From an uncultured Hoeflea sp. (GTDB taxonomy: Bacteria; Pseudomonadota; Alphaproteobacteria; Rhizobiales; Rhizobiaceae): DNA of 64,000 nt. The first letter of the stretch is position 1. Each line of letters begins with the position of its first letter. The position numbers and the translations under genes were made by a program. Shown piece by piece: positions 1 to 64,000 of this stretch. Below the pieces are notes generated by a model. The model was not told where the DNA came from. It did not search any database and was given only the letters and a program-made list of their open reading frames with translations. The DNA lies in the NCBI RefSeq assembly GCF_947501405.1, contig NZ_CANMVK010000001.1, forward strand, positions 1,550,001-1,614,000, read 5' to 3'.

Positions 1-718
1 CATGCGGGGCTGCCGGCAGTACGAAAGTCATCTGAGGATTAAGTTCGATGAGCCGAGCCGCAGCGCTGGCGAACACATCCGTCAGACGGGCAATTTCGCC
101 GCGCCGCGAACCGGGAAGGATCAGGCACAGCGGCGGGGCATCGCTTGGAATGGTGCTTTCGCGGCGCGCGGCTTGGGATTTCTGAGCGGCGATCAGTCCG
201 GAATCGTCCAGGAGCCGGTGCCCGACATAGGTCAGCGGCGGCCCGCCGAGGCTGGCGACAATTTCCGGCTCGAAAGGAAAGATCGACAACACATGATCGA
301 CATAGGCGCGCATGGCGGGCGCGCGCTCAGGCTTCCAGGCCCAGACCGTCGGGCAGACATAATTGATGATCTTGAGTCCCGGTAGAGCCTTGCGGACCTT
401 TTTGGCGACGCGATGGCTGAAATCGGGGCTGTCGATGATCAATAGGCAATCAGGCCGTGCGGCGATGATCGCGTCCGCGGTTTGGTCGATGCGTCTGATC
501 AGCCGCGGCAACCGCGCGATAACCGCGGAAAACCCGATGATCGATAATTCGCTGTAATCGAACAACGAAACCAGGCCCTCGTTGATCAGCTGCTCACCGC
601 CTACGCCGATCAGCTCCGGGCGCTGCCCGGTCATTTCGGTCAGGGCGCGGACCAGATCTCCGCCCAGAATATCGCCGGAAGGCTCGCCGGCCACGACCGC
701 CAGGCGCAGGGCGCTCAT
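1..718 (-). CDS. lpxB: Lipid-A-disaccharide synthase LpxB (3' end cut by window edge)
   Basis: LpxB is the inner-membrane-associated GT19 glycosyltransferase that joins UDP-2,3-diacylglucosamine to lipid X to give the lipid A disaccharide. The first 239 codons are visible and the frame is open to base 1. It opens MSALRLAVVAGEPSGDILGG, the typical N-terminal nucleotide-binding stretch, and continues with IGVGGEQL and VCPTVWAWKPERA, both characteristic of the family. The start ATG (716-718) overlaps the TGA of lpxI in an ATGA junction, which argues for translational coupling. It is the last visible gene of the lipid A operon. The C-terminal third lies outside the window. Confidence 0.95.
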   Translation of the reverse strand, partial: MSALRLAVVAGEPSGDILGGDLVRALTEMTGQRPELIGVGGEQLINEGLVSLFDYSELSIIGFSAVIARLPRLIRRIDQTADAIIAARPDCLLIIDSPDFSHRVAKKVRKALPGLKIINYVCPTVWAWKPERAPAMRAYVDHVLSIFPFEPEIVASLGGPPLTYVGHRLLDDSGLIAAQKSQAARRESTIPSDAPPLCLILPGSRRGEIARLTDVFASAAARLIELNPQMTFVLPAAPH

Positions 719-1602
719 AGTGTGTCCTTTGTGTAGCCGAACGGGATGATCCCGGTCACGAACAGCCCGAGCCGGTCGGCTTCGGCAATCGCCTCGTCGC
801 GATCAAGAACCAGCGATCGCCCGGCTTCAAGCGCGATCCCGGCCAGGCCGGCCGCATGGGCGTTGATTACCGTCTCCGGGCCGATCGAGGGCAGATCGGC
901 GCGCTCGTCCTGGGTGGGCTTGCACATCTTTGCCAGAACTCCGCGTGCGCCGGTGCGAAGCCTGCCGTTCGCCCTGAGCTCGGCCACCCGCGCAAGCATC
1001 GCATCAGTGCCTTCAAGCCCCTCGAGCGCCACCACACGTCCGCCGGCAGATACCGCGCCCTGGCCGATGTCAAGCCGGCCCAGCGCCAGTGCGGCGTCAA
1101 TGGCGGCAGTCATGTCGGATCTGTCGGCCGCCCGCGGCCCGTGCCGGCCCAGCGGCCCCTCCGCGCCGAGCAGTCCGGGCGCAATTTCCTGAGCACCCAA
1201 TACGCGCACCCCGTGGTTTTCTAGCACGCGGATCGCGGCGCGCAGGACACTGTCGTCTCCGCCCGAAAGCAGCGCCTTGAGCGCCGACGGGGCAGCCCTC
1301 AGGGAGGCCCAGGTGGGCCGAATGTCGGCCAGCCGCGGGCGCCGGGCAATGCCGCCGGCCATCACCACAGCGCCGATCTGCTCGCGCCGTAACAGCGCCG
1401 AGACCTCGGCCAGATTGCCGATCGGCACCTGCGCATGGTCGAAATCCGTCCAGTCCTGGTCGGCTTCGCCTTCAATGGCGAGAATGAAAGGGTCGCTCGC
1501 TTGTTCGCGCGCCGCGCGGGCGACAATCAGCGGAAACCGGCCCCTGCCCGCCAGGATCGCCAAGCGTCCGGGAAAGCTCGGCACGGACGCTGCGGCGGAC
1601 AC
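715..1602 (-). CDS. lpxI: UDP-2,3-diacylglucosamine pyrophosphatase LpxI (DUF1009)
   Basis: A 295-residue protein of the LpxI family, which hydrolyses UDP-2,3-diacylglucosamine to lipid X and UMP. This is the fourth lipid A step, done in most alphaproteobacteria by LpxI rather than the unrelated LpxH. It opens with LAILAGRGRFPLIVARAA, carries MAGGIARRPRLADIRP near residue 80, and has GPETVINAHAAGLAGIALEA near the C-terminus, all LpxI-like. Its place between lpxA and lpxB is the standard alphaproteobacterial arrangement. It starts 5 bases after lpxA ends and overlaps lpxB by 4 bases. Family and position agree, so the call is secure. Confidence 0.95.
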   Translation of the reverse strand: MSAAASVPSFPGRLAILAGRGRFPLIVARAAREQASDPFILAIEGEADQDWTDFDHAQVPIGNLAEVSALLRREQIGAVVMAGGIARRPRLADIRPTWASLRAAPSALKALLSGGDDSVLRAAIRVLENHGVRVLGAQEIAPGLLGAEGPLGRHGPRAADRSDMTAAIDAALALGRLDIGQGAVSAGGRVVALEGLEGTDAMLARVAELRANGRLRTGARGVLAKMCKPTQDERADLPSIGPETVINAHAAGLAGIALEAGRSLVLDRDEAIAEADRLGLFVTGIIPFGYTKDTL

Positions 1603-1607
1603 CGGAG

Positions 1608-2438
1608 TCAGCCCCGCTGTCCCCGGGCCGGAGACGACAGAGCGCGTTCGCTTTCAGCGTCAATAAAGCTGATGATGTCGGCCACGGCCGGATTGAGATC
1701 AGTCTGGGCGCGCACGCGGGCGATGTTTTCGCGGATCGGGCTCGCGGGATCGAAGATGGTCTTGTAGGCCCGGCGCACGGCGTGGATCGACGGGCGGTCA
1801 AATCCGGATCGCTGCATACCGATGATGTTGAGCCCCATCAACACACCCGGGTTGCCGTTGAGCATGCCATAGGGAATGACATCATTGCTCACCGCCGCCA
1901 ATCCACCGATGAACGCATGATGGCCAATGCGGGTGAACTGATGCACGGCTGCGCCGCCACCCATGATGACCCGATCTCCAACGGTGACATGCCCGGCGAG
2001 CATCACATTGTTGGATAGGATAGCGTTGCTGCCGACATGGCAATCATGGGCCACATGAGAATAGGCCAGAAACATCGAGTTGTCGCCGACCGTTGTCTTG
2101 CCGCCCGAATCCGCCATCCCGGGATGCATGGTGACGCCTTCACGGATGGTGCATCCGCAACCGATGATCAGTTCGGTGTCCTCGCCTTTGTAGTTGACGT
2201 TTTGCGGCGCACAACCAAGCACAGCATTCGGAAACACAATCGTGCCGGCGCCGACCGAGGTGCGACCGAGAATGACCCCGTGGCTGAGAACCTGGACATT
2301 GTCGCCAAGCCGGACCTTGGAGCCGATGTGGCAAAAGGGGCCGATCTCGACGTTATGTCCGAGCTGCGCGCCCTCTTCGACAATGGACGACGGGTGAATG
2401 CGGGCAGGATGCAGGGCGGCGGGAGCGGGCGTGGTCAT
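1608..2438 (-). CDS. lpxA: Acyl-ACP--UDP-N-acetylglucosamine O-acyltransferase LpxA
   Basis: LpxA adds the 3-O hydroxyacyl chain to UDP-GlcNAc, the first committed step of lipid A synthesis; it is a cytosolic trimeric left-handed beta-helix enzyme. The 276 residues begin with hexapeptide repeats ([20 protein letters not shown]) and contain [15 protein letters not shown], which holds the catalytic histidine region. A short helical C-terminal domain follows ([20 protein letters not shown]). Length is normal (about 260-275). It overlaps fabZ by 4 bases and precedes lpxI by 5, consistent with one polycistronic message. The motif [14 protein letters not shown] near residue 170 is also typical. Confidence 0.97.
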
Positions 2439-2908
2439 TCAGCTTCGCTTTCTGAAGGCGCCAGCATGGCGCCGATGTCGGCCTCGGCGGCTTTGACGCC
2501 ATCAACGGTGGCCTCGCAGTGAAACCGCCAGATGTTGCCCCGCTGCTTGATCTTGGTGACATGATATTCCAGCCGGTCGCCTGGCACTACCGGCTTGCGG
2601 AATTTGGCGTTGTCGATTGTCATGAAATAGACCAGGTGGTCGCCGCCCCCTTGCGCCTTGGCGCAAATTGCGCCGGCGGTCTGGGCCATCCCCTCAATAA
2701 TCAGAACCCCAGGCATGATCGGATTGCCGGGAAAATGTCCGGTGAAATGCGGTTCGCTGGCTGTCACATTCTTGATGCCGATGGCGGAATTGTCCGCGTC
2801 AATATCGATAATCCGGTCGACAAGCAGAAACGGATAGCGGTGCGGCAGCAGGCGCATGATGTCCTTGATGCCGGCGCTTTCCAGCGTCTTTGTCTGGTCT
2901 TGGGTCAT
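2435..2908 (-). CDS. fabZ: 3-hydroxyacyl-ACP dehydratase FabZ
   Basis: FabZ dehydrates beta-hydroxyacyl-ACP in fatty acid elongation and sits at the branch where hydroxyacyl-ACP goes either to lipid A or to phospholipid. The 157-residue product has the hot-dog fold signatures [14 protein letters not shown] (catalytic His) and [19 protein letters not shown] (catalytic Glu). A longer open frame exists upstream, but the ATG at 2906-2908 gives [20 protein letters not shown], the expected N-terminus. That ATG overlaps the lpxD stop as ATGA. The 3' end overlaps lpxA the same way. The co-transcription with lpxD and lpxA fits control of the shared hydroxyacyl-ACP pool. Confidence 0.96.
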
Positions 2909-3969
2909 TGGCCTTCTTCGCCTTTTCGCCTGGTCTTTTTGCCAAATGCGCGCGCATTGGCCTGTGCCGCATCCCGCAGGAAGCCCTGCATCGGACGGGC
3001 TGGTATTCCGCCCCAGCGGGCGCCTGCGGGAACATCGGTCCCGACACCGCTCAACGCTGCGATCTGTGCCCCATCGCCGACATTCAAGTGCCCGGCTATG
3101 CCAGCCGCGCCGCCGATCATCACGCCGTCTCCAACGGTCACACTGCCGGCAATCCCGACCTGCCCTGCCAACGCGCAATGGCGGCCAATGCGCACATTGT
3201 GGCCAATCTGGACCAGATTGTCGATCTTGGTGCCTTCGCCGATCACAGTGTCGCCGAGCGCACCGCGGTCGATGGCGCTGTTGGCCCCGATCTCAACCCG
3301 GTCCTGAATGATCACGCGGCCGATTTGCACGATCTTGTGCATGCCCGCCGGACCGGGCGCGTAGCCAAAACCATCCTGACCGATACGCGCGCCCGGATGC
3401 AGGATCACGTGGTCGCCCAAAATCGCATGTTGCAGTGTCACGCCGTGACCCACATTGCCATTCCGCCCGATCCGGCAGCCCGGACCGATGATGGCGCCGG
3501 CGCCAATGATCGTCCCTGAACCGATTTCGGCACCCTTGCCGACATGGGCGCCGGCCTCGACGATCACCCCGTCCTCCAGATGCGCTCCGGCGTCGATATG
3601 GGCGGCTGACGAAATCCCGGTCTCGCCAGTCAGGCCGGATGGACGCATCGCATCAGGCGCCAGGATGGCACCGGCAAGCGCAAAGGCGGTTTGCGGCTTT
3701 TCGGATATCAGCGCTGCGACGCCCTGTGGAACATCCGCAAGATCCAGGCCGCGGACAAACACCGCGCCCGCTCTGGTGCGCCGGAGTTCGGGCCGCGCCT
3801 TGTTTGAATTGCAAAATGTCACGTCACCCGAGCCCGCCTGTTCCAGCGAGGCAGGCCAGGTGATGCGACGTTCCGCAAAAGCGGAATCGGTCAATTCCGC
3901 TCCGCACCGATCTGCAAGATCCGAAAGCGAGATGCCTTCATGTGGGGAGAAAAAGCGGATTGTATCCAT
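2905..3969 (-). CDS. lpxD: UDP-3-O-(3-hydroxyacyl)glucosamine N-acyltransferase LpxD
   Basis: LpxD attaches the second hydroxyacyl chain, to N-2 of UDP-3-O-acylglucosamine. The 354-residue product has an N-terminal alpha/beta uridine-binding domain (about 1-115), then hexapeptide repeats forming the left-handed beta-helix (about 120-310), and a C-terminal helix ending in a basic stretch ([11 protein letters not shown]). The segment [20 protein letters not shown] contains the conserved catalytic histidine region. It begins 48 bases downstream of bamA and overlaps fabZ by 4 bases. Length and gene order are standard for this order of bacteria. Confidence 0.97.
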
Positions 3970-4017
3970 ATGGAGACCGGAATGGGAGATCGGGTGGCGT
4001 TGCCGCCACCCGCATCA

Positions 4018-6426
4018 TCAGAAGCGCGTGGAAGCGCCGAAGCCGAATTTCTTGATCTCGTCGTAGCTTTCCTTGGCCACGGGCTCGGCATAGTAGACGC
4101 GCAGCGGACCAAACGGCGATGCCCAGGTAATGCCGACGCCGACCGATGCACGCCATTCCATGTCTGAGCCGACGATCGTTTGATTGGCACAACTGGTCGG
4201 CACAGCAGAACCGCCAGCCGGAACGGCAGTGCCGGTGCATGTCAGATCTGCGGCGCTGATGTCGCTGCCATAAAGCGTGCCTGCGTCAGCAAACAGGTTG
4301 AGCCGGAGGCCGGTCTCGCGAGAGATCATCGGCATCGGCGCCGACACTTCGACCGTGCCGTTGAAATAGGTGGTGCCGCCGATTTCGCCGGCATCTACGC
4401 CGTTCTGGAACACGCGCGGCCCCAATCCGCGGCTATCGAAGCCACGAACGGTTTCCTGACCGATGAACAACTGATCGAAGACGCGCAGATTGGTGTTTCC
4501 GGTCGACATCACATGACCGCCGCCCACTGACACCCGTCCGATCATATCGGCGCTCTCAGACAGCATTTGGAAGTAATTGGCCTTACCCGTGGTCTTGATG
4601 AATTCGGAATCGAAGCCAAGTCCGGCATATTCCTGCGTAATGAAGGCCGAAATGCCCTCACGCGGCAATGTCCGGTCATCCAGTGTGCTGTAGGACAGCG
4701 TGTAGGAGATGGACGCCGTATCATGACCACCCGCCGCAATTGTGCGGTTGAGCGCGTTACGCTCCGGATTGGACGTGATTGTCCCGATGCCGGTGTAATC
4801 GGTCTGAGTGAACTTGAATGCCGCGGAGGCGTAGATTTCTTCGGTGATCGGAGCGCCGAGACGCAGATTGATACCCTGGTTTTCCACTTCGAAGCCGGAG
4901 TAGCTGGTATCTTCGCTGCGGAACACATCGAAGCCTGCTGCCAGACGGTACCCGAGGAAATAGGGCTCGGTGAAAGACAGGCTGTACTCACGCGAATCTT
5001 CGCCACCGCCCACGGATGCACGGATGAACTGACCGCGGCCCAGGAAGTTGCGTTCGGTGATGTCGATGGTCGCTGTGAAGCCGTCGGAGTTGGAGTAGCC
5101 GCCGCCGACGCCGAATTCACCGGTCGGCTGATCCTTCACATCAACAATCAGAACCACGCGGTCAGGCTGCGAGCCCGGCTGGGTCGAGATGTCGACAGAT
5201 GAGAAGAACTTAAGCGCCTCAAGCCGTTTCTTGGCGCGGCGCACCAGCACCTGGTTGAAGGCATCGCCTTCCGACAGATCGAACTCGCGACGGACGACAT
5301 AGTCGCGGGTGCGGGTGTTGCCGCGAATTTCGATCCGCTCGATATAGGCGCGGGTGCCCTCGTCCACCAGATAGATGACCGAGATGGTGCGGTTGTTGAA
5401 ATCGCGGTCGCCGCGCGGAGTGATCTGCGCGAACGGGTAACCCTGGGTCGCCACACGATCAGAGATCGCCAGGATCGTGTCCTCGACATCCTTGGCGCTG
5501 TAGACAGCGCCTGAACGTGTTTCGATCAGGCCTTCAAGCGATTGCGAATCGATGCCCGGAACCGTGCTTTCGATGCTGACATCGCCAAACACGTAGCGCT
5601 CGCCCTCTTCCACCGTGATGGTGACGACATATTCGTTGCGCGTCTCATCCAACTCGGCAAATGACGAAATAACGCGGAAATCCGCATAGCCGCGGTTGTA
5701 GTAGAAGCGACGCAGCAGCTCTTCGTCGGCGCGCAGCTTGTCCTCGTCATAGACATCCTTGCGGGTCAGGAACGACAATATGCCCGAGCGCTTGGTGGTG
5801 ATGACATCGGCCAGCCGGCCATCGCCGAAGGCCTGGTTGCCGACAAAGTTGATCGAGGAGATCTTGGTGCGGTCGCCTTCATTGATCTCGAAGGCGAGAT
5901 TGACGCGGCCGCCGGCCACCGGAACGAGCCGGGTGGTAACCACAGCGTCGCTGCGTCCGATCGCCGAATAGGCATCGCGGATTGCCTGTACGTCGGCCTC
6001 GAGAATGAGGTCGTTGTAGGCGCCGAGCTGACGGCTTTGAACCACTCGGCGCAGGTCTGCGTCCTTGAGCTTCTTGTTGCCGTTGAAAACCACCTGGTTG
6101 ATGACCTGATTTTCATCGACGTCGACGATCAGCGTCGAGCCGGAAACGCTGATGCGCACATCGGAGAACAAGCCGGTGGAAAACAGCCGCTTGACCGATT
6201 CGTCAATGTCGTTGTTGTCAAACCGCTGACCGGGAGCAATCGTCAGATTACCGCGCACGGTGGATGCATCAACGCGCGAATTGCCGCGGACATCGATACG
6301 GCTGACAACGGCTGCTTCCGCGACGGTCACGTTGGCGAACGTGGCAATGCCCGCTCCCGTCATGACGATCCCCGCACTCAGCGCAACCGCCGACACAGCG
6401 TTCAAAAGGTTTGAACCGGCCTTCAT
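4018..6426 (-). CDS. bamA: Outer membrane protein assembly factor BamA
   Basis: BamA is the essential Omp85 protein that folds and inserts beta-barrel proteins in the outer membrane. The 802-residue product has a cleavable signal sequence (about 1-38, ending TVAEAAVV), five POTRA domains (about 40-390, opening VSRIDVRGNSRVDASTVRG) and a C-terminal barrel that ends in phenylalanine (FGFGASTRF), as expected for an outer membrane barrel. The lid-loop motif VRGFDSRGLG is present near residue 670. It lies between rseP and lpxD, the usual order, with 204 bases of non-coding sequence in front that could hold a promoter. Length is typical (about 770-850). Confidence 0.97.
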   Translation of the reverse strand: MKAGSNLLNAVSAVALSAGIVMTGAGIATFANVTVAEAAVVSRIDVRGNSRVDASTVRGNLTIAPGQRFDNNDIDESVKRLFSTGLFSDVRISVSGSTLIVDVDENQVINQVVFNGNKKLKDADLRRVVQSRQLGAYNDLILEADVQAIRDAYSAIGRSDAVVTTRLVPVAGGRVNLAFEINEGDRTKISSINFVGNQAFGDGRLADVITTKRSGILSFLTRKDVYDEDKLRADEELLRRFYYNRGYADFRVISSFAELDETRNEYVVTITVEEGERYVFGDVSIESTVPGIDSQSLEGLIETRSGAVYSAKDVEDTILAISDRVATQGYPFAQITPRGDRDFNNRTISVIYLVDEGTRAYIERIEIRGNTRTRDYVVRREFDLSEGDAFNQVLVRRAKKRLEALKFFSSVDISTQPGSQPDRVVLIVDVKDQPTGEFGVGGGYSNSDGFTATIDITERNFLGRGQFIRASVGGGEDSREYSLSFTEPYFLGYRLAAGFDVFRSEDTSYSGFEVENQGINLRLGAPITEEIYASAAFKFTQTDYTGIGTITSNPERNALNRTIAAGGHDTASISYTLSYSTLDDRTLPREGISAFITQEYAGLGFDSEFIKTTGKANYFQMLSESADMIGRVSVGGGHVMSTGNTNLRVFDQLFIGQETVRGFDSRGLGPRVFQNGVDAGEIGGTTYFNGTVEVSAPMPMISRETGLRLNLFADAGTLYGSDISAADLTCTGTAVPAGGSAVPTSCANQTIVGSDMEWRASVGVGITWASPFGPLRVYYAEPVAKESYDEIKKFGFGASTRF

Positions 6427-6630
6427 TGATCTGCTTACCTTTTTTTACTCGAATGCCCCAACACGGTGGCACGCATCTTGAGTCATGACTTGCGCCCGTT
6501 TTACCCGCTTTTCCTACACAAGCAAGGGACGGAGTTAATTTCTGTTTACTTCCTTTGCAGGCGTGGCGCATTGGCCACGTCTGAGCAATTTCAAGGTTAA
6601 CAATCCGTTAGCACGGCTTGCCCGGTTTGT

Positions 6631-7764
6631 TCAACCAATCAGCATGCTGACATCGTTCCAGGTGGCGAACAACATCAGGGCCAGCACCAACGACAGCCCA
6701 AAACGGTAAGCCCACTCCTGCGCGACCTCGCCCGGCGGACGGCCGCGCAAGGCTTCCACGGCATAAAACACCAGATGCCCGCCATCGAGCATCGGGATCG
6801 GCATCAGATTGAGCAACCCGATGGAGACCGACAGCACTGCGGCGAGCTGTATGAGAGCACCGAGGCCCAGCGTCGACATGTCCTTGGAGTATTTTGCGAC
6901 CCGGATCGGCCCGCCGAGCTGATCGGCCTTCTCTCGCCCGGTGATAATGTTGCCGATATAGCCCACGGTTCGTGTCACAATGAACCAGCTTTGCGCCACA
7001 CCCTCGCCCACCGCTTCCAGCGGCCCATATTCGCGCACGCGGAAATTGCCGGCATCGGTGTCGGTGATCACCCCGATGCGGCCAACTTCCATCTTGTTGC
7101 CGAACGTATCGGAAATCTCGGTGCGCACGGGCGTCAGCGTCAGATCCACCATTTCGCCCTGGCGGTCCATCGTCAGGGTGATCGGAACCTCTGGACGGAC
7201 CGACACGTAGCGCTGAACATCGTCAAAGGTCTCGACTGCGATACCATCTATTGCCACAAACAGGTCGCCCGGCAGAACACCGGCGGCTTCCGCTGCGCTC
7301 TCAGCCTGGACTTCAGCCACCACCGGATCAGCGATCATGCGGCCATTGAAGCCGAACATCACCGCGAAGATCACAATCGCCAGAATGAAATTGGCCAGCG
7401 GACCAGCGGCCACGGTCGCGGCACGCCGCCACAGCGCTGCATCGGGGAAGGAATTGGCACGCTGGGAAGCGTTTAACTGCGGCCCCTCGCCGCCCGATGG
7501 CATGCTGGCGGCGTTTTCATCGCCTACGAATTTCACATAACCGCCCAGGGGAATCAGTGACAATTTCCATCGGGTTCCGTGACGGTCGGTGCGGCCGATT
7601 AGTTCGGGCCCGAAGCCGACCGAGAACACTTCGGCTCCAATTCCGCACCAGCGCCCCACCAGATAGTGGCCAAGCTCATGAAAAAAAACAACAATCGTCA
7701 AAACCAGCAGAAACGGCGGCAAAGCGCTCAGAATGCTCCCGGCTGAAGATGTGAGAAATTCCAT
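6631..7764 (-). CDS. rseP: RIP site-2 metalloprotease RseP
   Basis: RseP is a zinc intramembrane protease that cleaves anti-sigma factors and remnant signal peptides in the inner membrane. The catalytic FFHELGHYLVGRWCG sits in the first transmembrane helix, a PDZ domain lies in the middle (LPGDLFVAIDGIAVETFDDV), and the second catalytic element MPIPMLDGGHLVF is near the C-terminus. The frame is open further upstream. I chose the ATG at 7762-7764 (MEFLTSSAGSIL) because an AAAGGA lies about 10 bases before it; the ATG 9 bases upstream would have that Shine-Dalgarno only one base away. The product is 377 residues, normal for the family. Confidence 0.95.
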   Translation of the reverse strand: MEFLTSSAGSILSALPPFLLVLTIVVFFHELGHYLVGRWCGIGAEVFSVGFGPELIGRTDRHGTRWKLSLIPLGGYVKFVGDENAASMPSGGEGPQLNASQRANSFPDAALWRRAATVAAGPLANFILAIVIFAVMFGFNGRMIADPVVAEVQAESAAEAAGVLPGDLFVAIDGIAVETFDDVQRYVSVRPEVPITLTMDRQGEMVDLTLTPVRTEISDTFGNKMEVGRIGVITDTDAGNFRVREYGPLEAVGEGVAQSWFIVTRTVGYIGNIITGREKADQLGGPIRVAKYSKDMSTLGLGALIQLAAVLSVSIGLLNLMPIPMLDGGHLVFYAVEALRGRPPGEVAQEWAYRFGLSLVLALMLFATWNDVSMLIG

Positions 7765-7867
7765 GGCTGGCATATCCTTTAACCAAGCGGTGTCCGGCCC
7801 TTGTGGCCGGCCTGTCTGGCCCGTTCGCCGGACCGGGCTTATGCGCCCGACGGGCGGATTTTGCGCA

Positions 7868-8704
7868 CTATAATCCGAGCAACCTTGCCGCAAGCTCGTC
7901 TGCCACGCGGGCACGATCAGCCAGCGGCATCAGGTTACCAATCAAGAAGGCTGCGAATGCGGCAAAGACAAGGCCATCGACCCGATCCATCACGCCGCCA
8001 TGGCCGGGAATGAGCCGGCTTGAATCCTTGGCATTGAAACGGCGCTTGACCCAGGATTCGAAAAGATCGCCGATCTGAGAGGCCACCGAGAGCGCCAATG
8101 CCGACAACGGGAGCGCCCAACCTCCGCCCTGGCGGACGGCGAAGGCCACGCCCAGCCCGGCCGCAACCCCGGCCGCCGCACCGAAAATCGCACCCGACCA
8201 GGTCTTGCCCGGGGATATGCGTGGCGCAAGCTTGGGCCCGCCAAGCGTCCGGCCGCAGAAATAGGCCAGCGTGTCGGTCGACCAGACGATGGCGATGACG
8301 AACAGCATGGCGAACAGGCCAAACAGGCCTTCACCGCGGATTTCCGCCAGCGCCAGGCCCGAAAGACCGGCATAGAGCACCGCAACCGCCGGCCAGAGCG
8401 CGGCCCGCTGACGGACACCCGAAATCGCGGCGCCCAGGGCGCCGATGATGATTGCGGCCAACGCCATCGAGGGCAAGGACGTCAGAATGAACAGCGCGGT
8501 GGCCAAGACCGCCAACCAGCCAATGGCATTGGCGAGCGGTGCTTTGACGGGTGCGCCGGACATGGTCGAGAACTCGTAATGGATCAGCACCATGATGATG
8601 GCTGACAAACCCTTGAACCAGATGCCGCCGGCCCAGGTCATCGCCAGCACCAGCACACCCAGAATGACGCCGGAGATGATGCGCAGCCGCAATTCGGGCG
8701 ACAT
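7868..8704 (-). CDS. cdsA: Phosphatidate cytidylyltransferase CdsA
   Basis: CdsA makes CDP-diacylglycerol from phosphatidate and CTP, the entry point to all membrane phospholipids. The 278-residue product is largely hydrophobic with about eight predicted membrane segments. Near the C-terminus it carries the family signature as KDSSRLIPGHGGVMDRVDG (about 225-245), with the conserved aspartates. Its ATG shares one base with the uppS stop (TGATG), so the two are probably translationally coupled. The 103-base gap to rseP contains no obvious gene. Confidence 0.96.
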   Translation of the reverse strand: MSPELRLRIISGVILGVLVLAMTWAGGIWFKGLSAIIMVLIHYEFSTMSGAPVKAPLANAIGWLAVLATALFILTSLPSMALAAIIIGALGAAISGVRQRAALWPAVAVLYAGLSGLALAEIRGEGLFGLFAMLFVIAIVWSTDTLAYFCGRTLGGPKLAPRISPGKTWSGAIFGAAAGVAAGLGVAFAVRQGGGWALPLSALALSVASQIGDLFESWVKRRFNAKDSSRLIPGHGGVMDRVDGLVFAAFAAFLIGNLMPLADRARVADELAARLLGL

Positions 8705-9480
8705 CAGGAGCCGACCGCGAGTTCGGGTGTCTGGGAGAGCGCTCCGAAGCGCCGGTCGCGTTGAGCGTATTCCTCAAGCGCCTCGAGGAAGGCGGCGCGA
8801 TCGAAATCGGGCCACAGGCAAGGCATAAAGACAAATTCGGAATAGGCCGCCTGCCACAGCAGGAAATTTGACAGGCGCTTTTCGCCGCTGGTGCGGATCA
8901 CAAGATCGGGATCGGGGATACCAGCGGTGTCGACAAAGGCCGACAGGGTGAGTTCGTTGATTGTAGCCGGATCGAGGCGGCCTGACTGCGCCGCTTCGGC
9001 GATCCGCCGCGCGGCCCGCGCCAACTCGTCCCGGGCGCCGTAGTTGAACGCAATCACCAGGGTGACGCCGGTGTTTTCGCGGGTGCGCTCTTCGGCCTCG
9101 TCGAGCAGGGCGCGAATGTCGGACTGGATCGACTGGCGGCAGCCGATGACCTTCAGGCGCACGTTTTCGCGGTGAAGTTCGGCCAGATCCTTGCGGATGA
9201 AAAACCGCAGGATGCTCATCAAATCCGAGACTTCTTCCTTCGGCCGGTTCCAGTTTTCCGATGAAAAGGCAAAGAGGGTTAGGTATTCGATCTTGGCCTC
9301 GTGCGCGGTGCGTACGGCTTCACGGACCCGCTCGACCCCGGCGCGATGGCCTGCGGTGCGCGGCAATCCGCGCGCGGCAGCCCAGCGGCCATTGCCATCC
9401 ATGATGACGGCAACGTGCCTGGGCGCTTTGCTGTGTGGGTCGAGTTGCATCGTCTGGCTCTTGCCCCGTTGTGGCGACAT
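8704..9480 (-). CDS. uppS: Undecaprenyl diphosphate synthase UppS
   Basis: UppS is the cis-prenyltransferase that builds the C55 lipid carrier for peptidoglycan and O-antigen. The motif [20 protein letters not shown] near the N-terminus has the catalytic aspartate, [11 protein letters not shown] is the substrate loop, and [20 protein letters not shown] is the C-terminal signature. The full frame starts at 9480 (MSPQRGK, 258 residues). An internal ATG at 9448-9450 (MQLDPHSK) would give 248 residues and is also plausible, since family similarity begins just after it. It follows frr by 6 bases. Confidence 0.95.
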
Positions 9481-9486
9481 CTGCGC

Positions 9487-10047
9487 CTAAACCTGCATGA
9501 TCTCCTTTTCCTTCTCGACCAGCAGGCGGTCGATCTCGGCGATCGTGTCGTCGGTCATCTTCTGAACCTGATCCGATTCGCGGCGGCTGTCATCCTGGCT
9601 GATGTCGCCATCCTTTTCGGCCTTCTTGAGCTGGTCCATGCCATCGCGGCGCACGTTGCGGATCGCGATGCGCGCATTTTCAGCATAGGTGTGGGAAACC
9701 TTGACCAGCGACTTGCGCCGCTCTTCATTGAGCTCGGGCAGCGGAATCCTGAGATTCTGGCCATCAACAATGGGATTGAGGCCGAGATTGGCTTCGCGGA
9801 TGCCGCGATCGACGGCGCCCACCATCTGCTTGTCCCAGACCGAAACGCCAAGCATGCGCGACTCAGGCACGGTGACATTGGCCACCTGGTTGAGCGGCAC
9901 GCGTGAGCCATAGGCTTCGACCATCACCGGATCGAGCACATTGGCCGAAGCCCGGCCGGTGCGCAAAGAAGCTATGTCGCTCTTGAACGCTGTGATGGCG
10001 CCTTCCATGCGCCGTTTCAGTTCCTTCATATCAGCGGTCTCGCTCAT
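9487..10047 (-). CDS. frr: Ribosome recycling factor Frr
   Basis: RRF, with EF-G, splits the post-termination ribosome so it can start a new round. The 186-residue product has the two-domain tRNA-like layout. It opens with the long helix ([21 protein letters not shown]), has [21 protein letters not shown] at the domain hinge, and ends with helix bundle segments rich in Lys/Glu. A GGAGAG lies about 8 bases before the ATG. Length is nearly invariant in the family (185-186) and matches. It sits 66 bases downstream of pyrH. Confidence 0.97.
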
Positions 10048-10113
10048 CGCCAGTCTCTCCTGCCATCCAAACTCATATCATGTCCGGCGCGCGGCCCGAC
10101 CGCGTCTTGCAAG

Positions 10114-10836
10114 CTATTGGTCGCGCACGATGGTGGCGCGGCCGCCGCCGACTATGATCTTTGCAAATGCGCCCTTTTCGTGGATCGAAAACACCACGAT
10201 CGGAATCTTGTTTTCCCGCGCCAGGGCAACTGCCGCAACATCCATAACGGCCAGACCCTTGTTGAGCACCTCGTCATGGGTCAGGCTGTCGAACCGGGTG
10301 GCGTCGGGATCGGCCTTCGGATCGGCCGAATAGATACCGTCGACCTGGGTGCCTTTGAGAATGGCTTCCGCCCCCATTTCCGCGGCGCGCAACGCGGCTG
10401 CGGAATCAGTGGTGAAGAAGGGATTGCCGGTGCCGCCTGCAAAGATCACCACCCTGCCCTTTTCAATGTGATGCAGCGCCGCGCGCTGGGAAAAGCTCTG
10501 GCAGATCTCCGGCATCGAGATGGCCGACAACACTTCGGTGTCCACGCCCAGCTTGCGCAGCGAGGTGGCCAGTGCCAGTGCGTTGATGACGGTGGCCAGC
10601 ATGCCCATGTGGTCGCCGGTCACCCGATCGCCGCCCTTGGACGCCACCGCAACGCCGCGAAAGATGTTGCCGCCCCCAACCACAACGCCAACTTCGACCC
10701 CTAGGGCGCGAACCTCCGCGATATCGGCGGCGATTCGGTCGGCTACGGCGACGTCAATGCCAAATCCCTGCTGACCCATCAGGGCTTCGCCAGAGGCTTT
10801 GAGCAAAACGCGTTTATACAGGGGCTGGGAGGTCAT
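10114..10836 (-). CDS. pyrH: UMP kinase PyrH
   Basis: PyrH phosphorylates UMP to UDP in pyrimidine synthesis and is the bacterial hexameric amino-acid-kinase-fold enzyme. The 240-residue product starts MTSQPLYKRVLLKASGEALM; the phosphate-binding KASGEALMG and VVVGGGNIFRG motifs are present, and the C-terminus carries KGTQVDGIYSADPK and the VMDVAAVALARENKIPI segment. The frame is open 28 codons upstream, but the ATG at 10834-10836 gives the normal length and N-terminus. It lies between tsf and frr as in most bacteria. Confidence 0.97.
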   Translation of the reverse strand: MTSQPLYKRVLLKASGEALMGQQGFGIDVAVADRIAADIAEVRALGVEVGVVVGGGNIFRGVAVASKGGDRVTGDHMGMLATVINALALATSLRKLGVDTEVLSAISMPEICQSFSQRAALHHIEKGRVVIFAGGTGNPFFTTDSAAALRAAEMGAEAILKGTQVDGIYSADPKADPDATRFDSLTHDEVLNKGLAVMDVAAVALARENKIPIVVFSIHEKGAFAKIIVGGGRATIVRDQ

Positions 10837-10876
10837 GCGCTGATCCGGATTTTTGTATGAGGCCCGGATACACGAA

Positions 10877-10902
10877 GGGCACCGCGTTGTCACGCGATGC
10901 CC
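10877..10902 (-). terminator. Hairpin between tsf and pyrH
   Basis: Read on the minus strand, GGGCATCGCG and CGCGGTGCCC form a 10-base-pair stem (one G-U pair) around a six-base loop, about 30 bases after the tsf stop. There is no clear T-run after it on this strand, so it may be a partial terminator, attenuator or processing element that lowers pyrH-frr expression relative to rpsB-tsf. The function is inferred from position and structure only. Confidence 0.45.
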
Positions 10903-10932
10903 CATTGGTTTTTTCCTCAAGTGAGGACGGCT

Positions 10933-11856
10933 TCAGCCTTTGGCGGCCGCTGCCACTTCAGCTGCGAAGTCACTCTCTTCCTTCTCGATTCCCTCACCGA
11001 GCTGGAAGCGGACGAAGCCAGCAATTTCAACCGGTGCGCCGGCTTCGGCTTCCGCGGCCTTGACCGCCTCGCCAACCGTCTGGTCGGGATTCATCACGAA
11101 TGCCTGGGACATCAGCGCCACTTCCTCGAAGAATTTGCGCATCCGGCCTTCAACCATCTTTTCAATGATGTTGTCGGGCTTGCCCGATTCGCGGGCCTGC
11201 TCGGCAAAAACGCTGCGCTCGCGGTCGGCGATGGTGGCGTCGACATCAGCGGACGTCAGCGCCAGCGGGTTGGTGGCAGCGATATGCATGGCCACCTGGC
11301 GGCCGATCGAGGCCACAGCATCGGCGTTGCCGGTGGATTTGACGGCCACGATAACACCGAGCTTGCCAAGACCATCGGCAACGGCGTTGTGGACATAGGT
11401 GGACACCACGCCCGCATCGACCGACAGCTTTGCCGAACGGCGCAAATTCATGTTTTCGCCAATATGCGCGACGGCGTCCTTGACGGTTTCTGTCACCGAC
11501 TTGCCGCTCGACGGCATGGTTTTTTCGCCAAGCGCCTCAACCGACCCGTCGGTGGACAGCGCCACGGAAGCGATTGAACGGGCGAGATCCTGGAAGGCAT
11601 CGTTGCGGGCGACGAAATCGGTCTCGGAATTGACTTCGACCACGACTGCCGAATTGGCGTCGGACGCCACGGCGATAAGGCCTTCGGCAGCGGTGCGGCC
11701 GGATTTCTTGTCGGCCTTGGCGATGCCCTTGGCACGCAGCCAGTCGACGGCAGCTTCCATATCGCCACCGGTCTCGGCCAGCGCCTTCTTGCAGTCCATC
11801 ATGCCGGCGCCGGTCTTGTCGCGCAGCTCTTTTACCATTGCAGCGGTAATGCTCAT
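10933..11856 (-). CDS. tsf: Elongation factor Ts
   Basis: EF-Ts is the guanine nucleotide exchange factor for EF-Tu. The 307-residue product has the N-terminal UBA-like domain ([20 protein letters not shown]), the exchange core with [16 protein letters not shown] (the TDFV motif that contacts EF-Tu), and the coiled-coil and C-terminal module. Length is typical for alphaproteobacteria. It follows rpsB after 155 bases that contain a stem-loop, the usual rpsB-tsf layout. Confidence 0.97.
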
Positions 11857-11957
11857 AACAGCCTCTTAAGTCTTGATGCGCCCGCTCCGGCCGCTTGTGC
11901 TGCGGAGGTGCGGTAACGCAGTGTCGGCATGACATTCATGCCATTGAAACATGACAG

Positions 11958-11985
11958 CCCGGCAAAGCACGGTGGCTTGGCCGGG
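11958..11985 (-). terminator. Hairpin between rpsB and tsf
   Basis: In the rpsB-tsf gap the sequence CCCGGCAAAGC pairs with GCTTGGCCGGG across a loop of about six bases, with one or two unpaired bases in the stem. No T-run follows on the minus strand, so it is more likely an attenuating or RNA-stabilising hairpin than a full terminator. Many bacteria regulate rpsB-tsf post-transcriptionally, but nothing here identifies the mechanism. Confidence 0.4.
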
Positions 11986-12011
11986 CCGGTTTGGTCCGAA
12001 ACCCGGTAAAA

Positions 12012-12875
12012 TCAGGCTTTTGCGGCTTCCGCGGCCGGTGCTTCGGCAGCGGCCTCAGGGGCCGCTTCGGTAGCCGCTTCCGGGGCAGCTTCAGTGGCCG
12101 CCTCCGGGGCGGCTTCGGGAGCAGGCTCTTCGAGCGCCGGCTCGGCCGGAGCTTCCATTTCGCCAAGATCCACACCCGAGGCGCCCTGCTGACGGGCAAT
12201 GCCGTCGATACAGGCGCGGCTGATCAGATCGCAATAGAGCGAAATGGCGCGGCTGGCATCGTCATTACCCGGGATCGCATAGTCGACCACATCGGGATCG
12301 CAGTTGGAATCGATAATGGCGACGACCGGAATGCCAAGACGCTTGGCTTCCTGGATGGCGATGCCTTCCTTGTTGGTGTCGATGACGAACATCAGGTCAG
12401 GCGTGCCGCCCATATCGCGAATGCCGCCCAGAGCGCGGTTGAGTTTCTCGCGCTCGCGCTCGAGGTTGAGACGCTCTTTCTTGGTGAAGCCCGAGGCTTC
12501 CGCCTGCAGGATCTCGTCGAGCTTGCGCAGACGCTGGATCGAGTGCGAGATCGTCTTCCAGTTGGTCAGCATGCCGCCGAGCCAGCGGGCATTGACGTAG
12601 TACTGCGCCGACCGCGAAGCGGCATCGGCAACAATTTCAGATGCCTGGCGCTTGGTGCCGACGAACAGCACGCGACCGCCCTTGGAGACGGTATCGGAGA
12701 CCAGCTTCAATGCTTCATTGAGCATCGGCACGGTCTGGCCAAGATCGAGAATGTGAAGATTATTGCGTGCGCCAAAAATGTATGGCTTCATCTTCGGGTT
12801 CCAGCGATGTGTCTGGTGGCCGAAGTGGACGCCGGCTTCAAGCAGCTGGCGCATGGTAAAATCAGGCAATGCCAT
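12012..12875 (-). CDS. rpsB: 30S ribosomal protein S2 with Ala/Glu/Pro-rich tail
   Basis: S2 joins the small subunit late and anchors S1. The conserved body runs from [20 protein letters not shown] to about residue 238 and includes [19 protein letters not shown] and [18 protein letters not shown]. The last roughly 48 residues are a low-complexity acidic tail built from repeats of EAAPEAAT and related units, encoded by near-identical tandem DNA repeats at about 12025-12125. Such tails occur on S2 in other Rhizobiales. The ATG at 12873-12875 was chosen because it gives the conserved N-terminus; the 19 residues encoded further upstream are not S2-like. Total 287 residues. Confidence 0.96.
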
Positions 12876-13048
12876 GCCTTGTTCTCCTGTTTCCGGTTGA
12901 ACCTCCGCGGGGCGTGAGCGCTGATGCGCCACCGGCGGAACGGCCCGGATTTCTCCCGGGTCACCCCATGCCCCACGTGTGGAATGAGCGTCGCCTTACA
13001 GGCAATGGCGCGTTATTGCAAGTGCGAAAGGCCGCCCGCGCGGGCCGG

Positions 13049-13642
13049 TTACAGGCGGTTGGGAATTGAGTAGCCGTAGCTCTCCGGGCAATTCGCAACG
13101 ATCGAGCGCTTGATCTCCAGCAATTTGTTGCGCTGCTGGTTCGCCTCGTCGCGCGATGAATTGGCGTCAGACCGGTAGGCTTTCTTGCGATCGATGAAAT
13201 AGGTCCGCCGTTCCTTTTTCTCATTTCGTCGCTGAACATTGGTATCGATATCGTCCTGGATCGTGGATTTCTCAGAGTTATGGCGCTCTATGTTCGACTT
13301 GATGTTCTCGATCTCGCGTTTGAGCGAGCGAATGTCGGCTTCAGCGTATTTCTTGTTGTCCGGATTCCAGGAGATGCTATCGCGCAAATCCTTGATCCGG
13401 CTTCTCTTGTCGGAGATTGACGACTTGAGCGATTTGACCTTCTCGATCTTGGCCTTCTTTTTCTCATTGAGATAATAGAGCGTCTGATTGATGGAATCGA
13501 TTTCCGCCTTGATGGATTGAGCCTGCGCTGCGGCGGTGGAGGAATTGGACACCGCGCTGTCATGGTCGGCGCGCCGGATCTTGAACACCTTCATCACATC
13601 CGACCAGTTGCGTTTGGCCGCTTCGCATTGCTCCTTGGTCAT
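13049..13642 (-). CDS. Uncharacterised basic coiled-coil protein
   Basis: I do not recognise this 197-residue protein. It is almost entirely predicted helix with heptad-like spacing, very rich in Lys, Arg, Ser, Asn, Asp, Glu and Ile (for example LYYLNEKKKAKIEKVKSLK and DIRSLKREIENIKSNIERHN), with one Cys near each end (residues 6 and about 185). There is no signal peptide or membrane segment. An AGGAGG lies 5 bases before the ATG, which strongly supports expression. Its codons are more AT-rich and its composition unlike its neighbours, suggesting acquisition or relaxed constraint. It stands alone between rpsB and a degenerate region. It could be a structural or nucleic-acid-binding protein; nothing shows which. 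Confidence 0.75.
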   Translation of the reverse strand: MTKEQCEAAKRNWSDVMKVFKIRRADHDSAVSNSSTAAAQAQSIKAEIDSINQTLYYLNEKKKAKIEKVKSLKSSISDKRSRIKDLRDSISWNPDNKKYAEADIRSLKREIENIKSNIERHNSEKSTIQDDIDTNVQRRNEKKERRTYFIDRKKAYRSDANSSRDEANQQRNKLLEIKRSIVANCPESYGYSIPNRL

Positions 13643-14090
13643 GGGGACCTCCTCTTGGCTGTTATCCGGCGGCGCTCGCTAAATACATTGCTCAAGAGCC
13701 GCGGTTTCAAAAGCAAGCTGCCGTCAGAAAAAGCATGGCGAACCAGTGGAACGCCTATTCCACGCCGGCATCGTTTGCGCGCATGTCGTCGCTCGTCCTT
13801 CAACTCGGCGCACGCTACGCTAGATTTTCCGGAATTCTAGTCCTGATTGCATTTATTGGCAAACCGCACGCAATCTTGAGATGATTTTTGATGTGCGGCT
13901 TGCGGCGGCTGATTGGCAAAAAGATGCGCGTGGTGCCAGGTTCGGCGATGTCGCCTTGAGTGGCACCGGCGCTGTTAACTCTGGAAACCTGCAAGAAGTC
14001 GGCCCTGATCGCGACGCGCCGCTTCTGATTCTGCGCCGGGAACGCGGTTTGCCGCCTGATCCGGGCACGGTACGGCCGTTGCTGGGTTCG
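13643..14090 (-). other. Non-coding stretch with possible decayed pentapeptide-repeat gene
   Basis: About 450 bases with no convincing gene. The part nearest the coiled-coil gene (13643-13830) shows only its leader. On the minus strand around 13850-13960, broken fragments resemble the 3' end of the pentapeptide gene at 14293-15021: an NLAPRASF-like segment in one frame and KIACGLP in another, against ANLARADF and DIACGDD in the intact gene. The fragments are in different frames, so if related they are decayed. This is a weak match judged by eye; its value is that it lies just downstream of a much clearer eipB remnant. Confidence 0.3.
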
Positions 14091-14288
14091 CTAAGCGTCG
14101 CGGGGTTCGGGATCGAACATGTCGGGCAGCGCCGGGCGTCGCTTAAGCACGAAATCGCTTTCATCCATGGTCAGATCGCGGGTGACGCCATCAGCATGGA
14201 GCCTGAAGGCGATCGAACAGACGGGATATCCATCGCCCCGCGTTTCATCGTTGAGATTGCACTTTGAAACCGGCCAAAACCTGTTGCC
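14091..14288 (-). pseudogene. Decayed duplicate of the 3' end of eipB (DUF1849)
   Basis: On the minus strand this stretch encodes about 65 residues ending in TAG that align without gaps to the last 65 residues of the EipB-like protein at 15240-16058. By hand I count about 41 identities, including VTRDLTMD, DFVL and DMFDPEP. It has no start codon, signal peptide or body, and begins only a few bases after the pentapeptide gene ends, in another frame. The C-terminal cysteine of the intact protein is replaced by arginine. It is best read as the leftover of a tandem duplication covering the eipB 3' end and possibly the following pentapeptide gene. Confidence 0.8.
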
Positions 14289-14292
14289 GGCC

Positions 14293-15021
14293 CTACTCCT
14301 GCTCGAAATTGCATGGCCAGCCGGATGGCCTCGTCAAGCCGGCAGGCAGACTTGTGCTGTCATCGCCGCATGCGATGTCCAGTTGCAACTGGGTAAGGCC
14401 TGTCGCGGCGGACAAATCCACGCCTTCGAAACGGGCGAGAAACACGAAGGCCCGATCAAAATCCAATGCTGCGTCAAATGTTGTCCCGCGGAAATCGGCG
14501 CGAGCCAGATTGGCCAGCGCAAAACGGCTGCCGGAGATGTCGGCGCCATCAAACTGAGCCCGTCCAAGGTCGGCCTTGGTGAAATCAGTGTTGGCAAGCT
14601 TGGCATTGTGGAACCTGACGCGCTGCATCTCGGCATTGCCGAAAGTGGCGCCGATCGCGTCGATTTCGCTGAAATCCGCGCGATAGGCTTCAACCCTGTC
14701 AAACCGGGCGCCGGCCGCGCTTGAACCTGCCAGGGATGCCCGGAACAACGTTGCCTTTTCAAAATTGGCCTCAACCAAATTGCTCTCTCGCAGATCGGTG
14801 GAGGTCAGATTGGTGTCAAACAGATTGGCCCCGCTCAAATCGGAAGCTTTGAGCATCAGCAATTTTCTATCGCAGTTTTCCCAGTTTATGCCGGGCTCGG
14901 CCGCAGCGCGGCAATCGGGCTGATCTGCCGCGTGGCTGGGCACCACGAAGCCGGAGAGAAGGACCGTAAGGACACCCCCGAATACCGTAAGCTTTGGCTG
15001 TGACATCATGAGCTGCTTCAA
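14293..15021 (-). CDS. Exported pentapeptide-repeat protein
   Basis: A 242-residue protein with an N-terminal signal sequence (about 1-31, ending VVPSHAA) followed by roughly 25 pentapeptide repeats of the A(D/N)LxX type, for example ASDLSGANLFDTNLTSTDLR and ALANLARADFRGTTF. These repeats fold as a right-handed quadrilateral beta-helix. The C-terminal LDIACGDDSTSLPAGLTRPS is a common cap in proteobacterial pentapeptide proteins, and four cysteines sit outside the repeats. The molecular role is unknown. It follows eipB after 218 bases on the same strand and may be co-expressed with it. The exact start (MKQLMM or the following Met codons) is uncertain. Confidence 0.85.
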   Translation of the reverse strand: MKQLMMSQPKLTVFGGVLTVLLSGFVVPSHAADQPDCRAAAEPGINWENCDRKLLMLKASDLSGANLFDTNLTSTDLRESNLVEANFEKATLFRASLAGSSAAGARFDRVEAYRADFSEIDAIGATFGNAEMQRVRFHNAKLANTDFTKADLGRAQFDGADISGSRFALANLARADFRGTTFDAALDFDRAFVFLARFEGVDLSAATGLTQLQLDIACGDDSTSLPAGLTRPSGWPCNFEQE

Positions 15022-15239
15022 CTCCCTGGGCTGTTGCGCCGGCCGAATTCATTCACGAATCTATGTATGGCGCGCCATAAGGCCGGTCAAATCAAGATTT
15101 GCTTATCCCGACAGGCACACTTAAGCGACTTGGGAAGGACCCGGAAACGGGCGCACGGTCCCTTGCCTTCATGTCAGCTGCGGATTCCTACCCGACAATG
15201 CGGCCGGCAAAGGTTTTCCGTCTCCGCTGCGCCCATAGA

Positions 15240-16058
15240 CTACTCCTCGCAGGGCTCGGGATCGAACATGTCGAGCTGCGCCAGGCGGCCCTCAAGCACG
15301 AAATCGCCGTAATCCATGGTCAGGTCGCGGGTAACGCCATTTGCATAGAGCTTGAAGGCGATCGAATAGACGGGAAGCTCGTCGCCCTGGGATTCCTCGT
15401 TGAAATAGGACATCGAAACCGGCCAGAACTCATTGCCGGCCATAGCGCCGGCGGCTGCAGCCTCTTTGTCGTCCGGCTCGGGCGCTTTTTTGGCGCCTAC
15501 GATGGTGGTGGTGATCATCGCCTGGTCGCCGTCATCGGAACCATCATAGATGCGCGATTGATAGAACCGCTCACCGTCTTCGGCGCGGTCGATCATTTCC
15601 TCCATATGCTCGGTGGGGAACCGCGCTTCAGCTATGTCGAGCGACAGGGATTCGGGCTGTTCGAGCGTGACCGCCAGGCCCTCCCCTTCGGCTCTGGCGG
15701 AGCCGCGGATCTCCCGGTCGAGCTGCTGATTGACAAAGGAACGGGTGACAAAGCGGAAGGTGCGGTTGCGCACATCCTCGAAAGTGGTGGTCTGCTGATC
15801 GGTGATGCGGGAATCATCCATGGTGGTGATTTCGGTCACAAAACGGAACGAGACCGTATAGCCCTCGCATGCCGATCCGTTGAACTCATAGACCATGCGG
15901 CCGCTCATGCCGGAAATGCCGGACCGTTCGGACGCGGCCTTCAGCGATAAATCATAGACCGCGCGGTGGGCGGCAAGCCCGCTGGCGCCCGCCTGGGCGT
16001 CCGGAACCATCGGCGCCGCCGCCATTGCCACAGCCATCGCAACTCCATACATGCGCAT
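15240..16058 (-). CDS. eipB: EipB-like periplasmic cell envelope protein (DUF1849)
   Basis: A 272-residue protein of the DUF1849 family, whose Brucella member EipB is a periplasmic beta-spiral protein needed for envelope integrity. The signal peptide is residues 1-23 (MRMYGVAMAVAMAAAPMVP, cleavage near AQA). The mature protein begins LAAHRAVYDLSL and has a conserved pair of cysteines (Cys64 and Cys270), which form a disulfide in this family. The start at 16056-16058 was chosen because GGAG lies 8 bases upstream and the signal peptide begins there, although the frame is open for 60 more codons. It is divergent from ridA. Confidence 0.88.
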   Translation of the reverse strand: MRMYGVAMAVAMAAAPMVPDAQAGASGLAAHRAVYDLSLKAASERSGISGMSGRMVYEFNGSACEGYTVSFRFVTEITTMDDSRITDQQTTTFEDVRNRTFRFVTRSFVNQQLDREIRGSARAEGEGLAVTLEQPESLSLDIAEARFPTEHMEEMIDRAEDGERFYQSRIYDGSDDGDQAMITTTIVGAKKAPEPDDKEAAAAGAMAGNEFWPVSMSYFNEESQGDELPVYSIAFKLYANGVTRDLTMDYGDFVLEGRLAQLDMFDPEPCEE

Positions 16059-16224
16059 CCGGTTTTCTCCTGTCGAATCCTGAACCGATGTTATATGACC
16101 AGTCGCGGCAAAAGCGAGGCGGAACTTCGTCGCGCCCGTGATTTGCCTTTGCAACGGTTGAAACAACAAGTCGGCGCGGCCCCTGATTGCCGCCCGCGGA
16201 CGAGCAGCAAACGGAGTTACGAGC

Positions 16225-16692
16225 ATGACCGACAGCATTCAATCGCGCCTGGCCGCCCGCAACATCACGCTTCCCGAGGCGGCGGCGCCCGCGGCCAATT
16301 ATCTGCCCTATGTCATCAGCGGCTCGCAACTTTTCATATCCGGCCAGTTGCCAATGGAAAACGGTGCGTTGGCGGTGACCGGGCTGCTCGGCCGTGATGT
16401 CGATGTATCTGCCGGCCAACGCGCGGCGGAACTGTGCGCCATCAACATTCTCAGCCAGGCCAAGGCGGCGCTGGGCGGCGATCTCGGCCGCATCGCCCGG
16501 GTGATCAAGCTCAACGGCTTCGTCGCGTCCGATCCGGGGTTCACCGAGCAGCATCTGGTAGTCAACGGCGCCTCCAACCTGCTCGCCGAGATCCTCGGGG
16601 ACGCCGGCAAGCACGCGCGCGCCGCTGTCGGCATGGCCTGCCTTCCGCTCAATGCTGCCGTCGAAATCGACGCCGTGATCGAAATCCGCTGA
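16225..16692 (+). CDS. RidA/YjgF-family protein
   Basis: A 155-residue member of the RidA (YER057c/UK114) family, whose founding members hydrolyse reactive enamines and imines released by PLP enzymes. It has the trimeric chorismate-mutase-like fold segments VISGSQLFISGQLPM, VIKLNGFVASDPGFTEQHLV and ARAAVGMACLPLNAAVEIDA. The arginine of canonical RidA (in the ARxxV segment) appears as ARAAVG. The extra length and the wording of the signature fit the Rid2-type subgroup, for which activity is less certain. One base separates its stop from the next gene, so the two are co-transcribed. Confidence 0.9.
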   Translation: MTDSIQSRLAARNITLPEAAAPAANYLPYVISGSQLFISGQLPMENGALAVTGLLGRDVDVSAGQRAAELCAINILSQAKAALGGDLGRIARVIKLNGFVASDPGFTEQHLVVNGASNLLAEILGDAGKHARAAVGMACLPLNAAVEIDAVIEIR

Positions 16693-16693
16693 C

Positions 16694-17443
16694 ATGACCG
16701 GGCTGACATCGGAGACCTGCGGTCTTTTGTGGCTGACCGCCCGACCGGTGGCGCATCGCGGCTACCACGACATGAACCAGGCGGTGTGGGAAAACACCAC
16801 ATCCGCCTTCGCCCGGGCCATTGAGGCCGGCTATGCGATCGAGTGCGACCTGCAGATTGCCGCCGACGGGGTGCCGGTGGTATTCCACGATCACGATCTG
16901 AGCCGGCTGTGCGGCCTGCCCGGTGATGTACGGGCGCGGACGTCGCAGGAGCTTGCGCAACTGGCCGTGGGCGGCACCGCCGACCGGGTGCCTTCGCTGC
17001 CGCAATTGCTCAAACAGGTTGCAGGCCAGGTGCCGCTGGTGCTCGAGCTCAAGGGCCGGCCCGGCGACGATGACGGATTTGCCGCTGCGGTGGCCGAGTG
17101 CCTGGAAGACTACGATGGCGAGGCGGCGCTGATGAGTTTTGATCATCAACTGCTGCGTGATTTGAAGGCGTGCGAGATCTCCCGGCCGCTCGGCCTGGTC
17201 GCCGAGGGCGTCAAACCGGAAGCCTTCTTCGTCCACGAGGAAGCGATGCAACTGGGCCTCGATTTCATCTCCTACTGTGTGCATCACATGCCCAACAGCT
17301 TCGTCGAAGCGCAGCGGGCGCAGGGCGTGCCGATCCTGACCTGGACGGTGCGCGATGCCGACGCGATCGAGCGCACCCGTACTTATGCCGACCAGATGAC
17401 ATTCGAGGGATTTGACCCCAGCGCCCTGGAAGCAACCGGCTGA
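16694..17443 (+). CDS. Glycerophosphodiester phosphodiesterase
   Basis: A 249-residue TIM-barrel GDPD enzyme, expected to release glycerol-3-phosphate from deacylated phospholipids. The family signature is present: ARPVAHRGYHDMN (catalytic His), then GYAIECDLQIAADGVPVVFH with the metal-binding Glu and Asp, and DHDLSRLCG with the second catalytic His. LVLELKGRPG supplies a further metal ligand. There is no signal peptide, so it acts in the cytoplasm like UgpQ, but no ugp transport genes are nearby. It starts one base after ridA ends. Confidence 0.92.
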   Translation: MTGLTSETCGLLWLTARPVAHRGYHDMNQAVWENTTSAFARAIEAGYAIECDLQIAADGVPVVFHDHDLSRLCGLPGDVRARTSQELAQLAVGGTADRVPSLPQLLKQVAGQVPLVLELKGRPGDDDGFAAAVAECLEDYDGEAALMSFDHQLLRDLKACEISRPLGLVAEGVKPEAFFVHEEAMQLGLDFISYCVHHMPNSFVEAQRAQGVPILTWTVRDADAIERTRTYADQMTFEGFDPSALEATG

Positions 17444-17520
17444 TCTTGTCATTTGCCACCCGGATCATAGGTTGATGGACAGGAGGCGGCCCGCTTCCAT
17501 AAAGCTTGGAACCACAATCG

Positions 17521-18735
17521 ATGACCCCAGACAAGCCGGAGCACACGCTATCGACCATCGACGGCATGGCGGCGGTCGACAAGGTGCAATGGGATCGCTT
17601 GGGCGGCGCATCAAAGAGTTCGCAAACTGAGTCCGGAATTTTCTATAACCCGTTTGTCAGTCACGCTTTTTTGTCGTCACTTGAAGACTCTGGCTCGGTC
17701 TGCGCGGAAACCGGATGGTTGCCGCGCCATATCGTCTTGCGGGAGCCGGGCGGCGAGCTCGAAGGTGCGCTTCCCGCCTGTATCAAGAGCCACTCAATGG
17801 GCGAATATGTGTTCGACCATGCCTGGGCCGATGCCTTTACCCGCGCCGGCGGGCGCTATTATCCGAAGCTGCAATGTTCCGCGCCATTCACACCGGCCAC
17901 CGGTCCGCGATTGATGGTGACGCCGGGTCCGGCGGCGGAGGCCGGGCGCCGGGCTCTGGCGGCGGGCGGGCGGGCGCTGTGCTCCCAGCTTGGGCTGTCC
18001 TCGGTTCACGCCACTTTTGTGCCGGAAGCCGAGATTGCAGCGTTCGAAGCCGAAGGCTATCTGCATCGCACCGATCAGCAGTTTCACTTCGCCAATCAGA
18101 GCTATGGCAGCTATTCCGATTTTCTCGACACGCTGTCCTCGCGCAAGCGCAAGCAATTGAAGAAAGAGCGGCGACTGGCGCTGGAAAACGGCATCGAAAT
18201 CGAATGGCTGAGCGGCAATGATCTCAACGAAACCGTTTGGGACGTGTTTTACGGCTTCTATGTCGATACCGGCGGCCGCAAATGGGGCCGTCCCTATCTG
18301 ACGCGCGCATTTTTTTCGCTGATTGGCGAGCGCATGGCCGAGGATGTGCTTCTGGTGATGGCCAAGCGAGAGGGCCGCTATATTGCCGGTGCGATCAATT
18401 TCATCGGCGGCGACTGCCTCTATGGCCGCCATTGGGGCTGCGCAGAGGATCATCCTTTCCTGCATTTCGAGGTTTGCTATCACCAGGCCATCGATTTCGC
18501 CATCGAGAAAGGTCTTGCCAGGGTCGAGGCCGGCGCTCAGGGCGAGCACAAGCTGGCGCGGGGCTACATGCCGGTGACCACCCATTCCGCCCATTACATT
18601 GATCATCCCGGATTGCGCGGAGCGGTGGCCGATTACCTCAAGCGCGAGCGCCGCGAGGTGGCTTATATGCGCGATGTGCTCAGCGAGCACGGTCCTTTTC
18701 GCAAAGCCGAGCAAGCGGTTAGCCAGGACGATTGA
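17521..18735 (+). CDS. DUF482 (peptidogalycan-like, GNAT-fold) protein
   Basis: A protein of about 404 residues belonging to the DUF482 family, which shares the GNAT/FemAB-like acyltransferase fold. The signatures SYSDFLDTLSSRKRKQLKKE, FYVDTGGRKWGRPYLTRAFF, LYGRHWGCAEDHPFLHFEVC and VEAGAQGEHKLARGYMPV are present. No signal peptide is seen. Database names link it to peptidogalycan synthesis, but I know of no proven substrate. The start is uncertain: the ATG at 17521 (MTPDKPEH) is chosen, with a TTG in frame at 17506 as alternative. It lies 77 bases after the glycerophosphodiesterase. Confidence 0.85.
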   Translation: MTPDKPEHTLSTIDGMAAVDKVQWDRLGGASKSSQTESGIFYNPFVSHAFLSSLEDSGSVCAETGWLPRHIVLREPGGELEGALPACIKSHSMGEYVFDHAWADAFTRAGGRYYPKLQCSAPFTPATGPRLMVTPGPAAEAGRRALAAGGRALCSQLGLSSVHATFVPEAEIAAFEAEGYLHRTDQQFHFANQSYGSYSDFLDTLSSRKRKQLKKERRLALENGIEIEWLSGNDLNETVWDVFYGFYVDTGGRKWGRPYLTRAFFSLIGERMAEDVLLVMAKREGRYIAGAINFIGGDCLYGRHWGCAEDHPFLHFEVCYHQAIDFAIEKGLARVEAGAQGEHKLARGYMPVTTHSAHYIDHPGLRGAVADYLKRERREVAYMRDVLSEHGPFRKAEQAVSQDD

Positions 18736-18837
18736 TTTGGACCGGAAGCCCGACCGCCGCATCCGTCACGGGCGGTTGACGCGCACCTTAAGGGCGGTGC
18801 AAACAGGATTATCAGACCAATTACGGAGATCCACCCG

Positions 18838-19266
18838 ATGAGCGCAGCACTGTATGACGACAACAACGTGTTTGCCAAAATCCTGCGCGGCGAACTGCCG
18901 GCGGAGCGGCTTTACGAGGATGAGCATACGCTGGCGATCATGGACATCATGCCGCGCGGCGATGGCCATTGCCTGGTGATCCCCAAGGCCCCTGCCCGCA
19001 ATGTTCTTGATGCGGATACGGACAGCCTCGCAGCGGTTGCGGCTTCCACGCAACGCATGGCGCAGGCGGTGATGAAAGCCTTCGGCGCTGACGGGGTGAC
19101 TGTGCAGCAGTTCAACGAAGCTGCGGGCGGTCAGGTGGTGTTTCACCTGCATGTGCATGTGATTCCGCGGTTCGATGGTGTCGCGATGAAGCCGCATACC
19201 GGCACAATGGAAGACGCCGAAGTGCTTAAAGAAAATGCGGAGAAGATCCGTGCGGCGCTGGGCTGA
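18838..19266 (+). CDS. HIT-family nucleotide-binding protein
   Basis: A 142-residue histidine-triad protein, expected to hydrolyse or transfer nucleoside phosphates (Hint-like AMP-lysine or AMP-NH2 hydrolysis in characterised homologues). It opens with NVFAKILRGELPAERLYED, has DIMPRGDGHCLVIPK in the core strand and the catalytic triad as HLHVHVIPRF. The size is standard. The cytoplasmic location is inferred from the absence of a signal sequence. It is separated by about 100 bases on each side, so it may have its own promoter. Confidence 0.93.
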   Translation: MSAALYDDNNVFAKILRGELPAERLYEDEHTLAIMDIMPRGDGHCLVIPKAPARNVLDADTDSLAAVAASTQRMAQAVMKAFGADGVTVQQFNEAAGGQVVFHLHVHVIPRFDGVAMKPHTGTMEDAEVLKENAEKIRAALG

Positions 19267-19369
19267 CACCATATAGTCGGTACCCGAAAGACACTGTTGC
19301 CCCTGTCTGCCTTGGTTTTGCGACAATGTTGGTGCAGGAGCCGATCCACGCTCGAACAGCGAGGCCGCT

Positions 19370-19903
19370 ATGCAAACCGCACTCATACTGATGACCATCC
19401 TGGGCTGTGACGACAGTGCTACGCAATGTCACTATCTCGAGATGCTTGACGAGCGTTGGACCACGATCCAGGCCTGTAACGCCGTGTCCGAAGACAGGCT
19501 GTCGGCCTACTCAAACGTCAATTACCCGGTTGTCGTGGCGGTGTGCCAGACCCCCGAAGACAGCGGGCTGAACGAGGTCGCCGGCGATGTTGCGGCTGAT
19601 CCCGGCATCGCGGCGACAGTGGATGGCGAAGTGCCGGGTGACGGTGGCGACATTGCCGTTGAAGAGACCGCCCGTGATGAGGCGGATTTTTTGACGCCTC
19701 CTGCCGACATTCCAATGCCAGTGGCCGGCTTCGCGCCCGAAGACACGGAAGCGGAGGATGAGGAAGCCGGGATCGCGCGGCGGATCCTCGCGCGCATCGG
19801 CTCCAAACTGCCGGAAGCCGCCAGCCTCAAAACGCTGGTTGGCAAGCCCGTGCATGTGGTCACCGACAGCTATTCCTGGGTCGCCCGCCGCTTCGAGGAT
19901 TAG
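19370..19903 (+). CDS. Uncharacterised acidic protein
   Basis: I do not recognise a family for this 177-residue protein. The N-terminal 60 residues contain three or four cysteines (GCDDSATQCHYLEML, QACNAVSEDRL, VAVC) and a short hydrophobic start (MQTALILMTILG) that could be a weak signal sequence. The middle is low-complexity and acidic (Asp, Glu, Ala, Pro-rich, about residues 65-130). The C-terminal 45 residues are more ordered and basic (ARRILARIGSKLPEAA, then SYSWVARRFED). It is convergent with azlD, ending 13 bases from it. Codon use matches the neighbours, so it is probably a real gene. Confidence 0.7.
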   Translation: MQTALILMTILGCDDSATQCHYLEMLDERWTTIQACNAVSEDRLSAYSNVNYPVVVAVCQTPEDSGLNEVAGDVAADPGIAATVDGEVPGDGGDIAVEETARDEADFLTPPADIPMPVAGFAPEDTEAEDEEAGIARRILARIGSKLPEAASLKTLVGKPVHVVTDSYSWVARRFED

Positions 19904-19915
19904 AACGCCGGTGTT

Positions 19916-20272
19916 TCAAAGCCCGAGCAGCGTCTGACCACCGATCAACAGGCTCAAAGCCACCAGTATTCCCACCCAGATCCGTTTTCCCGCCACCAGG
20001 AAAGCCGCAAAGCCGATCGTCGTAGCGGCCACCCTCAAGATGACGGGGGCCTCCTGGAGTGCGCCGGTCGGGTAGAGGATCAGCTTGGCGATCACGGCCG
20101 CGACCAGTGCTGTGGCGACGGCGCGGACCCAGGTCAGTGCCGCGGAGTCGTCCTTCAAGCGATTGCCGACCAGAACCCCGAACCAGCGCCACATATCGGT
20201 GGCTATCCAGCCGGCGATGGCGATGAACAGGTAGGGCCACCACCAGTAATCGAACGTCTCGTAGCCGATCAT
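19916..20272 (-). CDS. azlD: Branched-chain amino acid export small subunit AzlD
   Basis: A 118-residue, three- to four-helix inner-membrane protein (YFIAIAG-type first helix, then AVATALVAAVIAKLIL, TTIGFAAFLVAG and GILVALSLLIGGQTLLGL) matching AzlD. With AzlC it forms the LIV-E class exporter for branched-chain amino acids or analogues. The start ATG overlaps the azlC stop as ATGA, typical for this pair. The frame is open much further upstream, but that is antisense-like noise through azlC. Confidence 0.88.
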   Translation of the reverse strand: MIGYETFDYWWWPYLFIAIAGWIATDMWRWFGVLVGNRLKDDSAALTWVRAVATALVAAVIAKLILYPTGALQEAPVILRVAATTIGFAAFLVAGKRIWVGILVALSLLIGGQTLLGL

Positions 20273-21000
20273 GAGCGCCCCGAACGATGTTTCCAGGCGC
20301 GGTCGGCGAGGAACGCCAGCGTGCCGCCCACAAGGCCGGCATAGAGAATGTCGAATTCCGGCGCGATCTGATGAAAGGCGGGCCCCAGCGCAAGCCCAAA
20401 GAGCATGGCGATGCGCCCTGCCCGGTCGCGCGTCGAGGCCCAGATCGAGGTCAGGAAATAGACCGGTGTGAGAAAGAACAGAGCGCCCGCCAGCAGGGCG
20501 GGCAGGCTGGCGACGGTCGAATAGATCAACGCCACCAGAATAATGTTGGCGGTGGTGACGGTGATGCCAAAGCCTGCAAAAAACGCCACACGATGCTCGC
20601 GCGGCACATCGCGGATGCGCTCCATGGTGAAGACATAGGCGGTGATTGCCACGAAGTGCGACAGCGCCAGCAGCAGCCATGTCGGCGTTTTCGCGGTGCG
20701 GATCTCCGGAATTAGTGCTGCCACCATCGGCATCAGCCGGATCGAGGACAAAGCCACGGTGATGAAGGCCGCCGGCAGCGATGCGCCCGCCAGGATCGAG
20801 CCAACCAGGAGCACCTTGGCCGGCAACGCCCAGATCATGCCGGTCATGAACACGGTTTCGCCAAACGGCACCCCTGCCTCGACGGCAAAGCCGCAGAAAC
20901 CGACAAAGGCGCTCATCAGGATGATCGCGGGCAAGGAAGCAATGCCGCGTGCACCCTTGAAAAACCAATGGGGGCCGTCGCGACGGGCAGAAAAACTCAT
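20269..21000 (-). CDS. azlC: Branched-chain amino acid export large subunit AzlC
   Basis: A 243-residue inner-membrane protein of the AzlC family, the large subunit of the LIV-E exporter. It has about seven membrane segments and the family pattern near the N-terminus (GIASLPAIILMSAFVGFCGF), followed by GVPFGETVFMTGMIWALPAK. An SSIRLMPMVAALIPEIR segment matches the conserved loop. Substrate range cannot be told from sequence. It is the first gene of a two-gene operon with azlD. Confidence 0.9.
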   Translation of the reverse strand: MSFSARRDGPHWFFKGARGIASLPAIILMSAFVGFCGFAVEAGVPFGETVFMTGMIWALPAKVLLVGSILAGASLPAAFITVALSSIRLMPMVAALIPEIRTAKTPTWLLLALSHFVAITAYVFTMERIRDVPREHRVAFFAGFGITVTTANIILVALIYSTVASLPALLAGALFFLTPVYFLTSIWASTRDRAGRIAMLFGLALGPAFHQIAPEFDILYAGLVGGTLAFLADRAWKHRSGRS

Positions 21001-21184
21001 AGGACGGTGTTAGTGGCTTTGTCTGGCTCTGCAAGCGGTTTTTGTAAGCGTGTCCATGGGCGGCAGGGTTCGCCGACGGTGGCGCGCGAAACGACCGGTT
21101 CGCACGGCACGTCTATCCGACACGGTGCCTACTGCACCGGCCCACGTGGCTGCCTGCCGCTGGCCCCGCGTGTTTAGCCGCTAT

Positions 21185-21216
21185 AAAAAACGCCCCGGTG
21201 TTGACCGGGGCGTTTT
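21185..21216 (-). terminator. Rho-independent terminator after clpA
   Basis: On the minus strand AACGCCCCGGT pairs perfectly with ACCGGGGCGTT around a four-base loop, followed by a run of six T. It starts about 25 bases after the clpA stop. It is one of the clearest terminators in the window. Confidence 0.92.
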
Positions 21217-21241
21217 GAGAGTCATGGACCGTCAGAGCCGA

Positions 21242-23791
21242 TCACTTCTTGCGCGGCACTTTGGGAACAGCGCTTGCCGGCTTCTTGGGTGCGGGCTTTT
21301 CCGCAACGTCAGACTTGGCTTCCGCGGCTTTCGGCGCATCGGGCTGCGGCGACGGCTTGGCGGCGCCCCTGCCCCCGCCCTTGCCCGAGCCGCCCCGCGG
21401 CTTGGCCGCGGTTTTGGCGGTTGCCGCCTTGGCCTTGGCCGGCGCGCGTTTCTTGGCGGGCAGTTTTTCCTTCTTCGGACTGACCGGCGCTTCGCCGGGG
21501 ATCGCCTCAAGGATCAGGCCCTTGCCGCCATCCTTCTCGCCCACGGTGACCTTCACGGTGCCGCCATGCTTGAGCTTGCCAAACAACAGCTCGTTGGCGA
21601 GTTCCTTTTTGATGTTTTCCTGGATCACCCGACCCAGGGGCCGCGCACCCATGCGCTCGTCATAGCCCTTGTCAGCAAGCCAGGCGATCGCGTCCTCTCC
21701 GAGATCGAAGGTGACATTGCGTTCGGCGAGCTGCGCCTCAAGCTGCATGACGAATTTCTGCACCACCATGTGCACCACTTTGACCGGCAGCGAGCCGAAC
21801 GGAATGATGGCGTCAAGACGGTTGCGGAATTCGGGCGTGAACAGCCGGTTGATCGCCTCCATGTCGTCGCCTTCGCGCTTGGAGGAGCCGAAGCCGATGG
21901 CCGCCTTAGCCATGTCGGAGGCGCCGGCATTGGTGGTCATGATCAGGATCACGTTGCGGAAATCGATCTTCTTGCCATTGTGATCGGTGAGCGAGCCATG
22001 ATCCATGACCTGCAACAGGATGTTGAACAGGTCAGGATGTGCCTTTTCGATCTCGTCAAGCAGCAACACGCAATAGGGATGCTGGTCGACACCGTCGGTC
22101 AAAAGGCCGCCCTGGTCGAACCCGACATAGCCCGGAGGCGCGCCGATCAGCCGCGAGACCGTGTGCCGTTCCATGTATTCCGACATGTCGAAGCGCAGCA
22201 GTTCCACGCCGAGCGACGACGCAAGCTGCTTGGCAACCTCGGTCTTGCCGACACCGGTGGGGCCCGAGAACAGGTAGGAGCCGATTGGCTTGTCGGGTTC
22301 GCGCAGTCCGGCGCGGGCCAGACGGATCGCAGCCGTGAGCGCGTCGATGGCCGCATCCTGACCGTAAACGACCGAGCGCAGCTCCTTGTCGAGATTGGCG
22401 AGCACCGTCTCGTCATCCTTTGAGACGGTCTTGGCCGGAATCCGCGCCATGGTGGCGATGGTGTTCTCGATCTCCAATTCGGTCAGCGTCTTCTTGCGGC
22501 TTTTTTCCGGGAGAAGCATCTGGGCCGCGCCCGATTCATCAATCACATCAATGGCCTTGTCGGGCAATTTGCGATCAGTGATGTAGCGCGCAGACAGTTC
22601 CACCGCCGCCTTGATGGCGTCATCGGTGTAGGCCACGCGGTGGTAGTCCTCGAAATAGGGCTTCAGGCCCTTGAGGATGTCTACCGTGTCATCAATGGTC
22701 GGCTCGTTGACATCGATTTTCTGGAAACGGCGGACCAACGCCCGGTCCTTCTCAAAGAACTGGCGGTATTCTTTGTAGGTGGTCGATCCAATGCAGCGGA
22801 TCGCACCCGAAGACAGCGCGGGCTTGAGCAGGTTGGAGGCGTCCATCGCGCCGCCGGAGGTGGCGCCGGCGCCGATCACGGTATGGATCTCGTCGATGAA
22901 CAGCACCGCGTCGGGCAGATCCTCAAGTTCCTTGACCACCTGCTTGAGGCGCTCCTCGAAATCGCCGCGGTAGCGGGTGCCGGCCAGCAGCGCGCCCATG
23001 TCGAGCGAATAGATCACCGCATCGGCCAGCACGTCGGGCACCTCGCCCTCGACAATGCGCTTGGCGAGGCCTTCGGCGATCGCCGTCTTGCCGACGCCGG
23101 GATCTCCCACATAGAGCGGGTTGTTCTTGGAGCGGCGGCACAGGATCTGGATGGTGCGGTTGACCTCTTCGGCGCGGCCGATCAGCGGATCGATACGCCC
23201 GGTACCGGCCTTTTCGTTTAGATTGACGCAATAGGCCGAGAGCGCGTCCTGGCCCTTTTTCTTGCCGCCCTCTTCGCCGGAAGGGTCGGATTTGGCGGAG
23301 TCCGACTCAGGCTCCTCGATGCCGCGCACCGGCCGCGCTTCGCCAGAGCCCGGGCGCTTGGCGATTCCATGGGAGATGAAATTGACCGCGTCGTAGCGGG
23401 TCATTTCCTGCTCCTGAAGGAAATAGGCGGCGTGGCTTTCGCGTTCGGCGAAGATCGCGACCAGCACATTGGCGCCGGTGACTTCCTCACGGCCCGAGGA
23501 CTGGACATGGATGACAGCACGCTGGATGACGCGCTGAAAGCCAGACGTGGGCTTGGAATCCTCGTCATAGCCGGTGATCAGATTTCCGAGTTCCTTGTCG
23601 ACATAATCGCTGACCGTGCGGCGCAACTGATCGAGATCGACATTGCAGGCGCCCATCACCGCCGCAGCGTCGGGATCCTCTATCAGCGCCAGAAGCAGAT
23701 GCTCGAGCGTGGCGTATTCGTGATGCCGTTCATTGGCATAGGTCAACGCCTGATGGATCGCCTTTTCGAGACTGTTTGAAAAGCTGGGCAA
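21242..23791 (-). CDS. clpA: ATP-dependent Clp protease ATPase subunit ClpA with lysine/alanine-rich tail
   Basis: ClpA is the AAA+ unfoldase that feeds ClpP and, with ClpS, degrades N-end-rule substrates. It has the Clp N-domain (1-145), a first AAA+ module with GDPGVGKTAIAEG and VLFIDEIHTVIGAG, and a second with FSGPTGVGKTEVAKQL and VLLLDEIEKAHPD. The ordered protein ends near residue 770. Residues 773-849 are a low-complexity tail of Lys, Ala and Pro (PAKKRAPAKAKAATAKTAAK and similar) with a Gly/Arg patch, unlike the 758-residue E. coli protein. The ClpP-binding loop lies in the second AAA+ module. It is 10 bases downstream of clpS and is followed by a strong terminator. Confidence 0.95.
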   Translation of the reverse strand: MPSFSNSLEKAIHQALTYANERHHEYATLEHLLLALIEDPDAAAVMGACNVDLDQLRRTVSDYVDKELGNLITGYDEDSKPTSGFQRVIQRAVIHVQSSGREEVTGANVLVAIFAERESHAAYFLQEQEMTRYDAVNFISHGIAKRPGSGEARPVRGIEEPESDSAKSDPSGEEGGKKKGQDALSAYCVNLNEKAGTGRIDPLIGRAEEVNRTIQILCRRSKNNPLYVGDPGVGKTAIAEGLAKRIVEGEVPDVLADAVIYSLDMGALLAGTRYRGDFEERLKQVVKELEDLPDAVLFIDEIHTVIGAGATSGGAMDASNLLKPALSSGAIRCIGSTTYKEYRQFFEKDRALVRRFQKIDVNEPTIDDTVDILKGLKPYFEDYHRVAYTDDAIKAAVELSARYITDRKLPDKAIDVIDESGAAQMLLPEKSRKKTLTELEIENTIATMARIPAKTVSKDDETVLANLDKELRSVVYGQDAAIDALTAAIRLARAGLREPDKPIGSYLFSGPTGVGKTEVAKQLASSLGVELLRFDMSEYMERHTVSRLIGAPPGYVGFDQGGLLTDGVDQHPYCVLLLDEIEKAHPDLFNILLQVMDHGSLTDHNGKKIDFRNVILIMTTNAGASDMAKAAIGFGSSKREGDDMEAINRLFTPEFRNRLDAIIPFGSLPVKVVHMVVQKFVMQLEAQLAERNVTFDLGEDAIAWLADKGYDERMGARPLGRVIQENIKKELANELLFGKLKHGGTVKVTVGEKDGGKGLILEAIPGEAPVSPKKEKLPAKKRAPAKAKAATAKTAAKPRGGSGKGGGRGAAKPSPQPDAPKAAEAKSDVAEKPAPKKPASAVPKVPRKK

Positions 23792-23801
23792 ATTCAGATC
23801 C

Positions 23802-24170
23802 TCATTTCTTTTCCATCACGCATTGCAGCGGATGATGATGTGTGCGGGCGAAATCCATCACCTGTGTCACTTTGGTTTCAGCCACCTCATAGGTAAACAC
23901 CCCGCACTCGCCGACTCCGTGGTTGTGAACATGCAACATGATTCGCGTGGCCTGCTCGCGATCTTTCTGGAAGAATCTCTCGAGCACATGAATCACGAAC
24001 TCCATCGGAGTGTAGTCGTCATTGAGCAGCAATACCCGGTACAGACTCGGTTTCTTGACCTGCGGCTTTGTCCGGGTGATCACCGAGGTGCCCCTGTCAG
24101 AGCCTCCATCTCCGGCTTTTTTGTCCGCCTGCAAGCGTGTCCGGTTCGCGCTGTCGTTCACTCTGGCCAT
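23802..24170 (-). CDS. clpS: ClpS adaptor
   Basis: ClpS hands N-degron substrates to ClpA. The 122-residue product has a variable N-terminal extension (about 1-38) then the core [20 protein letters not shown], which holds the substrate pocket residues Asn-Asp-Asp and Met, and ends with [13 protein letters not shown]. The [13 protein letters not shown] segment is also conserved. It is transcribed just ahead of clpA, the standard pairing. The N-terminal start at 24170 includes an extension typical of alphaproteobacterial ClpS1. Confidence 0.95.
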
Positions 24171-24303
24171 GTCCTGTGGTTTTCAACCGGCGCACAAAAA
24201 CACAATACGCCGGGCACTCGCCCTAACTTAGTCTTTCCTGCGGCGATTTTAAGCCCCCTTGATCAGCGAGGAAAGTTATTTCCGGCGCCGACCCGCAATA
24301 CGC

Positions 24304-24337
24304 AAAGCCCGCCCGCATCAGGATGCGGACGGGCTTT
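24304..24337 (-). terminator. Terminator hairpin after the phasin gene
   Basis: A 16-base-pair stem (AAAGCCCGYCCGCATC against its complement, with one wobble or mismatch) surrounds a two-base loop. It lies 45 bases beyond the phasin stop and before clpS. The T-run on the minus strand is short (TTT), so it probably terminates phasin transcription but may be leaky. Confidence 0.75.
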
Positions 24338-24382
24338 GTCATACAATCACATCCGCCCTGACAGGGCAGAGGCAAGAACAGC

Positions 24383-24712
24383 TTAGGCGGCAGTCTTGGC
24401 GGCTGCGGCTTCGAAAGGCTTGTAAGCTTCCTTGGCCAGATCAGCGTAGAGTTCGCTCATCTTGGTGGCCTGGGACACAAACGTCTCATAGGAAGTCTTT
24501 GCGTAGTCGGTCTGGATTTCGATGGCCTTGTCGAGGCTCTTGGCCGAAACCAGCTTCTCGACGACAGCGGCGCTGTCTTCATAGGACTTCTTCGAGTATT
24601 CGGTGGCTTCGGCAGCCATCTGCTGAAAACCCTTGGTCATGGCCGACATGGTGGTCAGCATGGAGTCCATGGCTTCTTTGTTCATCTTGGAGGTGCTGTC
24701 AAAATTCATCAT
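24383..24712 (-). CDS. Phasin family protein
   Basis: A 109-residue protein of the short phasin family (Phasin_2-like), which coats polyhydroxyalkanoate granules. It is nearly all amphipathic helix and poor in charged clusters. It opens MMNFDSTSKMNKEAMDSMLT and contains MTKGFQQMAAEATEYSKKSY and EKLVSAKSLDKAIEIQTDYAK, the latter the phasin signature in which the helix contacts the granule. No PHA synthase or phaR gene is in the window. It is flanked upstream by a long intergenic region with an inverted repeat. Confidence 0.88.
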   Translation of the reverse strand: MMNFDSTSKMNKEAMDSMLTTMSAMTKGFQQMAAEATEYSKKSYEDSAAVVEKLVSAKSLDKAIEIQTDYAKTSYETFVSQATKMSELYADLAKEAYKPFEAAAAKTAA

Positions 24713-24755
24713 GTCTGCGGTTCCTGTCCTAGGGGAAGAAGATGCCCCCTAGTTA

Positions 24756-24797
24756 GGTGCACTGCACAATAATGTCAAGACAATTGTGCATTGCACC
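24756..24797. promoter_or_regulatory. Inverted repeat upstream of the phasin gene
   Basis: GGTGCACTGCACAAT (24756-24770) and ATTGTGCATTGCACC (24783-24797) form a 15-base inverted repeat with one mismatch and a 12-base spacer. Each arm is itself TGCA-rich (TGCACTGCA, TGCATTGCA). The site lies 44 bases upstream of the phasin start codon, where a promoter is expected. TGC-rich sequences are bound by the PHA-responsive repressor PhaR in other alphaproteobacteria, so this is a candidate PhaR operator. The rest of the 308-base gap between the phasin gene and the carboxypeptidase gene (24713-25020) shows no gene or repeat. Confidence 0.65.
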
Positions 24798-25020
24798 AAA
24801 GTACAACAGCATGGCTGAATCACCCGAACAAGCCGCCGTCCCGGCACCCAAAGGCCGGTCCGGGCAAGCCACCGGCGCAAATTTGGCACGATCTGGCGGC
24901 AAGGAATCGTTCATCATAAACGGATTGGTAACGACGTGGGTCTAAGTTCGGACCCAATGGCTGATCAAGGAGGGCGTCAGCCAGAAACCCTTCACCCCGC
25001 CAGTTCGTGAGTGAGTTATC

Positions 25021-26412
25021 GTGTATCAGCGTAAAACCAAACTGTCGCACCGGTTTGCCTCCCTTCCCCGTCGCATTTTCAGCCTGCTCGCCATTGCCGG
25101 TATGGCTGTGGCGCTCGCCAGCGCGCCGGCGGCCGCAAATTCGAAATATGCCGGCATCGTCATCGACGCCAAAACCGGCAAGACGCTTTATGCCTACAAT
25201 GCCGACAAGCTTCGCTATCCGGCGTCATTGACCAAGATGATGACGCTTTACATGGTGTTCGAGGCGCTGGATCGCGGCAAGATCAAGCTTGGCACGCGCA
25301 TCAAGTTCTCATCCAACGCCGCCAAGGAGCCCCCGACCAAGCTCGGCGTGCGCGCCGGGCGGTCGATCACGGTGGAACAAGGCATCTATTCGCTGGTAAC
25401 CAAATCGGCCAATGACGCCTCGACCGCGATTGCCGAGCATCTGGGCGGATCGGAAGCCAAATTCGCCAGGATGATGACCGCCAAGGCGCGGTCGCTGGGC
25501 ATGAGCAAGACCACGTTCCGCAACGCCCACGGGCTGCCCAACTCCAAGCAGGTGACTACGGCGCGCGACATGGCGCGTCTTGGCCTTGCGCTGCGCGAGC
25601 ATCATCCGCGCCGCTACAAATATTTCTCGGCCCGGTCGTTCAAGTTCGGCAAGTCGCGCTTTTCCAACCACAACCGGTTGCTGGGCACTGTGCGCGGCGT
25701 TGACGGCATCAAGACCGGCTACACCCGTGCATCCGGCTTCAACCTTGTCAGTTCCGTGGTTGACCGTGACCGCTCGATCGTCGCGGTGGTGATGGGCGGC
25801 CGTACCGGCGCGCGCCGCAACGCGCAGATGAAGAAACTGATCTCGCGCTACCTGCCGAAGGCATCGACCCGCGGCGGCGGCAATCTGATTGCCCGTGGAG
25901 CGCCGACCGCCACTGCGGTTGCGGCCCTGCAATTGCCGAAGATCGGACCGGTTCCGACATTGCGTCACCGCACCAACGCGCGTCTGGAGCTGGCTTATGC
26001 GGCGCCAACGCCCGCGCCGGTTGTCGGCCGCGAGGCGCTGGCACGGTCGCTGGAAGCGCAGAAGGTTGCAATCCCCACTCCCGCGCCCGCCGTGGTCCCG
26101 CCTGCGCCGATTGCCTCCGGGCAAGCGACTGTCGATCCGGTGACCACCGCCTCGACCTCGGCGATGAGCGGCTGGATGATCCAGATCGGCGCGATGCCGG
26201 ACCGCAATGCGGCTGTGGCGCTGTTGTCGCGCGCCCAGGGCGCTGGCGGCGGGGCATTGTCGAATGCCGAGCCGTTCACCATGGCCTACACCAAGAACAA
26301 TCAGCAGCTCTACCGCGCGCGCTTTGGCGGGTTCAGCGGCCAGAAAGGTGCAACGCGAGCATGCAGCGCCTTGAAGAAAAAGGGGTTTGCCTGCTGGGCG
26401 ACCGCGAACTGA
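25021..26412 (+). CDS. D-alanyl-D-alanine carboxypeptidase with C-terminal SPOR domain
   Basis: A 463-residue low-molecular-mass penicillin-binding protein that trims the terminal D-Ala from peptidoglycan stems. Residues 1-39 are a signal sequence (FSLLAIAGMAVALASAPAAA). Catalytic motifs are SLTK (Ser69, Lys72), SAND (SxN) and KTG in DGIKTGYTRASGFNL. A proline/alanine-rich linker (about 300-380) leads to a SPOR domain (SGWMIQIGAMPDRNAAVALL onward), which binds denuded glycan at division sites. The start is GTG at 25021, as the reading frame has no better upstream ATG. SPOR fusion to this enzyme is frequent in Rhizobiales but not in E. coli DacA/DacC. Confidence 0.92.
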   Translation: MYQRKTKLSHRFASLPRRIFSLLAIAGMAVALASAPAAANSKYAGIVIDAKTGKTLYAYNADKLRYPASLTKMMTLYMVFEALDRGKIKLGTRIKFSSNAAKEPPTKLGVRAGRSITVEQGIYSLVTKSANDASTAIAEHLGGSEAKFARMMTAKARSLGMSKTTFRNAHGLPNSKQVTTARDMARLGLALREHHPRRYKYFSARSFKFGKSRFSNHNRLLGTVRGVDGIKTGYTRASGFNLVSSVVDRDRSIVAVVMGGRTGARRNAQMKKLISRYLPKASTRGGGNLIARGAPTATAVAALQLPKIGPVPTLRHRTNARLELAYAAPTPAPVVGREALARSLEAQKVAIPTPAPAVVPPAPIASGQATVDPVTTASTSAMSGWMIQIGAMPDRNAAVALLSRAQGAGGGALSNAEPFTMAYTKNNQQLYRARFGGFSGQKGATRACSALKKKGFACWATAN

Positions 26413-26444
26413 CGCCAATTCCGGCAAGGAACGGCGAAAATACC

Positions 26445-26469
26445 ACGTGGCGTGCGTTTAGCGCCACGT
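26445..26469 (+). terminator. Hairpin after the carboxypeptidase gene
   Basis: ACGTGGCG and CGCCACGT form an 8-base-pair stem around a loop of nine bases, about 33 bases after the carboxypeptidase stop. A second, smaller hairpin (CCGGAG...CTCCGG) follows at once. Neither has a T-run, so termination strength is uncertain; it lies between two convergent genes, where a bidirectional hairpin would be useful. Confidence 0.45.
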
Positions 26470-26524
26470 CCGGAGACACGGGCTCCGGGGACAGTCCACG
26501 TTTTGTATCGCGTATACGGGGAAA

Positions 26525-27220
26525 TCAGTCATGTCGACGCAAGAGAACATCCTTGGCCTCATTGATCCGGCCAGCAAGAAACGCCGTGCCGCCCGCATCG
26601 GGATGCATCCGCTTCATGAGGCGGCGATGCGCCTCGCGGATCTCGGATTCGCTCGCCCCCGGAGCAAGACCAAGGATCTCGTAGGCCTCCTTTTGTGTCA
26701 TGGCGCCCGCGCTTGGCGCAGCTCCCAGCCCCGGGTCTTCGTCCATGTCCGGGCCGGCACGCCAGTCGGGCATTCTGCGGTCAAGATACGATTCCAGTAG
26801 GCCAAGGCTTTCCGGATCTCCAGCCAACTCGTTGCGCAGCTGCATCAGGTCCGCCTCATCGAGCGCGTCGAGTTCGCTGCCTTCAAACGAGCCCGCCAGC
26901 ACCAGGCCATTCATCTCGCCGGTGTCGAGATCCAGCTCCATTTCCAGCGCCGCCGATCTGACATACGACTGACCGCCCGGCGCACGGGTGGCGCGCGAGG
27001 ATGCGCGGGCACGGGTAAACAGCATCATGGCGAAAGCCAGCAGCGGAATGCCCAGACCTCCGCGGCCGATCACGGTCATCCCCACACCCAACACTGCCAG
27101 GGTCGTGGGCAGAGCGAAGCGCAGCGTATTGGCGATCACCGCGGGGCGAAGGGTCATCAGACCGCCCGCAACGGCGACAAGCAGCAACAGGCCGCCAAAA
27201 AAGAGCGCGATCGGGCTCAT
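26525..27220 (-). CDS. Membrane-anchored J-domain protein
   Basis: A 231-residue protein with two or three N-terminal membrane segments (LFFGGLLLLVAVAGG, TLAVLGVGMTVIGR and GIPLLAFAMMLF), a soluble middle, and a C-terminal J-domain (about 175-231) with KEAYEILGLAPGAS and MHPDAGG. The HPD tripeptide needed to stimulate DnaK ATPase is intact. The layout resembles the Tim14/Pam18-type J proteins. The partner is unknown; a DnaK recruited to the inner membrane is the natural reading. Its start codon overlaps the stop of the VWA gene (ATGA), so the two act together or are at least co-expressed. Confidence 0.85.
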   Translation of the reverse strand: MSPIALFFGGLLLLVAVAGGLMTLRPAVIANTLRFALPTTLAVLGVGMTVIGRGGLGIPLLAFAMMLFTRARASSRATRAPGGQSYVRSAALEMELDLDTGEMNGLVLAGSFEGSELDALDEADLMQLRNELAGDPESLGLLESYLDRRMPDWRAGPDMDEDPGLGAAPSAGAMTQKEAYEILGLAPGASESEIREAHRRLMKRMHPDAGGTAFLAGRINEAKDVLLRRHD

Positions 27221-27981
27221 GACCGGCGGTCACCCCCGTTGCGTCCCGGCCCCATCTGTTCAAGCAGCAGACGCGCCGCCGGGGCTTTCGAACTCTCAAG
27301 CGCCGGGCGTCCGCCCGCGGCATAGGCGGCAACTGCGCGCAACAGCGACGCCAGTTCCTGTGCGGAGTTCTGGTCAAACCGCGCATAGGCGCCGCCGGTC
27401 ACCCGGGCGATTTCGCGAAATCCGGTGGCGGCGGCCGGATCTTGGCCTTCGTGAAACATGAAACAGGGCACCTTGCGCATCGCCAGTTCGCCGGCAATGA
27501 CCGCCAGCTGATCGATGTTTTCTTCCATGGCGTCGCCGATATAGACCAGCGCGCTTACCGACCGTGTCTTGGCCTCATCGGCGACATGACGCAGCACACG
27601 GCCGATCTGGGTCGGCCCGCCACGGCAATCGATCCGGCTCATCAGATCGGCCAGTTGCTTCGTGTCGGTGACCCAGCGCGAGGCGCGGCACTCGCCAAGC
27701 CCGCGAAAATAGACCAGTTGGACCGACAGGCCTCCGGTCTTGCCGACCGCGTCAAACATCTCGGCCTGCAGCCCGCAGGCGATGTCCCAGGTCGGCTGAC
27801 GGCTCATGGTCGCGTCGAGAGCGAAGGCCAACCGGCCCGCTCCGGGGGTCGATGGCGCGATCGCCTTGGCCGCCGACAGAAATTGCGCGATTTCCGACTT
27901 GCTAGACGTCGACACGGATTTCCCCTCGCCGCGTTGCTGCGGCGTCAGCGGATTGTGGGTCGTGGTCTTGTTTTTGGTCAT
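27217..27981 (-). CDS. VWA-domain protein
   Basis: A 254-residue soluble protein with a von Willebrand factor A-like domain from about residue 45 onward. The metal-ion adhesion site appears as LAFALDATMSRQPTWD, a DxTxS variant of the usual DxSxS. VSALVYIGDAMEENIDQLA supplies the conserved GD loop. There is no signal peptide. The start (MTKNKTTTHNPLT) was chosen over the in-frame upstream codon because the 14 extra residues are basic and lie over the divergent leader. The function is not known; such proteins often act as scaffolds with an ATPase or chaperone partner, and here the next gene encodes a J-domain protein. Confidence 0.8.
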   Translation of the reverse strand: MTKNKTTTHNPLTPQQRGEGKSVSTSSKSEIAQFLSAAKAIAPSTPGAGRLAFALDATMSRQPTWDIACGLQAEMFDAVGKTGGLSVQLVYFRGLGECRASRWVTDTKQLADLMSRIDCRGGPTQIGRVLRHVADEAKTRSVSALVYIGDAMEENIDQLAVIAGELAMRKVPCFMFHEGQDPAAATGFREIARVTGGAYARFDQNSAQELASLLRAVAAYAAGGRPALESSKAPAARLLLEQMGPGRNGGDRRS

Positions 27982-28172
27982 CGCGAGACGCGCCGACCTC
28001 CGTTGTGGTGACAGTCCCAACAATGTGGCGCTTTACTCTCCAAACACAAGAGCGTGATACGCCGCACCGGCCGGACGATGGATCGACGGCGGATGTCTCC
28101 CCCCAAAGCGGCTACTTTCGCCGAATTCTGGCCGGCGACGCAAGAAAATGCGCTGAACACCAACCAGCGTCG

Positions 28173-28607
28173 TTACAGCAGGCCAAGGCCCGCCAGTTCG
28201 CGCCGCAGTTCGAGCGGCAGATCAGCCGCCTGCCCTTCTGCGCCAAGATCCGGTGGTGCGTCCTTGGCGTCCAGATAGCGCCAGCCCTGAAATGGCCGCC
28301 GTGGCGCCCAGGAGGTTTCGTGCAACACCGGTTCGAGGATCAGATTGCACCGCGATATTCCCTCCGCATCGACAAAGGGACGGATATCGACAAGCCGCTG
28401 ACGGGCCTGGACATTGCCCTTGATCACCCAATAAAGCGACCCGCCGTCGAGCAGCTCTTCCGCACGCTTCGGCTGCATGCGGGTGGTGTGGAATTGCTCG
28501 GGCGTCACACCGGCCGCTTTCTGGGCGGCCAGGCGGCCCTTGATCCAGCCTTTGAGATCCTCGACGCTGTCAGCGCCGACGCATAATTTGATGAGATGCA
28601 GGGTCAT
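28173..28607 (-). CDS. DUF1489 family protein
   Basis: A 144-residue protein of DUF1489, restricted largely to alphaproteobacteria. It opens MTLHLIKLCVGADSVEDLKG and includes MQPKRAEELLDGGSLYWVIK and VDAEGISRCNLILEP, which match the family pattern. The biochemical role is unknown; the RNA-binding (PUA-like) comparison sometimes made rests on structure, not on experiments I can cite. It starts at the ATG 28605-28607; 16 upstream in-frame codons do not match the family. It has neighbours sdaA and the VWA gene, both on the same strand but well separated. Confidence 0.82.
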   Translation of the reverse strand: MTLHLIKLCVGADSVEDLKGWIKGRLAAQKAAGVTPEQFHTTRMQPKRAEELLDGGSLYWVIKGNVQARQRLVDIRPFVDAEGISRCNLILEPVLHETSWAPRRPFQGWRYLDAKDAPPDLGAEGQAADLPLELRRELAGLGLL

Positions 28608-28735
28608 GGGCCGAAATGTCGGGCGTACGCCGGGTCCGGTCAAGCCGAGCAACACCGATTTAGCGCCCCATCCACAGGCGCCTGCCGGTTCAAGGGTTCA
28701 AGCCCGTTGCAGGGTGACAGTGCCCGCAGGCGGGG

Positions 28736-30136
28736 TCAGCATTCCACCACGTTGACGGCAAGGCCGCCGGTCGAAGTCTCCTTGTAGCGCTCATTCATGT
28801 CGAGACCGGTCTGGCGCATGGTTTCGATACAGGCATCAAGCGGCACGAAATGCTGACCGTCGCCCTTCATCGCAAGCGAAGCTGCGGTCACCGCCTTGAC
28901 CGCGCCCAGCGCATTGCGCTCGATACAAGGCACCTGGACCAGGCCGCCGACGGGATCGCAGGTCATGCCAAGATGGTGCTCAAGGGCAATTTCCGCTGCA
29001 TTTTCAATTTGTTCCGGAGTTCCACCCATCACCGCAGTAAGGCCTGCGGCCGACATTGCGGCGGCCGAGCCGACCTCGCCCTGGCAGCCGACCTCCGCGC
29101 CCGAAATCGACGCATTGTGCTTGATGATGCCGCCGATCGCCGCCGCGGTCAGCAGATAGTCGCGCACCGATCCGGCATCCGATCCGTCGTGAAACTGCAG
29201 CATGTAGCGAATCGTCGCCGGAATTACGCCCGCCGCGCCATTGGTGGGTGCGGTGACCACGCGACCGCCGGCTGCGTTTTCCTCGTTGACGGCCATGGCG
29301 TAAACGCTCAGCCAATCATTGGCGAGCAGCGGATTGCGACGGTTGTTGCGCCATTCGTCCTGCAGTTTGTCGTGCATGTCGCGCGCCCGGCGGCGGACCT
29401 TGAGCCCGCCCGGCATAACGCCCTCGCCCGTCAGCCCGCGATCGATGCAGCCGCTCATCGCATTCCAGATCCGGTCGAGACCGGCGTCGAGATCCGCGCG
29501 CGCCATGTGCGCTTCCTCATTGGCTCGCTTCATCTGAGCTATCGTCAATCCCGAAGATCGGGCCATCTCCAGCATCTCACGCGCATGTGCGAATGGATAA
29601 GGCACGGTCTTGTCGATCTTGACCTGGGTCACCGCCTTGAGTGCGTCGAGTTCGATGTCGGTGACGACAAAACCGCCGCCGATGGAGTAATAGACCCGCT
29701 TGAGAAGCATCGCACCGTCGCGGTCAAACGCGGTAAAGGTCATGCCGTTCGCGTGGCCCGGAAGCGGGTGTTTCTTGTCGAACACCAGATCAACGGCCGG
29801 GTCGAATTGGTATTCGGGGTGACCTGGCGGTGAAATCCGGCGGGTGCGCTCGACGCTCTCGATGATCGCGTTCATCTTGTCGGGATCGACCTGATCGGGC
29901 AGTTCGCCCGTCAGGCCCAGCACCACCGCCCGGCCGGTGCCGTGGCCTATGCCGGTGAAAGCCAGCGATCCGTGCAGGCTGACCGCGATTGACGTGACCT
30001 TCGCCCCTGACGGCCGCGGCCAGTCAGGTCCGGCGATCTCGTCGAGAAAGCGCACCGCCGCCGACATCGGCCCCATGGTGTGGGAGCTCGAAGGGCCGAC
30101 GCCAATCTTGAACACATCGAACACAGACAAAAACAT
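28736..30136 (-). CDS. sdaA: L-serine ammonia-lyase (iron-sulfur type)
   Basis: The 466-residue enzyme converts L-serine to pyruvate and ammonia and is a single-chain [4Fe-4S] serine dehydratase. The N-terminal beta domain has [15 protein letters not shown]. The alpha domain carries [19 protein letters not shown] and [19 protein letters not shown], which include the three cluster cysteines. Length is normal (about 455-470). The start at 30134-30136 has AGAAGG about 7 bases upstream; eight more in-frame codons do not resemble the family. It stands alone. The 76 bases after it hold GC-rich inverted segments but no clear terminator. Confidence 0.95.
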
Positions 30137-30364
30137 GGGCGCGCCTTCTCCCTGAAACACAAGTCGACCTTACATGAGCGGGCGGATAGCGGGCGTCAAT
30201 CCGCCGACACCATATGCCGTGCAAAGAACAGCAGCAGCACTGCCGGAAATCAGAATTTGGTGTGTCCGCAGCCGACGGTAAGACGCCCTGGACCAGGTGC
30301 TGGGTGCCAAAACGCGGCGCGACAGGTTCGAGGTGCCTCTATGACATTGTGCACGGGCAAAGAA

Positions 30365-30401
30365 AAAGCAGCGCCGGCCCGTTTTGGACATGCGCTGCTT
30401 T
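30365..30401 (-). terminator. Rho-independent terminator after the small membrane ORF
   Basis: AAAGCAGCGC and GCGCTGCTTT form a perfect 10-base-pair stem with a 17-base loop, followed on the minus strand by TTTTTCTTT. It lies 32 bases after the stop codon of the 33-residue ORF at 30434-30535 and 230 bases ahead of sdaA, so it marks the end of a separate short transcript. Confidence 0.82.
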
Positions 30402-30433
30402 GATTGGCCGCACCGACGGTGCGCCGCGTTCGC

Positions 30434-30535
30434 TCAAATGCCGCCGAAGAGGTAGGCCAGTGCGAGAAGTCCTGAAAACCCGATCACTGCGCGGGCTGTA
30501 ATGCCCCAGCAGGATTTCTGTGCGGTCTCTTCCAT
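30434..30535 (-). CDS. Small single-helix membrane protein
   Basis: A 33-residue ORF: a short polar head (MEETAQKSCWG) followed by one hydrophobic helix (ITARAVIGFSGLLALAYLFGG). The ATG at 30533-30535 has GGGAG about 6 bases upstream. The ORF is followed by a strong terminator, which supports it as a dedicated transcript. The 43 codons upstream in the same frame look like noise. I do not recognise a named family; short proteins of this shape are common next to envelope genes. The function is unknown. Confidence 0.65.
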   Translation of the reverse strand: MEETAQKSCWGITARAVIGFSGLLALAYLFGGI

Positions 30536-30838
30536 GAATGCTCCCGGTAAGGTGCTGTTGGGCCGCGCCGCGCGAGATGTCTCGCTAAGCTCGTGGCGGG
30601 GGTTTAACGATTTGGTCATCTTTTCGCAACTGCAAAAAAGGCGGGAGTGCGGCAAAGATAGCATGTCAGCTATTCACCACGCACATGGGTACAAGCAAAA
30701 TCAGACACTTGGCGAAATCAGTCCGGAGCCCTGCGGTTCGACCGTCCACAGTTTGACCATATTGGTAAAGATTTCCCTGCCTTTTTTGACAGCAATTGAG
30801 GCTTTGCCAATCCGTCCCGCACGTGCCAGAACCGCGCC
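30536..30838. other. Intergenic region with probable divergent promoters
   Basis: A 303-base gap between the small membrane ORF (minus strand) and the DUF599 gene (plus strand). It must hold both promoters. I see no gene, repeat or strong operator in it; the AT-rich part is around 30600-30720. Confidence 0.5.
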
Positions 30839-31534
30839 ATGGAAACTCTTGATATGCTGGCAATCGCCTGGTTTGCCCTGGCCTGGATCGGCTTCGCGAC
30901 GCTGACCGACGGGCGCTTTCCCATAGGGCGCATCAGCCTGACACGGGCCATGAATGCGCACCGGCGAAGATGGATGCGCACGGCCGCGCGGCGCGATCTT
31001 AGAATGATCGACACCGCGATTCTCGCCGGGCTGCAAAACGGCACCGCCTTTTTTGCCTCGACCACGATTTTTGCCATTGGCGGATGTTTTGCGTTGCTGG
31101 GCGCCACCGACCAGGTTCTGGATGTGGCCCACGATCTGCCAATTCCATTGGTGGCCGACCGCGCCGCTTTCGAATTCAAGGTGTTCGGGCTGATCGGCAT
31201 TTTCGCCTATGCGTTCTTCAAATTCGGCTGGTCCTACCGGCTGTTCAATTACTCCTCGATCCTGTTTGGGGCGATCCCCATGAAGGACGATGTCGCGGAC
31301 AATCCCGCGGCGCTGGAAGCGGCTGCGGATCAGGCCGCGGACATCAACATTCTCGCCGGACGCCATTTCAACGCCGGGCTGCGGGCCATCTTCTTGTCGA
31401 TCGGTTATCTGGGCTGGTTTGCCGGACCGCAGGTGTTGATGGGCACGACCACGCTGGTGCTGCTTGTGCTGTTGCGCCGCCAATTCCTGTCACACGCCCG
31501 CACGGCGCTGCTCAAGGACACCCCTGCTCCGTGA
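30839..31534 (+). CDS. DUF599 inner-membrane protein
   Basis: A 231-residue protein of DUF599 with four predicted membrane segments (MLAIAWFALAWIGFATL; NGTAFFASTTIFAIGGCFAL; FGLIGIFAYAFFKFGW; LGWFAGPQVLMGTTTLVLL). The conserved stretch RRWMRTAARRDLRMIDTAIL precedes the second helix, and NYSSILFGAIP follows the third. The function of the family is unknown. The stop overlaps the GTG start of the next gene (GTGA), so it is the first gene of a three-gene unit with a DUF3253 protein and an EamA transporter. Confidence 0.85.
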   Translation: METLDMLAIAWFALAWIGFATLTDGRFPIGRISLTRAMNAHRRRWMRTAARRDLRMIDTAILAGLQNGTAFFASTTIFAIGGCFALLGATDQVLDVAHDLPIPLVADRAAFEFKVFGLIGIFAYAFFKFGWSYRLFNYSSILFGAIPMKDDVADNPAALEAAADQAADINILAGRHFNAGLRAIFLSIGYLGWFAGPQVLMGTTTLVLLVLLRRQFLSHARTALLKDTPAP

Positions 31535-31860
31535 CCTCGCCCTCACCCGCCGATAACGACGCATTGCGCGCCGTGATCCTGGATCTGCTTGCGGACCGCA
31601 AACCCGGCAAGACCATCTGCCCCTCCGAGGCCGCCCGCGCCATCGCCGGATCGGATGAAAAGCAATGGCGGCGGCTCATGAAACCCATTCGTGCGGTCGC
31701 CGTGAGAATGGCCCAGGCCGGCGAACTTGAAATCCGGCGCAAGGGCAAGATGGTGGACCCGGCCGATTTCCGTGGCGTCTACAGACTTGCCCTGCCCGCC
31801 CCGGACCGTAATCCCGCCGCTCTCGGCGTTGCCCATCCGGCGGAGGCTGAGGATGAGTGA
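31531..31860 (+). CDS. DUF3253 winged-helix-like protein
   Basis: A 109-residue protein matching DUF3253: VILDLLADRKPGKTICPSEA, then EKQWRRLMKPIRAVAVRMAQ and IRRKGKMVDPADFRGVYRL, which together form a small winged-helix-like fold. There is no signal peptide. It begins with GTG at 31531, overlapping the DUF599 stop by four bases, and its own stop overlaps the next gene by eight. Homologues occur next to DUF599 and unrelated genes alike. Whether it binds DNA is not known. Confidence 0.82.
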   Translation: MTSPSPADNDALRAVILDLLADRKPGKTICPSEAARAIAGSDEKQWRRLMKPIRAVAVRMAQAGELEIRRKGKMVDPADFRGVYRLALPAPDRNPAALGVAHPAEAEDE

Positions 31861-32764
31861 AGCGATTCGCGCGCCCGCACGGCTGGACCTAGCATTGATG
31901 ATGCTTACGGCGTTGATCTGGGCATCCGGCTTCGTGGCGATTCGCGTCGCCGTACCGGAGACCGGGCCGGTGTGGCTGGCGGCCATTCGTGTCGGGCTGG
32001 GATTTGTGGTGCTTCTGCCCTATGCGATCTGGCGTGGCATGGTGTGGCCACAAAGCCGTAGCCAGTGGTGGCTAATCATCGGCATGTCGCTGCTCAATGT
32101 CGTGATCCCGTTTATGCTGATTTCCTGGGCCGGATTGACGCTGGAGGCCGGTGTACTGTCGCTGCTGATGGGTACCGGACCGTTTCTGGCGCTGATCGGA
32201 AGCCATTTTTTCACCGATGATGACCGGTTAACATCACGCAAGATGATTTCGGTTCTGCTCGGGTTTTCCGGGATCATGGTGCTGGTGGGGCCAAGCGCGC
32301 TGGCGGGGATTGGCGAAGGATCATTTCAGGCAAAACTTGCCGCCCTTGGCGCGACGCTTTGTTATGTATCGGCGGGGCTTCTGATCCGGCGCATCACCAT
32401 GCCTCCGGTCCGGCTGGCCTGTCTGGCGCTGGCGATCGGCACGGCCGCACTGATCCCGCTGGCGCTGATGCTCGAAGGCGCGCCAGCAACCGGATTGAGC
32501 AGTCAGGCGATTGCCTTGCTGATCTATCTCGGTGTGTTTCCCACCGGGATTGCCTATATTCTCAGGTTTCACCTGATCCGGACCATCGGTTATTCGCGCT
32601 TCGCTATCACCATCAACATGATCCCCGTCTTCGGGGTAGCGCTGGGCGTGATCCTGCTTGATGAACCGCTGACATGGAATGTGGTTATGGCGCTGGGGCT
32701 GGTGCTTTCGGGGCTCTATGTGGCCGCCGGCAAGGACCGCAGCGGTTCGGTTCCTCAGTCTTGA
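31853..32764 (+). CDS. DMT/EamA-family transporter
   Basis: A 303-residue inner-membrane permease of the drug/metabolite transporter superfamily, with ten predicted helices in two EamA repeats (first opening LALMMLTALIWASGFVAIRV, second from about residue 155). Members export amino acids, nucleobases or other metabolites; the substrate cannot be inferred here. The ATG at 31853 lies inside the DUF3253 gene end (overlap of eight bases), which fits coupling. The 3' end overlaps the convergent aldo-keto reductase gene by ten bases. Confidence 0.88.
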   Translation: MSEAIRAPARLDLALMMLTALIWASGFVAIRVAVPETGPVWLAAIRVGLGFVVLLPYAIWRGMVWPQSRSQWWLIIGMSLLNVVIPFMLISWAGLTLEAGVLSLLMGTGPFLALIGSHFFTDDDRLTSRKMISVLLGFSGIMVLVGPSALAGIGEGSFQAKLAALGATLCYVSAGLLIRRITMPPVRLACLALAIGTAALIPLALMLEGAPATGLSSQAIALLIYLGVFPTGIAYILRFHLIRTIGYSRFAITINMIPVFGVALGVILLDEPLTWNVVMALGLVLSGLYVAAGKDRSGSVPQS

Positions 32765-33582
32765 TCCCAGGCCGGAGAGAATTCGAAATCGCAGATCCGG
32801 CGCCCAGCCGATCGCATCGTTGAGATTGCTGCCATTTCGTCCTGTGACAACTCGAAATCGAAGATGTCGAAATTCTCCTCAAGCCGCGCCGGGTTGGAGG
32901 TGCGCGGGATTGCCGCAACGCCGGGCTGCTGCACATGCCAGCGCAGGATGATCTGGGCCGGGGTGCGGCCATGGGCCTCGGCCGCCAGCCTCACCGCGGC
33001 CGATTTCATGGTTTCGCCACGCCCAAGCGGACAATAGGACACAAACGCCATGTCGTCCGCGCGCAAATGCTCAAGCATTCGGCTTTGATCGAGTTGCGGA
33101 TGATATTCGATCTGATTGCAGATCAGCGGCGCCTCTGACAGCGCCCGCGCCTGCTTAAGCAGCGGCCGGGTGAAGTTGGAAACACCGATATGGCGGGTTA
33201 ATCCGTGTTGGCGCATCCGGTTGAGCGCGCCGATCGATTCGGCCAGGTCGATGTCCGGGTTGGGCCAGTGGATCAGCAAAAGATCGACGTAATCAAGCCC
33301 CAGACGCTTGAGACTGGCCTGCGTGGACTGCGTCATCGCAGATGCCCCGATTTCGGTGGGCCAAACCTTGGTGGTGAGAAAGATGCTGTCCCGAGGGACG
33401 CTGGCTGCTCGAATGCCATCGCCGATTGCGGCCTCATTGTAGTACATCGCCGCGGTATCGACGTGACGATAGCCGATCTCGATGGCGCGAGTGACGATGC
33501 TGCTGCACAATCCGTCCTTGAGCCCGAAACTGCCCAATCCGATGGCCGGGATTTCTGCACCGCCCGCTTTTAACAGATGCAT
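32755..33582 (-). CDS. Aldo/keto reductase
   Basis: A 275-residue NADPH-dependent (beta/alpha)8 barrel reductase, closest by pattern to the 2,5-diketo-D-gluconate reductase-like AKR5 group. The catalytic tetrad is present: Asp and Tyr in DTAAMYYNEAAIG, Lys in FLTTKVW and His in LLLIHWPNPD. The cofactor segment near the C-terminus reads AAIPRTSNPARLEENF. No signal peptide is seen. It is transcribed alone, convergent with the EamA gene and divergent from the DUF1624 gene. The substrate is unknown. Confidence 0.9.
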   Translation of the reverse strand: MHLLKAGGAEIPAIGLGSFGLKDGLCSSIVTRAIEIGYRHVDTAAMYYNEAAIGDGIRAASVPRDSIFLTTKVWPTEIGASAMTQSTQASLKRLGLDYVDLLLIHWPNPDIDLAESIGALNRMRQHGLTRHIGVSNFTRPLLKQARALSEAPLICNQIEYHPQLDQSRMLEHLRADDMAFVSYCPLGRGETMKSAAVRLAAEAHGRTPAQIILRWHVQQPGVAAIPRTSNPARLEENFDIFDFELSQDEMAAISTMRSAGRRICDFEFSPAWDQD

Positions 33583-33668
33583 CGACGCGTCCTTTTGCTA
33601 GGCTTGAGACAATCTGCAACGCGGGTGCGAGTCGATGCGAAGGACCGCAGCCCCATGGAGACAGTAGC

Positions 33669-34652
33669 TTGAGTGAGCATGATGACAAGGCCCTGACGCC
33701 GCAAAAACCGGCGCGGCGTATCGATGCGCTTGACCTGGCGCGCGGTCTGGCGCTGTTTGCCATGGCGAGCTACCATTTCAGTTGGGATCTGGAGCAATTC
33801 GGCTATCTCGATTCCGGCATCAGCGGCCGCGGCTGGCTCAAGCTCTACGCCCGGCTGATCGCCGGCTCATTCCTGTTTCTCGCCGGTGTCAGCCTGGCGC
33901 TCGCCCATGATGCCGGGCTGCGTCCGCTGGCTTTTCTCAAGCGGCTCGGCATGATCGTGGCAGCCGCGGCGCTGATCACTATCGCAACGCTCTACGCCAC
34001 GCCCGGGAGCTTCATTTTCTTCGGAATCCTGCACGCGATAGCCGCCGCCAGCGTTATTGGCCTGGCCTTTTTGCCATTGCCGGGCGTGGTGGCGATTGGT
34101 GCAGGCCTTGTGTGCCTGGCGTTGCCGCATTTTTATCAGAACGGCGCATTCAATACGATCTGGCTGTATTGGATAGGCCTGCACAGCGTGCCGCCGCGCT
34201 CCAATGATTTTGTGCCGCTGATGCCGTGGCTCGGGCCGTTCCTGATCGGTCTCGGTTGCACGAAGCTGGCGATCCGTTTCACCGTTACCGAGAGGCTCGC
34301 CGCGCTTTATGGCGGGGACGGTTTGTTTTCGCGCATCACCCGCTACTGCGGACGCCACAGTCTGGCCTTTTATCTGGCGCATCAACCCGTGCTGCTGGCT
34401 CTGGTCTGGGCTTTTGCCCAAGTCGCGCCGGCGCAACCCGCAGACCCGGTGCCGAAATTCGTTTCGGAGTGCCAGGCGGGATGCGGGATCGAAAACGAGG
34501 CAGGATTCTGCGAGCGGTTTTGTGGCTGCGTGACCGACGAATTGCTTTCAAAAGGGCTGTTCAAAGGGCTGGCAAACGGTACCATAGATATGACTACCGA
34601 CAGCCGGATCCTCGGGATTGCCGAATATTGCACGGCAACCGCTCAGCCCTGA
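33669..34652 (+). CDS. DUF1624 (HGSNAT-like) membrane acyltransferase with Cys-rich tail
   Basis: A 327-residue integral membrane protein of the DUF1624 / heparan-alpha-glucosaminide N-acetyltransferase superfamily, with about seven helices. The signature ARRIDALDLARGLALFAMAS precedes the first helix, and YCGRHSLAFYLAHQPVLLAL the last. The C-terminal 65 residues after the last helix hold a run of cysteines (SECQAGCGIENEAGFCERFC, then GCVTDEL), probably disulfide-bonded in the periplasm. The start is TTG at 33669, because GGAG lies 8 bases upstream and no ATG is available until within the first helix. The acyl acceptor is unknown. Confidence 0.83.
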   Translation: MSEHDDKALTPQKPARRIDALDLARGLALFAMASYHFSWDLEQFGYLDSGISGRGWLKLYARLIAGSFLFLAGVSLALAHDAGLRPLAFLKRLGMIVAAAALITIATLYATPGSFIFFGILHAIAAASVIGLAFLPLPGVVAIGAGLVCLALPHFYQNGAFNTIWLYWIGLHSVPPRSNDFVPLMPWLGPFLIGLGCTKLAIRFTVTERLAALYGGDGLFSRITRYCGRHSLAFYLAHQPVLLALVWAFAQVAPAQPADPVPKFVSECQAGCGIENEAGFCERFCGCVTDELLSKGLFKGLANGTIDMTTDSRILGIAEYCTATAQP

Positions 34653-34712
34653 GGTTTTCGATTTTAATGACGCACCGCGCACCGTCAGCGCGAATATCTA
34701 GGGACTGCTCGC

Positions 34713-35177
34713 ATGAATGCCTACCGGGCCAGACCGAACCTGCTTCCTTGGCCGCCCATCCTGATCGTCGGCCTGACGCTCGCGGCAATCCTTCTCAATA
34801 TGATTGTGCCGCTCGGTATCGGGTTTTCCGGCATCAGACCGCTGGGGATCGCTCTCATCCTGCTGGCGCTGGGCATCGACCTGTGGGCGATGAAGACGCT
34901 CAGCGACGCCCACACCACCATCCTGCCCAATCGCGGATCGTCGCATCTCGTCACCCAAGGTCCATTCGGCTACAGCCGCAATCCGATCTATGTCGCCAAT
35001 GTGATGCTGATGCTCGGCATGGGGCTGTTTTCCATGAACGCCTGGTTCCTCGTGCTGGCGCCGGTTGATGCAGTGCTGACCTATATCCTGGCGATCCGCC
35101 GGGAGGAAAACCACCTCACCGCCCTGTTCGGCTATCAGTACGAAAGCTACTGCCGCAAGGTTCGCCGTTGGATCTGA
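34713..35177 (+). CDS. Isoprenylcysteine carboxyl methyltransferase-like (PEMT/ICMT) protein
   Basis: A 154-residue membrane protein with four predicted helices and the ICMT/PEMT-type signature LVTQGPFGYSRNPIYVANV followed by YILAIRREENHLTALFGYQY and a final ESYCRKVRRW. This fold uses SAM to methylate small lipids or phospholipid head groups, but bacterial family members have mixed functions. It follows the DUF1624 gene after 60 bases on the same strand and may be co-transcribed. The call is to family only. Confidence 0.8.
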   Translation: MNAYRARPNLLPWPPILIVGLTLAAILLNMIVPLGIGFSGIRPLGIALILLALGIDLWAMKTLSDAHTTILPNRGSSHLVTQGPFGYSRNPIYVANVMLMLGMGLFSMNAWFLVLAPVDAVLTYILAIRREENHLTALFGYQYESYCRKVRRWI

Positions 35178-35259
35178 GCGCGATCGCCGGACTTCCCGGA
35201 GACATCGGATGATCGCCATCCTCGCCCGGTGATCACCGCCCGCAGATCGCGGCCCGGGG

Positions 35260-35646
35260 TCAGGTGTTGACGCCGATCTCGGCCAAGCGGGTCAGGCAGG
35301 ATTCCTCGATATTGTCGAGTTCGACCAGGGTTTCCTCGATGTCCTTGCGTTTTTGGCGCAGGTCCTCGCGCTTTTCCTCGATCTTGCGCATCAGCAGGCG
35401 CAACTGGCCGGCCTCGCCGGGCGGGTCTTTGTAGACCTGTATGATCTCGCGGATTTCAGCAATGGTGAAACCGATGCGCCTGCCGCGCAAAATCTCCTGG
35501 ATCAACCGGCGATCAGCGGAACGGAACAGCCGGGTGCGGCCGCGGCGCTCGGGCTGGATCAGCCCTTCGTCCTCATAGAACCTCAGGGTCCGGGTGGAAA
35601 TGCCGAATTCGCGAGTCAGCTCGGTAATGGTGTAATATTTGTGCAA
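35260..35646 (-). CDS. MerR-family regulator (LiuR-like)
   Basis: A 128-residue MerR regulator. The winged helix-turn-helix is YYTITELTREFGISTRTLRF (residues 5-24) with YEDEGLIQPERRGRTRLFR, and a long dimerisation helix follows (LRLLMRKIEEKREDLRQKRK). It lacks the metal-binding cysteines of the metal-responsive branch; only one Cys is present. The pattern is like the LiuR group, which controls branched-chain amino acid breakdown in proteobacteria, but the liu genes are not adjacent here. A partial inverted repeat (CTTA-CGTA-TAAG at 35716-35727) lies 70 bases upstream of the start and could be its operator. Confidence 0.85.
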   Translation of the reverse strand: MHKYYTITELTREFGISTRTLRFYEDEGLIQPERRGRTRLFRSADRRLIQEILRGRRIGFTIAEIREIIQVYKDPPGEAGQLRLLMRKIEEKREDLRQKRKDIEETLVELDNIEESCLTRLAEIGVNT

Positions 35647-35766
35647 AGCCGGTCAATCCTGGGAAGCGGGCGCGCATTGTGAGCGCGGCCTCATGCTCAC
35701 ATGTTACATCTTACTCTTACGTATAAGTCAAAAAAGCGGGCATGGCCACCGCGCCAGGGCGGCAAC

Positions 35767-37206
35767 TCACATGGATGACAACCACCAGCCCGCGAGCCCC
35801 AGAAACGCGAAAAACCCGACCACATCGGTCACGGTGGTGACGAACACCGCCGAGGCAATGGCCGGATCGGCGCCGATCTTGTCGAGTAGCAGCGGCAGCA
35901 GGATGCCGGCCAAAGCGGCGGCCAACATGTTGACCACCATGGCTGCGGCGATGATGCCGCCAAGGCCGGTGCTCGAAAACCACAGGCCCGCGACTGCGCC
36001 GATGATTGCGGCAAACAGGATGCCATTGATCAGGCCGACCGCCGCCTCGCGGCGAATGATGCGGCCCGCATTGTAGATATCGAGATCGCGGGTGGCGAGC
36101 GCGCGCACCGTCACGGTCATGGTCTGGGTGCCGGCATTGCCTCCCATCGAGGCGACAATCGGCATCAGCACGGCCAGAGCGACCATCTGCTCAATGGTGG
36201 CGTCGAACAGGCTGATCACCCAGGAAGCCAGAATCGCCGTAGCGAGATTGATCAACAGCCAGCTAAACCGGGATCGCACGGTTGAGATGATGTTGTCGGA
36301 CAGTTCCTCATCGCCCACCCCGCCCAGGCGTTTGATATCCTCGTCGGCTTCTTCATGGATCACGTCGACCACGTCATCGATGGTCAGCACGCCGACCAGA
36401 CGTTCGTTCTCATCGACCACGGCCGCCGAAAGAAGGTCATATTGTTCAAACAGTTGCGCCGCCTCTTCCTGATCCATTTCGGCATCGATGCGGTAGCGTG
36501 TTTCCTCCATCACATCCTCGATGCGGACCTGGCGCTTGGTCCGCAGGATGCGATCGAGATCAACGGCGCCGACCAGCTTGAACGTCGGGTCAATGACGAA
36601 GATCTGGCTGAAATGGTCGGGCAGATCCTCCTCGTCGCGCATGTAGTCGATGGTCTGGCCGACGGTCCAGAATGGAGGAACGGCGACGAATTCGGTCTGC
36701 ATGCGCCGGCCGGCGGTGTCTTCGGGATAGTCAAGCGAGCGGCGCAGCCGCACCCGCTCCGTGAATGGAAGTGCGGCGAGAATCTCCTGCTGATCGGCCT
36801 CTTCCAGGTCTTCAAGAATGTAGACCGCGTCGTCGGAATCGAGATCACCCAGCGCCTCGGCGATCTTGTCATTGGGCAGCGCGCCGACGATTTCCAGGCG
36901 GATCGCTTCGTCGACCTCGGTCAGCGCTGCGAAATCGAAATCCTCGCCAAGCAGCGACACCAGCGTCTGGCGCTGGGCGGTGTTGATGGCTTCGAGCAGG
37001 TCGCCCAGTTCCGATTCGTGCAGCGGCAGCACATGGTCGCGCAGAAACAGCACATCACGGTCGGCGATCGCGGCGCCGATGGCCGTCAGGTAATCCTGGC
37101 GGATCGATCCATCCTCGCCATAGATCTCGTTCTGGTCGGCAGACTCCGTCCCGGATGCGGTGTTCGCAATGTGGTCTTCGCGGTCGGCGGGATCGGTCAT
37201 GGCCAT
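35767..37206 (-). CDS. mgtE: Magnesium transporter MgtE
   Basis: MgtE is a homodimeric Mg2+ channel whose cytosolic domains sense magnesium. The 479-residue product has an N-domain (about 40-150, including DLLEAINTAQRQTLVSLLGE), a pair of CBS domains (about 160-280, with FVIDPTFKLVGAVDLDRIL and ERLVGVLTIDDVVDVIHEEA), and a five-helix pore domain (MPIVASMGGNAGTQTMTVTV near residue 370 carries the conserved Gly-Asn motif). Length is typical (450-480). It is transcribed alone, with a short gap to the MerR gene downstream. No magnesium riboswitch is evident in the leader (37207-37330). Confidence 0.93.
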   Translation of the reverse strand: MAMTDPADREDHIANTASGTESADQNEIYGEDGSIRQDYLTAIGAAIADRDVLFLRDHVLPLHESELGDLLEAINTAQRQTLVSLLGEDFDFAALTEVDEAIRLEIVGALPNDKIAEALGDLDSDDAVYILEDLEEADQQEILAALPFTERVRLRRSLDYPEDTAGRRMQTEFVAVPPFWTVGQTIDYMRDEEDLPDHFSQIFVIDPTFKLVGAVDLDRILRTKRQVRIEDVMEETRYRIDAEMDQEEAAQLFEQYDLLSAAVVDENERLVGVLTIDDVVDVIHEEADEDIKRLGGVGDEELSDNIISTVRSRFSWLLINLATAILASWVISLFDATIEQMVALAVLMPIVASMGGNAGTQTMTVTVRALATRDLDIYNAGRIIRREAAVGLINGILFAAIIGAVAGLWFSSTGLGGIIAAAMVVNMLAAALAGILLPLLLDKIGADPAIASAVFVTTVTDVVGFFAFLGLAGWWLSSM

Positions 37207-37330
37207 GGCTCGCGGGCTGAAGGTAATGCGCCGGGACGGTTTAGCGGATTGGCGCGGCAGATGCCATCGGCAGCCGGGTTTTCTTTCCGCCCTGACAGGA
37301 GTTTAGAGCACCCAAGGCACCAACATGTTT

Positions 37331-37354
37331 GCGCCGCCCGGGACCGGGCGGCGC
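37331..37354 (-). terminator. Hairpin after the pspA-yiaA operon
   Basis: GCGCCGCCCG and CGGGCGGCGC form a 10-base-pair perfect GC stem around a four-base loop, 40 bases after the yiaA-like gene. No T-run follows on the minus strand. It probably ends or protects the pspA-yiaA mRNA. Confidence 0.6.
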
Positions 37355-37393
37355 TACGTCGTGGCCTTTCGCCTAGAGGGCGGGCGCCAGGGT

Positions 37394-37681
37394 TCAGATC
37401 ACATCCCGCTGTCCGGTTTCCATCAGCAGTTTTTCGGTCCGGGCATCATCGATACGGTTCACCAGCCGGCGCGATTCCTCAATATCCCGGAAGGTCTTGG
37501 TGAGAGTGATAGAGGTATGGACCAGCATGATGGCCGACATCGCGTAAAAGCCCTTGGCAGCGAAGCTCGCTTCCAGAAAATAGATGCCACCCGCCATCAT
37601 GCCGGCAGCGGTGACAAAACTCAGGCCGGTAAACAGGCTCCAGTAGTTGGTGGGGGCGAGCACGGGTTGATTCTCGAACAT
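37394..37681 (-). CDS. YiaA/YiaB-family two-helix membrane protein
   Basis: A 95-residue inner-membrane protein with two helices in the YiaAB pattern: YWSLFTGLSFVTAAGMMAGG and FYAMSAIMLVHTSITLTKTF, then a charged C-terminal segment. The function of the family is not established. It starts 69 bases downstream of pspA on the same strand. PspA is often co-encoded with small membrane proteins that anchor or regulate it, so this protein is a reasonable partner; that is inference from context. Confidence 0.85.
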   Translation of the reverse strand: MFENQPVLAPTNYWSLFTGLSFVTAAGMMAGGIYFLEASFAAKGFYAMSAIMLVHTSITLTKTFRDIEESRRLVNRIDDARTEKLLMETGQRDVI

Positions 37682-37750
37682 GGGTCTTTTCCTTCAAGGT
37701 TTGGGTTGTGGTTCAACAAGTTCTGATTGGGGATTCTGTTCGGCTGGTAA

Positions 37751-38476
37751 TCAAGGCGCCGATGATGTTTCAGCCGTGGTTGTGTCGGATCCGGCTTTCT
37801 GGCCCACTCGCGCCGTCAGTCGCGCGAGAACATCGTCAGCCGAGGGTTTGAGCGGGTCGCCGCAGCCGGCCTCGGCCAGCTTGCCGATCATGCCCTCGGG
37901 GTTTTGGGTTTGAAGCTCGGCGCTCAGCGCTGCCGCCATCACATCGGCCTGGGTCTGGCGAACCTTGAGCCGGTGCAGGGTCTGTTCAGCGTCGTGCAGT
38001 GCCGCGATGCCTTGATGGCCATTGTCGGATTTGAGTTTTTGCACCCGCTCGGTGGCCGTGGCGACACGCTGGCCGCGCTTGAGCGCCGCCAAGCGCCCCG
38101 CAGCATCACTGACCGTGGCCCTGAGTCTCAAGATTTCACGCTCATACTCGGCCTGTGCCTTGAGGCTCGACGCCTTGTCGGCCTCCAGGCCCGCAATCAT
38201 TGCAGCCGCGTCACGGGCAAGGTCACTTTTGCCGGCCTCAAGCGCTGCCAGAGTTCTGGTTTCCAGCTCCTCCAGCCGCGCGGAAATAACGTTGCACTGG
38301 CTTGCTTCCTGTTGGCTTTGCGCCTGGGCCAGGGCCACTGCCTTGCGCGCTTCGCCGAGCGCCCGGCTGCAGTCCCTGATCTGCTGATCGAGAATGACAA
38401 CGGCATTCCGGTCGGCGATGTCCTCGGCGGCGTCCCATGCGACGCCGCGCATCAATGCTGATAATCTCTTGAACAT
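37751..38476 (-). CDS. pspA: PspA/IM30-family envelope stress protein
   Basis: A 241-residue ESCRT-III-like coiled-coil protein that coats and stabilises stressed inner membrane. It opens MFKRLSALMRGVAWDAAEDI and is nearly all helix from about residue 25 to 210, with LDQQIRDCSRALGEARKAVA as the first hairpin. The C-terminal 50 residues are acidic and disordered. The start codon is 18 bases from the nearest TGAACnnnGTTCA operator. No pspB, pspC or pspF is present, so control is likely through the divergent TetR gene rather than the enterobacterial system. Confidence 0.87.
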   Translation of the reverse strand: MFKRLSALMRGVAWDAAEDIADRNAVVILDQQIRDCSRALGEARKAVALAQAQSQQEASQCNVISARLEELETRTLAALEAGKSDLARDAAAMIAGLEADKASSLKAQAEYEREILRLRATVSDAAGRLAALKRGQRVATATERVQKLKSDNGHQGIAALHDAEQTLHRLKVRQTQADVMAAALSAELQTQNPEGMIGKLAEAGCGDPLKPSADDVLARLTARVGQKAGSDTTTAETSSAP

Positions 38477-38493
38477 TGGCTGTTCTCCTTCTA

Positions 38494-38563
38494 TGAACGT
38501 TGTTCATGACTCTTACATAACGATTTTTGAACACTGTTCAAGTTATTTTTTGAACGATGTTCA
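38494..38563. promoter_or_regulatory. Three TGAACnnnGTTCA palindromes between pspA and tetR
   Basis: Perfect 13-base palindromes occur at 38494-38506 (TGAACGTTGTTCA), 38528-38540 (TGAACACTGTTCA) and 38551-38563 (TGAACGATGTTCA). Only the three central bases differ. A weaker relative, TGAAC-n7-GTTCT, overlaps the pspA start near 38470. The whole divergent gap (38477-38583) is AT-rich, so promoters for both genes must lie among these sites. The natural reader is the adjacent TetR protein, with the operators overlapping both promoters. Confidence 0.85.
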
Positions 38564-38583
38564 TTTTTTTGAAAGCAAGACCT

Positions 38584-39183
38584 ATGACAGGACGACGCGA
38601 ACTCCAGCGCCAGGCACTCAAAGACCGGCTGTTTGAAGCGGCCGAGGCCAGGATCGCCCGCGACGGGCTCAGCAGTTTGCGGGCCCGCGATGTCACTAGC
38701 GACGCCGGCTGCGCCCTGGGCGGGCTTTATTCCGCCTATGAGGACATGGATGATTTGATCCTGCGCGTGAATGCGGCGACGCTTCGCCATCTGGGCGATC
38801 TGCTCGAACAGGCAACTCAAGCCAGCTCCGACCCGGAAGAACGGCTGGTCGGGCTCGGACTGCGCTATCTCGAATTCGCCCGCACCAATATGAACCTGTG
38901 GTCGGCGGTCTTCGATCACCGCATGCAACACGACCGTGACATTCCCGATTGGTACAATGAGGAGCAGAAGGTGCTTTTCGCCCATATCGGCAGTTCACTG
39001 TCGGACCTGCAGCCGGCCATGGACACGGCTTCGTTGAGTATCCGCGTGCGAACCCTGTTTGCCGCCGTGCACGGCATTGTCGCCATCGGCCTGCGCGAGA
39101 AGATCATCGGGCTCCCCTCTGACATCATCGCCAACGAGGTCGAAGCGATCATCCGGCTGATGGTGCGGGGCGCGCAGGCCTAG
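38584..39183 (+). CDS. TetR-family regulator divergent from pspA
   Basis: A 199-residue TetR/AcrR-type repressor. The N-terminal helix-turn-helix reads RELQRQALKDRLFEAAEARI and SSLRARDVTSDAGCALGGLY (about 5-50), followed by a helical ligand-binding domain with AVFDHRMQHDRDIPDWYNEE. The start (MTGRRELQ) is the ATG at 38584, since the preceding in-frame codons are AT-rich and non-conserved. The gene is divergent from pspA across three identical palindromes, which makes it the likely autoregulated controller of pspA-yiaA. The ligand is unknown. Confidence 0.9.
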   Translation: MTGRRELQRQALKDRLFEAAEARIARDGLSSLRARDVTSDAGCALGGLYSAYEDMDDLILRVNAATLRHLGDLLEQATQASSDPEERLVGLGLRYLEFARTNMNLWSAVFDHRMQHDRDIPDWYNEEQKVLFAHIGSSLSDLQPAMDTASLSIRVRTLFAAVHGIVAIGLREKIIGLPSDIIANEVEAIIRLMVRGAQA

Positions 39184-39392
39184 ATCCTGGCGAAGCCATT
39201 GTATCGCAGCGTGAGGGTCGGCGATTTGCGGAACTGCAAGGGGCGGTACCGTATCCGACCTCGGCTCGCCTCTGGACATCAAAAGTGGACAGCCGCGACC
39301 GAATCGTCGAACTTGAGCAAACAGTTCAAGTCTCAACGACACAGCGTCCGAGTGAAATGAGTTTATCCCGAACACCTTTCCGGATCGGCCTC

Positions 39393-39680
39393 ATGACACC
39401 TGCCCAACGATTGAAAAAACTCCAGCAGATACACATCGACAAGCGTGACGAGATCATGCGTGTGACCTCATCGCCCCAGGTTCCGGCGCGCCAGAAGCAG
39501 CTGATCTATGCGTGCCTCAACAATCTGTGCCAGCTTTCCGCCAATCTTCACGGTGAGCTGTCGCAGGCGCCGGTCGATTACGATCTGCTTGAACAATCGG
39601 CCGAGCTGGATGCGGCGCTGTTGGAACTGCGCACCCTGGTCGGCGCCCAGATCCCCCACAGAACCGGCCAGGCGGCCTGA
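39393..39680 (+). CDS. Uncharacterised small helical protein
   Basis: A 95-residue protein starting at MTPAQRLKKLQQIHIDKRDE; the same frame is open from 39285 (131 residues), so the start is not certain. It is predicted mostly helical with no membrane segment or signal peptide. SSPQVPARQKQLIYACLNNL and VDYDLLEQSAELDAALLELR are the only distinctive stretches. I recognise no family. It stands alone between the tetR gene and the tRNA. Confidence 0.6.
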   Translation: MTPAQRLKKLQQIHIDKRDEIMRVTSSPQVPARQKQLIYACLNNLCQLSANLHGELSQAPVDYDLLEQSAELDAALLELRTLVGAQIPHRTGQAA

Positions 39681-39934
39681 TCTCCGGAACCCCGCACGAG
39701 CCGTCCAGACACGCGCTTGACCGGCGGGATATGCTGGCAAACTTGCCCGCGCAGCCACTGTTTACCTCAGCCTGATCACAGCTTTCCGGATGGTGTTGAC
39801 GAACGCGCAAAGCCTTGGAAACGCGGCGGCTCCCACAGGCTTCATCACCGCCGATTATTTGTCACAAATGCGCTTGTGCAGCGCAGACCCATTTGCTACA
39901 TGCAGCGCGCCGACAGGTTTCGGCTCTACCACGT

Positions 39935-40019
39935 GCGGTCGTGGCGGAATTGGTAGACGCGCAGCGTTGAGGTCGCTGTGGGGCAACCCGTGGAAGTTCG
40001 AGTCTTCTCGACCGCACCA
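39935..40019 (+). tRNA. tRNA-Leu (anticodon GAG)
   Basis: The acceptor stem GCGGTCG pairs with CGACCGC, followed by an A discriminator and an encoded CCA at 40017-40019. The D-arm has GGCGGAATTGGTAGACG. The anticodon stem CAGCG/CGCTG encloses the loop TTGAGGT, so the anticodon is GAG (reads CUC and CUU). A long variable arm, as required for tRNA-Leu (TGGGGCAACCCG), follows, and the T-arm reads GAAGTTCGAGTCTTC. All parts fit a class II tRNA. Confidence 0.96.
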
Positions 40020-40188
40020 TTTTCTCCGCCAGGCGCGCGGACAATCTGAAACTTTGTTGATCTGCCAGGACCTGTCGGGCCGGTTCCGGCGCGTGACAAG
40101 CGGCTGGAGCGGCCAAATCGCACTCGCGAGCCCCGGCCTGCTCATCAATCCACTTCCATCCGGTAGCGAACCGCATTAGACCATCGCC

Positions 40189-40914
40189 ATGAGCCAGCGC
40201 GACGCATTAGCCACCGTTTTTTTGGCCCGTGACGGCTACCCGCCGGTGCGCTGGCGCATTTCGGACGGGCTGACCACCTACCCCGACGCCCTGGCGCTGA
40301 TGGAAGCCGAAGCCGCGCGGATTGCCGCTGGCGAGGCCGATGAACTGGTCTGGCTGCTCGAGCACCCGCCGCTTTACACCGCAGGCACCAGCGCCAAGCC
40401 CGAGGACCTGATGAGCCCCGACCGGTTCGATGTGTTCCAGACCGGTCGCGGCGGCGAATACACCTATCACGGTCCGGGACAGCGGGTGGCCTATGTGATG
40501 CTGGATCTCAAACGCCGCAGGCCCGATGTGCGCGCCTTCGTTTCGGCGTTGGAAGCGGTGATCATCGGCACTCTTGAAAACATGAATGTGCGCGGTGAGC
40601 GGCGCGAAGACCGGGTCGGCGTCTGGGTTCGACGGCCTGAAAAGCCGCGACTGGCCGATGGCGCCGTCGCCGAAGACAAGATCGCGGCCATCGGCATCCG
40701 GTTGCGCAAATGGGTGAGCTTTCACGGCTTGTCGCTCAACGTCGATCCAGAGCTCGCACATTTTGACGGCATCGTGCCCTGCGGGGTGAAAACCCACGGG
40801 GTCACCAGCCTGGAGGATCTGGGCCTTCCCGTGCCCATGCACGAGGTTGATATCAGGCTGCGCACGGCCTTTGAAACCGTGTTTGGACCAACCGTAGACG
40901 ACCGGCCGGTCTGA
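40189..40914 (+). CDS. lipB: Lipoyl(octanoyl) transferase LipB
   Basis: LipB moves octanoate from octanoyl-ACP to lipoyl domains in the first step of lipoate synthesis. The 241-residue product has [20 protein letters not shown] (the conserved start of the fold), [20 protein letters not shown] and [20 protein letters not shown] with the catalytic lysine, and [15 protein letters not shown] with the catalytic cysteine. Length is typical. It is transcribed alone and ends in a strong hairpin terminator. Confidence 0.95.
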
Positions 40915-40970
40915 TCCCGCTGCACAATTGAATTTGCCGGGCTGCTGGGGCGGCTCGCCTTGAACAAGGT

Positions 40971-41017
40971 CGGATCGCAACGGGCCGGTTGTGACCGGGC
41001 ATCTCCGTTGCGATCCG
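40971..41017 (+). terminator. Terminator hairpin after lipB
   Basis: CGGATCGCAACGG and CCGTTGCGATCCG form a perfect 13-base-pair stem, followed by TTT. A smaller GCCGG/CCGGGC hairpin lies in the loop. It sits between lipB and a convergent gene, so it may serve both strands. Confidence 0.85.
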
Positions 41018-41042
41018 TTTGCTGTGTACCCCCGATCGAAGA

Positions 41043-41708
41043 TCAGGCGGCGACTGACTGCGATACAAGCGTTTTGGTGAGGGTTTCCGGACCGGTCACC
41101 GTATGGACAAAATCCTGCCAGGCGCTCTCCTGGCCATCGGGAGCCAGACTGTGCGCAGGATCGAACAGCGCTTCGGCATCGGCAATGGAAAACGGCTCAG
41201 CGCTCCCCAGCGCTGCCAGCACCCGGTTGATGAAGCCAAGCTGCTCCATGCCCAGAGACGCCCACAGGCCCTTGCGCCGGGTCGCCAAAGGCCCCTCGCC
41301 TTCAATCACCGCATGCCACACCTGCTTGAGCGCAAATCCGGCCAGCAGGCGGCTTTGATCGCCGGTCAGTTCCATGATCCGCGTCAGCGCCTCGAGCTCG
41401 TTGCGGCTTGCGACAAGACCGCCGCGCGACAGGGCGCGCCGCAGCCAATCGGCCTTGGCTTGGTTCAACGCGCCCGACGGGTGCATCCGGTAGACAACGT
41501 GATCGGACAGGATGCGGACAAAGAAATCGTCCCATTCCGCGCATTTATCCGCCCGGCAGTGTTCGAGCGCCAGCAAGGTGGCCACCGCGTCAGGGCCATC
41601 AAGCCCCCCCGCGAAGATCCGGCTTTCGATCAGCGCGACGTCTTCAGGTAAGAATTTCGTTTTTTCAGCCAGCATGCATGCTGGATAAGACAGGCGTAGT
41701 TCACTCAT
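41043..41708 (-). CDS. Uncharacterised helical protein
   Basis: A 221-residue soluble protein, mainly predicted helix, with no signal peptide. Distinct stretches are FLPEDVALIESRIFAGGLDG, LLALEHCRADKCAEWDDFFV and GFALKQVWHAVIEGEGPLAT. I recognise no domain. It begins MSELRLSYPACML with three or four cysteines in the first 60 residues. The gene is convergent with lipB and ends 26 bases from its terminator. It is likely a conserved rhizobial protein of unknown role. Confidence 0.7.
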   Translation of the reverse strand: MSELRLSYPACMLAEKTKFLPEDVALIESRIFAGGLDGPDAVATLLALEHCRADKCAEWDDFFVRILSDHVVYRMHPSGALNQAKADWLRRALSRGGLVASRNELEALTRIMELTGDQSRLLAGFALKQVWHAVIEGEGPLATRRKGLWASLGMEQLGFINRVLAALGSAEPFSIADAEALFDPAHSLAPDGQESAWQDFVHTVTGPETLTKTLVSQSVAA

Positions 41709-41928
41709 CTCTGGTTCCCCATTTCCTCATGAAATGCGTTAACAGGCTACCTGTGACCTGTTTCAAAATGACCAACACGCATGGTTAACAAGGGGTTGCC
41801 ATTATTGCGGCCGGCCTCCCCGCCCGGGGCCAGCCCGGCCTTTGCGGGCAATTGACAACCTGGCGGCGGCCAGCGACGATTACGCCGCCTAGCGGGCATT
41901 CCCGAAGAAACGCGAACGAGATTTAGTC

Positions 41929-42291
41929 ATGCGCGCCGCCTCCACACTTTGCCTGTTTCTGCTTTTGAGCCTTGCTACGCCCACGTTGGCGCAGACAATT
42001 GGCGGCGAATACAGTGTGGAAGGCGTGGATTTTGACGGCAGCCGCTACAGCGGAACGGCAACGATAGAGATGACCAGTTCCAACACCTGCCGCATTTCCT
42101 GGGAAACCGGCACCAGTTCCACCGGGCTTTGCATGATCTACGGCAATGCCTTTTCGGCCGCCTATGCGATCGATTCCGGCGTCTACGGTCTCCTGGTCTA
42201 TGAAATAAAAGACGATGGTACACTGGACGGCATCTGGACGATCGCCGATACTGCCGGCGCCGGCTCAGAAACCCTCACCCCGATTCGTTAG
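41929..42291 (+). CDS. Small secreted beta-rich protein
   Basis: A 120-residue protein with a signal peptide (1-21, LCLFLLLSLATPTLA with cleavage before QT). The mature 99 residues are predicted beta sheet: TIGGEYSVEGVDFDGSRYSG, TATIEMTSSNTCRISWETG and YGLLVYEIKDDGTLDGIWTI, with two cysteines that may pair. Similar short exported proteins occur in many alphaproteobacteria; I know no assigned function. It stands alone with about 200 bases on each side. Confidence 0.75.
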   Translation: MRAASTLCLFLLLSLATPTLAQTIGGEYSVEGVDFDGSRYSGTATIEMTSSNTCRISWETGTSSTGLCMIYGNAFSAAYAIDSGVYGLLVYEIKDDGTLDGIWTIADTAGAGSETLTPIR

Positions 42292-42507
42292 GTCCGGCCT
42301 TCACTTGCAGTGAAACATAATTCAGGGGCGCCTCGGTTCACACCGCCGGCGAAGGGTCAACACGTCTGACACGCCATTGCATGTCGCGCCAAAGCAAGTT
42401 CATGCGAACGACATGGCCCATGTATAGGCACAACCACAGGGATGGCGGACGCCAGCGTCACGCGATGCGCGACCGCCCGTACGGGTAAGATGGAAAGAGG
42501 TAGACCG

Positions 42508-42906
42508 ATGAACGAGATGGCCACGAGCACTTATGGCGACGAAACCTATGATGACGGCGATACACTTGGCGGACGGATCACCCGGGCGCGCGATCTCGCC
42601 GGCCTCAGCGTCGACGAAGCGGCATCGCATATCGGTGTGACCACCGACACGATGTCGGAATGGGAAACCGACCGCTCGGAACCGCGCGCCAACAAGGTGA
42701 TGACGCTTGCGGGCGTGCTCGGGGTTTCGCCAGCCTGGCTGATCAGCGGCGCAGGCGACGCTCCGCAATCGCAAAACATGACGATCGCCATCGACGAGAT
42801 GGCCGGCGAAATCAACCGGCTGCGCGAACTGGCGATGCAGCTCACCTCCGGTATCGAATCGTTGGAAACCAAGCTTCGCACCCTTACCCGCGCCGCGGGC
42901 GAGTAA
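42508..42906 (+). CDS. XRE-family (helix-turn-helix) regulator
   Basis: A 132-residue protein with a helix-turn-helix of the Cro/CI type (TLGGRITRARDLAGLSVDEA followed by ASHIGVTTDTMSEWETDRSE, about 20-75) and a C-terminal helix (IDEMAGEINRLRELAMQLTS, about 98-130) for dimerisation. The start at 42508 was chosen because AGAGG lies 8 bases upstream; in-frame codons before it (from 42442) look random. The gene is alone, with a hairpin after it, and its targets are unknown. Confidence 0.85.
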   Translation: MNEMATSTYGDETYDDGDTLGGRITRARDLAGLSVDEAASHIGVTTDTMSEWETDRSEPRANKVMTLAGVLGVSPAWLISGAGDAPQSQNMTIAIDEMAGEINRLRELAMQLTSGIESLETKLRTLTRAAGE

Positions 42907-42920
42907 TCCGGTCAATCCAG

Positions 42921-42951
42921 CGTTTCGGGCGGCCCTTCGCCGTCCGAAACG
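42921..42951 (+). terminator. Hairpin after the XRE gene
   Basis: CGTTTCGGGCGGC and GCCGTCCGAAACG form a 13-base stem (one G-T pair) around a CCTTC loop, 15 bases after the stop. It has no T-run on either strand, so it may be a weak terminator or a stabilising element. Confidence 0.55.
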
Positions 42952-43105
42952 GGGGCGCCTTTCTGAACGGGTTGGCAGTGCTGCGACAACAAAACGTTCG
43001 CAAATGCTCGTTCTTTGAGCCGATTTAGCGGAGTTGCCGGACGTTCATACCGGTCGGCAGCCAGGGTGTCCCGGCTTCTGCTGCTGTAGTCAGGCCTCGT
43101 ACGGC

Positions 43106-43765
43106 CTACAGAGCGCTGTAAACTCCAAATACCCCGACAAGGATCAGGCTCAACGCCCACACAATGTCCAGGTTGAACCAGGTGCTGGAGAGAAACTTCA
43201 GGCCCAGCCAAAAATAGATGACTGCGGCAATCACGCCGCCGGCAATTGTCATGGCCAGCGTGTGCGCGGTGGCAACCACGAAGGCGGTGACAAGGTTTCC
43301 GGCCATCAGCGCGCCGGCTGCCTGGTGACCCGCATCGAGTTCCTCCAGCTTGCAGATCCCGAGATAGATCGGCACCAGCATCAGGCCTGCGCCGTGGGCC
43401 ATGGCGGCCAGAAACGACCACAGCGCCAGCCGGCTGGGCTTGACGCGGGCCAGAAACCGCGGGTGCCTGCGGTTGATCAGCAGATAGACGCCGAGCGCAA
43501 TCACCAAAAGCCCGGCGCCCAGGCGGATTTCGCGCTCCCAGGCGACCAGCACGGTCATCAGCGAAAACGGCAACAGGATTGCCGTCATCGCCAGGAAATG
43601 GCCGAAGGCGAGCGCCGCCAGCGCCTTGGGCAGCGCACCTATCCTCCGTTCCATCAATGCGGCGGACACCGCCAACGGCCATCCCATACCCGGATTGAGG
43701 CCGTGGTAAAGCCCGGAGACGATGACGGCCCACCAAAGGGCCGTCACGGAGATCATGTCTTGCAT
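43106..43765 (-). CDS. Multi-pass membrane protein downstream of mtoX
   Basis: A 219-residue inner-membrane protein with about six helices. Two helices carry His-Gly motifs (VIVSGLYHGLNPGMGWPLAV and FLAAMAHGAGLMLVPIYLGI), and a third has ATAHTLAMTIAGG. The pattern resembles small metal or anion permeases such as the HupE/UreJ, RcnA and UreH-like groups, but I cannot assign one. It begins 3 bases after mtoX ends, so it is certainly co-transcribed. A role in copper delivery to the oxidase or in export of a reaction product (sulfide, sulfite) is possible; both are inference. Confidence 0.7.
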   Translation of the reverse strand: MQDMISVTALWWAVIVSGLYHGLNPGMGWPLAVSAALMERRIGALPKALAALAFGHFLAMTAILLPFSLMTVLVAWEREIRLGAGLLVIALGVYLLINRRHPRFLARVKPSRLALWSFLAAMAHGAGLMLVPIYLGICKLEELDAGHQAAGALMAGNLVTAFVVATAHTLAMTIAGGVIAAVIYFWLGLKFLSSTWFNLDIVWALSLILVGVFGVYSAL

Positions 43766-43768
43766 GCG

Positions 43769-45169
43769 TCAGACGGACGGATAGCAGAAGCTGTCGGTTG
43801 AACAGTCTCCGCCCTCAAGCCGGATCTGGTGCGCGCGAAGCCCTTTGGGGAACTCGATGTAGAAATCCTTGTCCAGCGTCAGGCCGCCATTCTCACCGAC
43901 ATGGGCCATCACCATCTGGCCGCCCTCGTCATTGGGGTAGAACTGATCATCCCAGGAGGAATAGAGCGAGTTGGTCCAATAGACCCGCTTGCCATCGCGG
44001 CTGATTTCCACCATCTGCGGCCCGAAGGCGAAGTCCTTGCCATTGGGGTGTTTGGTGTCTTTGACGATGCCGCCGATCTCCACCTTGCCGGTGAGTTTCG
44101 GGTTCATCGGATCGCTGACATCATATTGATGCATCTCACCCAGGCCCCAGCAGGCGACGTACAAAAAGCGATCATCGAGGCTCAGATCGATATCGGTGAC
44201 CAACGGCGGCACCGCGCCAAATCCTTTCAAAAGATCCGGCAAATCATCGGGATCGGCGGGAACCGGATCGATGGTGATCGTTTTCTTGGACTGCCATTTT
44301 CCGTCATCATCACGCCACCAGGTGAAGATCGCTCCTTGCAGATTGGTGGTGTCGACTACCACACCGCAAAACCCGTAGGATTTGGAAGGATCATGGGCGG
44401 GGCGGATTTCCAGCGCCATCTGGTATTGATCGCCGAAATCCATGGTCTGGATGTTCTTGCGGGCGCGCAGATCCCAGAAGTGAATCGAGTGGCCGTATTT
44501 GTTGGACAGCAGATCATCGGGCACGATGCCATTTTCGAATTGCGGCGGCAGGCCCCATTCGGAACTGACCATGTAGTCCTGCGGCAGGTTCCACCAGAAA
44601 TCGTAGTGCTTGTCCTGCTTGCCGCGGTCCATCTCGTAACGGCCGATGATGTCGAAGGTCTGACAATCCATGATGAAGATGCCGGGCGGACCATCAGTGC
44701 CATCGGGACCACCGCCACCGAGAGTCGACACATAGATCCCCTCGGGACCGCAATGAATCGTGTGGGGTCTTGAATATCCCGTTTTTTCAAACACTTCTTC
44801 AGGCTCGATGATTTTGTGAATCTTGGCCTTCAAGGGCTCCTTGACGTCGATGATGTAGATTCTCGACGACCGGATCCCCGGCACGATCAGGTAGCGGCGC
44901 TCCAGGAAGGCGTGGCCCGTCAGCGGTGAAAGCGAGGACGAACAGGCGTTCCAGCCAAAATGGTGAAACTCGTCTCCCTTGTGGGGAACGATGACTTGAT
45001 GCACGATCTGGCCGTAAGTCTCTGATTTGGTGTCGAGATCGATGACGGCGATACCATCGGACTGGGTGCCGTCCGGGCTCAACATCACCGTGAAAGCGTA
45101 GTTTTCGACCGGTGCCTGCATGGCAAGTTTCGGCGTGGCGTGGAATGTCGGATCTGGTCTCAGATTCAT
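43769..45169 (-). CDS. mtoX: Methanethiol oxidase (SBP56 / selenium-binding protein family)
   Basis: A 466-residue beta-propeller protein of the SBP56 family. The Hyphomicrobium member is a copper-dependent methanethiol oxidase that yields formaldehyde, H2S and H2O2. Signatures match human SELENBP1 and bacterial MtoX: FHHFGWNACSSSLSP (Cys76), RPHTIHCGPEGIYVSTLG, DFWWNLPQDYMVSSEWG, LSLDDRFLYVACWGLGEMHQ, TNSLYSSWDDQFYPNDEGG and a C-terminal AHQIRLEGGDCSTDSFC. The second cysteine of the animal CSSC motif is serine here. No signal peptide is visible, so the protein looks cytoplasmic. The start at 45167-45169 has AGGAG about 6 bases upstream. It follows the IclR gene on the same strand. Confidence 0.88.
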   Translation of the reverse strand: MNLRPDPTFHATPKLAMQAPVENYAFTVMLSPDGTQSDGIAVIDLDTKSETYGQIVHQVIVPHKGDEFHHFGWNACSSSLSPLTGHAFLERRYLIVPGIRSSRIYIIDVKEPLKAKIHKIIEPEEVFEKTGYSRPHTIHCGPEGIYVSTLGGGGPDGTDGPPGIFIMDCQTFDIIGRYEMDRGKQDKHYDFWWNLPQDYMVSSEWGLPPQFENGIVPDDLLSNKYGHSIHFWDLRARKNIQTMDFGDQYQMALEIRPAHDPSKSYGFCGVVVDTTNLQGAIFTWWRDDDGKWQSKKTITIDPVPADPDDLPDLLKGFGAVPPLVTDIDLSLDDRFLYVACWGLGEMHQYDVSDPMNPKLTGKVEIGGIVKDTKHPNGKDFAFGPQMVEISRDGKRVYWTNSLYSSWDDQFYPNDEGGQMVMAHVGENGGLTLDKDFYIEFPKGLRAHQIRLEGGDCSTDSFCYPSV

Positions 45170-45254
45170 GTCAGTCTCCTCCCGTTTTAAGATCAATCTG
45201 GCGCTGCGGACCCGTCACCGGTTTTACGGTTGCGGATTGCGGGCCGACATCTCC

Positions 45255-46013
45255 TCAAATGTCGGCGACGCTGCACAGCTGAATGGCTCCGCTTATCCTT
45301 TCTGCAAGTTGCATCAGTCTCTGGCCCAGCGCTTCTCGGTACTCCCCGTCAAAGCGGCGGATCGGCCCAACCGCACCAACGCTGAATGTGGCGCCGATGT
45401 TGCCGATCGTCACCGGAGCCGCAACGCTGGCGACGCCGGTGTCGATTTCCTGGTCGCATTCGGCGAACCCACGCTGCACGATGGCTTCGAACTCGGAACG
45501 AAGGGCGTCGGCGGTGGTCTTGGTGTGTTCGGTGTATTGCCTGAGTGCGCCGCTTAAAATCCTGTCCTGGAACTCCGGCTCGGCAAAGGCGGCGATCGCC
45601 TTGGAGCAGGAACAGGCATGCATTGGCCGAGTGCCGAGGCCTGGATAGATGTATGCCCGACCGGGATCGTCGGGTGTTTCCACGTGGATGATTTCCACCT
45701 GACCATTGCGGAACCGGGCCAGGAACATGGTCTCACGGATTTCCACCGCCGCGGATTTAATGAGCGGCGCGGAGGCCCGGCGCACGTCAACATCGGACTT
45801 GCCCAGCAACGCGATGCGGATCAGCCGCTCGCCGATGACGAAACGCGAAGTCCCCTCGGATTCGTCGATCAGCCTGTGCTCCTGAAGGGTCTGCACCAGC
45901 CGGTAACAGGTGGGTTTGGGCAGACCGGTTGCTTTCTGCACCTCGGCAGCCGAAATTGGCCGTCCGGCTACTGCAATCATTTCCAGAATCGCGATAAGCC
46001 GATCAAGATGCAT
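45255..46013 (-). CDS. IclR-family regulator of the C1-sulfur cluster
   Basis: A 252-residue IclR regulator: N-terminal winged helix (LDRLIAILEMIAVAGRPISA, then VQKATGLPKPTCYRLVQTLQ) and a C-terminal effector-binding GAF-like domain with YPGLGTRPMHACSCSKAIAA and DTGVASVAAPVTIGNIGATF. The last residues (AIQLCSVADI) follow the family. It lies upstream of mtoX by 85 bases on the same strand and is divergent from the formaldehyde dehydrogenase gene. This position makes it the likely controller of both arms. The effector is unknown; methanethiol, formaldehyde or a glutathione adduct are candidates. Confidence 0.9.
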   Translation of the reverse strand: MHLDRLIAILEMIAVAGRPISAAEVQKATGLPKPTCYRLVQTLQEHRLIDESEGTSRFVIGERLIRIALLGKSDVDVRRASAPLIKSAAVEIRETMFLARFRNGQVEIIHVETPDDPGRAYIYPGLGTRPMHACSCSKAIAAFAEPEFQDRILSGALRQYTEHTKTTADALRSEFEAIVQRGFAECDQEIDTGVASVAAPVTIGNIGATFSVGAVGPIRRFDGEYREALGQRLMQLAERISGAIQLCSVADI

Positions 46014-46026
46014 GTTGACGGAGCCC

Positions 46027-46061
46027 TATCATATAATGATACTTCGTCTCGAAATATGATA
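46027..46061. promoter_or_regulatory. Inverted repeats between iclR and the formaldehyde dehydrogenase gene
   Basis: TATCAT-ATA-ATGATA (46027-46041) is a perfect 15-base palindrome. Its left part, TATCATAT, pairs again with ATATGATA at 46054-46061. The 94-base divergent gap is AT-rich and holds the promoters for both directions. The 46027-46041 palindrome begins 14 bases upstream of the iclR start codon. A dimeric regulator, most simply the IclR protein, could bind here and control both sides. Confidence 0.6.
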
Positions 46062-46107
46062 GCAAGTCTGCAATGATGCAAGACAAAACTGCGGGAGGTG
46101 GTTGAAG

Positions 46108-47217
46108 ATGCGCACAAGAGCTGCGGTGGCGCTGGAGGCGGGCAAGCCGCTTGAAATCATGGAAGTTGACCTGGACGGACCGCGTGCCGGCGAGGTTCTG
46201 GTGGAAATCAAGGCCACCGGAGTGTGTCACACCGACGAATTCACCCTTTCGGGCGCCGATCCGGAAGGTATCTTCCCTGCCATTCTCGGTCATGAGGGTG
46301 CAGGTGTGGTGGTCGATGTCGGGCCCGGCGTCACATCGCTGAAAAAGGGCGATCATGTCATCCCGCTCTACACGCCCGAGTGCCGCGAGTGCGAGTATTG
46401 CCTCAATCCCAAGACCAATCTGTGCCAGTCGATCCGCTCGACCCAGGGCCAGGGGCTGATGCCGGATGGGAGCTCGCGCTTCTCGCTCGATGGCAAGCCG
46501 ATTTTTCACTATATGGGCACATCGACCTTCGCCAATTTCACAGTGCTTCCGGAAATCGCGCTGGCCAAGATCAATCCCGACGCACCCTTCGACAAGGTCT
46601 GCTACATCGGTTGCGGCGTGACCACCGGCATTGGCGCGGTGATCAACACCGCCAAGGTTGAGATCGGGTCCCGGGCGATCGTTTTCGGACTTGGCGGCAT
46701 CGGATTGAACGTCATCCAGGGGCTGCGTCTGGCGGGCGCGGACCAGATCGTGGGCGTCGACCTCAACCCGTCCAAGAAGGAAATGGCGACCCGGTTCGGG
46801 ATGACAGACTTCGTCAACCCGTCCGAAGTGGAAGGCGATCTGGTTCCCTATCTGGTCGATCTGACCAAGGGCGGCGCGGATTACACCTTTGACGCCACCG
46901 GCAATGTCGGCGTGATGCGTACGGCGCTCGAATGCGCGCACAAGGGCTGGGGTGAATCGATCATCATCGGCGTGGCGCCGGCGGGTGCGGAGATCTCCAC
47001 CCGGCCGTTCCAGCTCGTTACCGGCCGCTCATGGCGCGGCACCGCCTTTGGCGGCGCACGCGGCCGTACCGACGTGCCCAAGATCGTCGACTGGTACATG
47101 CAGGGCAAGATCGAGATCGATCCGATGATCACCCACACCATGGGGCTCGAAGGCATCAATGAAGCCTTCGACCTGATGCACAGGGGTGAAAGCATCCGCA
47201 GCGTCGTCGTCTATTGA
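46108..47217 (+). CDS. S-(hydroxymethyl)glutathione dehydrogenase (class III alcohol dehydrogenase)
   Basis: The 369-residue zinc-dependent class III alcohol dehydrogenase oxidises S-hydroxymethylglutathione, formed spontaneously from formaldehyde and glutathione, to S-formylglutathione. Catalytic zinc ligands are in [12 protein letters not shown] and GHEGAGVV; the structural zinc site is [16 protein letters not shown]. The cofactor loop is [16 protein letters not shown]. The start at 46108 has GGGAGG 9 bases upstream; a TTG two codons earlier is also possible. It is the first gene on the divergent arm, 50 bases ahead of S-formylglutathione hydrolase. The pair forms the standard glutathione route from formaldehyde to formate. 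Confidence 0.93.
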
Positions 47218-47267
47218 CGGCGGCGCAGACCCTGCCCTCCCAACCAATGCAGACCCCGGATGGACCC

Positions 47268-48104
47268 ATGAAAATCGTCTCGGAAGCCAAGGCCCATGGC
47301 GGACGCCAGGGTGTCTACACCATGGACTCCGACGCCTGCGGTTGCGAAATGACCTTTGCGGTCTTCACCCCGCCGCAGGCCAAGGAGCATCTGTGTCCGG
47401 TGGTCTGGTACCTGTCCGGGCTGACCTGCACCCACGCCAATGTCATGGACAAGGGCGAGTACCGGCGGCTCGCCGCCGAGCTGGGACTTATTGTCGCCTG
47501 CCCGGATGCGAGCCCGCGAGGCGACCATGTGCCCGATGAGCCCGACAATTGGCAATTCGGCAAGGGGGCGGGTTTCTATCTCGACGCCACCCAGGATCCC
47601 TGGGCAACGCATTACCGGATGGAGACCCACATTCTGGAGGAACTGCCGGCACTGATTGCCGGACATTTCGCCGCTGATATGGGGCGTCAGGCGATCACCG
47701 GACACTCCATGGGCGGGCACGGCGCGCTCACATTCGCGCTCAAACATCCCGACCGGTTCAAGAGCTGTTCGGCCTTCGCGCCGATCGTGCAGCCATCGAC
47801 AGCGGATTGGTCACGCCCCGCGCTCACCAAATACCTGGGCCTGGATGAAGCGAATTGGCGGCGTCATGACGCCACTCTCCTGATCGCTGATGGTGCGCGG
47901 TTTGGCGAATTTCTAATCGATCAGGGAACCGCCGACGGATTTCTCGACAACGGCCTGAGACCCTGGTTGCTGGAGGATGCCTGCAGCAACGCCGGGATCG
48001 CGCTGACCTTGCGGATGCAGGACGGCTACGACCACTCCTACAATTTCATCTCGAGTTTCATGGATGATCATCTGAATTGGCATGCGAAACGGCTCGCGAG
48101 ATAA
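47268..48104 (+). CDS. fghA: S-formylglutathione hydrolase
   Basis: A 278-residue esterase-D-family serine hydrolase that splits S-formylglutathione into formate and glutathione. The nucleophile is in ITGHSMGGHGALTFALKHP, the oxyanion region in WYLSGLTCTHANVM, and the catalytic His in DGYDHSYNFISSFM near the C-terminus. The start at 47268 (MKIVSEAKAHGGRQGVYT) is the family N-terminus; a methionine seven codons upstream is in frame. It is the second gene of a two-gene unit with the dehydrogenase and is followed by a terminator. Together with mtoX this closes a path from methanethiol to formate. Confidence 0.93.
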   Translation: MKIVSEAKAHGGRQGVYTMDSDACGCEMTFAVFTPPQAKEHLCPVVWYLSGLTCTHANVMDKGEYRRLAAELGLIVACPDASPRGDHVPDEPDNWQFGKGAGFYLDATQDPWATHYRMETHILEELPALIAGHFAADMGRQAITGHSMGGHGALTFALKHPDRFKSCSAFAPIVQPSTADWSRPALTKYLGLDEANWRRHDATLLIADGARFGEFLIDQGTADGFLDNGLRPWLLEDACSNAGIALTLRMQDGYDHSYNFISSFMDDHLNWHAKRLAR

Positions 48105-48138
48105 CGCGTTGAAGCCGATCGCAGGAGACATGAAAATA

Positions 48139-48163
48139 CCGGGCCATCGAGCCCGGCATTTTT
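48139..48163 (+). terminator. Rho-independent terminator after fghA
   Basis: CCGGGC and GCCCGG form a 6-base-pair stem with a CATCGA loop, followed by CATTTTT. It lies 35 bases after the fghA stop and ends the two-gene unit. Confidence 0.8.
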
Positions 48164-48211
48164 ACTGAATTCTCCAAGCGCCCGTGATGTCACAATGGCC
48201 GCGCGACACAC

Positions 48212-49081
48212 TCAGCGGCTGTCGGGATCACTGCAATCATTGTCGACGGTGATGATGCAGGGCTCATCGTCTGCCGCAGGCGCCGTAGCCGAAGCCGGTA
48301 TGGCGACGGCCTCCGGGGCGGGCAAAGTATCGGCTGCCGCGTCCTCCGCTGGTGCAGGCACCGGCTCCGGCTTTTTGACTTCTTCTGCGTCCGGCGCGCC
48401 TGACAGCAGCGGCTTGGACAGATCGATCGAGGCAGCGGGATCGACTTCCGGTTCCAGATTGACGGTAGTCGGCGTCACCGTGCCATTGAGCAAGGGATCG
48501 GCAAGCAGTTCCGCGTCGCTCAGCACGCTGTCATCCTCTGCCCCGTCGTCCGGCCGGAGTGCGGGCCGGACCACGGCGCGTTTGATGCCGGCAACCGGAT
48601 GCGGCGCATAGCCCGTCAGTCCCAACAGGCTGCGAACATCGCGAACCAGACGCGACATCAACCGCGCTTCGGCCGACTGACCGTCGCTGCGGACACCGGT
48701 TGCGCGAAACATCGCAGCTTCCAGCGTCCGGTCGTTCGCCGCGTCCCGCACGTCGAGTTCAAGTGTAGCGGCACTGCTGGACGTGTTGAAGAAGGGAAAG
48801 CCGCCACCGGCGGCGCGATCGCGGACCCGAACGGTCAAATGTGCTTCCTGCCCGACATCGCGGGTGGCGCGTCCGACACTTGCCTCGAGCCGGCTCTCCA
48901 GGCGGGCCGCAAATCCGGCGTCAACTGTGCTCTCGGCCAGCACTTCGACCGAAGTCACGTTGAACGTGCGGTCAGGATCGAGTGGCTTGGGCCGTCCCGC
49001 GCACGCAGCCAGGGTTGCGGTCAGCAGCACAACAGCTAGGAACCGCAACGAACGTGGCGGAATGGATTTTGGTTGCGACAC
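48212..49081 (-). CDS. Uncharacterised lipoprotein
   Basis: A 289-residue protein with a lipoprotein signal (FLAVVLLTATLAACAGRP, Cys about residue 27 in a LAAC lipobox). The first 150 residues of the mature part look folded (HLTVRVRDRAAGGGFPFFNT and RLMSRLVRDVRSLLGLTGYA), while the last 110 are proline-, alanine- and glutamate-rich and probably disordered, ending in ITVDNDCSDPDSR with two cysteines. No family is recognised. It is transcribed alone, convergent with fghA. Confidence 0.75.
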   Translation of the reverse strand: MSQPKSIPPRSLRFLAVVLLTATLAACAGRPKPLDPDRTFNVTSVEVLAESTVDAGFAARLESRLEASVGRATRDVGQEAHLTVRVRDRAAGGGFPFFNTSSSAATLELDVRDAANDRTLEAAMFRATGVRSDGQSAEARLMSRLVRDVRSLLGLTGYAPHPVAGIKRAVVRPALRPDDGAEDDSVLSDAELLADPLLNGTVTPTTVNLEPEVDPAASIDLSKPLLSGAPDAEEVKKPEPVPAPAEDAAADTLPAPEAVAIPASATAPAADDEPCIITVDNDCSDPDSR

Positions 49082-49177
49082 GTTGAAGCTCCAGGACGTT
49101 GAATTTCTCGTCCCGGAAAAATCGCAGTTTATGGTTAGCGCATGGTTAAGATCTGGACCATTCTAAACGCCCGCAGG

Positions 49178-49630
49178 CTATGAACGTCCTGGCGTCATAT
49201 CGCCAAACTCCGCACCCGGCTCACCGGGCTCCATCCGGATCAGCCGTGAATCCGCAACAGCCGCCTGGCGGTGGCGCACCGCCTTTCGGTAGTCGGCGTC
49301 GCGCAGCATTTCAACAAAAGCGGCGACACTTGGATATTCGGCGATGAAAGCCAGGTCCCAGGATTCCGTCTGAGGTCCGATCAACATCAATTCGGGCCGT
49401 CCGACCCAGACCTGGCGGCCGCCCAGACGCTTGAAGATCGGGCCGCTCTCGCGCGCATAGTTGCGATAGGCTTCCGCTCCGGTCGCCACCGTTCCGTCAT
49501 CATAGGCCGCGACAGCGTGGAACCGCAGCAGGTTGAGCATCTGCACCGGCCCCTGCCGGTCGAGCGCGCGAAACCGGGCAAAGCTGTCCTTTGTCGGGTC
49601 AATGAAGGTTTTCGCAGTCTCGTCGGTCAT
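49178..49630 (-). CDS. DUF1330 family protein
   Basis: A 150-residue protein of DUF1330, a ferredoxin-like dimeric alpha-beta fold related to NIPSNAP and EthD proteins. It contains GPVQMLNLLRFHAVAAYDDG and WDLAFIAEYPSVAAFVEMLR, typical of the family. The function is unknown. The start (MTDETAKTF) was chosen because GAAGG lies about 9 bases upstream; an in-frame ATG six codons earlier is possible. It is the last gene of the run that starts at degP. Confidence 0.8.
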   Translation of the reverse strand: MTDETAKTFIDPTKDSFARFRALDRQGPVQMLNLLRFHAVAAYDDGTVATGAEAYRNYARESGPIFKRLGGRQVWVGRPELMLIGPQTESWDLAFIAEYPSVAAFVEMLRDADYRKAVRHRQAAVADSRLIRMEPGEPGAEFGDMTPGRS

Positions 49631-49685
49631 GTTGACGCCTTCGTTCATTCCACAACGGTTGCACGGGCTGGCTGATTGTCGCTCA

Positions 49686-50474
49686 TCAGGCTCTGTAGGC
49701 GTCCAGTATCAGCGCCGCGGCCTCGAACTCCGCATACCGTTTGGCCCGGCGCGCGGCAGCTTCATGATCTTCACCCCACTGGGAGATGTTGAAATCCTCG
49801 TCGACATGGGCCGCCTGCCAGATTTCGTCGGGTGACGCCCTGCCCTCTGCGAGCGCCAGTGCCAGCACCAGAGATCCGGTAAGCGTGGTGACGCCATGCA
49901 TCGCGGTTAATTCCAGATCGGAGGCGTGCCGGCGCAACAGCACAGCCAGCGCGCGGATCGCCTCGGCGGGCTGATCCACATGCACAACGCCTTCAGACAA
50001 TACCAGCCTGGCGCCCTGCGCCGCGGCCCAATCGAGATAGGGATCCCATATCTCCGCTTCCCGGGCGACCAGCGTTTCCGGCGCATCGGCGCGGTAGCAC
50101 AAGAGGTCTGTGCCGCCGAACCGCAGAATCTCCTCAAAGACTTCCTCGCGTGCGGTCGAAACCCCGTCAATGGCTGTGTTGAGCATGCGGGTAAGCGGCA
50201 TGGTGGCGGGATCAATATGCTCGGCCTGCGCCTCCCATTCCGCCGCCACTGCCGCCGCCAGATCCCGCTGGGGAACGCCGAGTTCACGCCGCGAAGGTGT
50301 GCGCACCGGCTTGCCGTCAAGGACCACCACATAGCCGCCTTCAGCGCCCGGGTTCACACCCGCCTCGGTGTAAAACCGCTTGGGAAGCTGCTTGCGCAGG
50401 CCCTTCTGGACCTGCTGAACGGGATCGGACAGCTTATCCTCACCCAGATCGAGATCGCTCAAGATATCACGCAT
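49686..50474 (-). CDS. ATP12-family F1-ATPase assembly chaperone
   Basis: A 262-residue protein matching ATP12, the chaperone that binds the alpha subunit of F1 ATP synthase during assembly; bacterial homologues are largely alphaproteobacterial. The signatures PKRFYTEAGVNPGAEGGYVV, LDGKPVRTPSRRELGVPQRD, FGGTDLLCYRADAPETLV and VDEDFNISQWGEDHEA are present. The start at 50474 (MRDILSDLDLGEDKL) is preferred over upstream in-frame codons. It lies 28 bases downstream of the HAD hydrolase gene, probably in the same transcript. Confidence 0.88.
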   Translation of the reverse strand: MRDILSDLDLGEDKLSDPVQQVQKGLRKQLPKRFYTEAGVNPGAEGGYVVVLDGKPVRTPSRRELGVPQRDLAAAVAAEWEAQAEHIDPATMPLTRMLNTAIDGVSTAREEVFEEILRFGGTDLLCYRADAPETLVAREAEIWDPYLDWAAAQGARLVLSEGVVHVDQPAEAIRALAVLLRRHASDLELTAMHGVTTLTGSLVLALALAEGRASPDEIWQAAHVDEDFNISQWGEDHEAAARRAKRYAEFEAAALILDAYRA

Positions 50475-50502
50475 GCTTGCGTCTCCAGGATTGCTTGCGC
50501 CG

Positions 50503-51150
50503 TCACACCAGGGCGGCGATGTCATCGGCGCTGTGGGCAATGTGGCGAGCGCCGGCGGCGTTCAAAGCCTCGACCGGCGCATAGCCCCAGGACACACCAA
50601 TGCCTAGCGCACCGGCATTGCCGGCCATCTGCATATCATAGATCGCATCGCCGATGACAAGCGTGTTCTCTGGATCAACACCAGTATGTGCGCAGCATTC
50701 CAGCACCATGGCGGGATGCGGTTTGGACGGGCAGTCATCGGCCGTGCGGGTGACGAAAAACGCCCCTGAGATGTCATGATGGGCGAGGATGGCGTCGAGC
50801 CCGCGCCGGGATTTGCCGGTGACAACGCCGAGGATTACATCGTCGCGCCGCGACAGCGAACGGATCAAGTCCGGCATCCCGTCATAGGCCGGCTCCAGCG
50901 CCCCGCCATTTTGCCTGTGGAGCATGAAGTGCTCTTTGTAACGCGCTGTCATGGCAGAGATTTCATCGTCCACACCACGGCCAAGCATCTTGGCGATTGC
51001 AAGATCGAGAGTCAGGCCGATGATCGATTTTGTGTGCGCAAGGGTCGGTAAATCGATGCCGAAATCATCGAAAGTGCGCTCCATGCAGGTGTGAATGACA
51101 TGGGCGCTATCGACCAGCGTGCCGTCGCAATCAAACAGTGCCAGCCTCAT
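50503..51150 (-). CDS. HAD-family phosphatase (phosphoglycolate phosphatase-like)
   Basis: A 215-residue haloacid-dehalogenase-superfamily hydrolase with a helical cap. Motif I is LALFDCDGTLVDSAHV, motif II is VVTGKSRRGL and motif IV is NTLVIGDAIYDMQMAGNAGA. The pattern is that of phosphoglycolate or similar small-phosphate phosphatases, but the substrate cannot be set from sequence. Its start overlaps the end of the rluA-family gene (51147-51150), so the two are translationally coupled. Confidence 0.88.
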   Translation of the reverse strand: MRLALFDCDGTLVDSAHVIHTCMERTFDDFGIDLPTLAHTKSIIGLTLDLAIAKMLGRGVDDEISAMTARYKEHFMLHRQNGGALEPAYDGMPDLIRSLSRRDDVILGVVTGKSRRGLDAILAHHDISGAFFVTRTADDCPSKPHPAMVLECCAHTGVDPENTLVIGDAIYDMQMAGNAGALGIGVSWGYAPVEALNAAGARHIAHSADDIAALV

Positions 51151-52136
51151 TGATCCGCCTCGCCGCCTGCGGCCTCGTCAAATCCGAGCAGGTTCCAGGA
51201 TTGCACCATATGCGGCGGCAAAGGCGCGGTGACCGAGAGCCTGCCGCCGTCGGGATGCGGCACGGAGATGTGGCGCGCCAGCAGATGCAGACGCTTCTGC
51301 ATGCCGCCGGGGAACTCCCAATTGTGGTCAAGATCGGAATATTTTGGGTCGCCGATGATCGGATGACCCAGATGCAGCGCATGCACGCGCAACTGATGGG
51401 TGCGGCCGGTATAGGGCTCCAGTTCCAGCCAGGCGAGGTTTTGCCCCGCTTTCTCGATGGTCCTGTAGTAGGACACGGCGTGATCGGCGCCCGGTTCGCC
51501 GTGTTTGCCAACTCGCATCCGGTCACCATCCTCGGTGGCTTCCTTGACCAGCCAGGTGGAAATCTTGCCTTCCTTGTGGCGCGGAACGCCCTTGACCAGC
51601 GCCCAGTAGGTCTTCTTTGTGGTGCGCTCGCGAAAGGCTGCCGTCAGCGCTTGCGCAGCGCCGCGGGTTCGCGCCACCACCAGCACACCGGCGGTGTCGC
51701 GGTCGAGCCGGTGCACCAACCGCGGTTTTTCACCCTTTTTGTTGCGCCAGGCCTCCAGCATATCATCGACATTGCGGGTGACACCGGATCCGCCCTGTAC
51801 CGCCAGGCCTGCCGGTTTGTTGAACACCAGCACCTTCGGGTCTTCATGCAAGAGCATCTGGGAGAGCACATCGCCGTCGTCGCGGTTGCGCATCGTCTTG
51901 GCCGTCAGCGGGCCAGTGCCCTTCTCGTCGACATCCAGCGGCGGCACCCTGACCGTCTGACCCGGCTGCAGCCGGGCGTCGGATTTCACCCGGCCGCCGT
52001 CGACCCGGATCTGCCCGGAGCGCAAGAGTTTTTGCAGCTTGCCGAAGCCAAGACCCGGAAAATGGGTCTTGAACCAACGGTCGAGCCGCATGCCGGCTTC
52101 ATCGGAATCAACCTGTTTGAGCTGTACGCCCGCCAT
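51147..52136 (-). CDS. RluA-family pseudouridine synthase (RluC-like)
   Basis: A 329-residue RNA pseudouridine synthase with an N-terminal S4 domain (about 12-75, with KLQKLLRSGQIRVDGGRVKS) and a catalytic domain with the aspartate in PRLVHRLDRDTAGVLVVART, and YTGRTHQLRVHALHLGHPII. The pattern is of the RluC/RluD group that modifies 23S rRNA. Which uridines are modified cannot be told from sequence. It is followed by the HAD gene with a four-base overlap and lies 23 bases after crcB. Confidence 0.9.
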   Translation of the reverse strand: MAGVQLKQVDSDEAGMRLDRWFKTHFPGLGFGKLQKLLRSGQIRVDGGRVKSDARLQPGQTVRVPPLDVDEKGTGPLTAKTMRNRDDGDVLSQMLLHEDPKVLVFNKPAGLAVQGGSGVTRNVDDMLEAWRNKKGEKPRLVHRLDRDTAGVLVVARTRGAAQALTAAFRERTTKKTYWALVKGVPRHKEGKISTWLVKEATEDGDRMRVGKHGEPGADHAVSYYRTIEKAGQNLAWLELEPYTGRTHQLRVHALHLGHPIIGDPKYSDLDHNWEFPGGMQKRLHLLARHISVPHPDGGRLSVTAPLPPHMVQSWNLLGFDEAAGGEADQ

Positions 52137-52159
52137 ATCGAAGTCTCTTGGATTATCTC

Positions 52160-52534
52160 TTAAAGCTGGCGCGCCAGCCAGAGGCCGCCAAACAGCGCGA
52201 GAATGGACAATGTCACGCTGGCCATCACATAGGCGGCCGCCGCCGTCAACGCACCACGCTCGTATAGCGCCACGACATCGAGTGAAAAGGCCGAAAAAGT
52301 GGTGAAACCGCCCAGGAATCCCGTTGCAAGCAGAAGCCTGAGATCGAGATCACCGGCGGAGCGGCGGGCGAGCCAGGCAATCAACAGCCCCATGGCGAGC
52401 GATCCCACCACATTGACGGCCATGGTGCCCCACGGAAATCCATGGCCTACCGTCCGCGAAATCCCGAGATTGGCGGCATGACGGCAGACGGCGCCGAGGC
52501 CGCCACCCAGAAAGACCAGAATGAGCGCGTTCAT
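52160..52534 (-). CDS. crcB: Fluoride channel CrcB/Fluc
   Basis: A 124-residue, four-helix inner-membrane protein that works as an antiparallel dimer fluoride channel. It has GGGLGAVCRHAANLGISR, GTMAVNVVGSLAMGLLIAWL and LGGFTTFSAFSLDVVALYER, matching the pore Asn and phenylalanine-box regions. No fluoride riboswitch is apparent upstream (52535-52588). It is placed in the run of minus-strand genes between the HemG-like protein and the rluA gene. Confidence 0.92.
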   Translation of the reverse strand: MNALILVFLGGGLGAVCRHAANLGISRTVGHGFPWGTMAVNVVGSLAMGLLIAWLARRSAGDLDLRLLLATGFLGGFTTFSAFSLDVVALYERGALTAAAAYVMASVTLSILALFGGLWLARQL

Positions 52535-52588
52535 GCCCGCTGCTTAGCTCAAATCCGGCTGGCGATAAAGCGGCGGCGATGATCGCGG

Positions 52589-53152
52589 CTAGATGGCAGA
52601 AGGCTCCGCATCGGCGTTTTGCGCCACTTCCTTGGCGAATTCAGCGACAAAAGCCTCAAGCGCGTCCCAGTCGGTGAACTCGAAATCCATGGACGTGTCC
52701 AACGGCCCACCTTCCTTCTCCGCGATCCGGCGCATCACTATCCGCTTGAAAAAATCATATTCGAGGAATTTCAGCGCACCTGCCGCATTATGGATGCGGC
52801 GGGGCCGGAAACCGGTCTTCTTCTCAAGCTTGGCGGGATAGGCTTCGGCTTCCGCGCGCTCCTCTTCGTTTTCGCTATTGATTCCCAGCGACACGGAGAC
52901 AAACGCGTTGGGCACCGCATCAAGCGCGTCTTTCCAGTCGGTGGCAAAACGGATGATCGGATCGGGATAGCGCCCCATGTGAACCGGCGCGCACAGGAGC
53001 ACGCCGTCAAACCGGCCCGGGACGGCAAACCCGGGGTCGCGCACATCGGCCAGCACCACCGCCTCACCGGCGTTTTCGAGCTGAGCGGCGACTTTATCGG
53101 CGATCTTGCGGCTGTGACCTTCCACCGTGGCGTATAGAACCAGAACGGCCAT
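52589..53152 (-). CDS. HemG-like flavodoxin-domain protein
   Basis: A 187-residue flavodoxin-fold protein resembling menaquinone-dependent protoporphyrinogen oxidase HemG. The FMN phosphate loop is LYATVEGHSRKIADKVAAQL, and FDGVLLCAPVHMGRYPDPII is the family's second segment. DWKDALDAVPNAFVSVSLGI and RRIHNAAGALKFLEYDFFKR also match. A strong AAGGAGG lies 8 bases before the ATG at 53150-53152; the 20 in-frame codons upstream are therefore not used. Whether it acts on haem precursors or another partner is not known; alphaproteobacteria often use HemJ for that step. Confidence 0.83.
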   Translation of the reverse strand: MAVLVLYATVEGHSRKIADKVAAQLENAGEAVVLADVRDPGFAVPGRFDGVLLCAPVHMGRYPDPIIRFATDWKDALDAVPNAFVSVSLGINSENEEERAEAEAYPAKLEKKTGFRPRRIHNAAGALKFLEYDFFKRIVMRRIAEKEGGPLDTSMDFEFTDWDALEAFVAEFAKEVAQNADAEPSAI

Positions 53153-53221
53153 TGCGGCATCCTCCTTTGGAATTGGAGGCTCACCATGCCATCGCGCGGG
53201 CCAACGAGGCATTGACGCAAG

Positions 53222-54289
53222 TCAAGAGTGGGGAAGCGGCGCGGCGGTTTCGGGATGATCGGCAGCCGCTGCCCTGGCCATGGCCAGGAGCTCGGCGCCT
53301 GCAAGATGCGGCGACGTCTTGGCGGCGAAGGCCTGGTCGACCAGATCGCAGATGAGTTGGTTGACCGGTGCCGCGCGGCCCTGATCCTCAGCCAGACGCA
53401 CCACCGCGCCATTGAGATAGGCGGTTTCGGGCTTGCGGCCCGCCATCAGATCGTCCCAGGAAGAGGAGCGCGCGGTCTCGTCCATCCTGAGCTGCTGGCG
53501 CGCGACGACCCGGAACAACCAGGTGGGCAGTGTGAGCACCTTCGGGATCAGTCTCGGATTGGTGCGGGTGGCCCCGGCGGGTTCAATGCCTGCGGCATCG
53601 AGGCTCGCAAGCAGTTCCTGCATCGCCATGGCCAGCACCTGGCGGTACCCGGGATCGGCAAATTGCCGGCGCAGCGGCACACCGCTGATCACATTGAGGC
53701 CGTTGTTGAGATTGAGCAGGAGCTTGCCCCAAAGCACGGCGTCAATATCGTCGCGGATCCGGATGTCGAGCCCGGAGGCTTGCGCGCTGCCGACAAGGCG
53801 CTGCGAGGCCTGAGACGGCCCCACAAGCACGCTGCCCTCCATTGAGCAATGCACGGCATTGGGCGACATCCGCACCACATTGAAGGGCACCGTGCCGGCC
53901 ACAATCCGATGCCCCGGCAGGCAGGCATTGAGCAGCTCAACATTGCCAACACCGTTTTGCAGGCTGATCACCGTGGCCTCGGCAGCCAGCACACTTGCGA
54001 GTTCGCCCGCGGCGGCTTCGGTGTCGCCGGATTTGGTGCAAAACAAAACGATGTCGCAGCTCTCCAGCGCCCCGGCACCGCCGGCGCTGTAGGATTCCGG
54101 TTTGAGCTCGGCTTTGAAACCGCCCAGACGGGTAACCGCCAGACCGCGCGACAAGGCATCAAGCGTCCGTCCGCGCGCGGCAAAACCCACATGAGCGCCA
54201 CCTGCTGCCATCATGCCGCCAACATAAAGCCCGATCGCGCCTGCACCCATGATGCCAATCCTGGGCTTTGTGGCTGCTTCGCGTTGCAT
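53222..54289 (-). CDS. 2-dehydropantoate 2-reductase family protein (PanE/ApbA)
   Basis: A 355-residue ketopantoate reductase-fold enzyme. The NADP-binding site is RIGIMGAGAIGLYVGGMMAA, the linking region VISLQNGVGNVELLNACLPG, and the catalytic lysine is in LWGKLLLNLNNGLNVISG. PanE makes pantoate in coenzyme A synthesis, but several paralogues with other keto acid substrates exist and the longer C-terminus here fits a general ApbA-like member. It begins 3 bases after rarA ends and is surely in the same transcript. Confidence 0.87.
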   Translation of the reverse strand: MQREAATKPRIGIMGAGAIGLYVGGMMAAGGAHVGFAARGRTLDALSRGLAVTRLGGFKAELKPESYSAGGAGALESCDIVLFCTKSGDTEAAAGELASVLAAEATVISLQNGVGNVELLNACLPGHRIVAGTVPFNVVRMSPNAVHCSMEGSVLVGPSQASQRLVGSAQASGLDIRIRDDIDAVLWGKLLLNLNNGLNVISGVPLRRQFADPGYRQVLAMAMQELLASLDAAGIEPAGATRTNPRLIPKVLTLPTWLFRVVARQQLRMDETARSSSWDDLMAGRKPETAYLNGAVVRLAEDQGRAAPVNQLICDLVDQAFAAKTSPHLAGAELLAMARAAAADHPETAAPLPHS

Positions 54290-54292
54290 CCC

Positions 54293-55603
54293 CTACCCCT
54301 TCGACCGTTCCTTGCGGAGCCTGGACCAGAATTCCAGCCGTTTGCGGATATCGCGCTCGAAGCCGCGCTCGGGCGGATCGTAGAAGGTCTTGCGGCCCAT
54401 GGCTTCGGGAAAATAGTCCTGTCCGGAAAAGGCATCAGGCTGATCATGATCGTAGCGATAGCCGTCACCATAGCCTTCGCCCTTCATCAGCTTGGTGGGT
54501 GCATTGAGAATGTGCTTGGGCGGCAGCAGCGACCCATGCTCCCTAGCCGCGCGCATCGCCGATTTATAGGCGGTATAGATCGCGTTGGATTTGGGCGCGG
54601 TGGCGAGATAAACGCATGCCTGGGCCAAGGCCAACTCGCCCTCAGGCGAGCCGAGGAAATCGTAAGTATCCTTGGCGGCGTTGGCGATCACCAGGGCTTG
54701 CGGGTCGGCATTGCCGATGTCTTCGGAGGCCATGCGCACCAGACGCCGGCCCAGAAACAACGGATCCTCACCGGCATCGAACATCCGCGCCAGATAGTAC
54801 AATGCCGCATCGGGATCGGAGCCGCGCACCGCCTTATGGAGCGCCGAGATCAAATTGTAGTGGCCGTCCTGGCCCTTGTCGTAGACCGGAGCCCGGCGTT
54901 GGACCACCTCGATCAGGGTTTCGGTGTCAAAACTCTCGCCCTCGCGGGCGGCACGCCACACCTCCTCGGCCAGGGTCAAGATGGCGCGGCCATCGCCATC
55001 GGCCATGCGGATTAGGCTCGTGCGGGCATCCGTATCGAGCGGCAAAGGCTTGCCGGTGTCTGCTTCGGCGCGTTCCAGCAGGCTTTCGAGACTTGCCTCA
55101 TCATGGGGTTTGAATGTGAGCACCCGGGCGCGCGACAGCAGCGCGGCATTGAGTTCAAAGGACGGGTTTTCGGTGGTGGCGCCGACAAGCACTATGGTGC
55201 CATCTTCCATCACCGGCAAAAAACTGTCCTGCTGGGCGCGGTTGAAGCGATGGATCTCATCAACAAACAACAGCGTCTGACGACCATTCATCCGTCGCGC
55301 CCGCGCAGTCTCGAAGACCTTCTTGAGATCGGCGACGCCCGAAAATATCGCCGAAATCTGATCGAACGCCAGTTCGGTTTCGCCGGCCAGCAACCGGGCC
55401 ACGGTGGTCTTGCCGGTCCCCGGCGGCCCCCAGAAAATCATCGAGCCGAGGCTTCCGGACGCAATCATCCGGGTGATGACCCCGTCCGCGCCGGTTAAAT
55501 GCGGCTGTCCGGTCACCTCCCCCAGTGTGGAGGGCCGCAGCCGGTCGGCAAGCGGACGGATCGCGGTGTCCGGGACGGCGGGTTCGCCAAACAGATCAGC
55601 CAT
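54293..55603 (-). CDS. rarA: Replication-associated recombination protein RarA (MgsA)
   Basis: A 436-residue AAA+ protein related to clamp loaders and RuvB, acting on stalled replication forks. Walker A is WGPPGTGKTTVARLLAGETE, Walker B is LLFVDEIHRFNRAQQDSFLP, and sensor 1 is LVGATTENPSFELNAALLSR. The C-terminal tetramerisation domain includes GYRYDHDQPDAFSGQDYFPE, conserved in the family. Length is typical. It starts 5 bases after degP on the same strand. Confidence 0.94.
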   Translation of the reverse strand: MADLFGEPAVPDTAIRPLADRLRPSTLGEVTGQPHLTGADGVITRMIASGSLGSMIFWGPPGTGKTTVARLLAGETELAFDQISAIFSGVADLKKVFETARARRMNGRQTLLFVDEIHRFNRAQQDSFLPVMEDGTIVLVGATTENPSFELNAALLSRARVLTFKPHDEASLESLLERAEADTGKPLPLDTDARTSLIRMADGDGRAILTLAEEVWRAAREGESFDTETLIEVVQRRAPVYDKGQDGHYNLISALHKAVRGSDPDAALYYLARMFDAGEDPLFLGRRLVRMASEDIGNADPQALVIANAAKDTYDFLGSPEGELALAQACVYLATAPKSNAIYTAYKSAMRAAREHGSLLPPKHILNAPTKLMKGEGYGDGYRYDHDQPDAFSGQDYFPEAMGRKTFYDPPERGFERDIRKRLEFWSRLRKERSKG

Positions 55604-55608
55604 CGCCG

Positions 55609-57159
<1,551 letters not shown>

Positions 57160-57387
57160 GTTCAGGATCCTTGATTGTTGGAGCGAGTATGGCCTGATCG
57201 GAGGCTCAAAGTCATCAGGAAGTTGGCGGCTTGATGGCAAGCGCCAGAATTGCCGCAAAGGCGCGGCGATCACGTTCAGTACACGATAAATTGGTCAGTC
57301 TCAGGGTTTTCGGAACGAGACGAACATGATTGTCTTGGAAGGTCGCGCGCCCGTCGCGGAGGCCCACCTTATGCTGGAGAGAACGCC

Positions 57388-58347
57388 GTGCCACGCCGCT
57401 ATCGCCCCCTGCCCATTCCCGGATCGGAAATCACCTCTGAAAACGCCTATTTCAAGCGTCGCGACTTGCTTCGGCTGACGGCTGCGGGCGGGGTGACGCT
57501 TGCAGCGACCAGTATTGCCATGGCCGCACAGGATCTCGCAGCGCTTGCCGCCAAGCCCGGAGGCTTTGATCCCGGTGAAGAGCTGACGCCGGAACTGGAC
57601 GTTACAAGCTACAACAATTTCTACGAATTCGGCACCGGCAAGGCCGATCCCGCCGCCAAAGCCGGAGATTTCAAACCACGCCCCTGGAGCGTGATGATCG
57701 ACGGGCTGGTGAACAAGCCTGGCGAAGTCGATCTAGAGGACATGTTGGCGCTCGAGCTTGAAGAGCGCATCTACCGGATGCGCTGTGTCGAGGCCTGGTC
57801 GATGGTCATTCCCTGGATCGGGTTTCCGCTATCGGCCCTGATCGCCAAGGCCGAGCCTCTGGGCAGCGCCAAATATGTGGCGTTCGAAACCGTGGTGCGG
57901 CCCGAAGAGATGCCGGGGCAACGCGGGGCTTTCCAGCCCCTTCCCTGGCCCTATGTCGAGGGGCTGAGGCTTGACGAGGCGCTGCATCCGCTGACGATTT
58001 TGTCGGTCGGGCTCTACGGAAAGGTCTTGCCCAACCAGAATGGCGCGCCGGTTCGGCTGGTGGTGCCGTGGAAGTACGGTTTCAAGGGCATCAAATCGAT
58101 CGTCCGCATCACGCTGACCGAGGAGCAGCCGATCTCGACCTGGAACAAGCTGGCGCCGAACGAGTACGGCTTTTACGCCAACGTCAATCCCGAAGTCGAC
58201 CATCCGCGCTGGAGCCAGGCGAATGAAAACCGCATCGGCGGCGGCGGTTTCTTTGGCTCAAACAAACGCCCGACGCTGCCCTTCAACGGCTATGGCGAAG
58301 AGGTGGCGGCGCTTTATGACGGCATGGACCTGAGGACGAATTTCTGA
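57388..58347 (+). CDS. msrP: Periplasmic methionine sulfoxide reductase catalytic subunit MsrP
   Basis: MsrP is a molybdopterin enzyme of the sulfite oxidase family that reduces protein-bound methionine sulfoxide in the periplasm. The 319-residue product has a Tat signal ([20 protein letters not shown], about 24-45), the molybdenum cysteine in [20 protein letters not shown], and the C-terminal [20 protein letters not shown]. The start is GTG at 57388, since GGAGAG lies 7 bases upstream and no ATG in this frame fits. The next gene, msrQ, starts 2 bases after its stop. Confidence 0.94.
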
Positions 58348-58349
58348 CC

Positions 58350-58985
58350 ATGCGGCTGCCGTCGCTGCCCCGGCGCTACCACGCTGCCTCGATCTGGCTG
58401 CTCTACGCGGTCGGGTTTGTCCCGGCCATATGGTGCTTCTATCTTGGCGCGACCGGCCAACTCGTGGGCAACCCGGTCAAGATCTTTGAACATTTGCTTG
58501 GCGAATGGGCGCTGCGGTTTTTGATCCTGACGCTGGCGATCTCGCCGCTTCGGGACCTCTTCGGTGTCAACTGGATCCGCTACCGCAGGGCGCTCGGGCT
58601 CCTGGCGTTCTGGTATGTGGCGATGCATTTCGCAGCCTATATGGTGCTCGACAAACGGCTGGCGTTCGATGTGATTGTCGAGGATGTGATCAAGCGCTGG
58701 TTCATCACCATCGGCATGGCTGCGCTCGTTTTGCTGATTCCGCTGGCGCTGACCTCCAACCAGTGGTCGATCCGCCGGCTCGGACCGAGATGGACCAAGC
58801 TTCACCGGCTGATCTACCCGATCGCCGCCGGCGGGGCGCTGCATTCCTGCCTGTCGGTCAAGGTGATCGGGCTTGAAGAGATGATCCATGCTGGGCTGGT
58901 GGTGGTGCTGATCGGCTGGCGACTGGCGCGAAAGCGCTTCCTTGCCTGGAAGCGGGCCGCCCGCGACAGACCCATTCCTGCTTGA
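58350..58985 (+). CDS. msrQ: Haem-binding membrane subunit MsrQ
   Basis: MsrQ is the inner-membrane b-type cytochrome that passes electrons from quinol to MsrP. The 211-residue product has about five helices of the ferric reductase-like type, with the haem-ligand histidine region FWYVAMHFAAYMVLDKRLAF and a second histidine stretch in WTKLHRLIYPIAAGGALHSC. ILTLAISPLRDLFGVNWIRY is a family signature. It follows msrP by 2 bases and is convergent with the rplQ operon. Confidence 0.94.
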   Translation: MRLPSLPRRYHAASIWLLYAVGFVPAIWCFYLGATGQLVGNPVKIFEHLLGEWALRFLILTLAISPLRDLFGVNWIRYRRALGLLAFWYVAMHFAAYMVLDKRLAFDVIVEDVIKRWFITIGMAALVLLIPLALTSNQWSIRRLGPRWTKLHRLIYPIAAGGALHSCLSVKVIGLEEMIHAGLVVVLIGWRLARKRFLAWKRAARDRPIPA

Positions 58986-58993
58986 ATGAACAC

Positions 58994-59024
58994 AAAAAGC
59001 CGGGCGCCTTGCAGCGCCCGGCTT
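58994..59024 (-). terminator. Rho-independent terminator of the rplQ operon
   Basis: On the minus strand AAGCCGGGCGC pairs with GCGCCCGGCTT around a six-base loop and ends in TTTTTGTG. It lies 30 bases beyond the rplQ stop and ends the ribosomal operon; on the other strand it could also stop msrPQ read-through. Confidence 0.92.
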
Positions 59025-59054
59025 CCGGATTGGGTCAGCTCAAAGAGGTGTCGC

Positions 59055-59483
59055 TTACGCGGCTTCTTCTTCGGCTGCGGCTTCCAGAGCCACGCGGGCA
59101 CGGTCCTTGGCGCCCTTGGCGTCGACGTCACGATCAACGAATTCGACAACAGCCATCGGGGCATTGTCGCCGGTGCGGAAACCGGCCTTCATGATACGGA
59201 TGTAGCCGCCATTGCGGGTGGCGTAGCGGGTCGCAATGGTGTCGAACAGCTTGCGCACGGCGTCGTTGTCGCGGATCTGCGAGATCGCCTGGCGGCGGGC
59301 ATGCAGATCGCCGCGCTTGCCGAGCGTGACAAGCTTTTCAACGATCGGCCGGATTTCCTTGGCTTTCGGCAAGGTGGTGACAATCTGCTCATGTTCGATG
59401 AGCGAAGCCGCCATATTGGCGAACATCGCCTTGCGGTGGCTCGAGGTGCGGTTCAGCTTGCGACCTGAATTTCCGTGGCGCAT
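59055..59483 (-). CDS. rplQ: 50S ribosomal protein L17
   Basis: A 142-residue ribosomal protein. [20 protein letters not shown] is the conserved N-terminus and [20 protein letters not shown] the core motif. The C-terminal extension is Ala/Glu-rich. It lies 43 bases downstream of rpoA and is followed by a strong terminator. Confidence 0.97.
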
Positions 59484-59526
59484 GGCTTATCTCCTTCACA
59501 CGCAGGCAGCGGCCTGCATAAGGGGT

Positions 59527-60537
59527 TTAATACTGGTCTTCGTAACGCTTGGCGAGATCTTCGATGTTTTCCGGCGGCCAGGACGGAACTTCCATACCCA
59601 GATGCAGGCCCATGGAAGCGAGCACTTCCTTGATCTCGTTAAGCGACTTGCGGCCGAAATTCGGAGTCCGAAGCATCTCGGCTTCGGTCTTCTGGATCAG
59701 GTCGCCGATATAGACGATGTTGTCGTTCTTCAGGCAGTTGGCCGAGCGGACAGAAAGTTCCAGCTCGTCGACCTTCTTGAGAAGCGACGGGTTGAAAGCC
59801 AGTTCCGCGACGGTTTCCTCGTGAACTTCCTTCTGCGGCTCGTCGAAGTTGACGAACACGCCAAGCTGGTCCTGAAGGATGCGCGCGGCATAGGCCACGG
59901 CGTCTTCACCGCTGACCGATCCGTCGGTTTCCAGCGTCAGGGTCAGCTTGTCATAGTCGAGAACCTGGCCTTCGCGGGTGTTTTCGACCTTGTAGGAGCA
60001 TTTCTTGACCGGCGAATAGAGGCTGTCGACCGGGATCAGCCCGATCGGCGCGTCTTCGGCGCGGTTGCGATCCGCCGGTACATAGCCCTTGCCGTTGTTG
60101 ACGGTGAATTCCATGCGGATTTCCGCGCCGTCATCCAGCGTGCACAAAACGTGCTCGGGGTTGAGGATCTCGATGTCGCCAACGGTCTGGATGTCGCCGG
60201 CCTTGACGACGCCCGGGCCCTGCTTGCGCACGACCATGCGCTTTGCCTCGTCGCCTTCCATCCGGATGGCGATTTCCTTGATGTTCAGGATGATGTCGGT
60301 GACATCTTCGCGAACGCCGGGGATGGAGGAGAACTCATGCAGCACGCCGTCGATCTGCACTGCCGTAACGGCGGCGCCGCGCAGCGAGGACAGAAGCACG
60401 CGACGCAGCGCGTTGCCGAGCGTGAGGCCAAAACCGCGCTCAAGCGGTTCGGCGACCACGGATGCACGGGTGCGGCTCTCGGTGGAGAACTCGACCTTGC
60501 TCGGCTTGATCAATTCCTGCCAGTTTTTCTGAATCAT
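59527..60537 (-). CDS. rpoA: RNA polymerase alpha subunit
   Basis: A 336-residue alpha subunit. The N-terminal assembly domain (about 1-235) includes [20 protein letters not shown], and the C-terminal domain (about 255-320) has [20 protein letters not shown] and [20 protein letters not shown], which binds UP elements and activators. The start ([17 protein letters not shown]) is at 60537; 15 upstream in-frame codons do not resemble RpoA. The gene order rpsK-rpoA-rplQ is standard. Confidence 0.98.
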
Positions 60538-60644
60538 CTGTGTTGCCTTCCTGTTGCCGCACCATCCAATCGTGACGGCCAAGTGAGAAGAGGGGCGAAC
60601 GAGCGCAGGCGCCAGCCCGGCCCGTCAATCATTCTGAACCGAAC

Positions 60645-61034
60645 TCAGACGCGGCGCTTCTTGCGCGGACGGCAGCCATTGTGCGGGATCGGGGTGACAT
60701 CGCGGATCGAGGTGATGGTGAAGCCCGCAGCCTGCAACGCCCGGAGCGCCGATTCACGACCCGAACCGGGACCGCGCACTTCGACTTCCAGCGACTTCAT
60801 GCCGTGATCCTGCGCCTTCTTGGCAGCATCTTCAGCAGCCATCTGGGCCGCAAACGGGGTCGACTTACGCGAGCCCTTGAAACCCTTCGAACCGGCCGAC
60901 GACCACGAGATGGCATTTCCCTGCGCATCCGTGATGGTGATCATGGTGTTGTTGAAGGTCGAGTTGACGTGGGCGACGCCCGACGAAATATTCTTGCGTT
61001 CACGCCGTTTTACGCGTCCGGCTTCCTTGGCCAT
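60645..61034 (-). CDS. rpsK: 30S ribosomal protein S11
   Basis: A 129-residue ribosomal protein with [40 protein letters not shown] and [18 protein letters not shown], all S11 signatures. It lies between rpsM and rpoA in the usual order. Confidence 0.97.
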
Positions 61035-61178
61035 ATGTAGTGTCCTTTCGAGATATCAGCACCGCCGTAATGTCAGCGGCTCCACCGGGAAACGTCTGAA
61101 CGGGCGCGGAAAGATCGTACGACGGCCAGACCGGCCATGCGCGCAATCGCTTCCGCCGCCCGCCGGACGGCTCCCAAA

Positions 61179-61547
61179 TTACTTTTTCTTGCCGGCGATC
61201 GCCTTTGCCGGACCCTTGCGGGTGCGGGCATTGGTGTGGGTCCGCTGACCGCGCACCGGCAGGCCGCGACGATGGCGGAGACCGCGGTAGCAGCCAAGGT
61301 CCATCAGACGCTTGATGTTCATCGAGTTCTCGCGGCGAAGATCGCCCTCGACCTGGTAGTCGCGATCGATGGCTTCACGGATCTGCAGCACTTCGGCGTC
61401 CGAGAGCTGGTTGACGCGGCGATCAAGCGGAATGCCGACCTTTTCAACGATTTCAGCGGCGAATTTCTTGCCGATGCCGTGGATGTAGGTCAGCGAAATG
61501 ATCACGCGCTTGTTGGTCGGAATGTTGACGCCTGCTATGCGGGCCAT
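61179..61547 (-). CDS. rpsM: 30S ribosomal protein S13
   Basis: A 122-residue ribosomal protein starting [20 protein letters not shown], with [15 protein letters not shown] and the C-terminal [20 protein letters not shown]. The start at 61545-61547 gives the conserved N-terminus; the 28 in-frame codons upstream are not S13. It is separated from rpsK by 144 bases. Confidence 0.97.
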
Positions 61548-61878
61548 GTGCATCTCCATGTGGGCCGGTCTTGCCGGCGAGTTATTGTTGACCCGCGTCC
61601 GGTGGAGGCCGGCCCTTGCGGGGTAGTCCAAAGCCGCCTCCCTGCCCTGTCGGGTTCAGCTCGGCGGTATTCTCATGCAAGGTCCCGACACGCTCAAAGC
61701 GACCAGTGCCATTTCCCGATTTTCGGAAAACCGCGCCGATCGCCTGCATGTCGCGAGTTGCGCGGGTCATAGGCCACCTGAAAGGATTCGTCAACCTCTC
61801 TGTCAGGCCCAATTCCGCGCCACCTTGAACCCGGCTGTCATCAGGCGAAAGCCGGGTTCGATTTCCTGATTTGCCCGC
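61548..61878 (-). other. Intergenic region between adk and rpsM with hairpin
   Basis: A 331-base gap on the minus strand between the adk stop and the rpsM start. A hairpin GAACCCGGCT / AGCCGGGTTC lies at 61828-61859, close to the adk end, with a 13-base loop and no T-run. The remainder, ahead of rpsM, is the probable location of a promoter; I see no gene in it. Confidence 0.5.
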
Positions 61879-62459
61879 CTAAAGGCCAGAGAGCACGCGT
61901 TCGATTTCCTCGGTCACCGCGTCGATCGAGGCCATGCCATCGACCGTGCGCAGATTGCCCTTGGCGTAGTAGTAACCGGTCAGCGGCGCGGTCTTCTTGT
62001 AGTACTCGCGCAGCCGCTCGTCGAACACTTCGGCATTGTCGTCCTTGCGGACCGGCTTGCCGGCGGCAGCGGCCTCTTCGGCGCGCTTGATGATCCGGCC
62101 CACCAGAGCCTTGTCGTCGACCACAAGTTCGATCACGCTGTCGAGCTTCATGTCCTTGCCGGCGAGCATTGCCTCCACGGCATCCGCCTGCACCAGTGTG
62201 CGCGGATACCCGTCAAGGATGAAGCCGCGCTCGCAATCGGGCTGATCGATGCGCTCGGAGACGATGGCGTTGACGATGTCGTCGGAGACGAGTTCGCCTG
62301 CGTCCATCACCGCCTTGGCGCGCTTGCCGACCTCGGTTCCCGCGGCGACGGCGGCGCGCAGCATATCGCCAGTCGACAATTGCGGAATGTTGTGTGTTTC
62401 GACCAGGCGCTCGGCCTGTGTGCCCTTGCCCGCTCCCGGCGGCCCCAAAAGAATTAGTC

Positions 62460-62463
<4 letters not shown>
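61879..62463 (-). CDS. adk: Adenylate kinase
   Basis: A 194-residue adenylate kinase that interconverts ATP, ADP and AMP. The phosphate loop is [20 protein letters not shown], the AMP site is [20 protein letters not shown], and the shortened LID ([20 protein letters not shown]) shows the small variant that lacks the zinc-binding LID. Its ATG overlaps the secY stop as ATGA. Adk sits in the secY operon as in most bacteria. Confidence 0.97.
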
Positions 62464-63800
<1,337 letters not shown>

Positions 63801-63960
63801 TCACGTTCTCCGCGAGGCCCTTCCGGCGCCCGATGAACCCGATCATCTCCGGAGGGTCTGAGTTGGTGTCACCGGACGTTGCGGCCTGACCGTGTCTGCG
63901 GTCGTCGGCGGCTGCCCCGGCCGCCGCTGTCTAGCGCGCCGACCGATCCCATATGGGATG

Positions 63961-63990
63961 AAAACCGCCCGATGTGAAGCACCGGGCGGT
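63961..63990 (-). terminator. Terminator hairpin upstream of secY
   Basis: On the minus strand ACCGCCCG pairs with CGGGCGGT around an 11-base loop and is followed by TTTTC. It lies 160 bases upstream of the secY start, so it ends whatever ribosomal gene precedes (rplO in most genomes, outside the window). The secY group then needs its own promoter in 63801-63960. Confidence 0.75.
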
Positions 63991-64000
63991 CACAATTTTC

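Follow-up and report, generated by a model that had tools for sequence, protein, structure and literature searches.

Background

Methanethiol is a main product of DMSP demethylation. To our knowledge, little is known about how bacteria sense methanethiol or handle the formaldehyde that is released from it.

The closest described system is that of R. pomeroyi. According to the text of PMC5739008, methanethiol induces the IclR-family gene SPOA0268 and mtoX, and with them the predicted operon SPOA0268-0272. On the R. pomeroyi megaplasmid these genes run in the order IclR, mtoX, SCO (SCO1/SenC), cytochrome c peroxidase (MauG-like) and glutathione-dependent formaldehyde dehydrogenase (GS-FDH), so that by position SPOA0272 would be the GS-FDH gene.

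A second type of oxidase, the Rhodobacteraceae 'cluster 1' enzymes, is treated in PMC10936201, the text of which describes three cysteine motifs as typical of this cluster and reports mutation of cysteines 76, 140 and 456 in RlMTO. Both RlMTO and RdMTO, members of cluster 1, consumed methanethiol in vitro. By the same account, cluster-1 enzymes yield more HSSH than H2S (mainly sulfane sulfur) and no H2O2, and formaldehyde, which was measured for RpMTO, is what the other enzymes are proposed to release. The main text of PMC10936201 does not contain the words IclR or operon, and is not known to describe a membrane partner or gene neighbourhood. Human SELENBP1 requires six residues (H73, H74, H137, H140, D189 and E252), as stated in the text of PMC10362175.

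Organization of the divergent block

The locus studied here lies within a 64,000-nucleotide stretch of Hoeflea sp. DNA, referred to as the window. Five genes form a divergent block, with MEM, SBP56 and IclR on the minus strand followed by GS-FDH and S-formylglutathione hydrolase (FGH) on the plus strand. The features are as follows.

43106..43765, minus strand: MEM, a 219-aa multi-helix membrane protein, family unassigned; constant neighbour of this SBP56 branch
43769..45169, minus strand: SBP56-family thiol/methanethiol oxidase of predicted cluster-1 (RlMTO-like) type, 466 aa; Cys 76/140/456 and Cu-site residues conserved
45255..46013, minus strand: IclR-family regulator, relative of R. pomeroyi SPOA0268 (43% identity), from domains and sequence comparison
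46027..46061, no strand: candidate operator, a 35-bp palindrome with perfect 9-bp arms at 46026-46034 and 46054-46062
46036..46065, minus strand: promoter-like site toward iclR-mtoX-MEM, TTGCTA-18-TATCAT (consensus match only)
46015..46043, plus strand: promoter-like site toward FDH-FGH, TTGACG-17-GATACT (consensus match only)
46108..47217, plus strand: glutathione-dependent formaldehyde dehydrogenase (class III ADH), the genome's only place above the family cut-off
47268..48104, plus strand: S-formylglutathione hydrolase, the genome's only match
48139..48156, plus strand: terminator-like hairpin 3' of FGH (consensus match only; the region gave 3, against 4.3 for shuffles)

Likely starts were taken from the sequence and from family alignments and differ from the longest open reading frames; the likely start codons are ATG 45169 for SBP56, ATG 46108 for FDH and ATG 47268 for FGH. 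The original prediction of SBP56, IclR, GS-FDH and FGH genes in this divergent layout was confirmed, as all four proteins exceeded their family cut-offs: SBP56 (PF05694) with 574 bits against 34, IclR with 47.9 bits for PF09339 (HTH_IclR; cut-off 22) and 67 bits for PF01614 (IclR_C; cut-off 24), GS-FDH (TIGR02818) with 623.9 bits against 543.95, and FGH (TIGR02821) with 429 bits against 281.7. The block as first drawn began at 43106 and included MEM, a gene that it left unnamed.

We lean toward reading the block as a methanethiol-oxidation unit adjoining FDH-FGH, the one glutathione-dependent formaldehyde pathway of the cell, with IclR controlling its own operon and probably FDH-FGH through the palindrome. 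A cytoplasmic, copper-dependent SBP56 would convert methanethiol to formaldehyde and sulfane sulfur, and FDH and FGH would carry the formaldehyde on to formate. The iclR-mtoX-MEM genes would form one transcript, and IclR, responding to methanethiol or a product thereof, would bind the 35-bp palindrome that overlaps both predicted divergent promoters. MEM may be the dedicated membrane partner of the oxidase, perhaps for copper supply. Of this picture, the sequence itself shows which genes are present, the steady pairing of mtoX with MEM and the conserved palindrome 5' of close IclR genes. The interpretation first given to the block holds in part; its methanethiol-to-formate reading is supported.

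The original prediction knew of no description of such an arrangement as a regulated unit; SPOA0268-0272, a related IclR-mtoX operon induced by methanethiol according to the text of PMC5739008, is a close precedent in print. As in R. pomeroyi, IclR lies directly 5' of an SBP56 oxidase gene, GS-FDH belongs to the run and the two IclR proteins are 43% identical. The loci differ in that the window SBP56 belongs to another clade (~26% identical), SPOA0268-0272 has SCO1 and MauG where the window has MEM, FDH is downstream on the same strand in R. pomeroyi but divergent in the window, and the R. pomeroyi palindrome is only weakly like that of the window. Three features are new relative to the text of the open-access literature searched: SBP56 and MEM as a constant pair, the conservation of the palindrome, and a divergent FDH beside a non-canonical oxidase. 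What the locus offers is a candidate operator defined to 35 bp, a clade of regulators and, as constant companion of the oxidase, a membrane protein that has no name yet.

Relatives of the locus were the best 80 of at least 560 candidate stretches from a scan of one named genome collection. Neighbour orders came from a simple purpose-made gene caller, which missed or mis-sized mtoX in L028, L030 and L078, and did so for MEM at several loci. For MtoX, MEM, IclR, FDH and FGH the counts were therefore taken from tblastn.

The SBP56 oxidase and its likely substrate

The window's genome has a single SBP56 gene. Its product scored 127.4 bits with the canonical MtoX equivalog (NF052453), for which the curated cut-off is 650, and no SCO1/SenC or MauG match was found among the ten proteins scanned from 41043 to 49648, so the neighbourhood is not that of a canonical mtoX operon. 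Screens that use canonical mtoX only would, this suggests, miss this branch of oxidases.

The protein carries the motifs GWNACS, HTIHC and GGDCST with cysteines C76, C140 and C456, the three cysteines of cluster 1 in the numbering used for RlMTO. The copper residues of SELENBP1 are matched by H69, H70, H136, H139, D190 and E254, which were invariant in five of five sequences (alignment A1); the match is one of motif context, not of alignment to the human protein, and for D190 and E254 it rests on position. By sequence the only solved relative is 2ECE, a selenium-binding protein of Sulfolobus tokodaii (near full length, E 6e-166), which differs in having alanine in place of the GGDCS cysteine in the alignment. 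The window SBP56 is predicted to be a methanethiol-oxidising, sulfane-sulfur-yielding enzyme of the cluster-1 type. Of the products initially proposed, formaldehyde agrees with the text of PMC10936201 (measured for RpMTO, proposed for the others); for sulfide and peroxide, that text reports an excess of HSSH over H2S and no H2O2.

It is improbable, in our judgement, that SBP56 acts as a thiol or sulfur oxidase on a natural substrate other than methanethiol. Such a substrate would fit the low score with the curated MtoX model, the ~26% identity to R. pomeroyi MtoX and the several thiols that human SELENBP1 accepts according to the text of PMC10362175; in addition, no DmdA-family gene was called in 68 of the 80 relative stretches (best 80 of at least 560). 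Set against this are the in vitro methanethiol consumption reported for two enzymes of its cluster, RlMTO and RdMTO, the conserved cysteines and copper-site residues, and the DMSP demethylation genes that adjoin the loci of some relatives.

DmdA-family genes were called in the other 12 of these best 80 loci; membership was scored with NCBIfam in three and with Pfam GCV_T in two, and otherwise comes from clustering and alignment A3. The score in L072 passed the cut-off (693 bits against 410), and L031 and L049 were just under it (370 and 382). Beyond FDH-IclR-mtoX-MEM, L031 has acyl-CoA ligase, enoyl-CoA hydratase, OsmC-like, DmdA-like and AsnC-cluster genes, the AsnC family having been checked on the L041 member of the cluster. 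In the genome of the window itself, DmdA exceeds the cut-off at two places and reaches 371 bits at a third. Among the genus genomes searched, DmdA above the cut-off (5 of 15) did not track mtoX: G001 has mtoX without such a DmdA, and G003, G009, G012 and G014 have DmdA without an mtoX match.

MEM, the constant partner of the oxidase

Neither Pfam nor NCBIfam gave a match to MEM at E 0.001, and comparison with known families, PDB sequences and folds, the CcdA-like type included, gave no convincing match. The gene lies 3' of mtoX in all 80 relatives (best 80 of at least 560). The two genes are 0-17 bp apart in 77 of these, 73 bp apart in another and 195 bp apart in the last two. In a sample of 385 genomes from the class, SBP56 was present in 32 and MEM in 14; these 14 are exactly the genomes with an SBP56 of at least 55% identity, and MEM is always within ~140 bp of it. 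The remaining 18 SBP56 genomes of the sample, with SBP56 at most 46% identical, gave no MEM match. On plasmids, SBP56 lies within 316 bp of MEM in 31 of 33 MEM records. The other two are from Agrobacterium larrymoorei, and in the one examined MEM adjoins an SBP56 remnant (its last 102 residues) beside an ISL3 transposase. Judged by record names among the matches listed, the SBP56-MEM pair also occurs in Gammaproteobacteria, Burkholderiaceae and one actinomycete.

SBP56 and MEM are thus a constant unit. Distances between MtoX proteins and between MEM proteins were correlated across the best 80 of at least 560 loci (Mantel r 0.75, equalled in 0 of 999 permutations). Four histidines (H21, H56, H124 and H168) and two methionines (M27 and M129) are invariant across 58 MEM sequences. 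MEM may thus serve the oxidase as a membrane protein of its own, and copper supply is a first guess at its function.

The IclR regulator

A close IclR (69-74% identity) lies directly upstream of mtoX in 14 of the best 80 of at least 560 relatives. In the 385-genome sample, IclR matches at E 1e-35 occurred in five genomes. Four of these have an IclR at least 43% identical (G000, which is the window's own genome, G312, G391 and G273), and all four genes adjoin an SBP56 gene. With identities of 89-100%, 41% and 32%, these SBP56 neighbours fall into three branches. The fifth match, in G440 (33%), is outside the 32 SBP56-bearing genomes. A plasmid search at E 1e-30 returned only two IclR matches, one of them on the R. 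pomeroyi megaplasmid (43% identity). Likeness to a methanethiol regulator of the SPOA0268 type consists here of this identity and the common neighbourhood.

When the genomes of 61 relatives were searched at E 1e-40, IclR matched in six. The gene lies beside mtoX and FDH in G000 and G001, and beside FDH without mtoX in the genus members G002 and G010. G054 has it beside a 43% SBP56, and G048 has FGH, FDH, SBP56 and IclR in one run, with a distant SBP56. The IclR genes of G002 and G010 are under purifying selection (dN 0.089, dS 0.69), which argues that IclR has work to do without mtoX.

A conserved candidate operator

The palindrome at 46027-46061 sits between IclR and FDH in their shared promoter region. 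We compared 18 loci, namely the 14 relatives with a close IclR (from the best 80 of at least 560), the window, G001, G002 and G010, and in 18 of 18 the 35-bp palindrome ends 5-13 bp 5' of the IclR start codon. In hold-out tests, which left out one locus at a time but treated the four genus loci as a group, all 18 of 18 gave the palindrome back (17.6-37.7 bits), with 0 of 500 dinucleotide shuffles as good in each. A nineteenth close relative from outside the model, L166 (G312), has it 13 bp before the start (29.0 bits, 0 of 500 shuffles as good). The palindrome is thus kept 5' of all 19 close IclR relatives examined; shuffles do not remove the common ancestry of related loci, although the genes beyond the palindrome do differ. 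Where a close IclR is lacking (66 loci of the best 80 of at least 560), six loci had any palindrome match above 8 bits, the best being 13.6. That match, in L028, lies ~230 bp upstream of mtoX.

The palindrome was less clear, and the result mixed, when six more distant IclR genes were examined (37-59% identity). In the IclR direction, the number of shuffles as good out of 500 was 0 for L141 (G048), 3 for L140 (G054), 3 for L187 (G391), 14 for L200 (R. pomeroyi), 16 for L201 (P. inhibens) and 38 for L181 (G273). With both strands considered, it was 0 of 1000 for L140 and L141, 2 for L201 and 29 for L200. An inverted repeat, TCTCACATT-N17-AATGTGAGA, was spotted by eye in R. pomeroyi.

A search of the four genus genomes with the 25-base core, allowing two mismatches, found the IclR/FDH site in each (on both strands in G002) and one further place, in G002; a backward control pattern gave two matches. 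Two predicted divergent promoters overlap the palindrome, though promoter matches were little more numerous than in shuffles (3 against 1.6). Its position and conservation make the palindrome a candidate IclR operator, to which the protein would bind.

Control of the formaldehyde genes

In the 4.45-Mb genome of the window, FDH and FGH each exceed the family cut-off in one place only, both in the window; 15 further, weaker places for the FDH model all fall below it. As single copies they look like housekeeping genes. At the same site in G003, G006, G011, G015 and G017, FDH-FGH lies beside an HTH gene, and IclR, mtoX and MEM are absent, so FDH-FGH is independent of them in these five genomes. 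Only IclR is added in G002 and G010 (FGH of G002 identified by tblastn), and all of the genes are present in G000 and G001. Of 18 genomes of the genus, counting the window's own, 2 have mtoX and 4 have a close IclR.

These patterns are what would be expected if IclR regulated iclR-mtoX-MEM alone through the palindrome and FDH-FGH were housekeeping genes beside which the block arrived. In addition, the palindrome stands before IclR genes that diverge from a gene other than FDH, and may therefore serve autoregulation alone. We regard this explanation as a serious possibility but not a probable one, because other observations tie FDH to the regulator. GS-FDH (76-86% identity) is divergent in 5 of the best 80 of at least 560 relatives, and all five are among the 14 IclR loci, against 0 of the 66 without a close IclR; this would arise by chance about once in 12,000, ignoring kinship and differing sequence lengths. 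L036 and L040 end less than 450 bp upstream of IclR, where FDH would be invisible, and other stretches vary in length. The R. pomeroyi mtoX operon ends with a GS-FDH gene, G048 runs both formaldehyde genes together with SBP56 and IclR, and IclR is retained under selection beside FDH in the two genomes without mtoX.

Linkage was uneven across relatives. Of the conserved mtoX-iclR-FDH-fghA neighbourhood that the original prediction proposed to look for, IclR (14) and FDH (5) were found among the best 80 of at least 560 relatives, but FGH was at 0 of these 80 loci as far as the stretches reach; FGH adjacency is a genus feature. In another family, where 41 genomes were searched and 38 gave a match, this IclR was beside FDH in 0 of 30 FDH loci. 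The proposal that IclR couples the oxidase to formaldehyde removal gains from the conserved candidate operator between the two arms but is weakened by the linkage of FDH in only 5 of those 80. Joint control of both arms by IclR is plausible, the main evidence being this operator and its place in the promoter region that IclR and FDH share.

If IclR does control both arms, as we favour, simple tight repression is an unlikely direction of control because it would leave cells with single-copy FDH-FGH genes exposed to formaldehyde. Joint control would then call for activation, for a second promoter or for an effector linked to formaldehyde. A more ambitious proposal can be made, which taken as a whole we consider doubtful. 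MEM would be the founder of a new membrane-protein family that serves only cytoplasmic SBP56 oxidases, probably importing copper, in the place that SCO1 has in canonical mtoX operons; the IclR clade would be a dedicated methanethiol sensor reused with three SBP56 branches, its palindrome wiring formaldehyde removal to methanethiol oxidation.

Two weak matches were excluded from the counts given above. In L059 this was an IclR of 26% identity, ~4 kb away from mtoX, and in L079 an alcohol dehydrogenase of 29% identity.

Retention of IclR in the absence of mtoX

In two genomes of the same genus as the window genome (G002, locus L138; G010, locus L139), the IclR gene and a near-perfect copy of the palindrome, a 35-bp candidate operator, adjoin the formaldehyde dehydrogenase gene (FDH). 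At both loci, mtoX and the gene for the membrane protein MEM were absent beside IclR and FDH. Comparison of the G002 and G010 IclR copies gave a dN of 0.089 and a dS of 0.69. Retention of IclR and palindrome beside FDH without mtoX or MEM, together with these values, hints that the IclR effector may be linked to formaldehyde.

A palindrome match (13.6 bits) was also present at L028 (8767-8801), a locus without a close IclR, approximately 230 bp upstream of mtoX.

Other loci and genes

Near mtoX-MEM, loci L030, L031, L046 and L049 carry a DMSP-type cluster of DmdA-like and enoyl-CoA hydratase genes with an OsmC-like gene within it. The first two genes are likewise clustered at L048, where no OsmC-like gene was called. 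Clusters of L030, L031, L048 and L049 also include an acyl-CoA ligase gene.

On Phaeobacter inhibens plasmid pP30_b (L201), a different SBP56 type (39% identity) is divergent from an IclR of 44% identity. Next come genes for 2Fe-2S, CoA-binding, rhodanese-like and MBL-fold proteins, enoyl-CoA hydratase and acyl-CoA synthetase. This gene set would fit sulfane sulfur handling.

Within the window, a small protein (41929-42291) matched the LIC10280 family at 46.7 bits, under the cut-off of 100 bits.

In Agrobacterium larrymoorei pTiAF3.44 (L206, 2110-4675), only the last 102 residues of SBP56 are left, adjacent to an ISL3 transposase, and MEM still adjoins this remnant.
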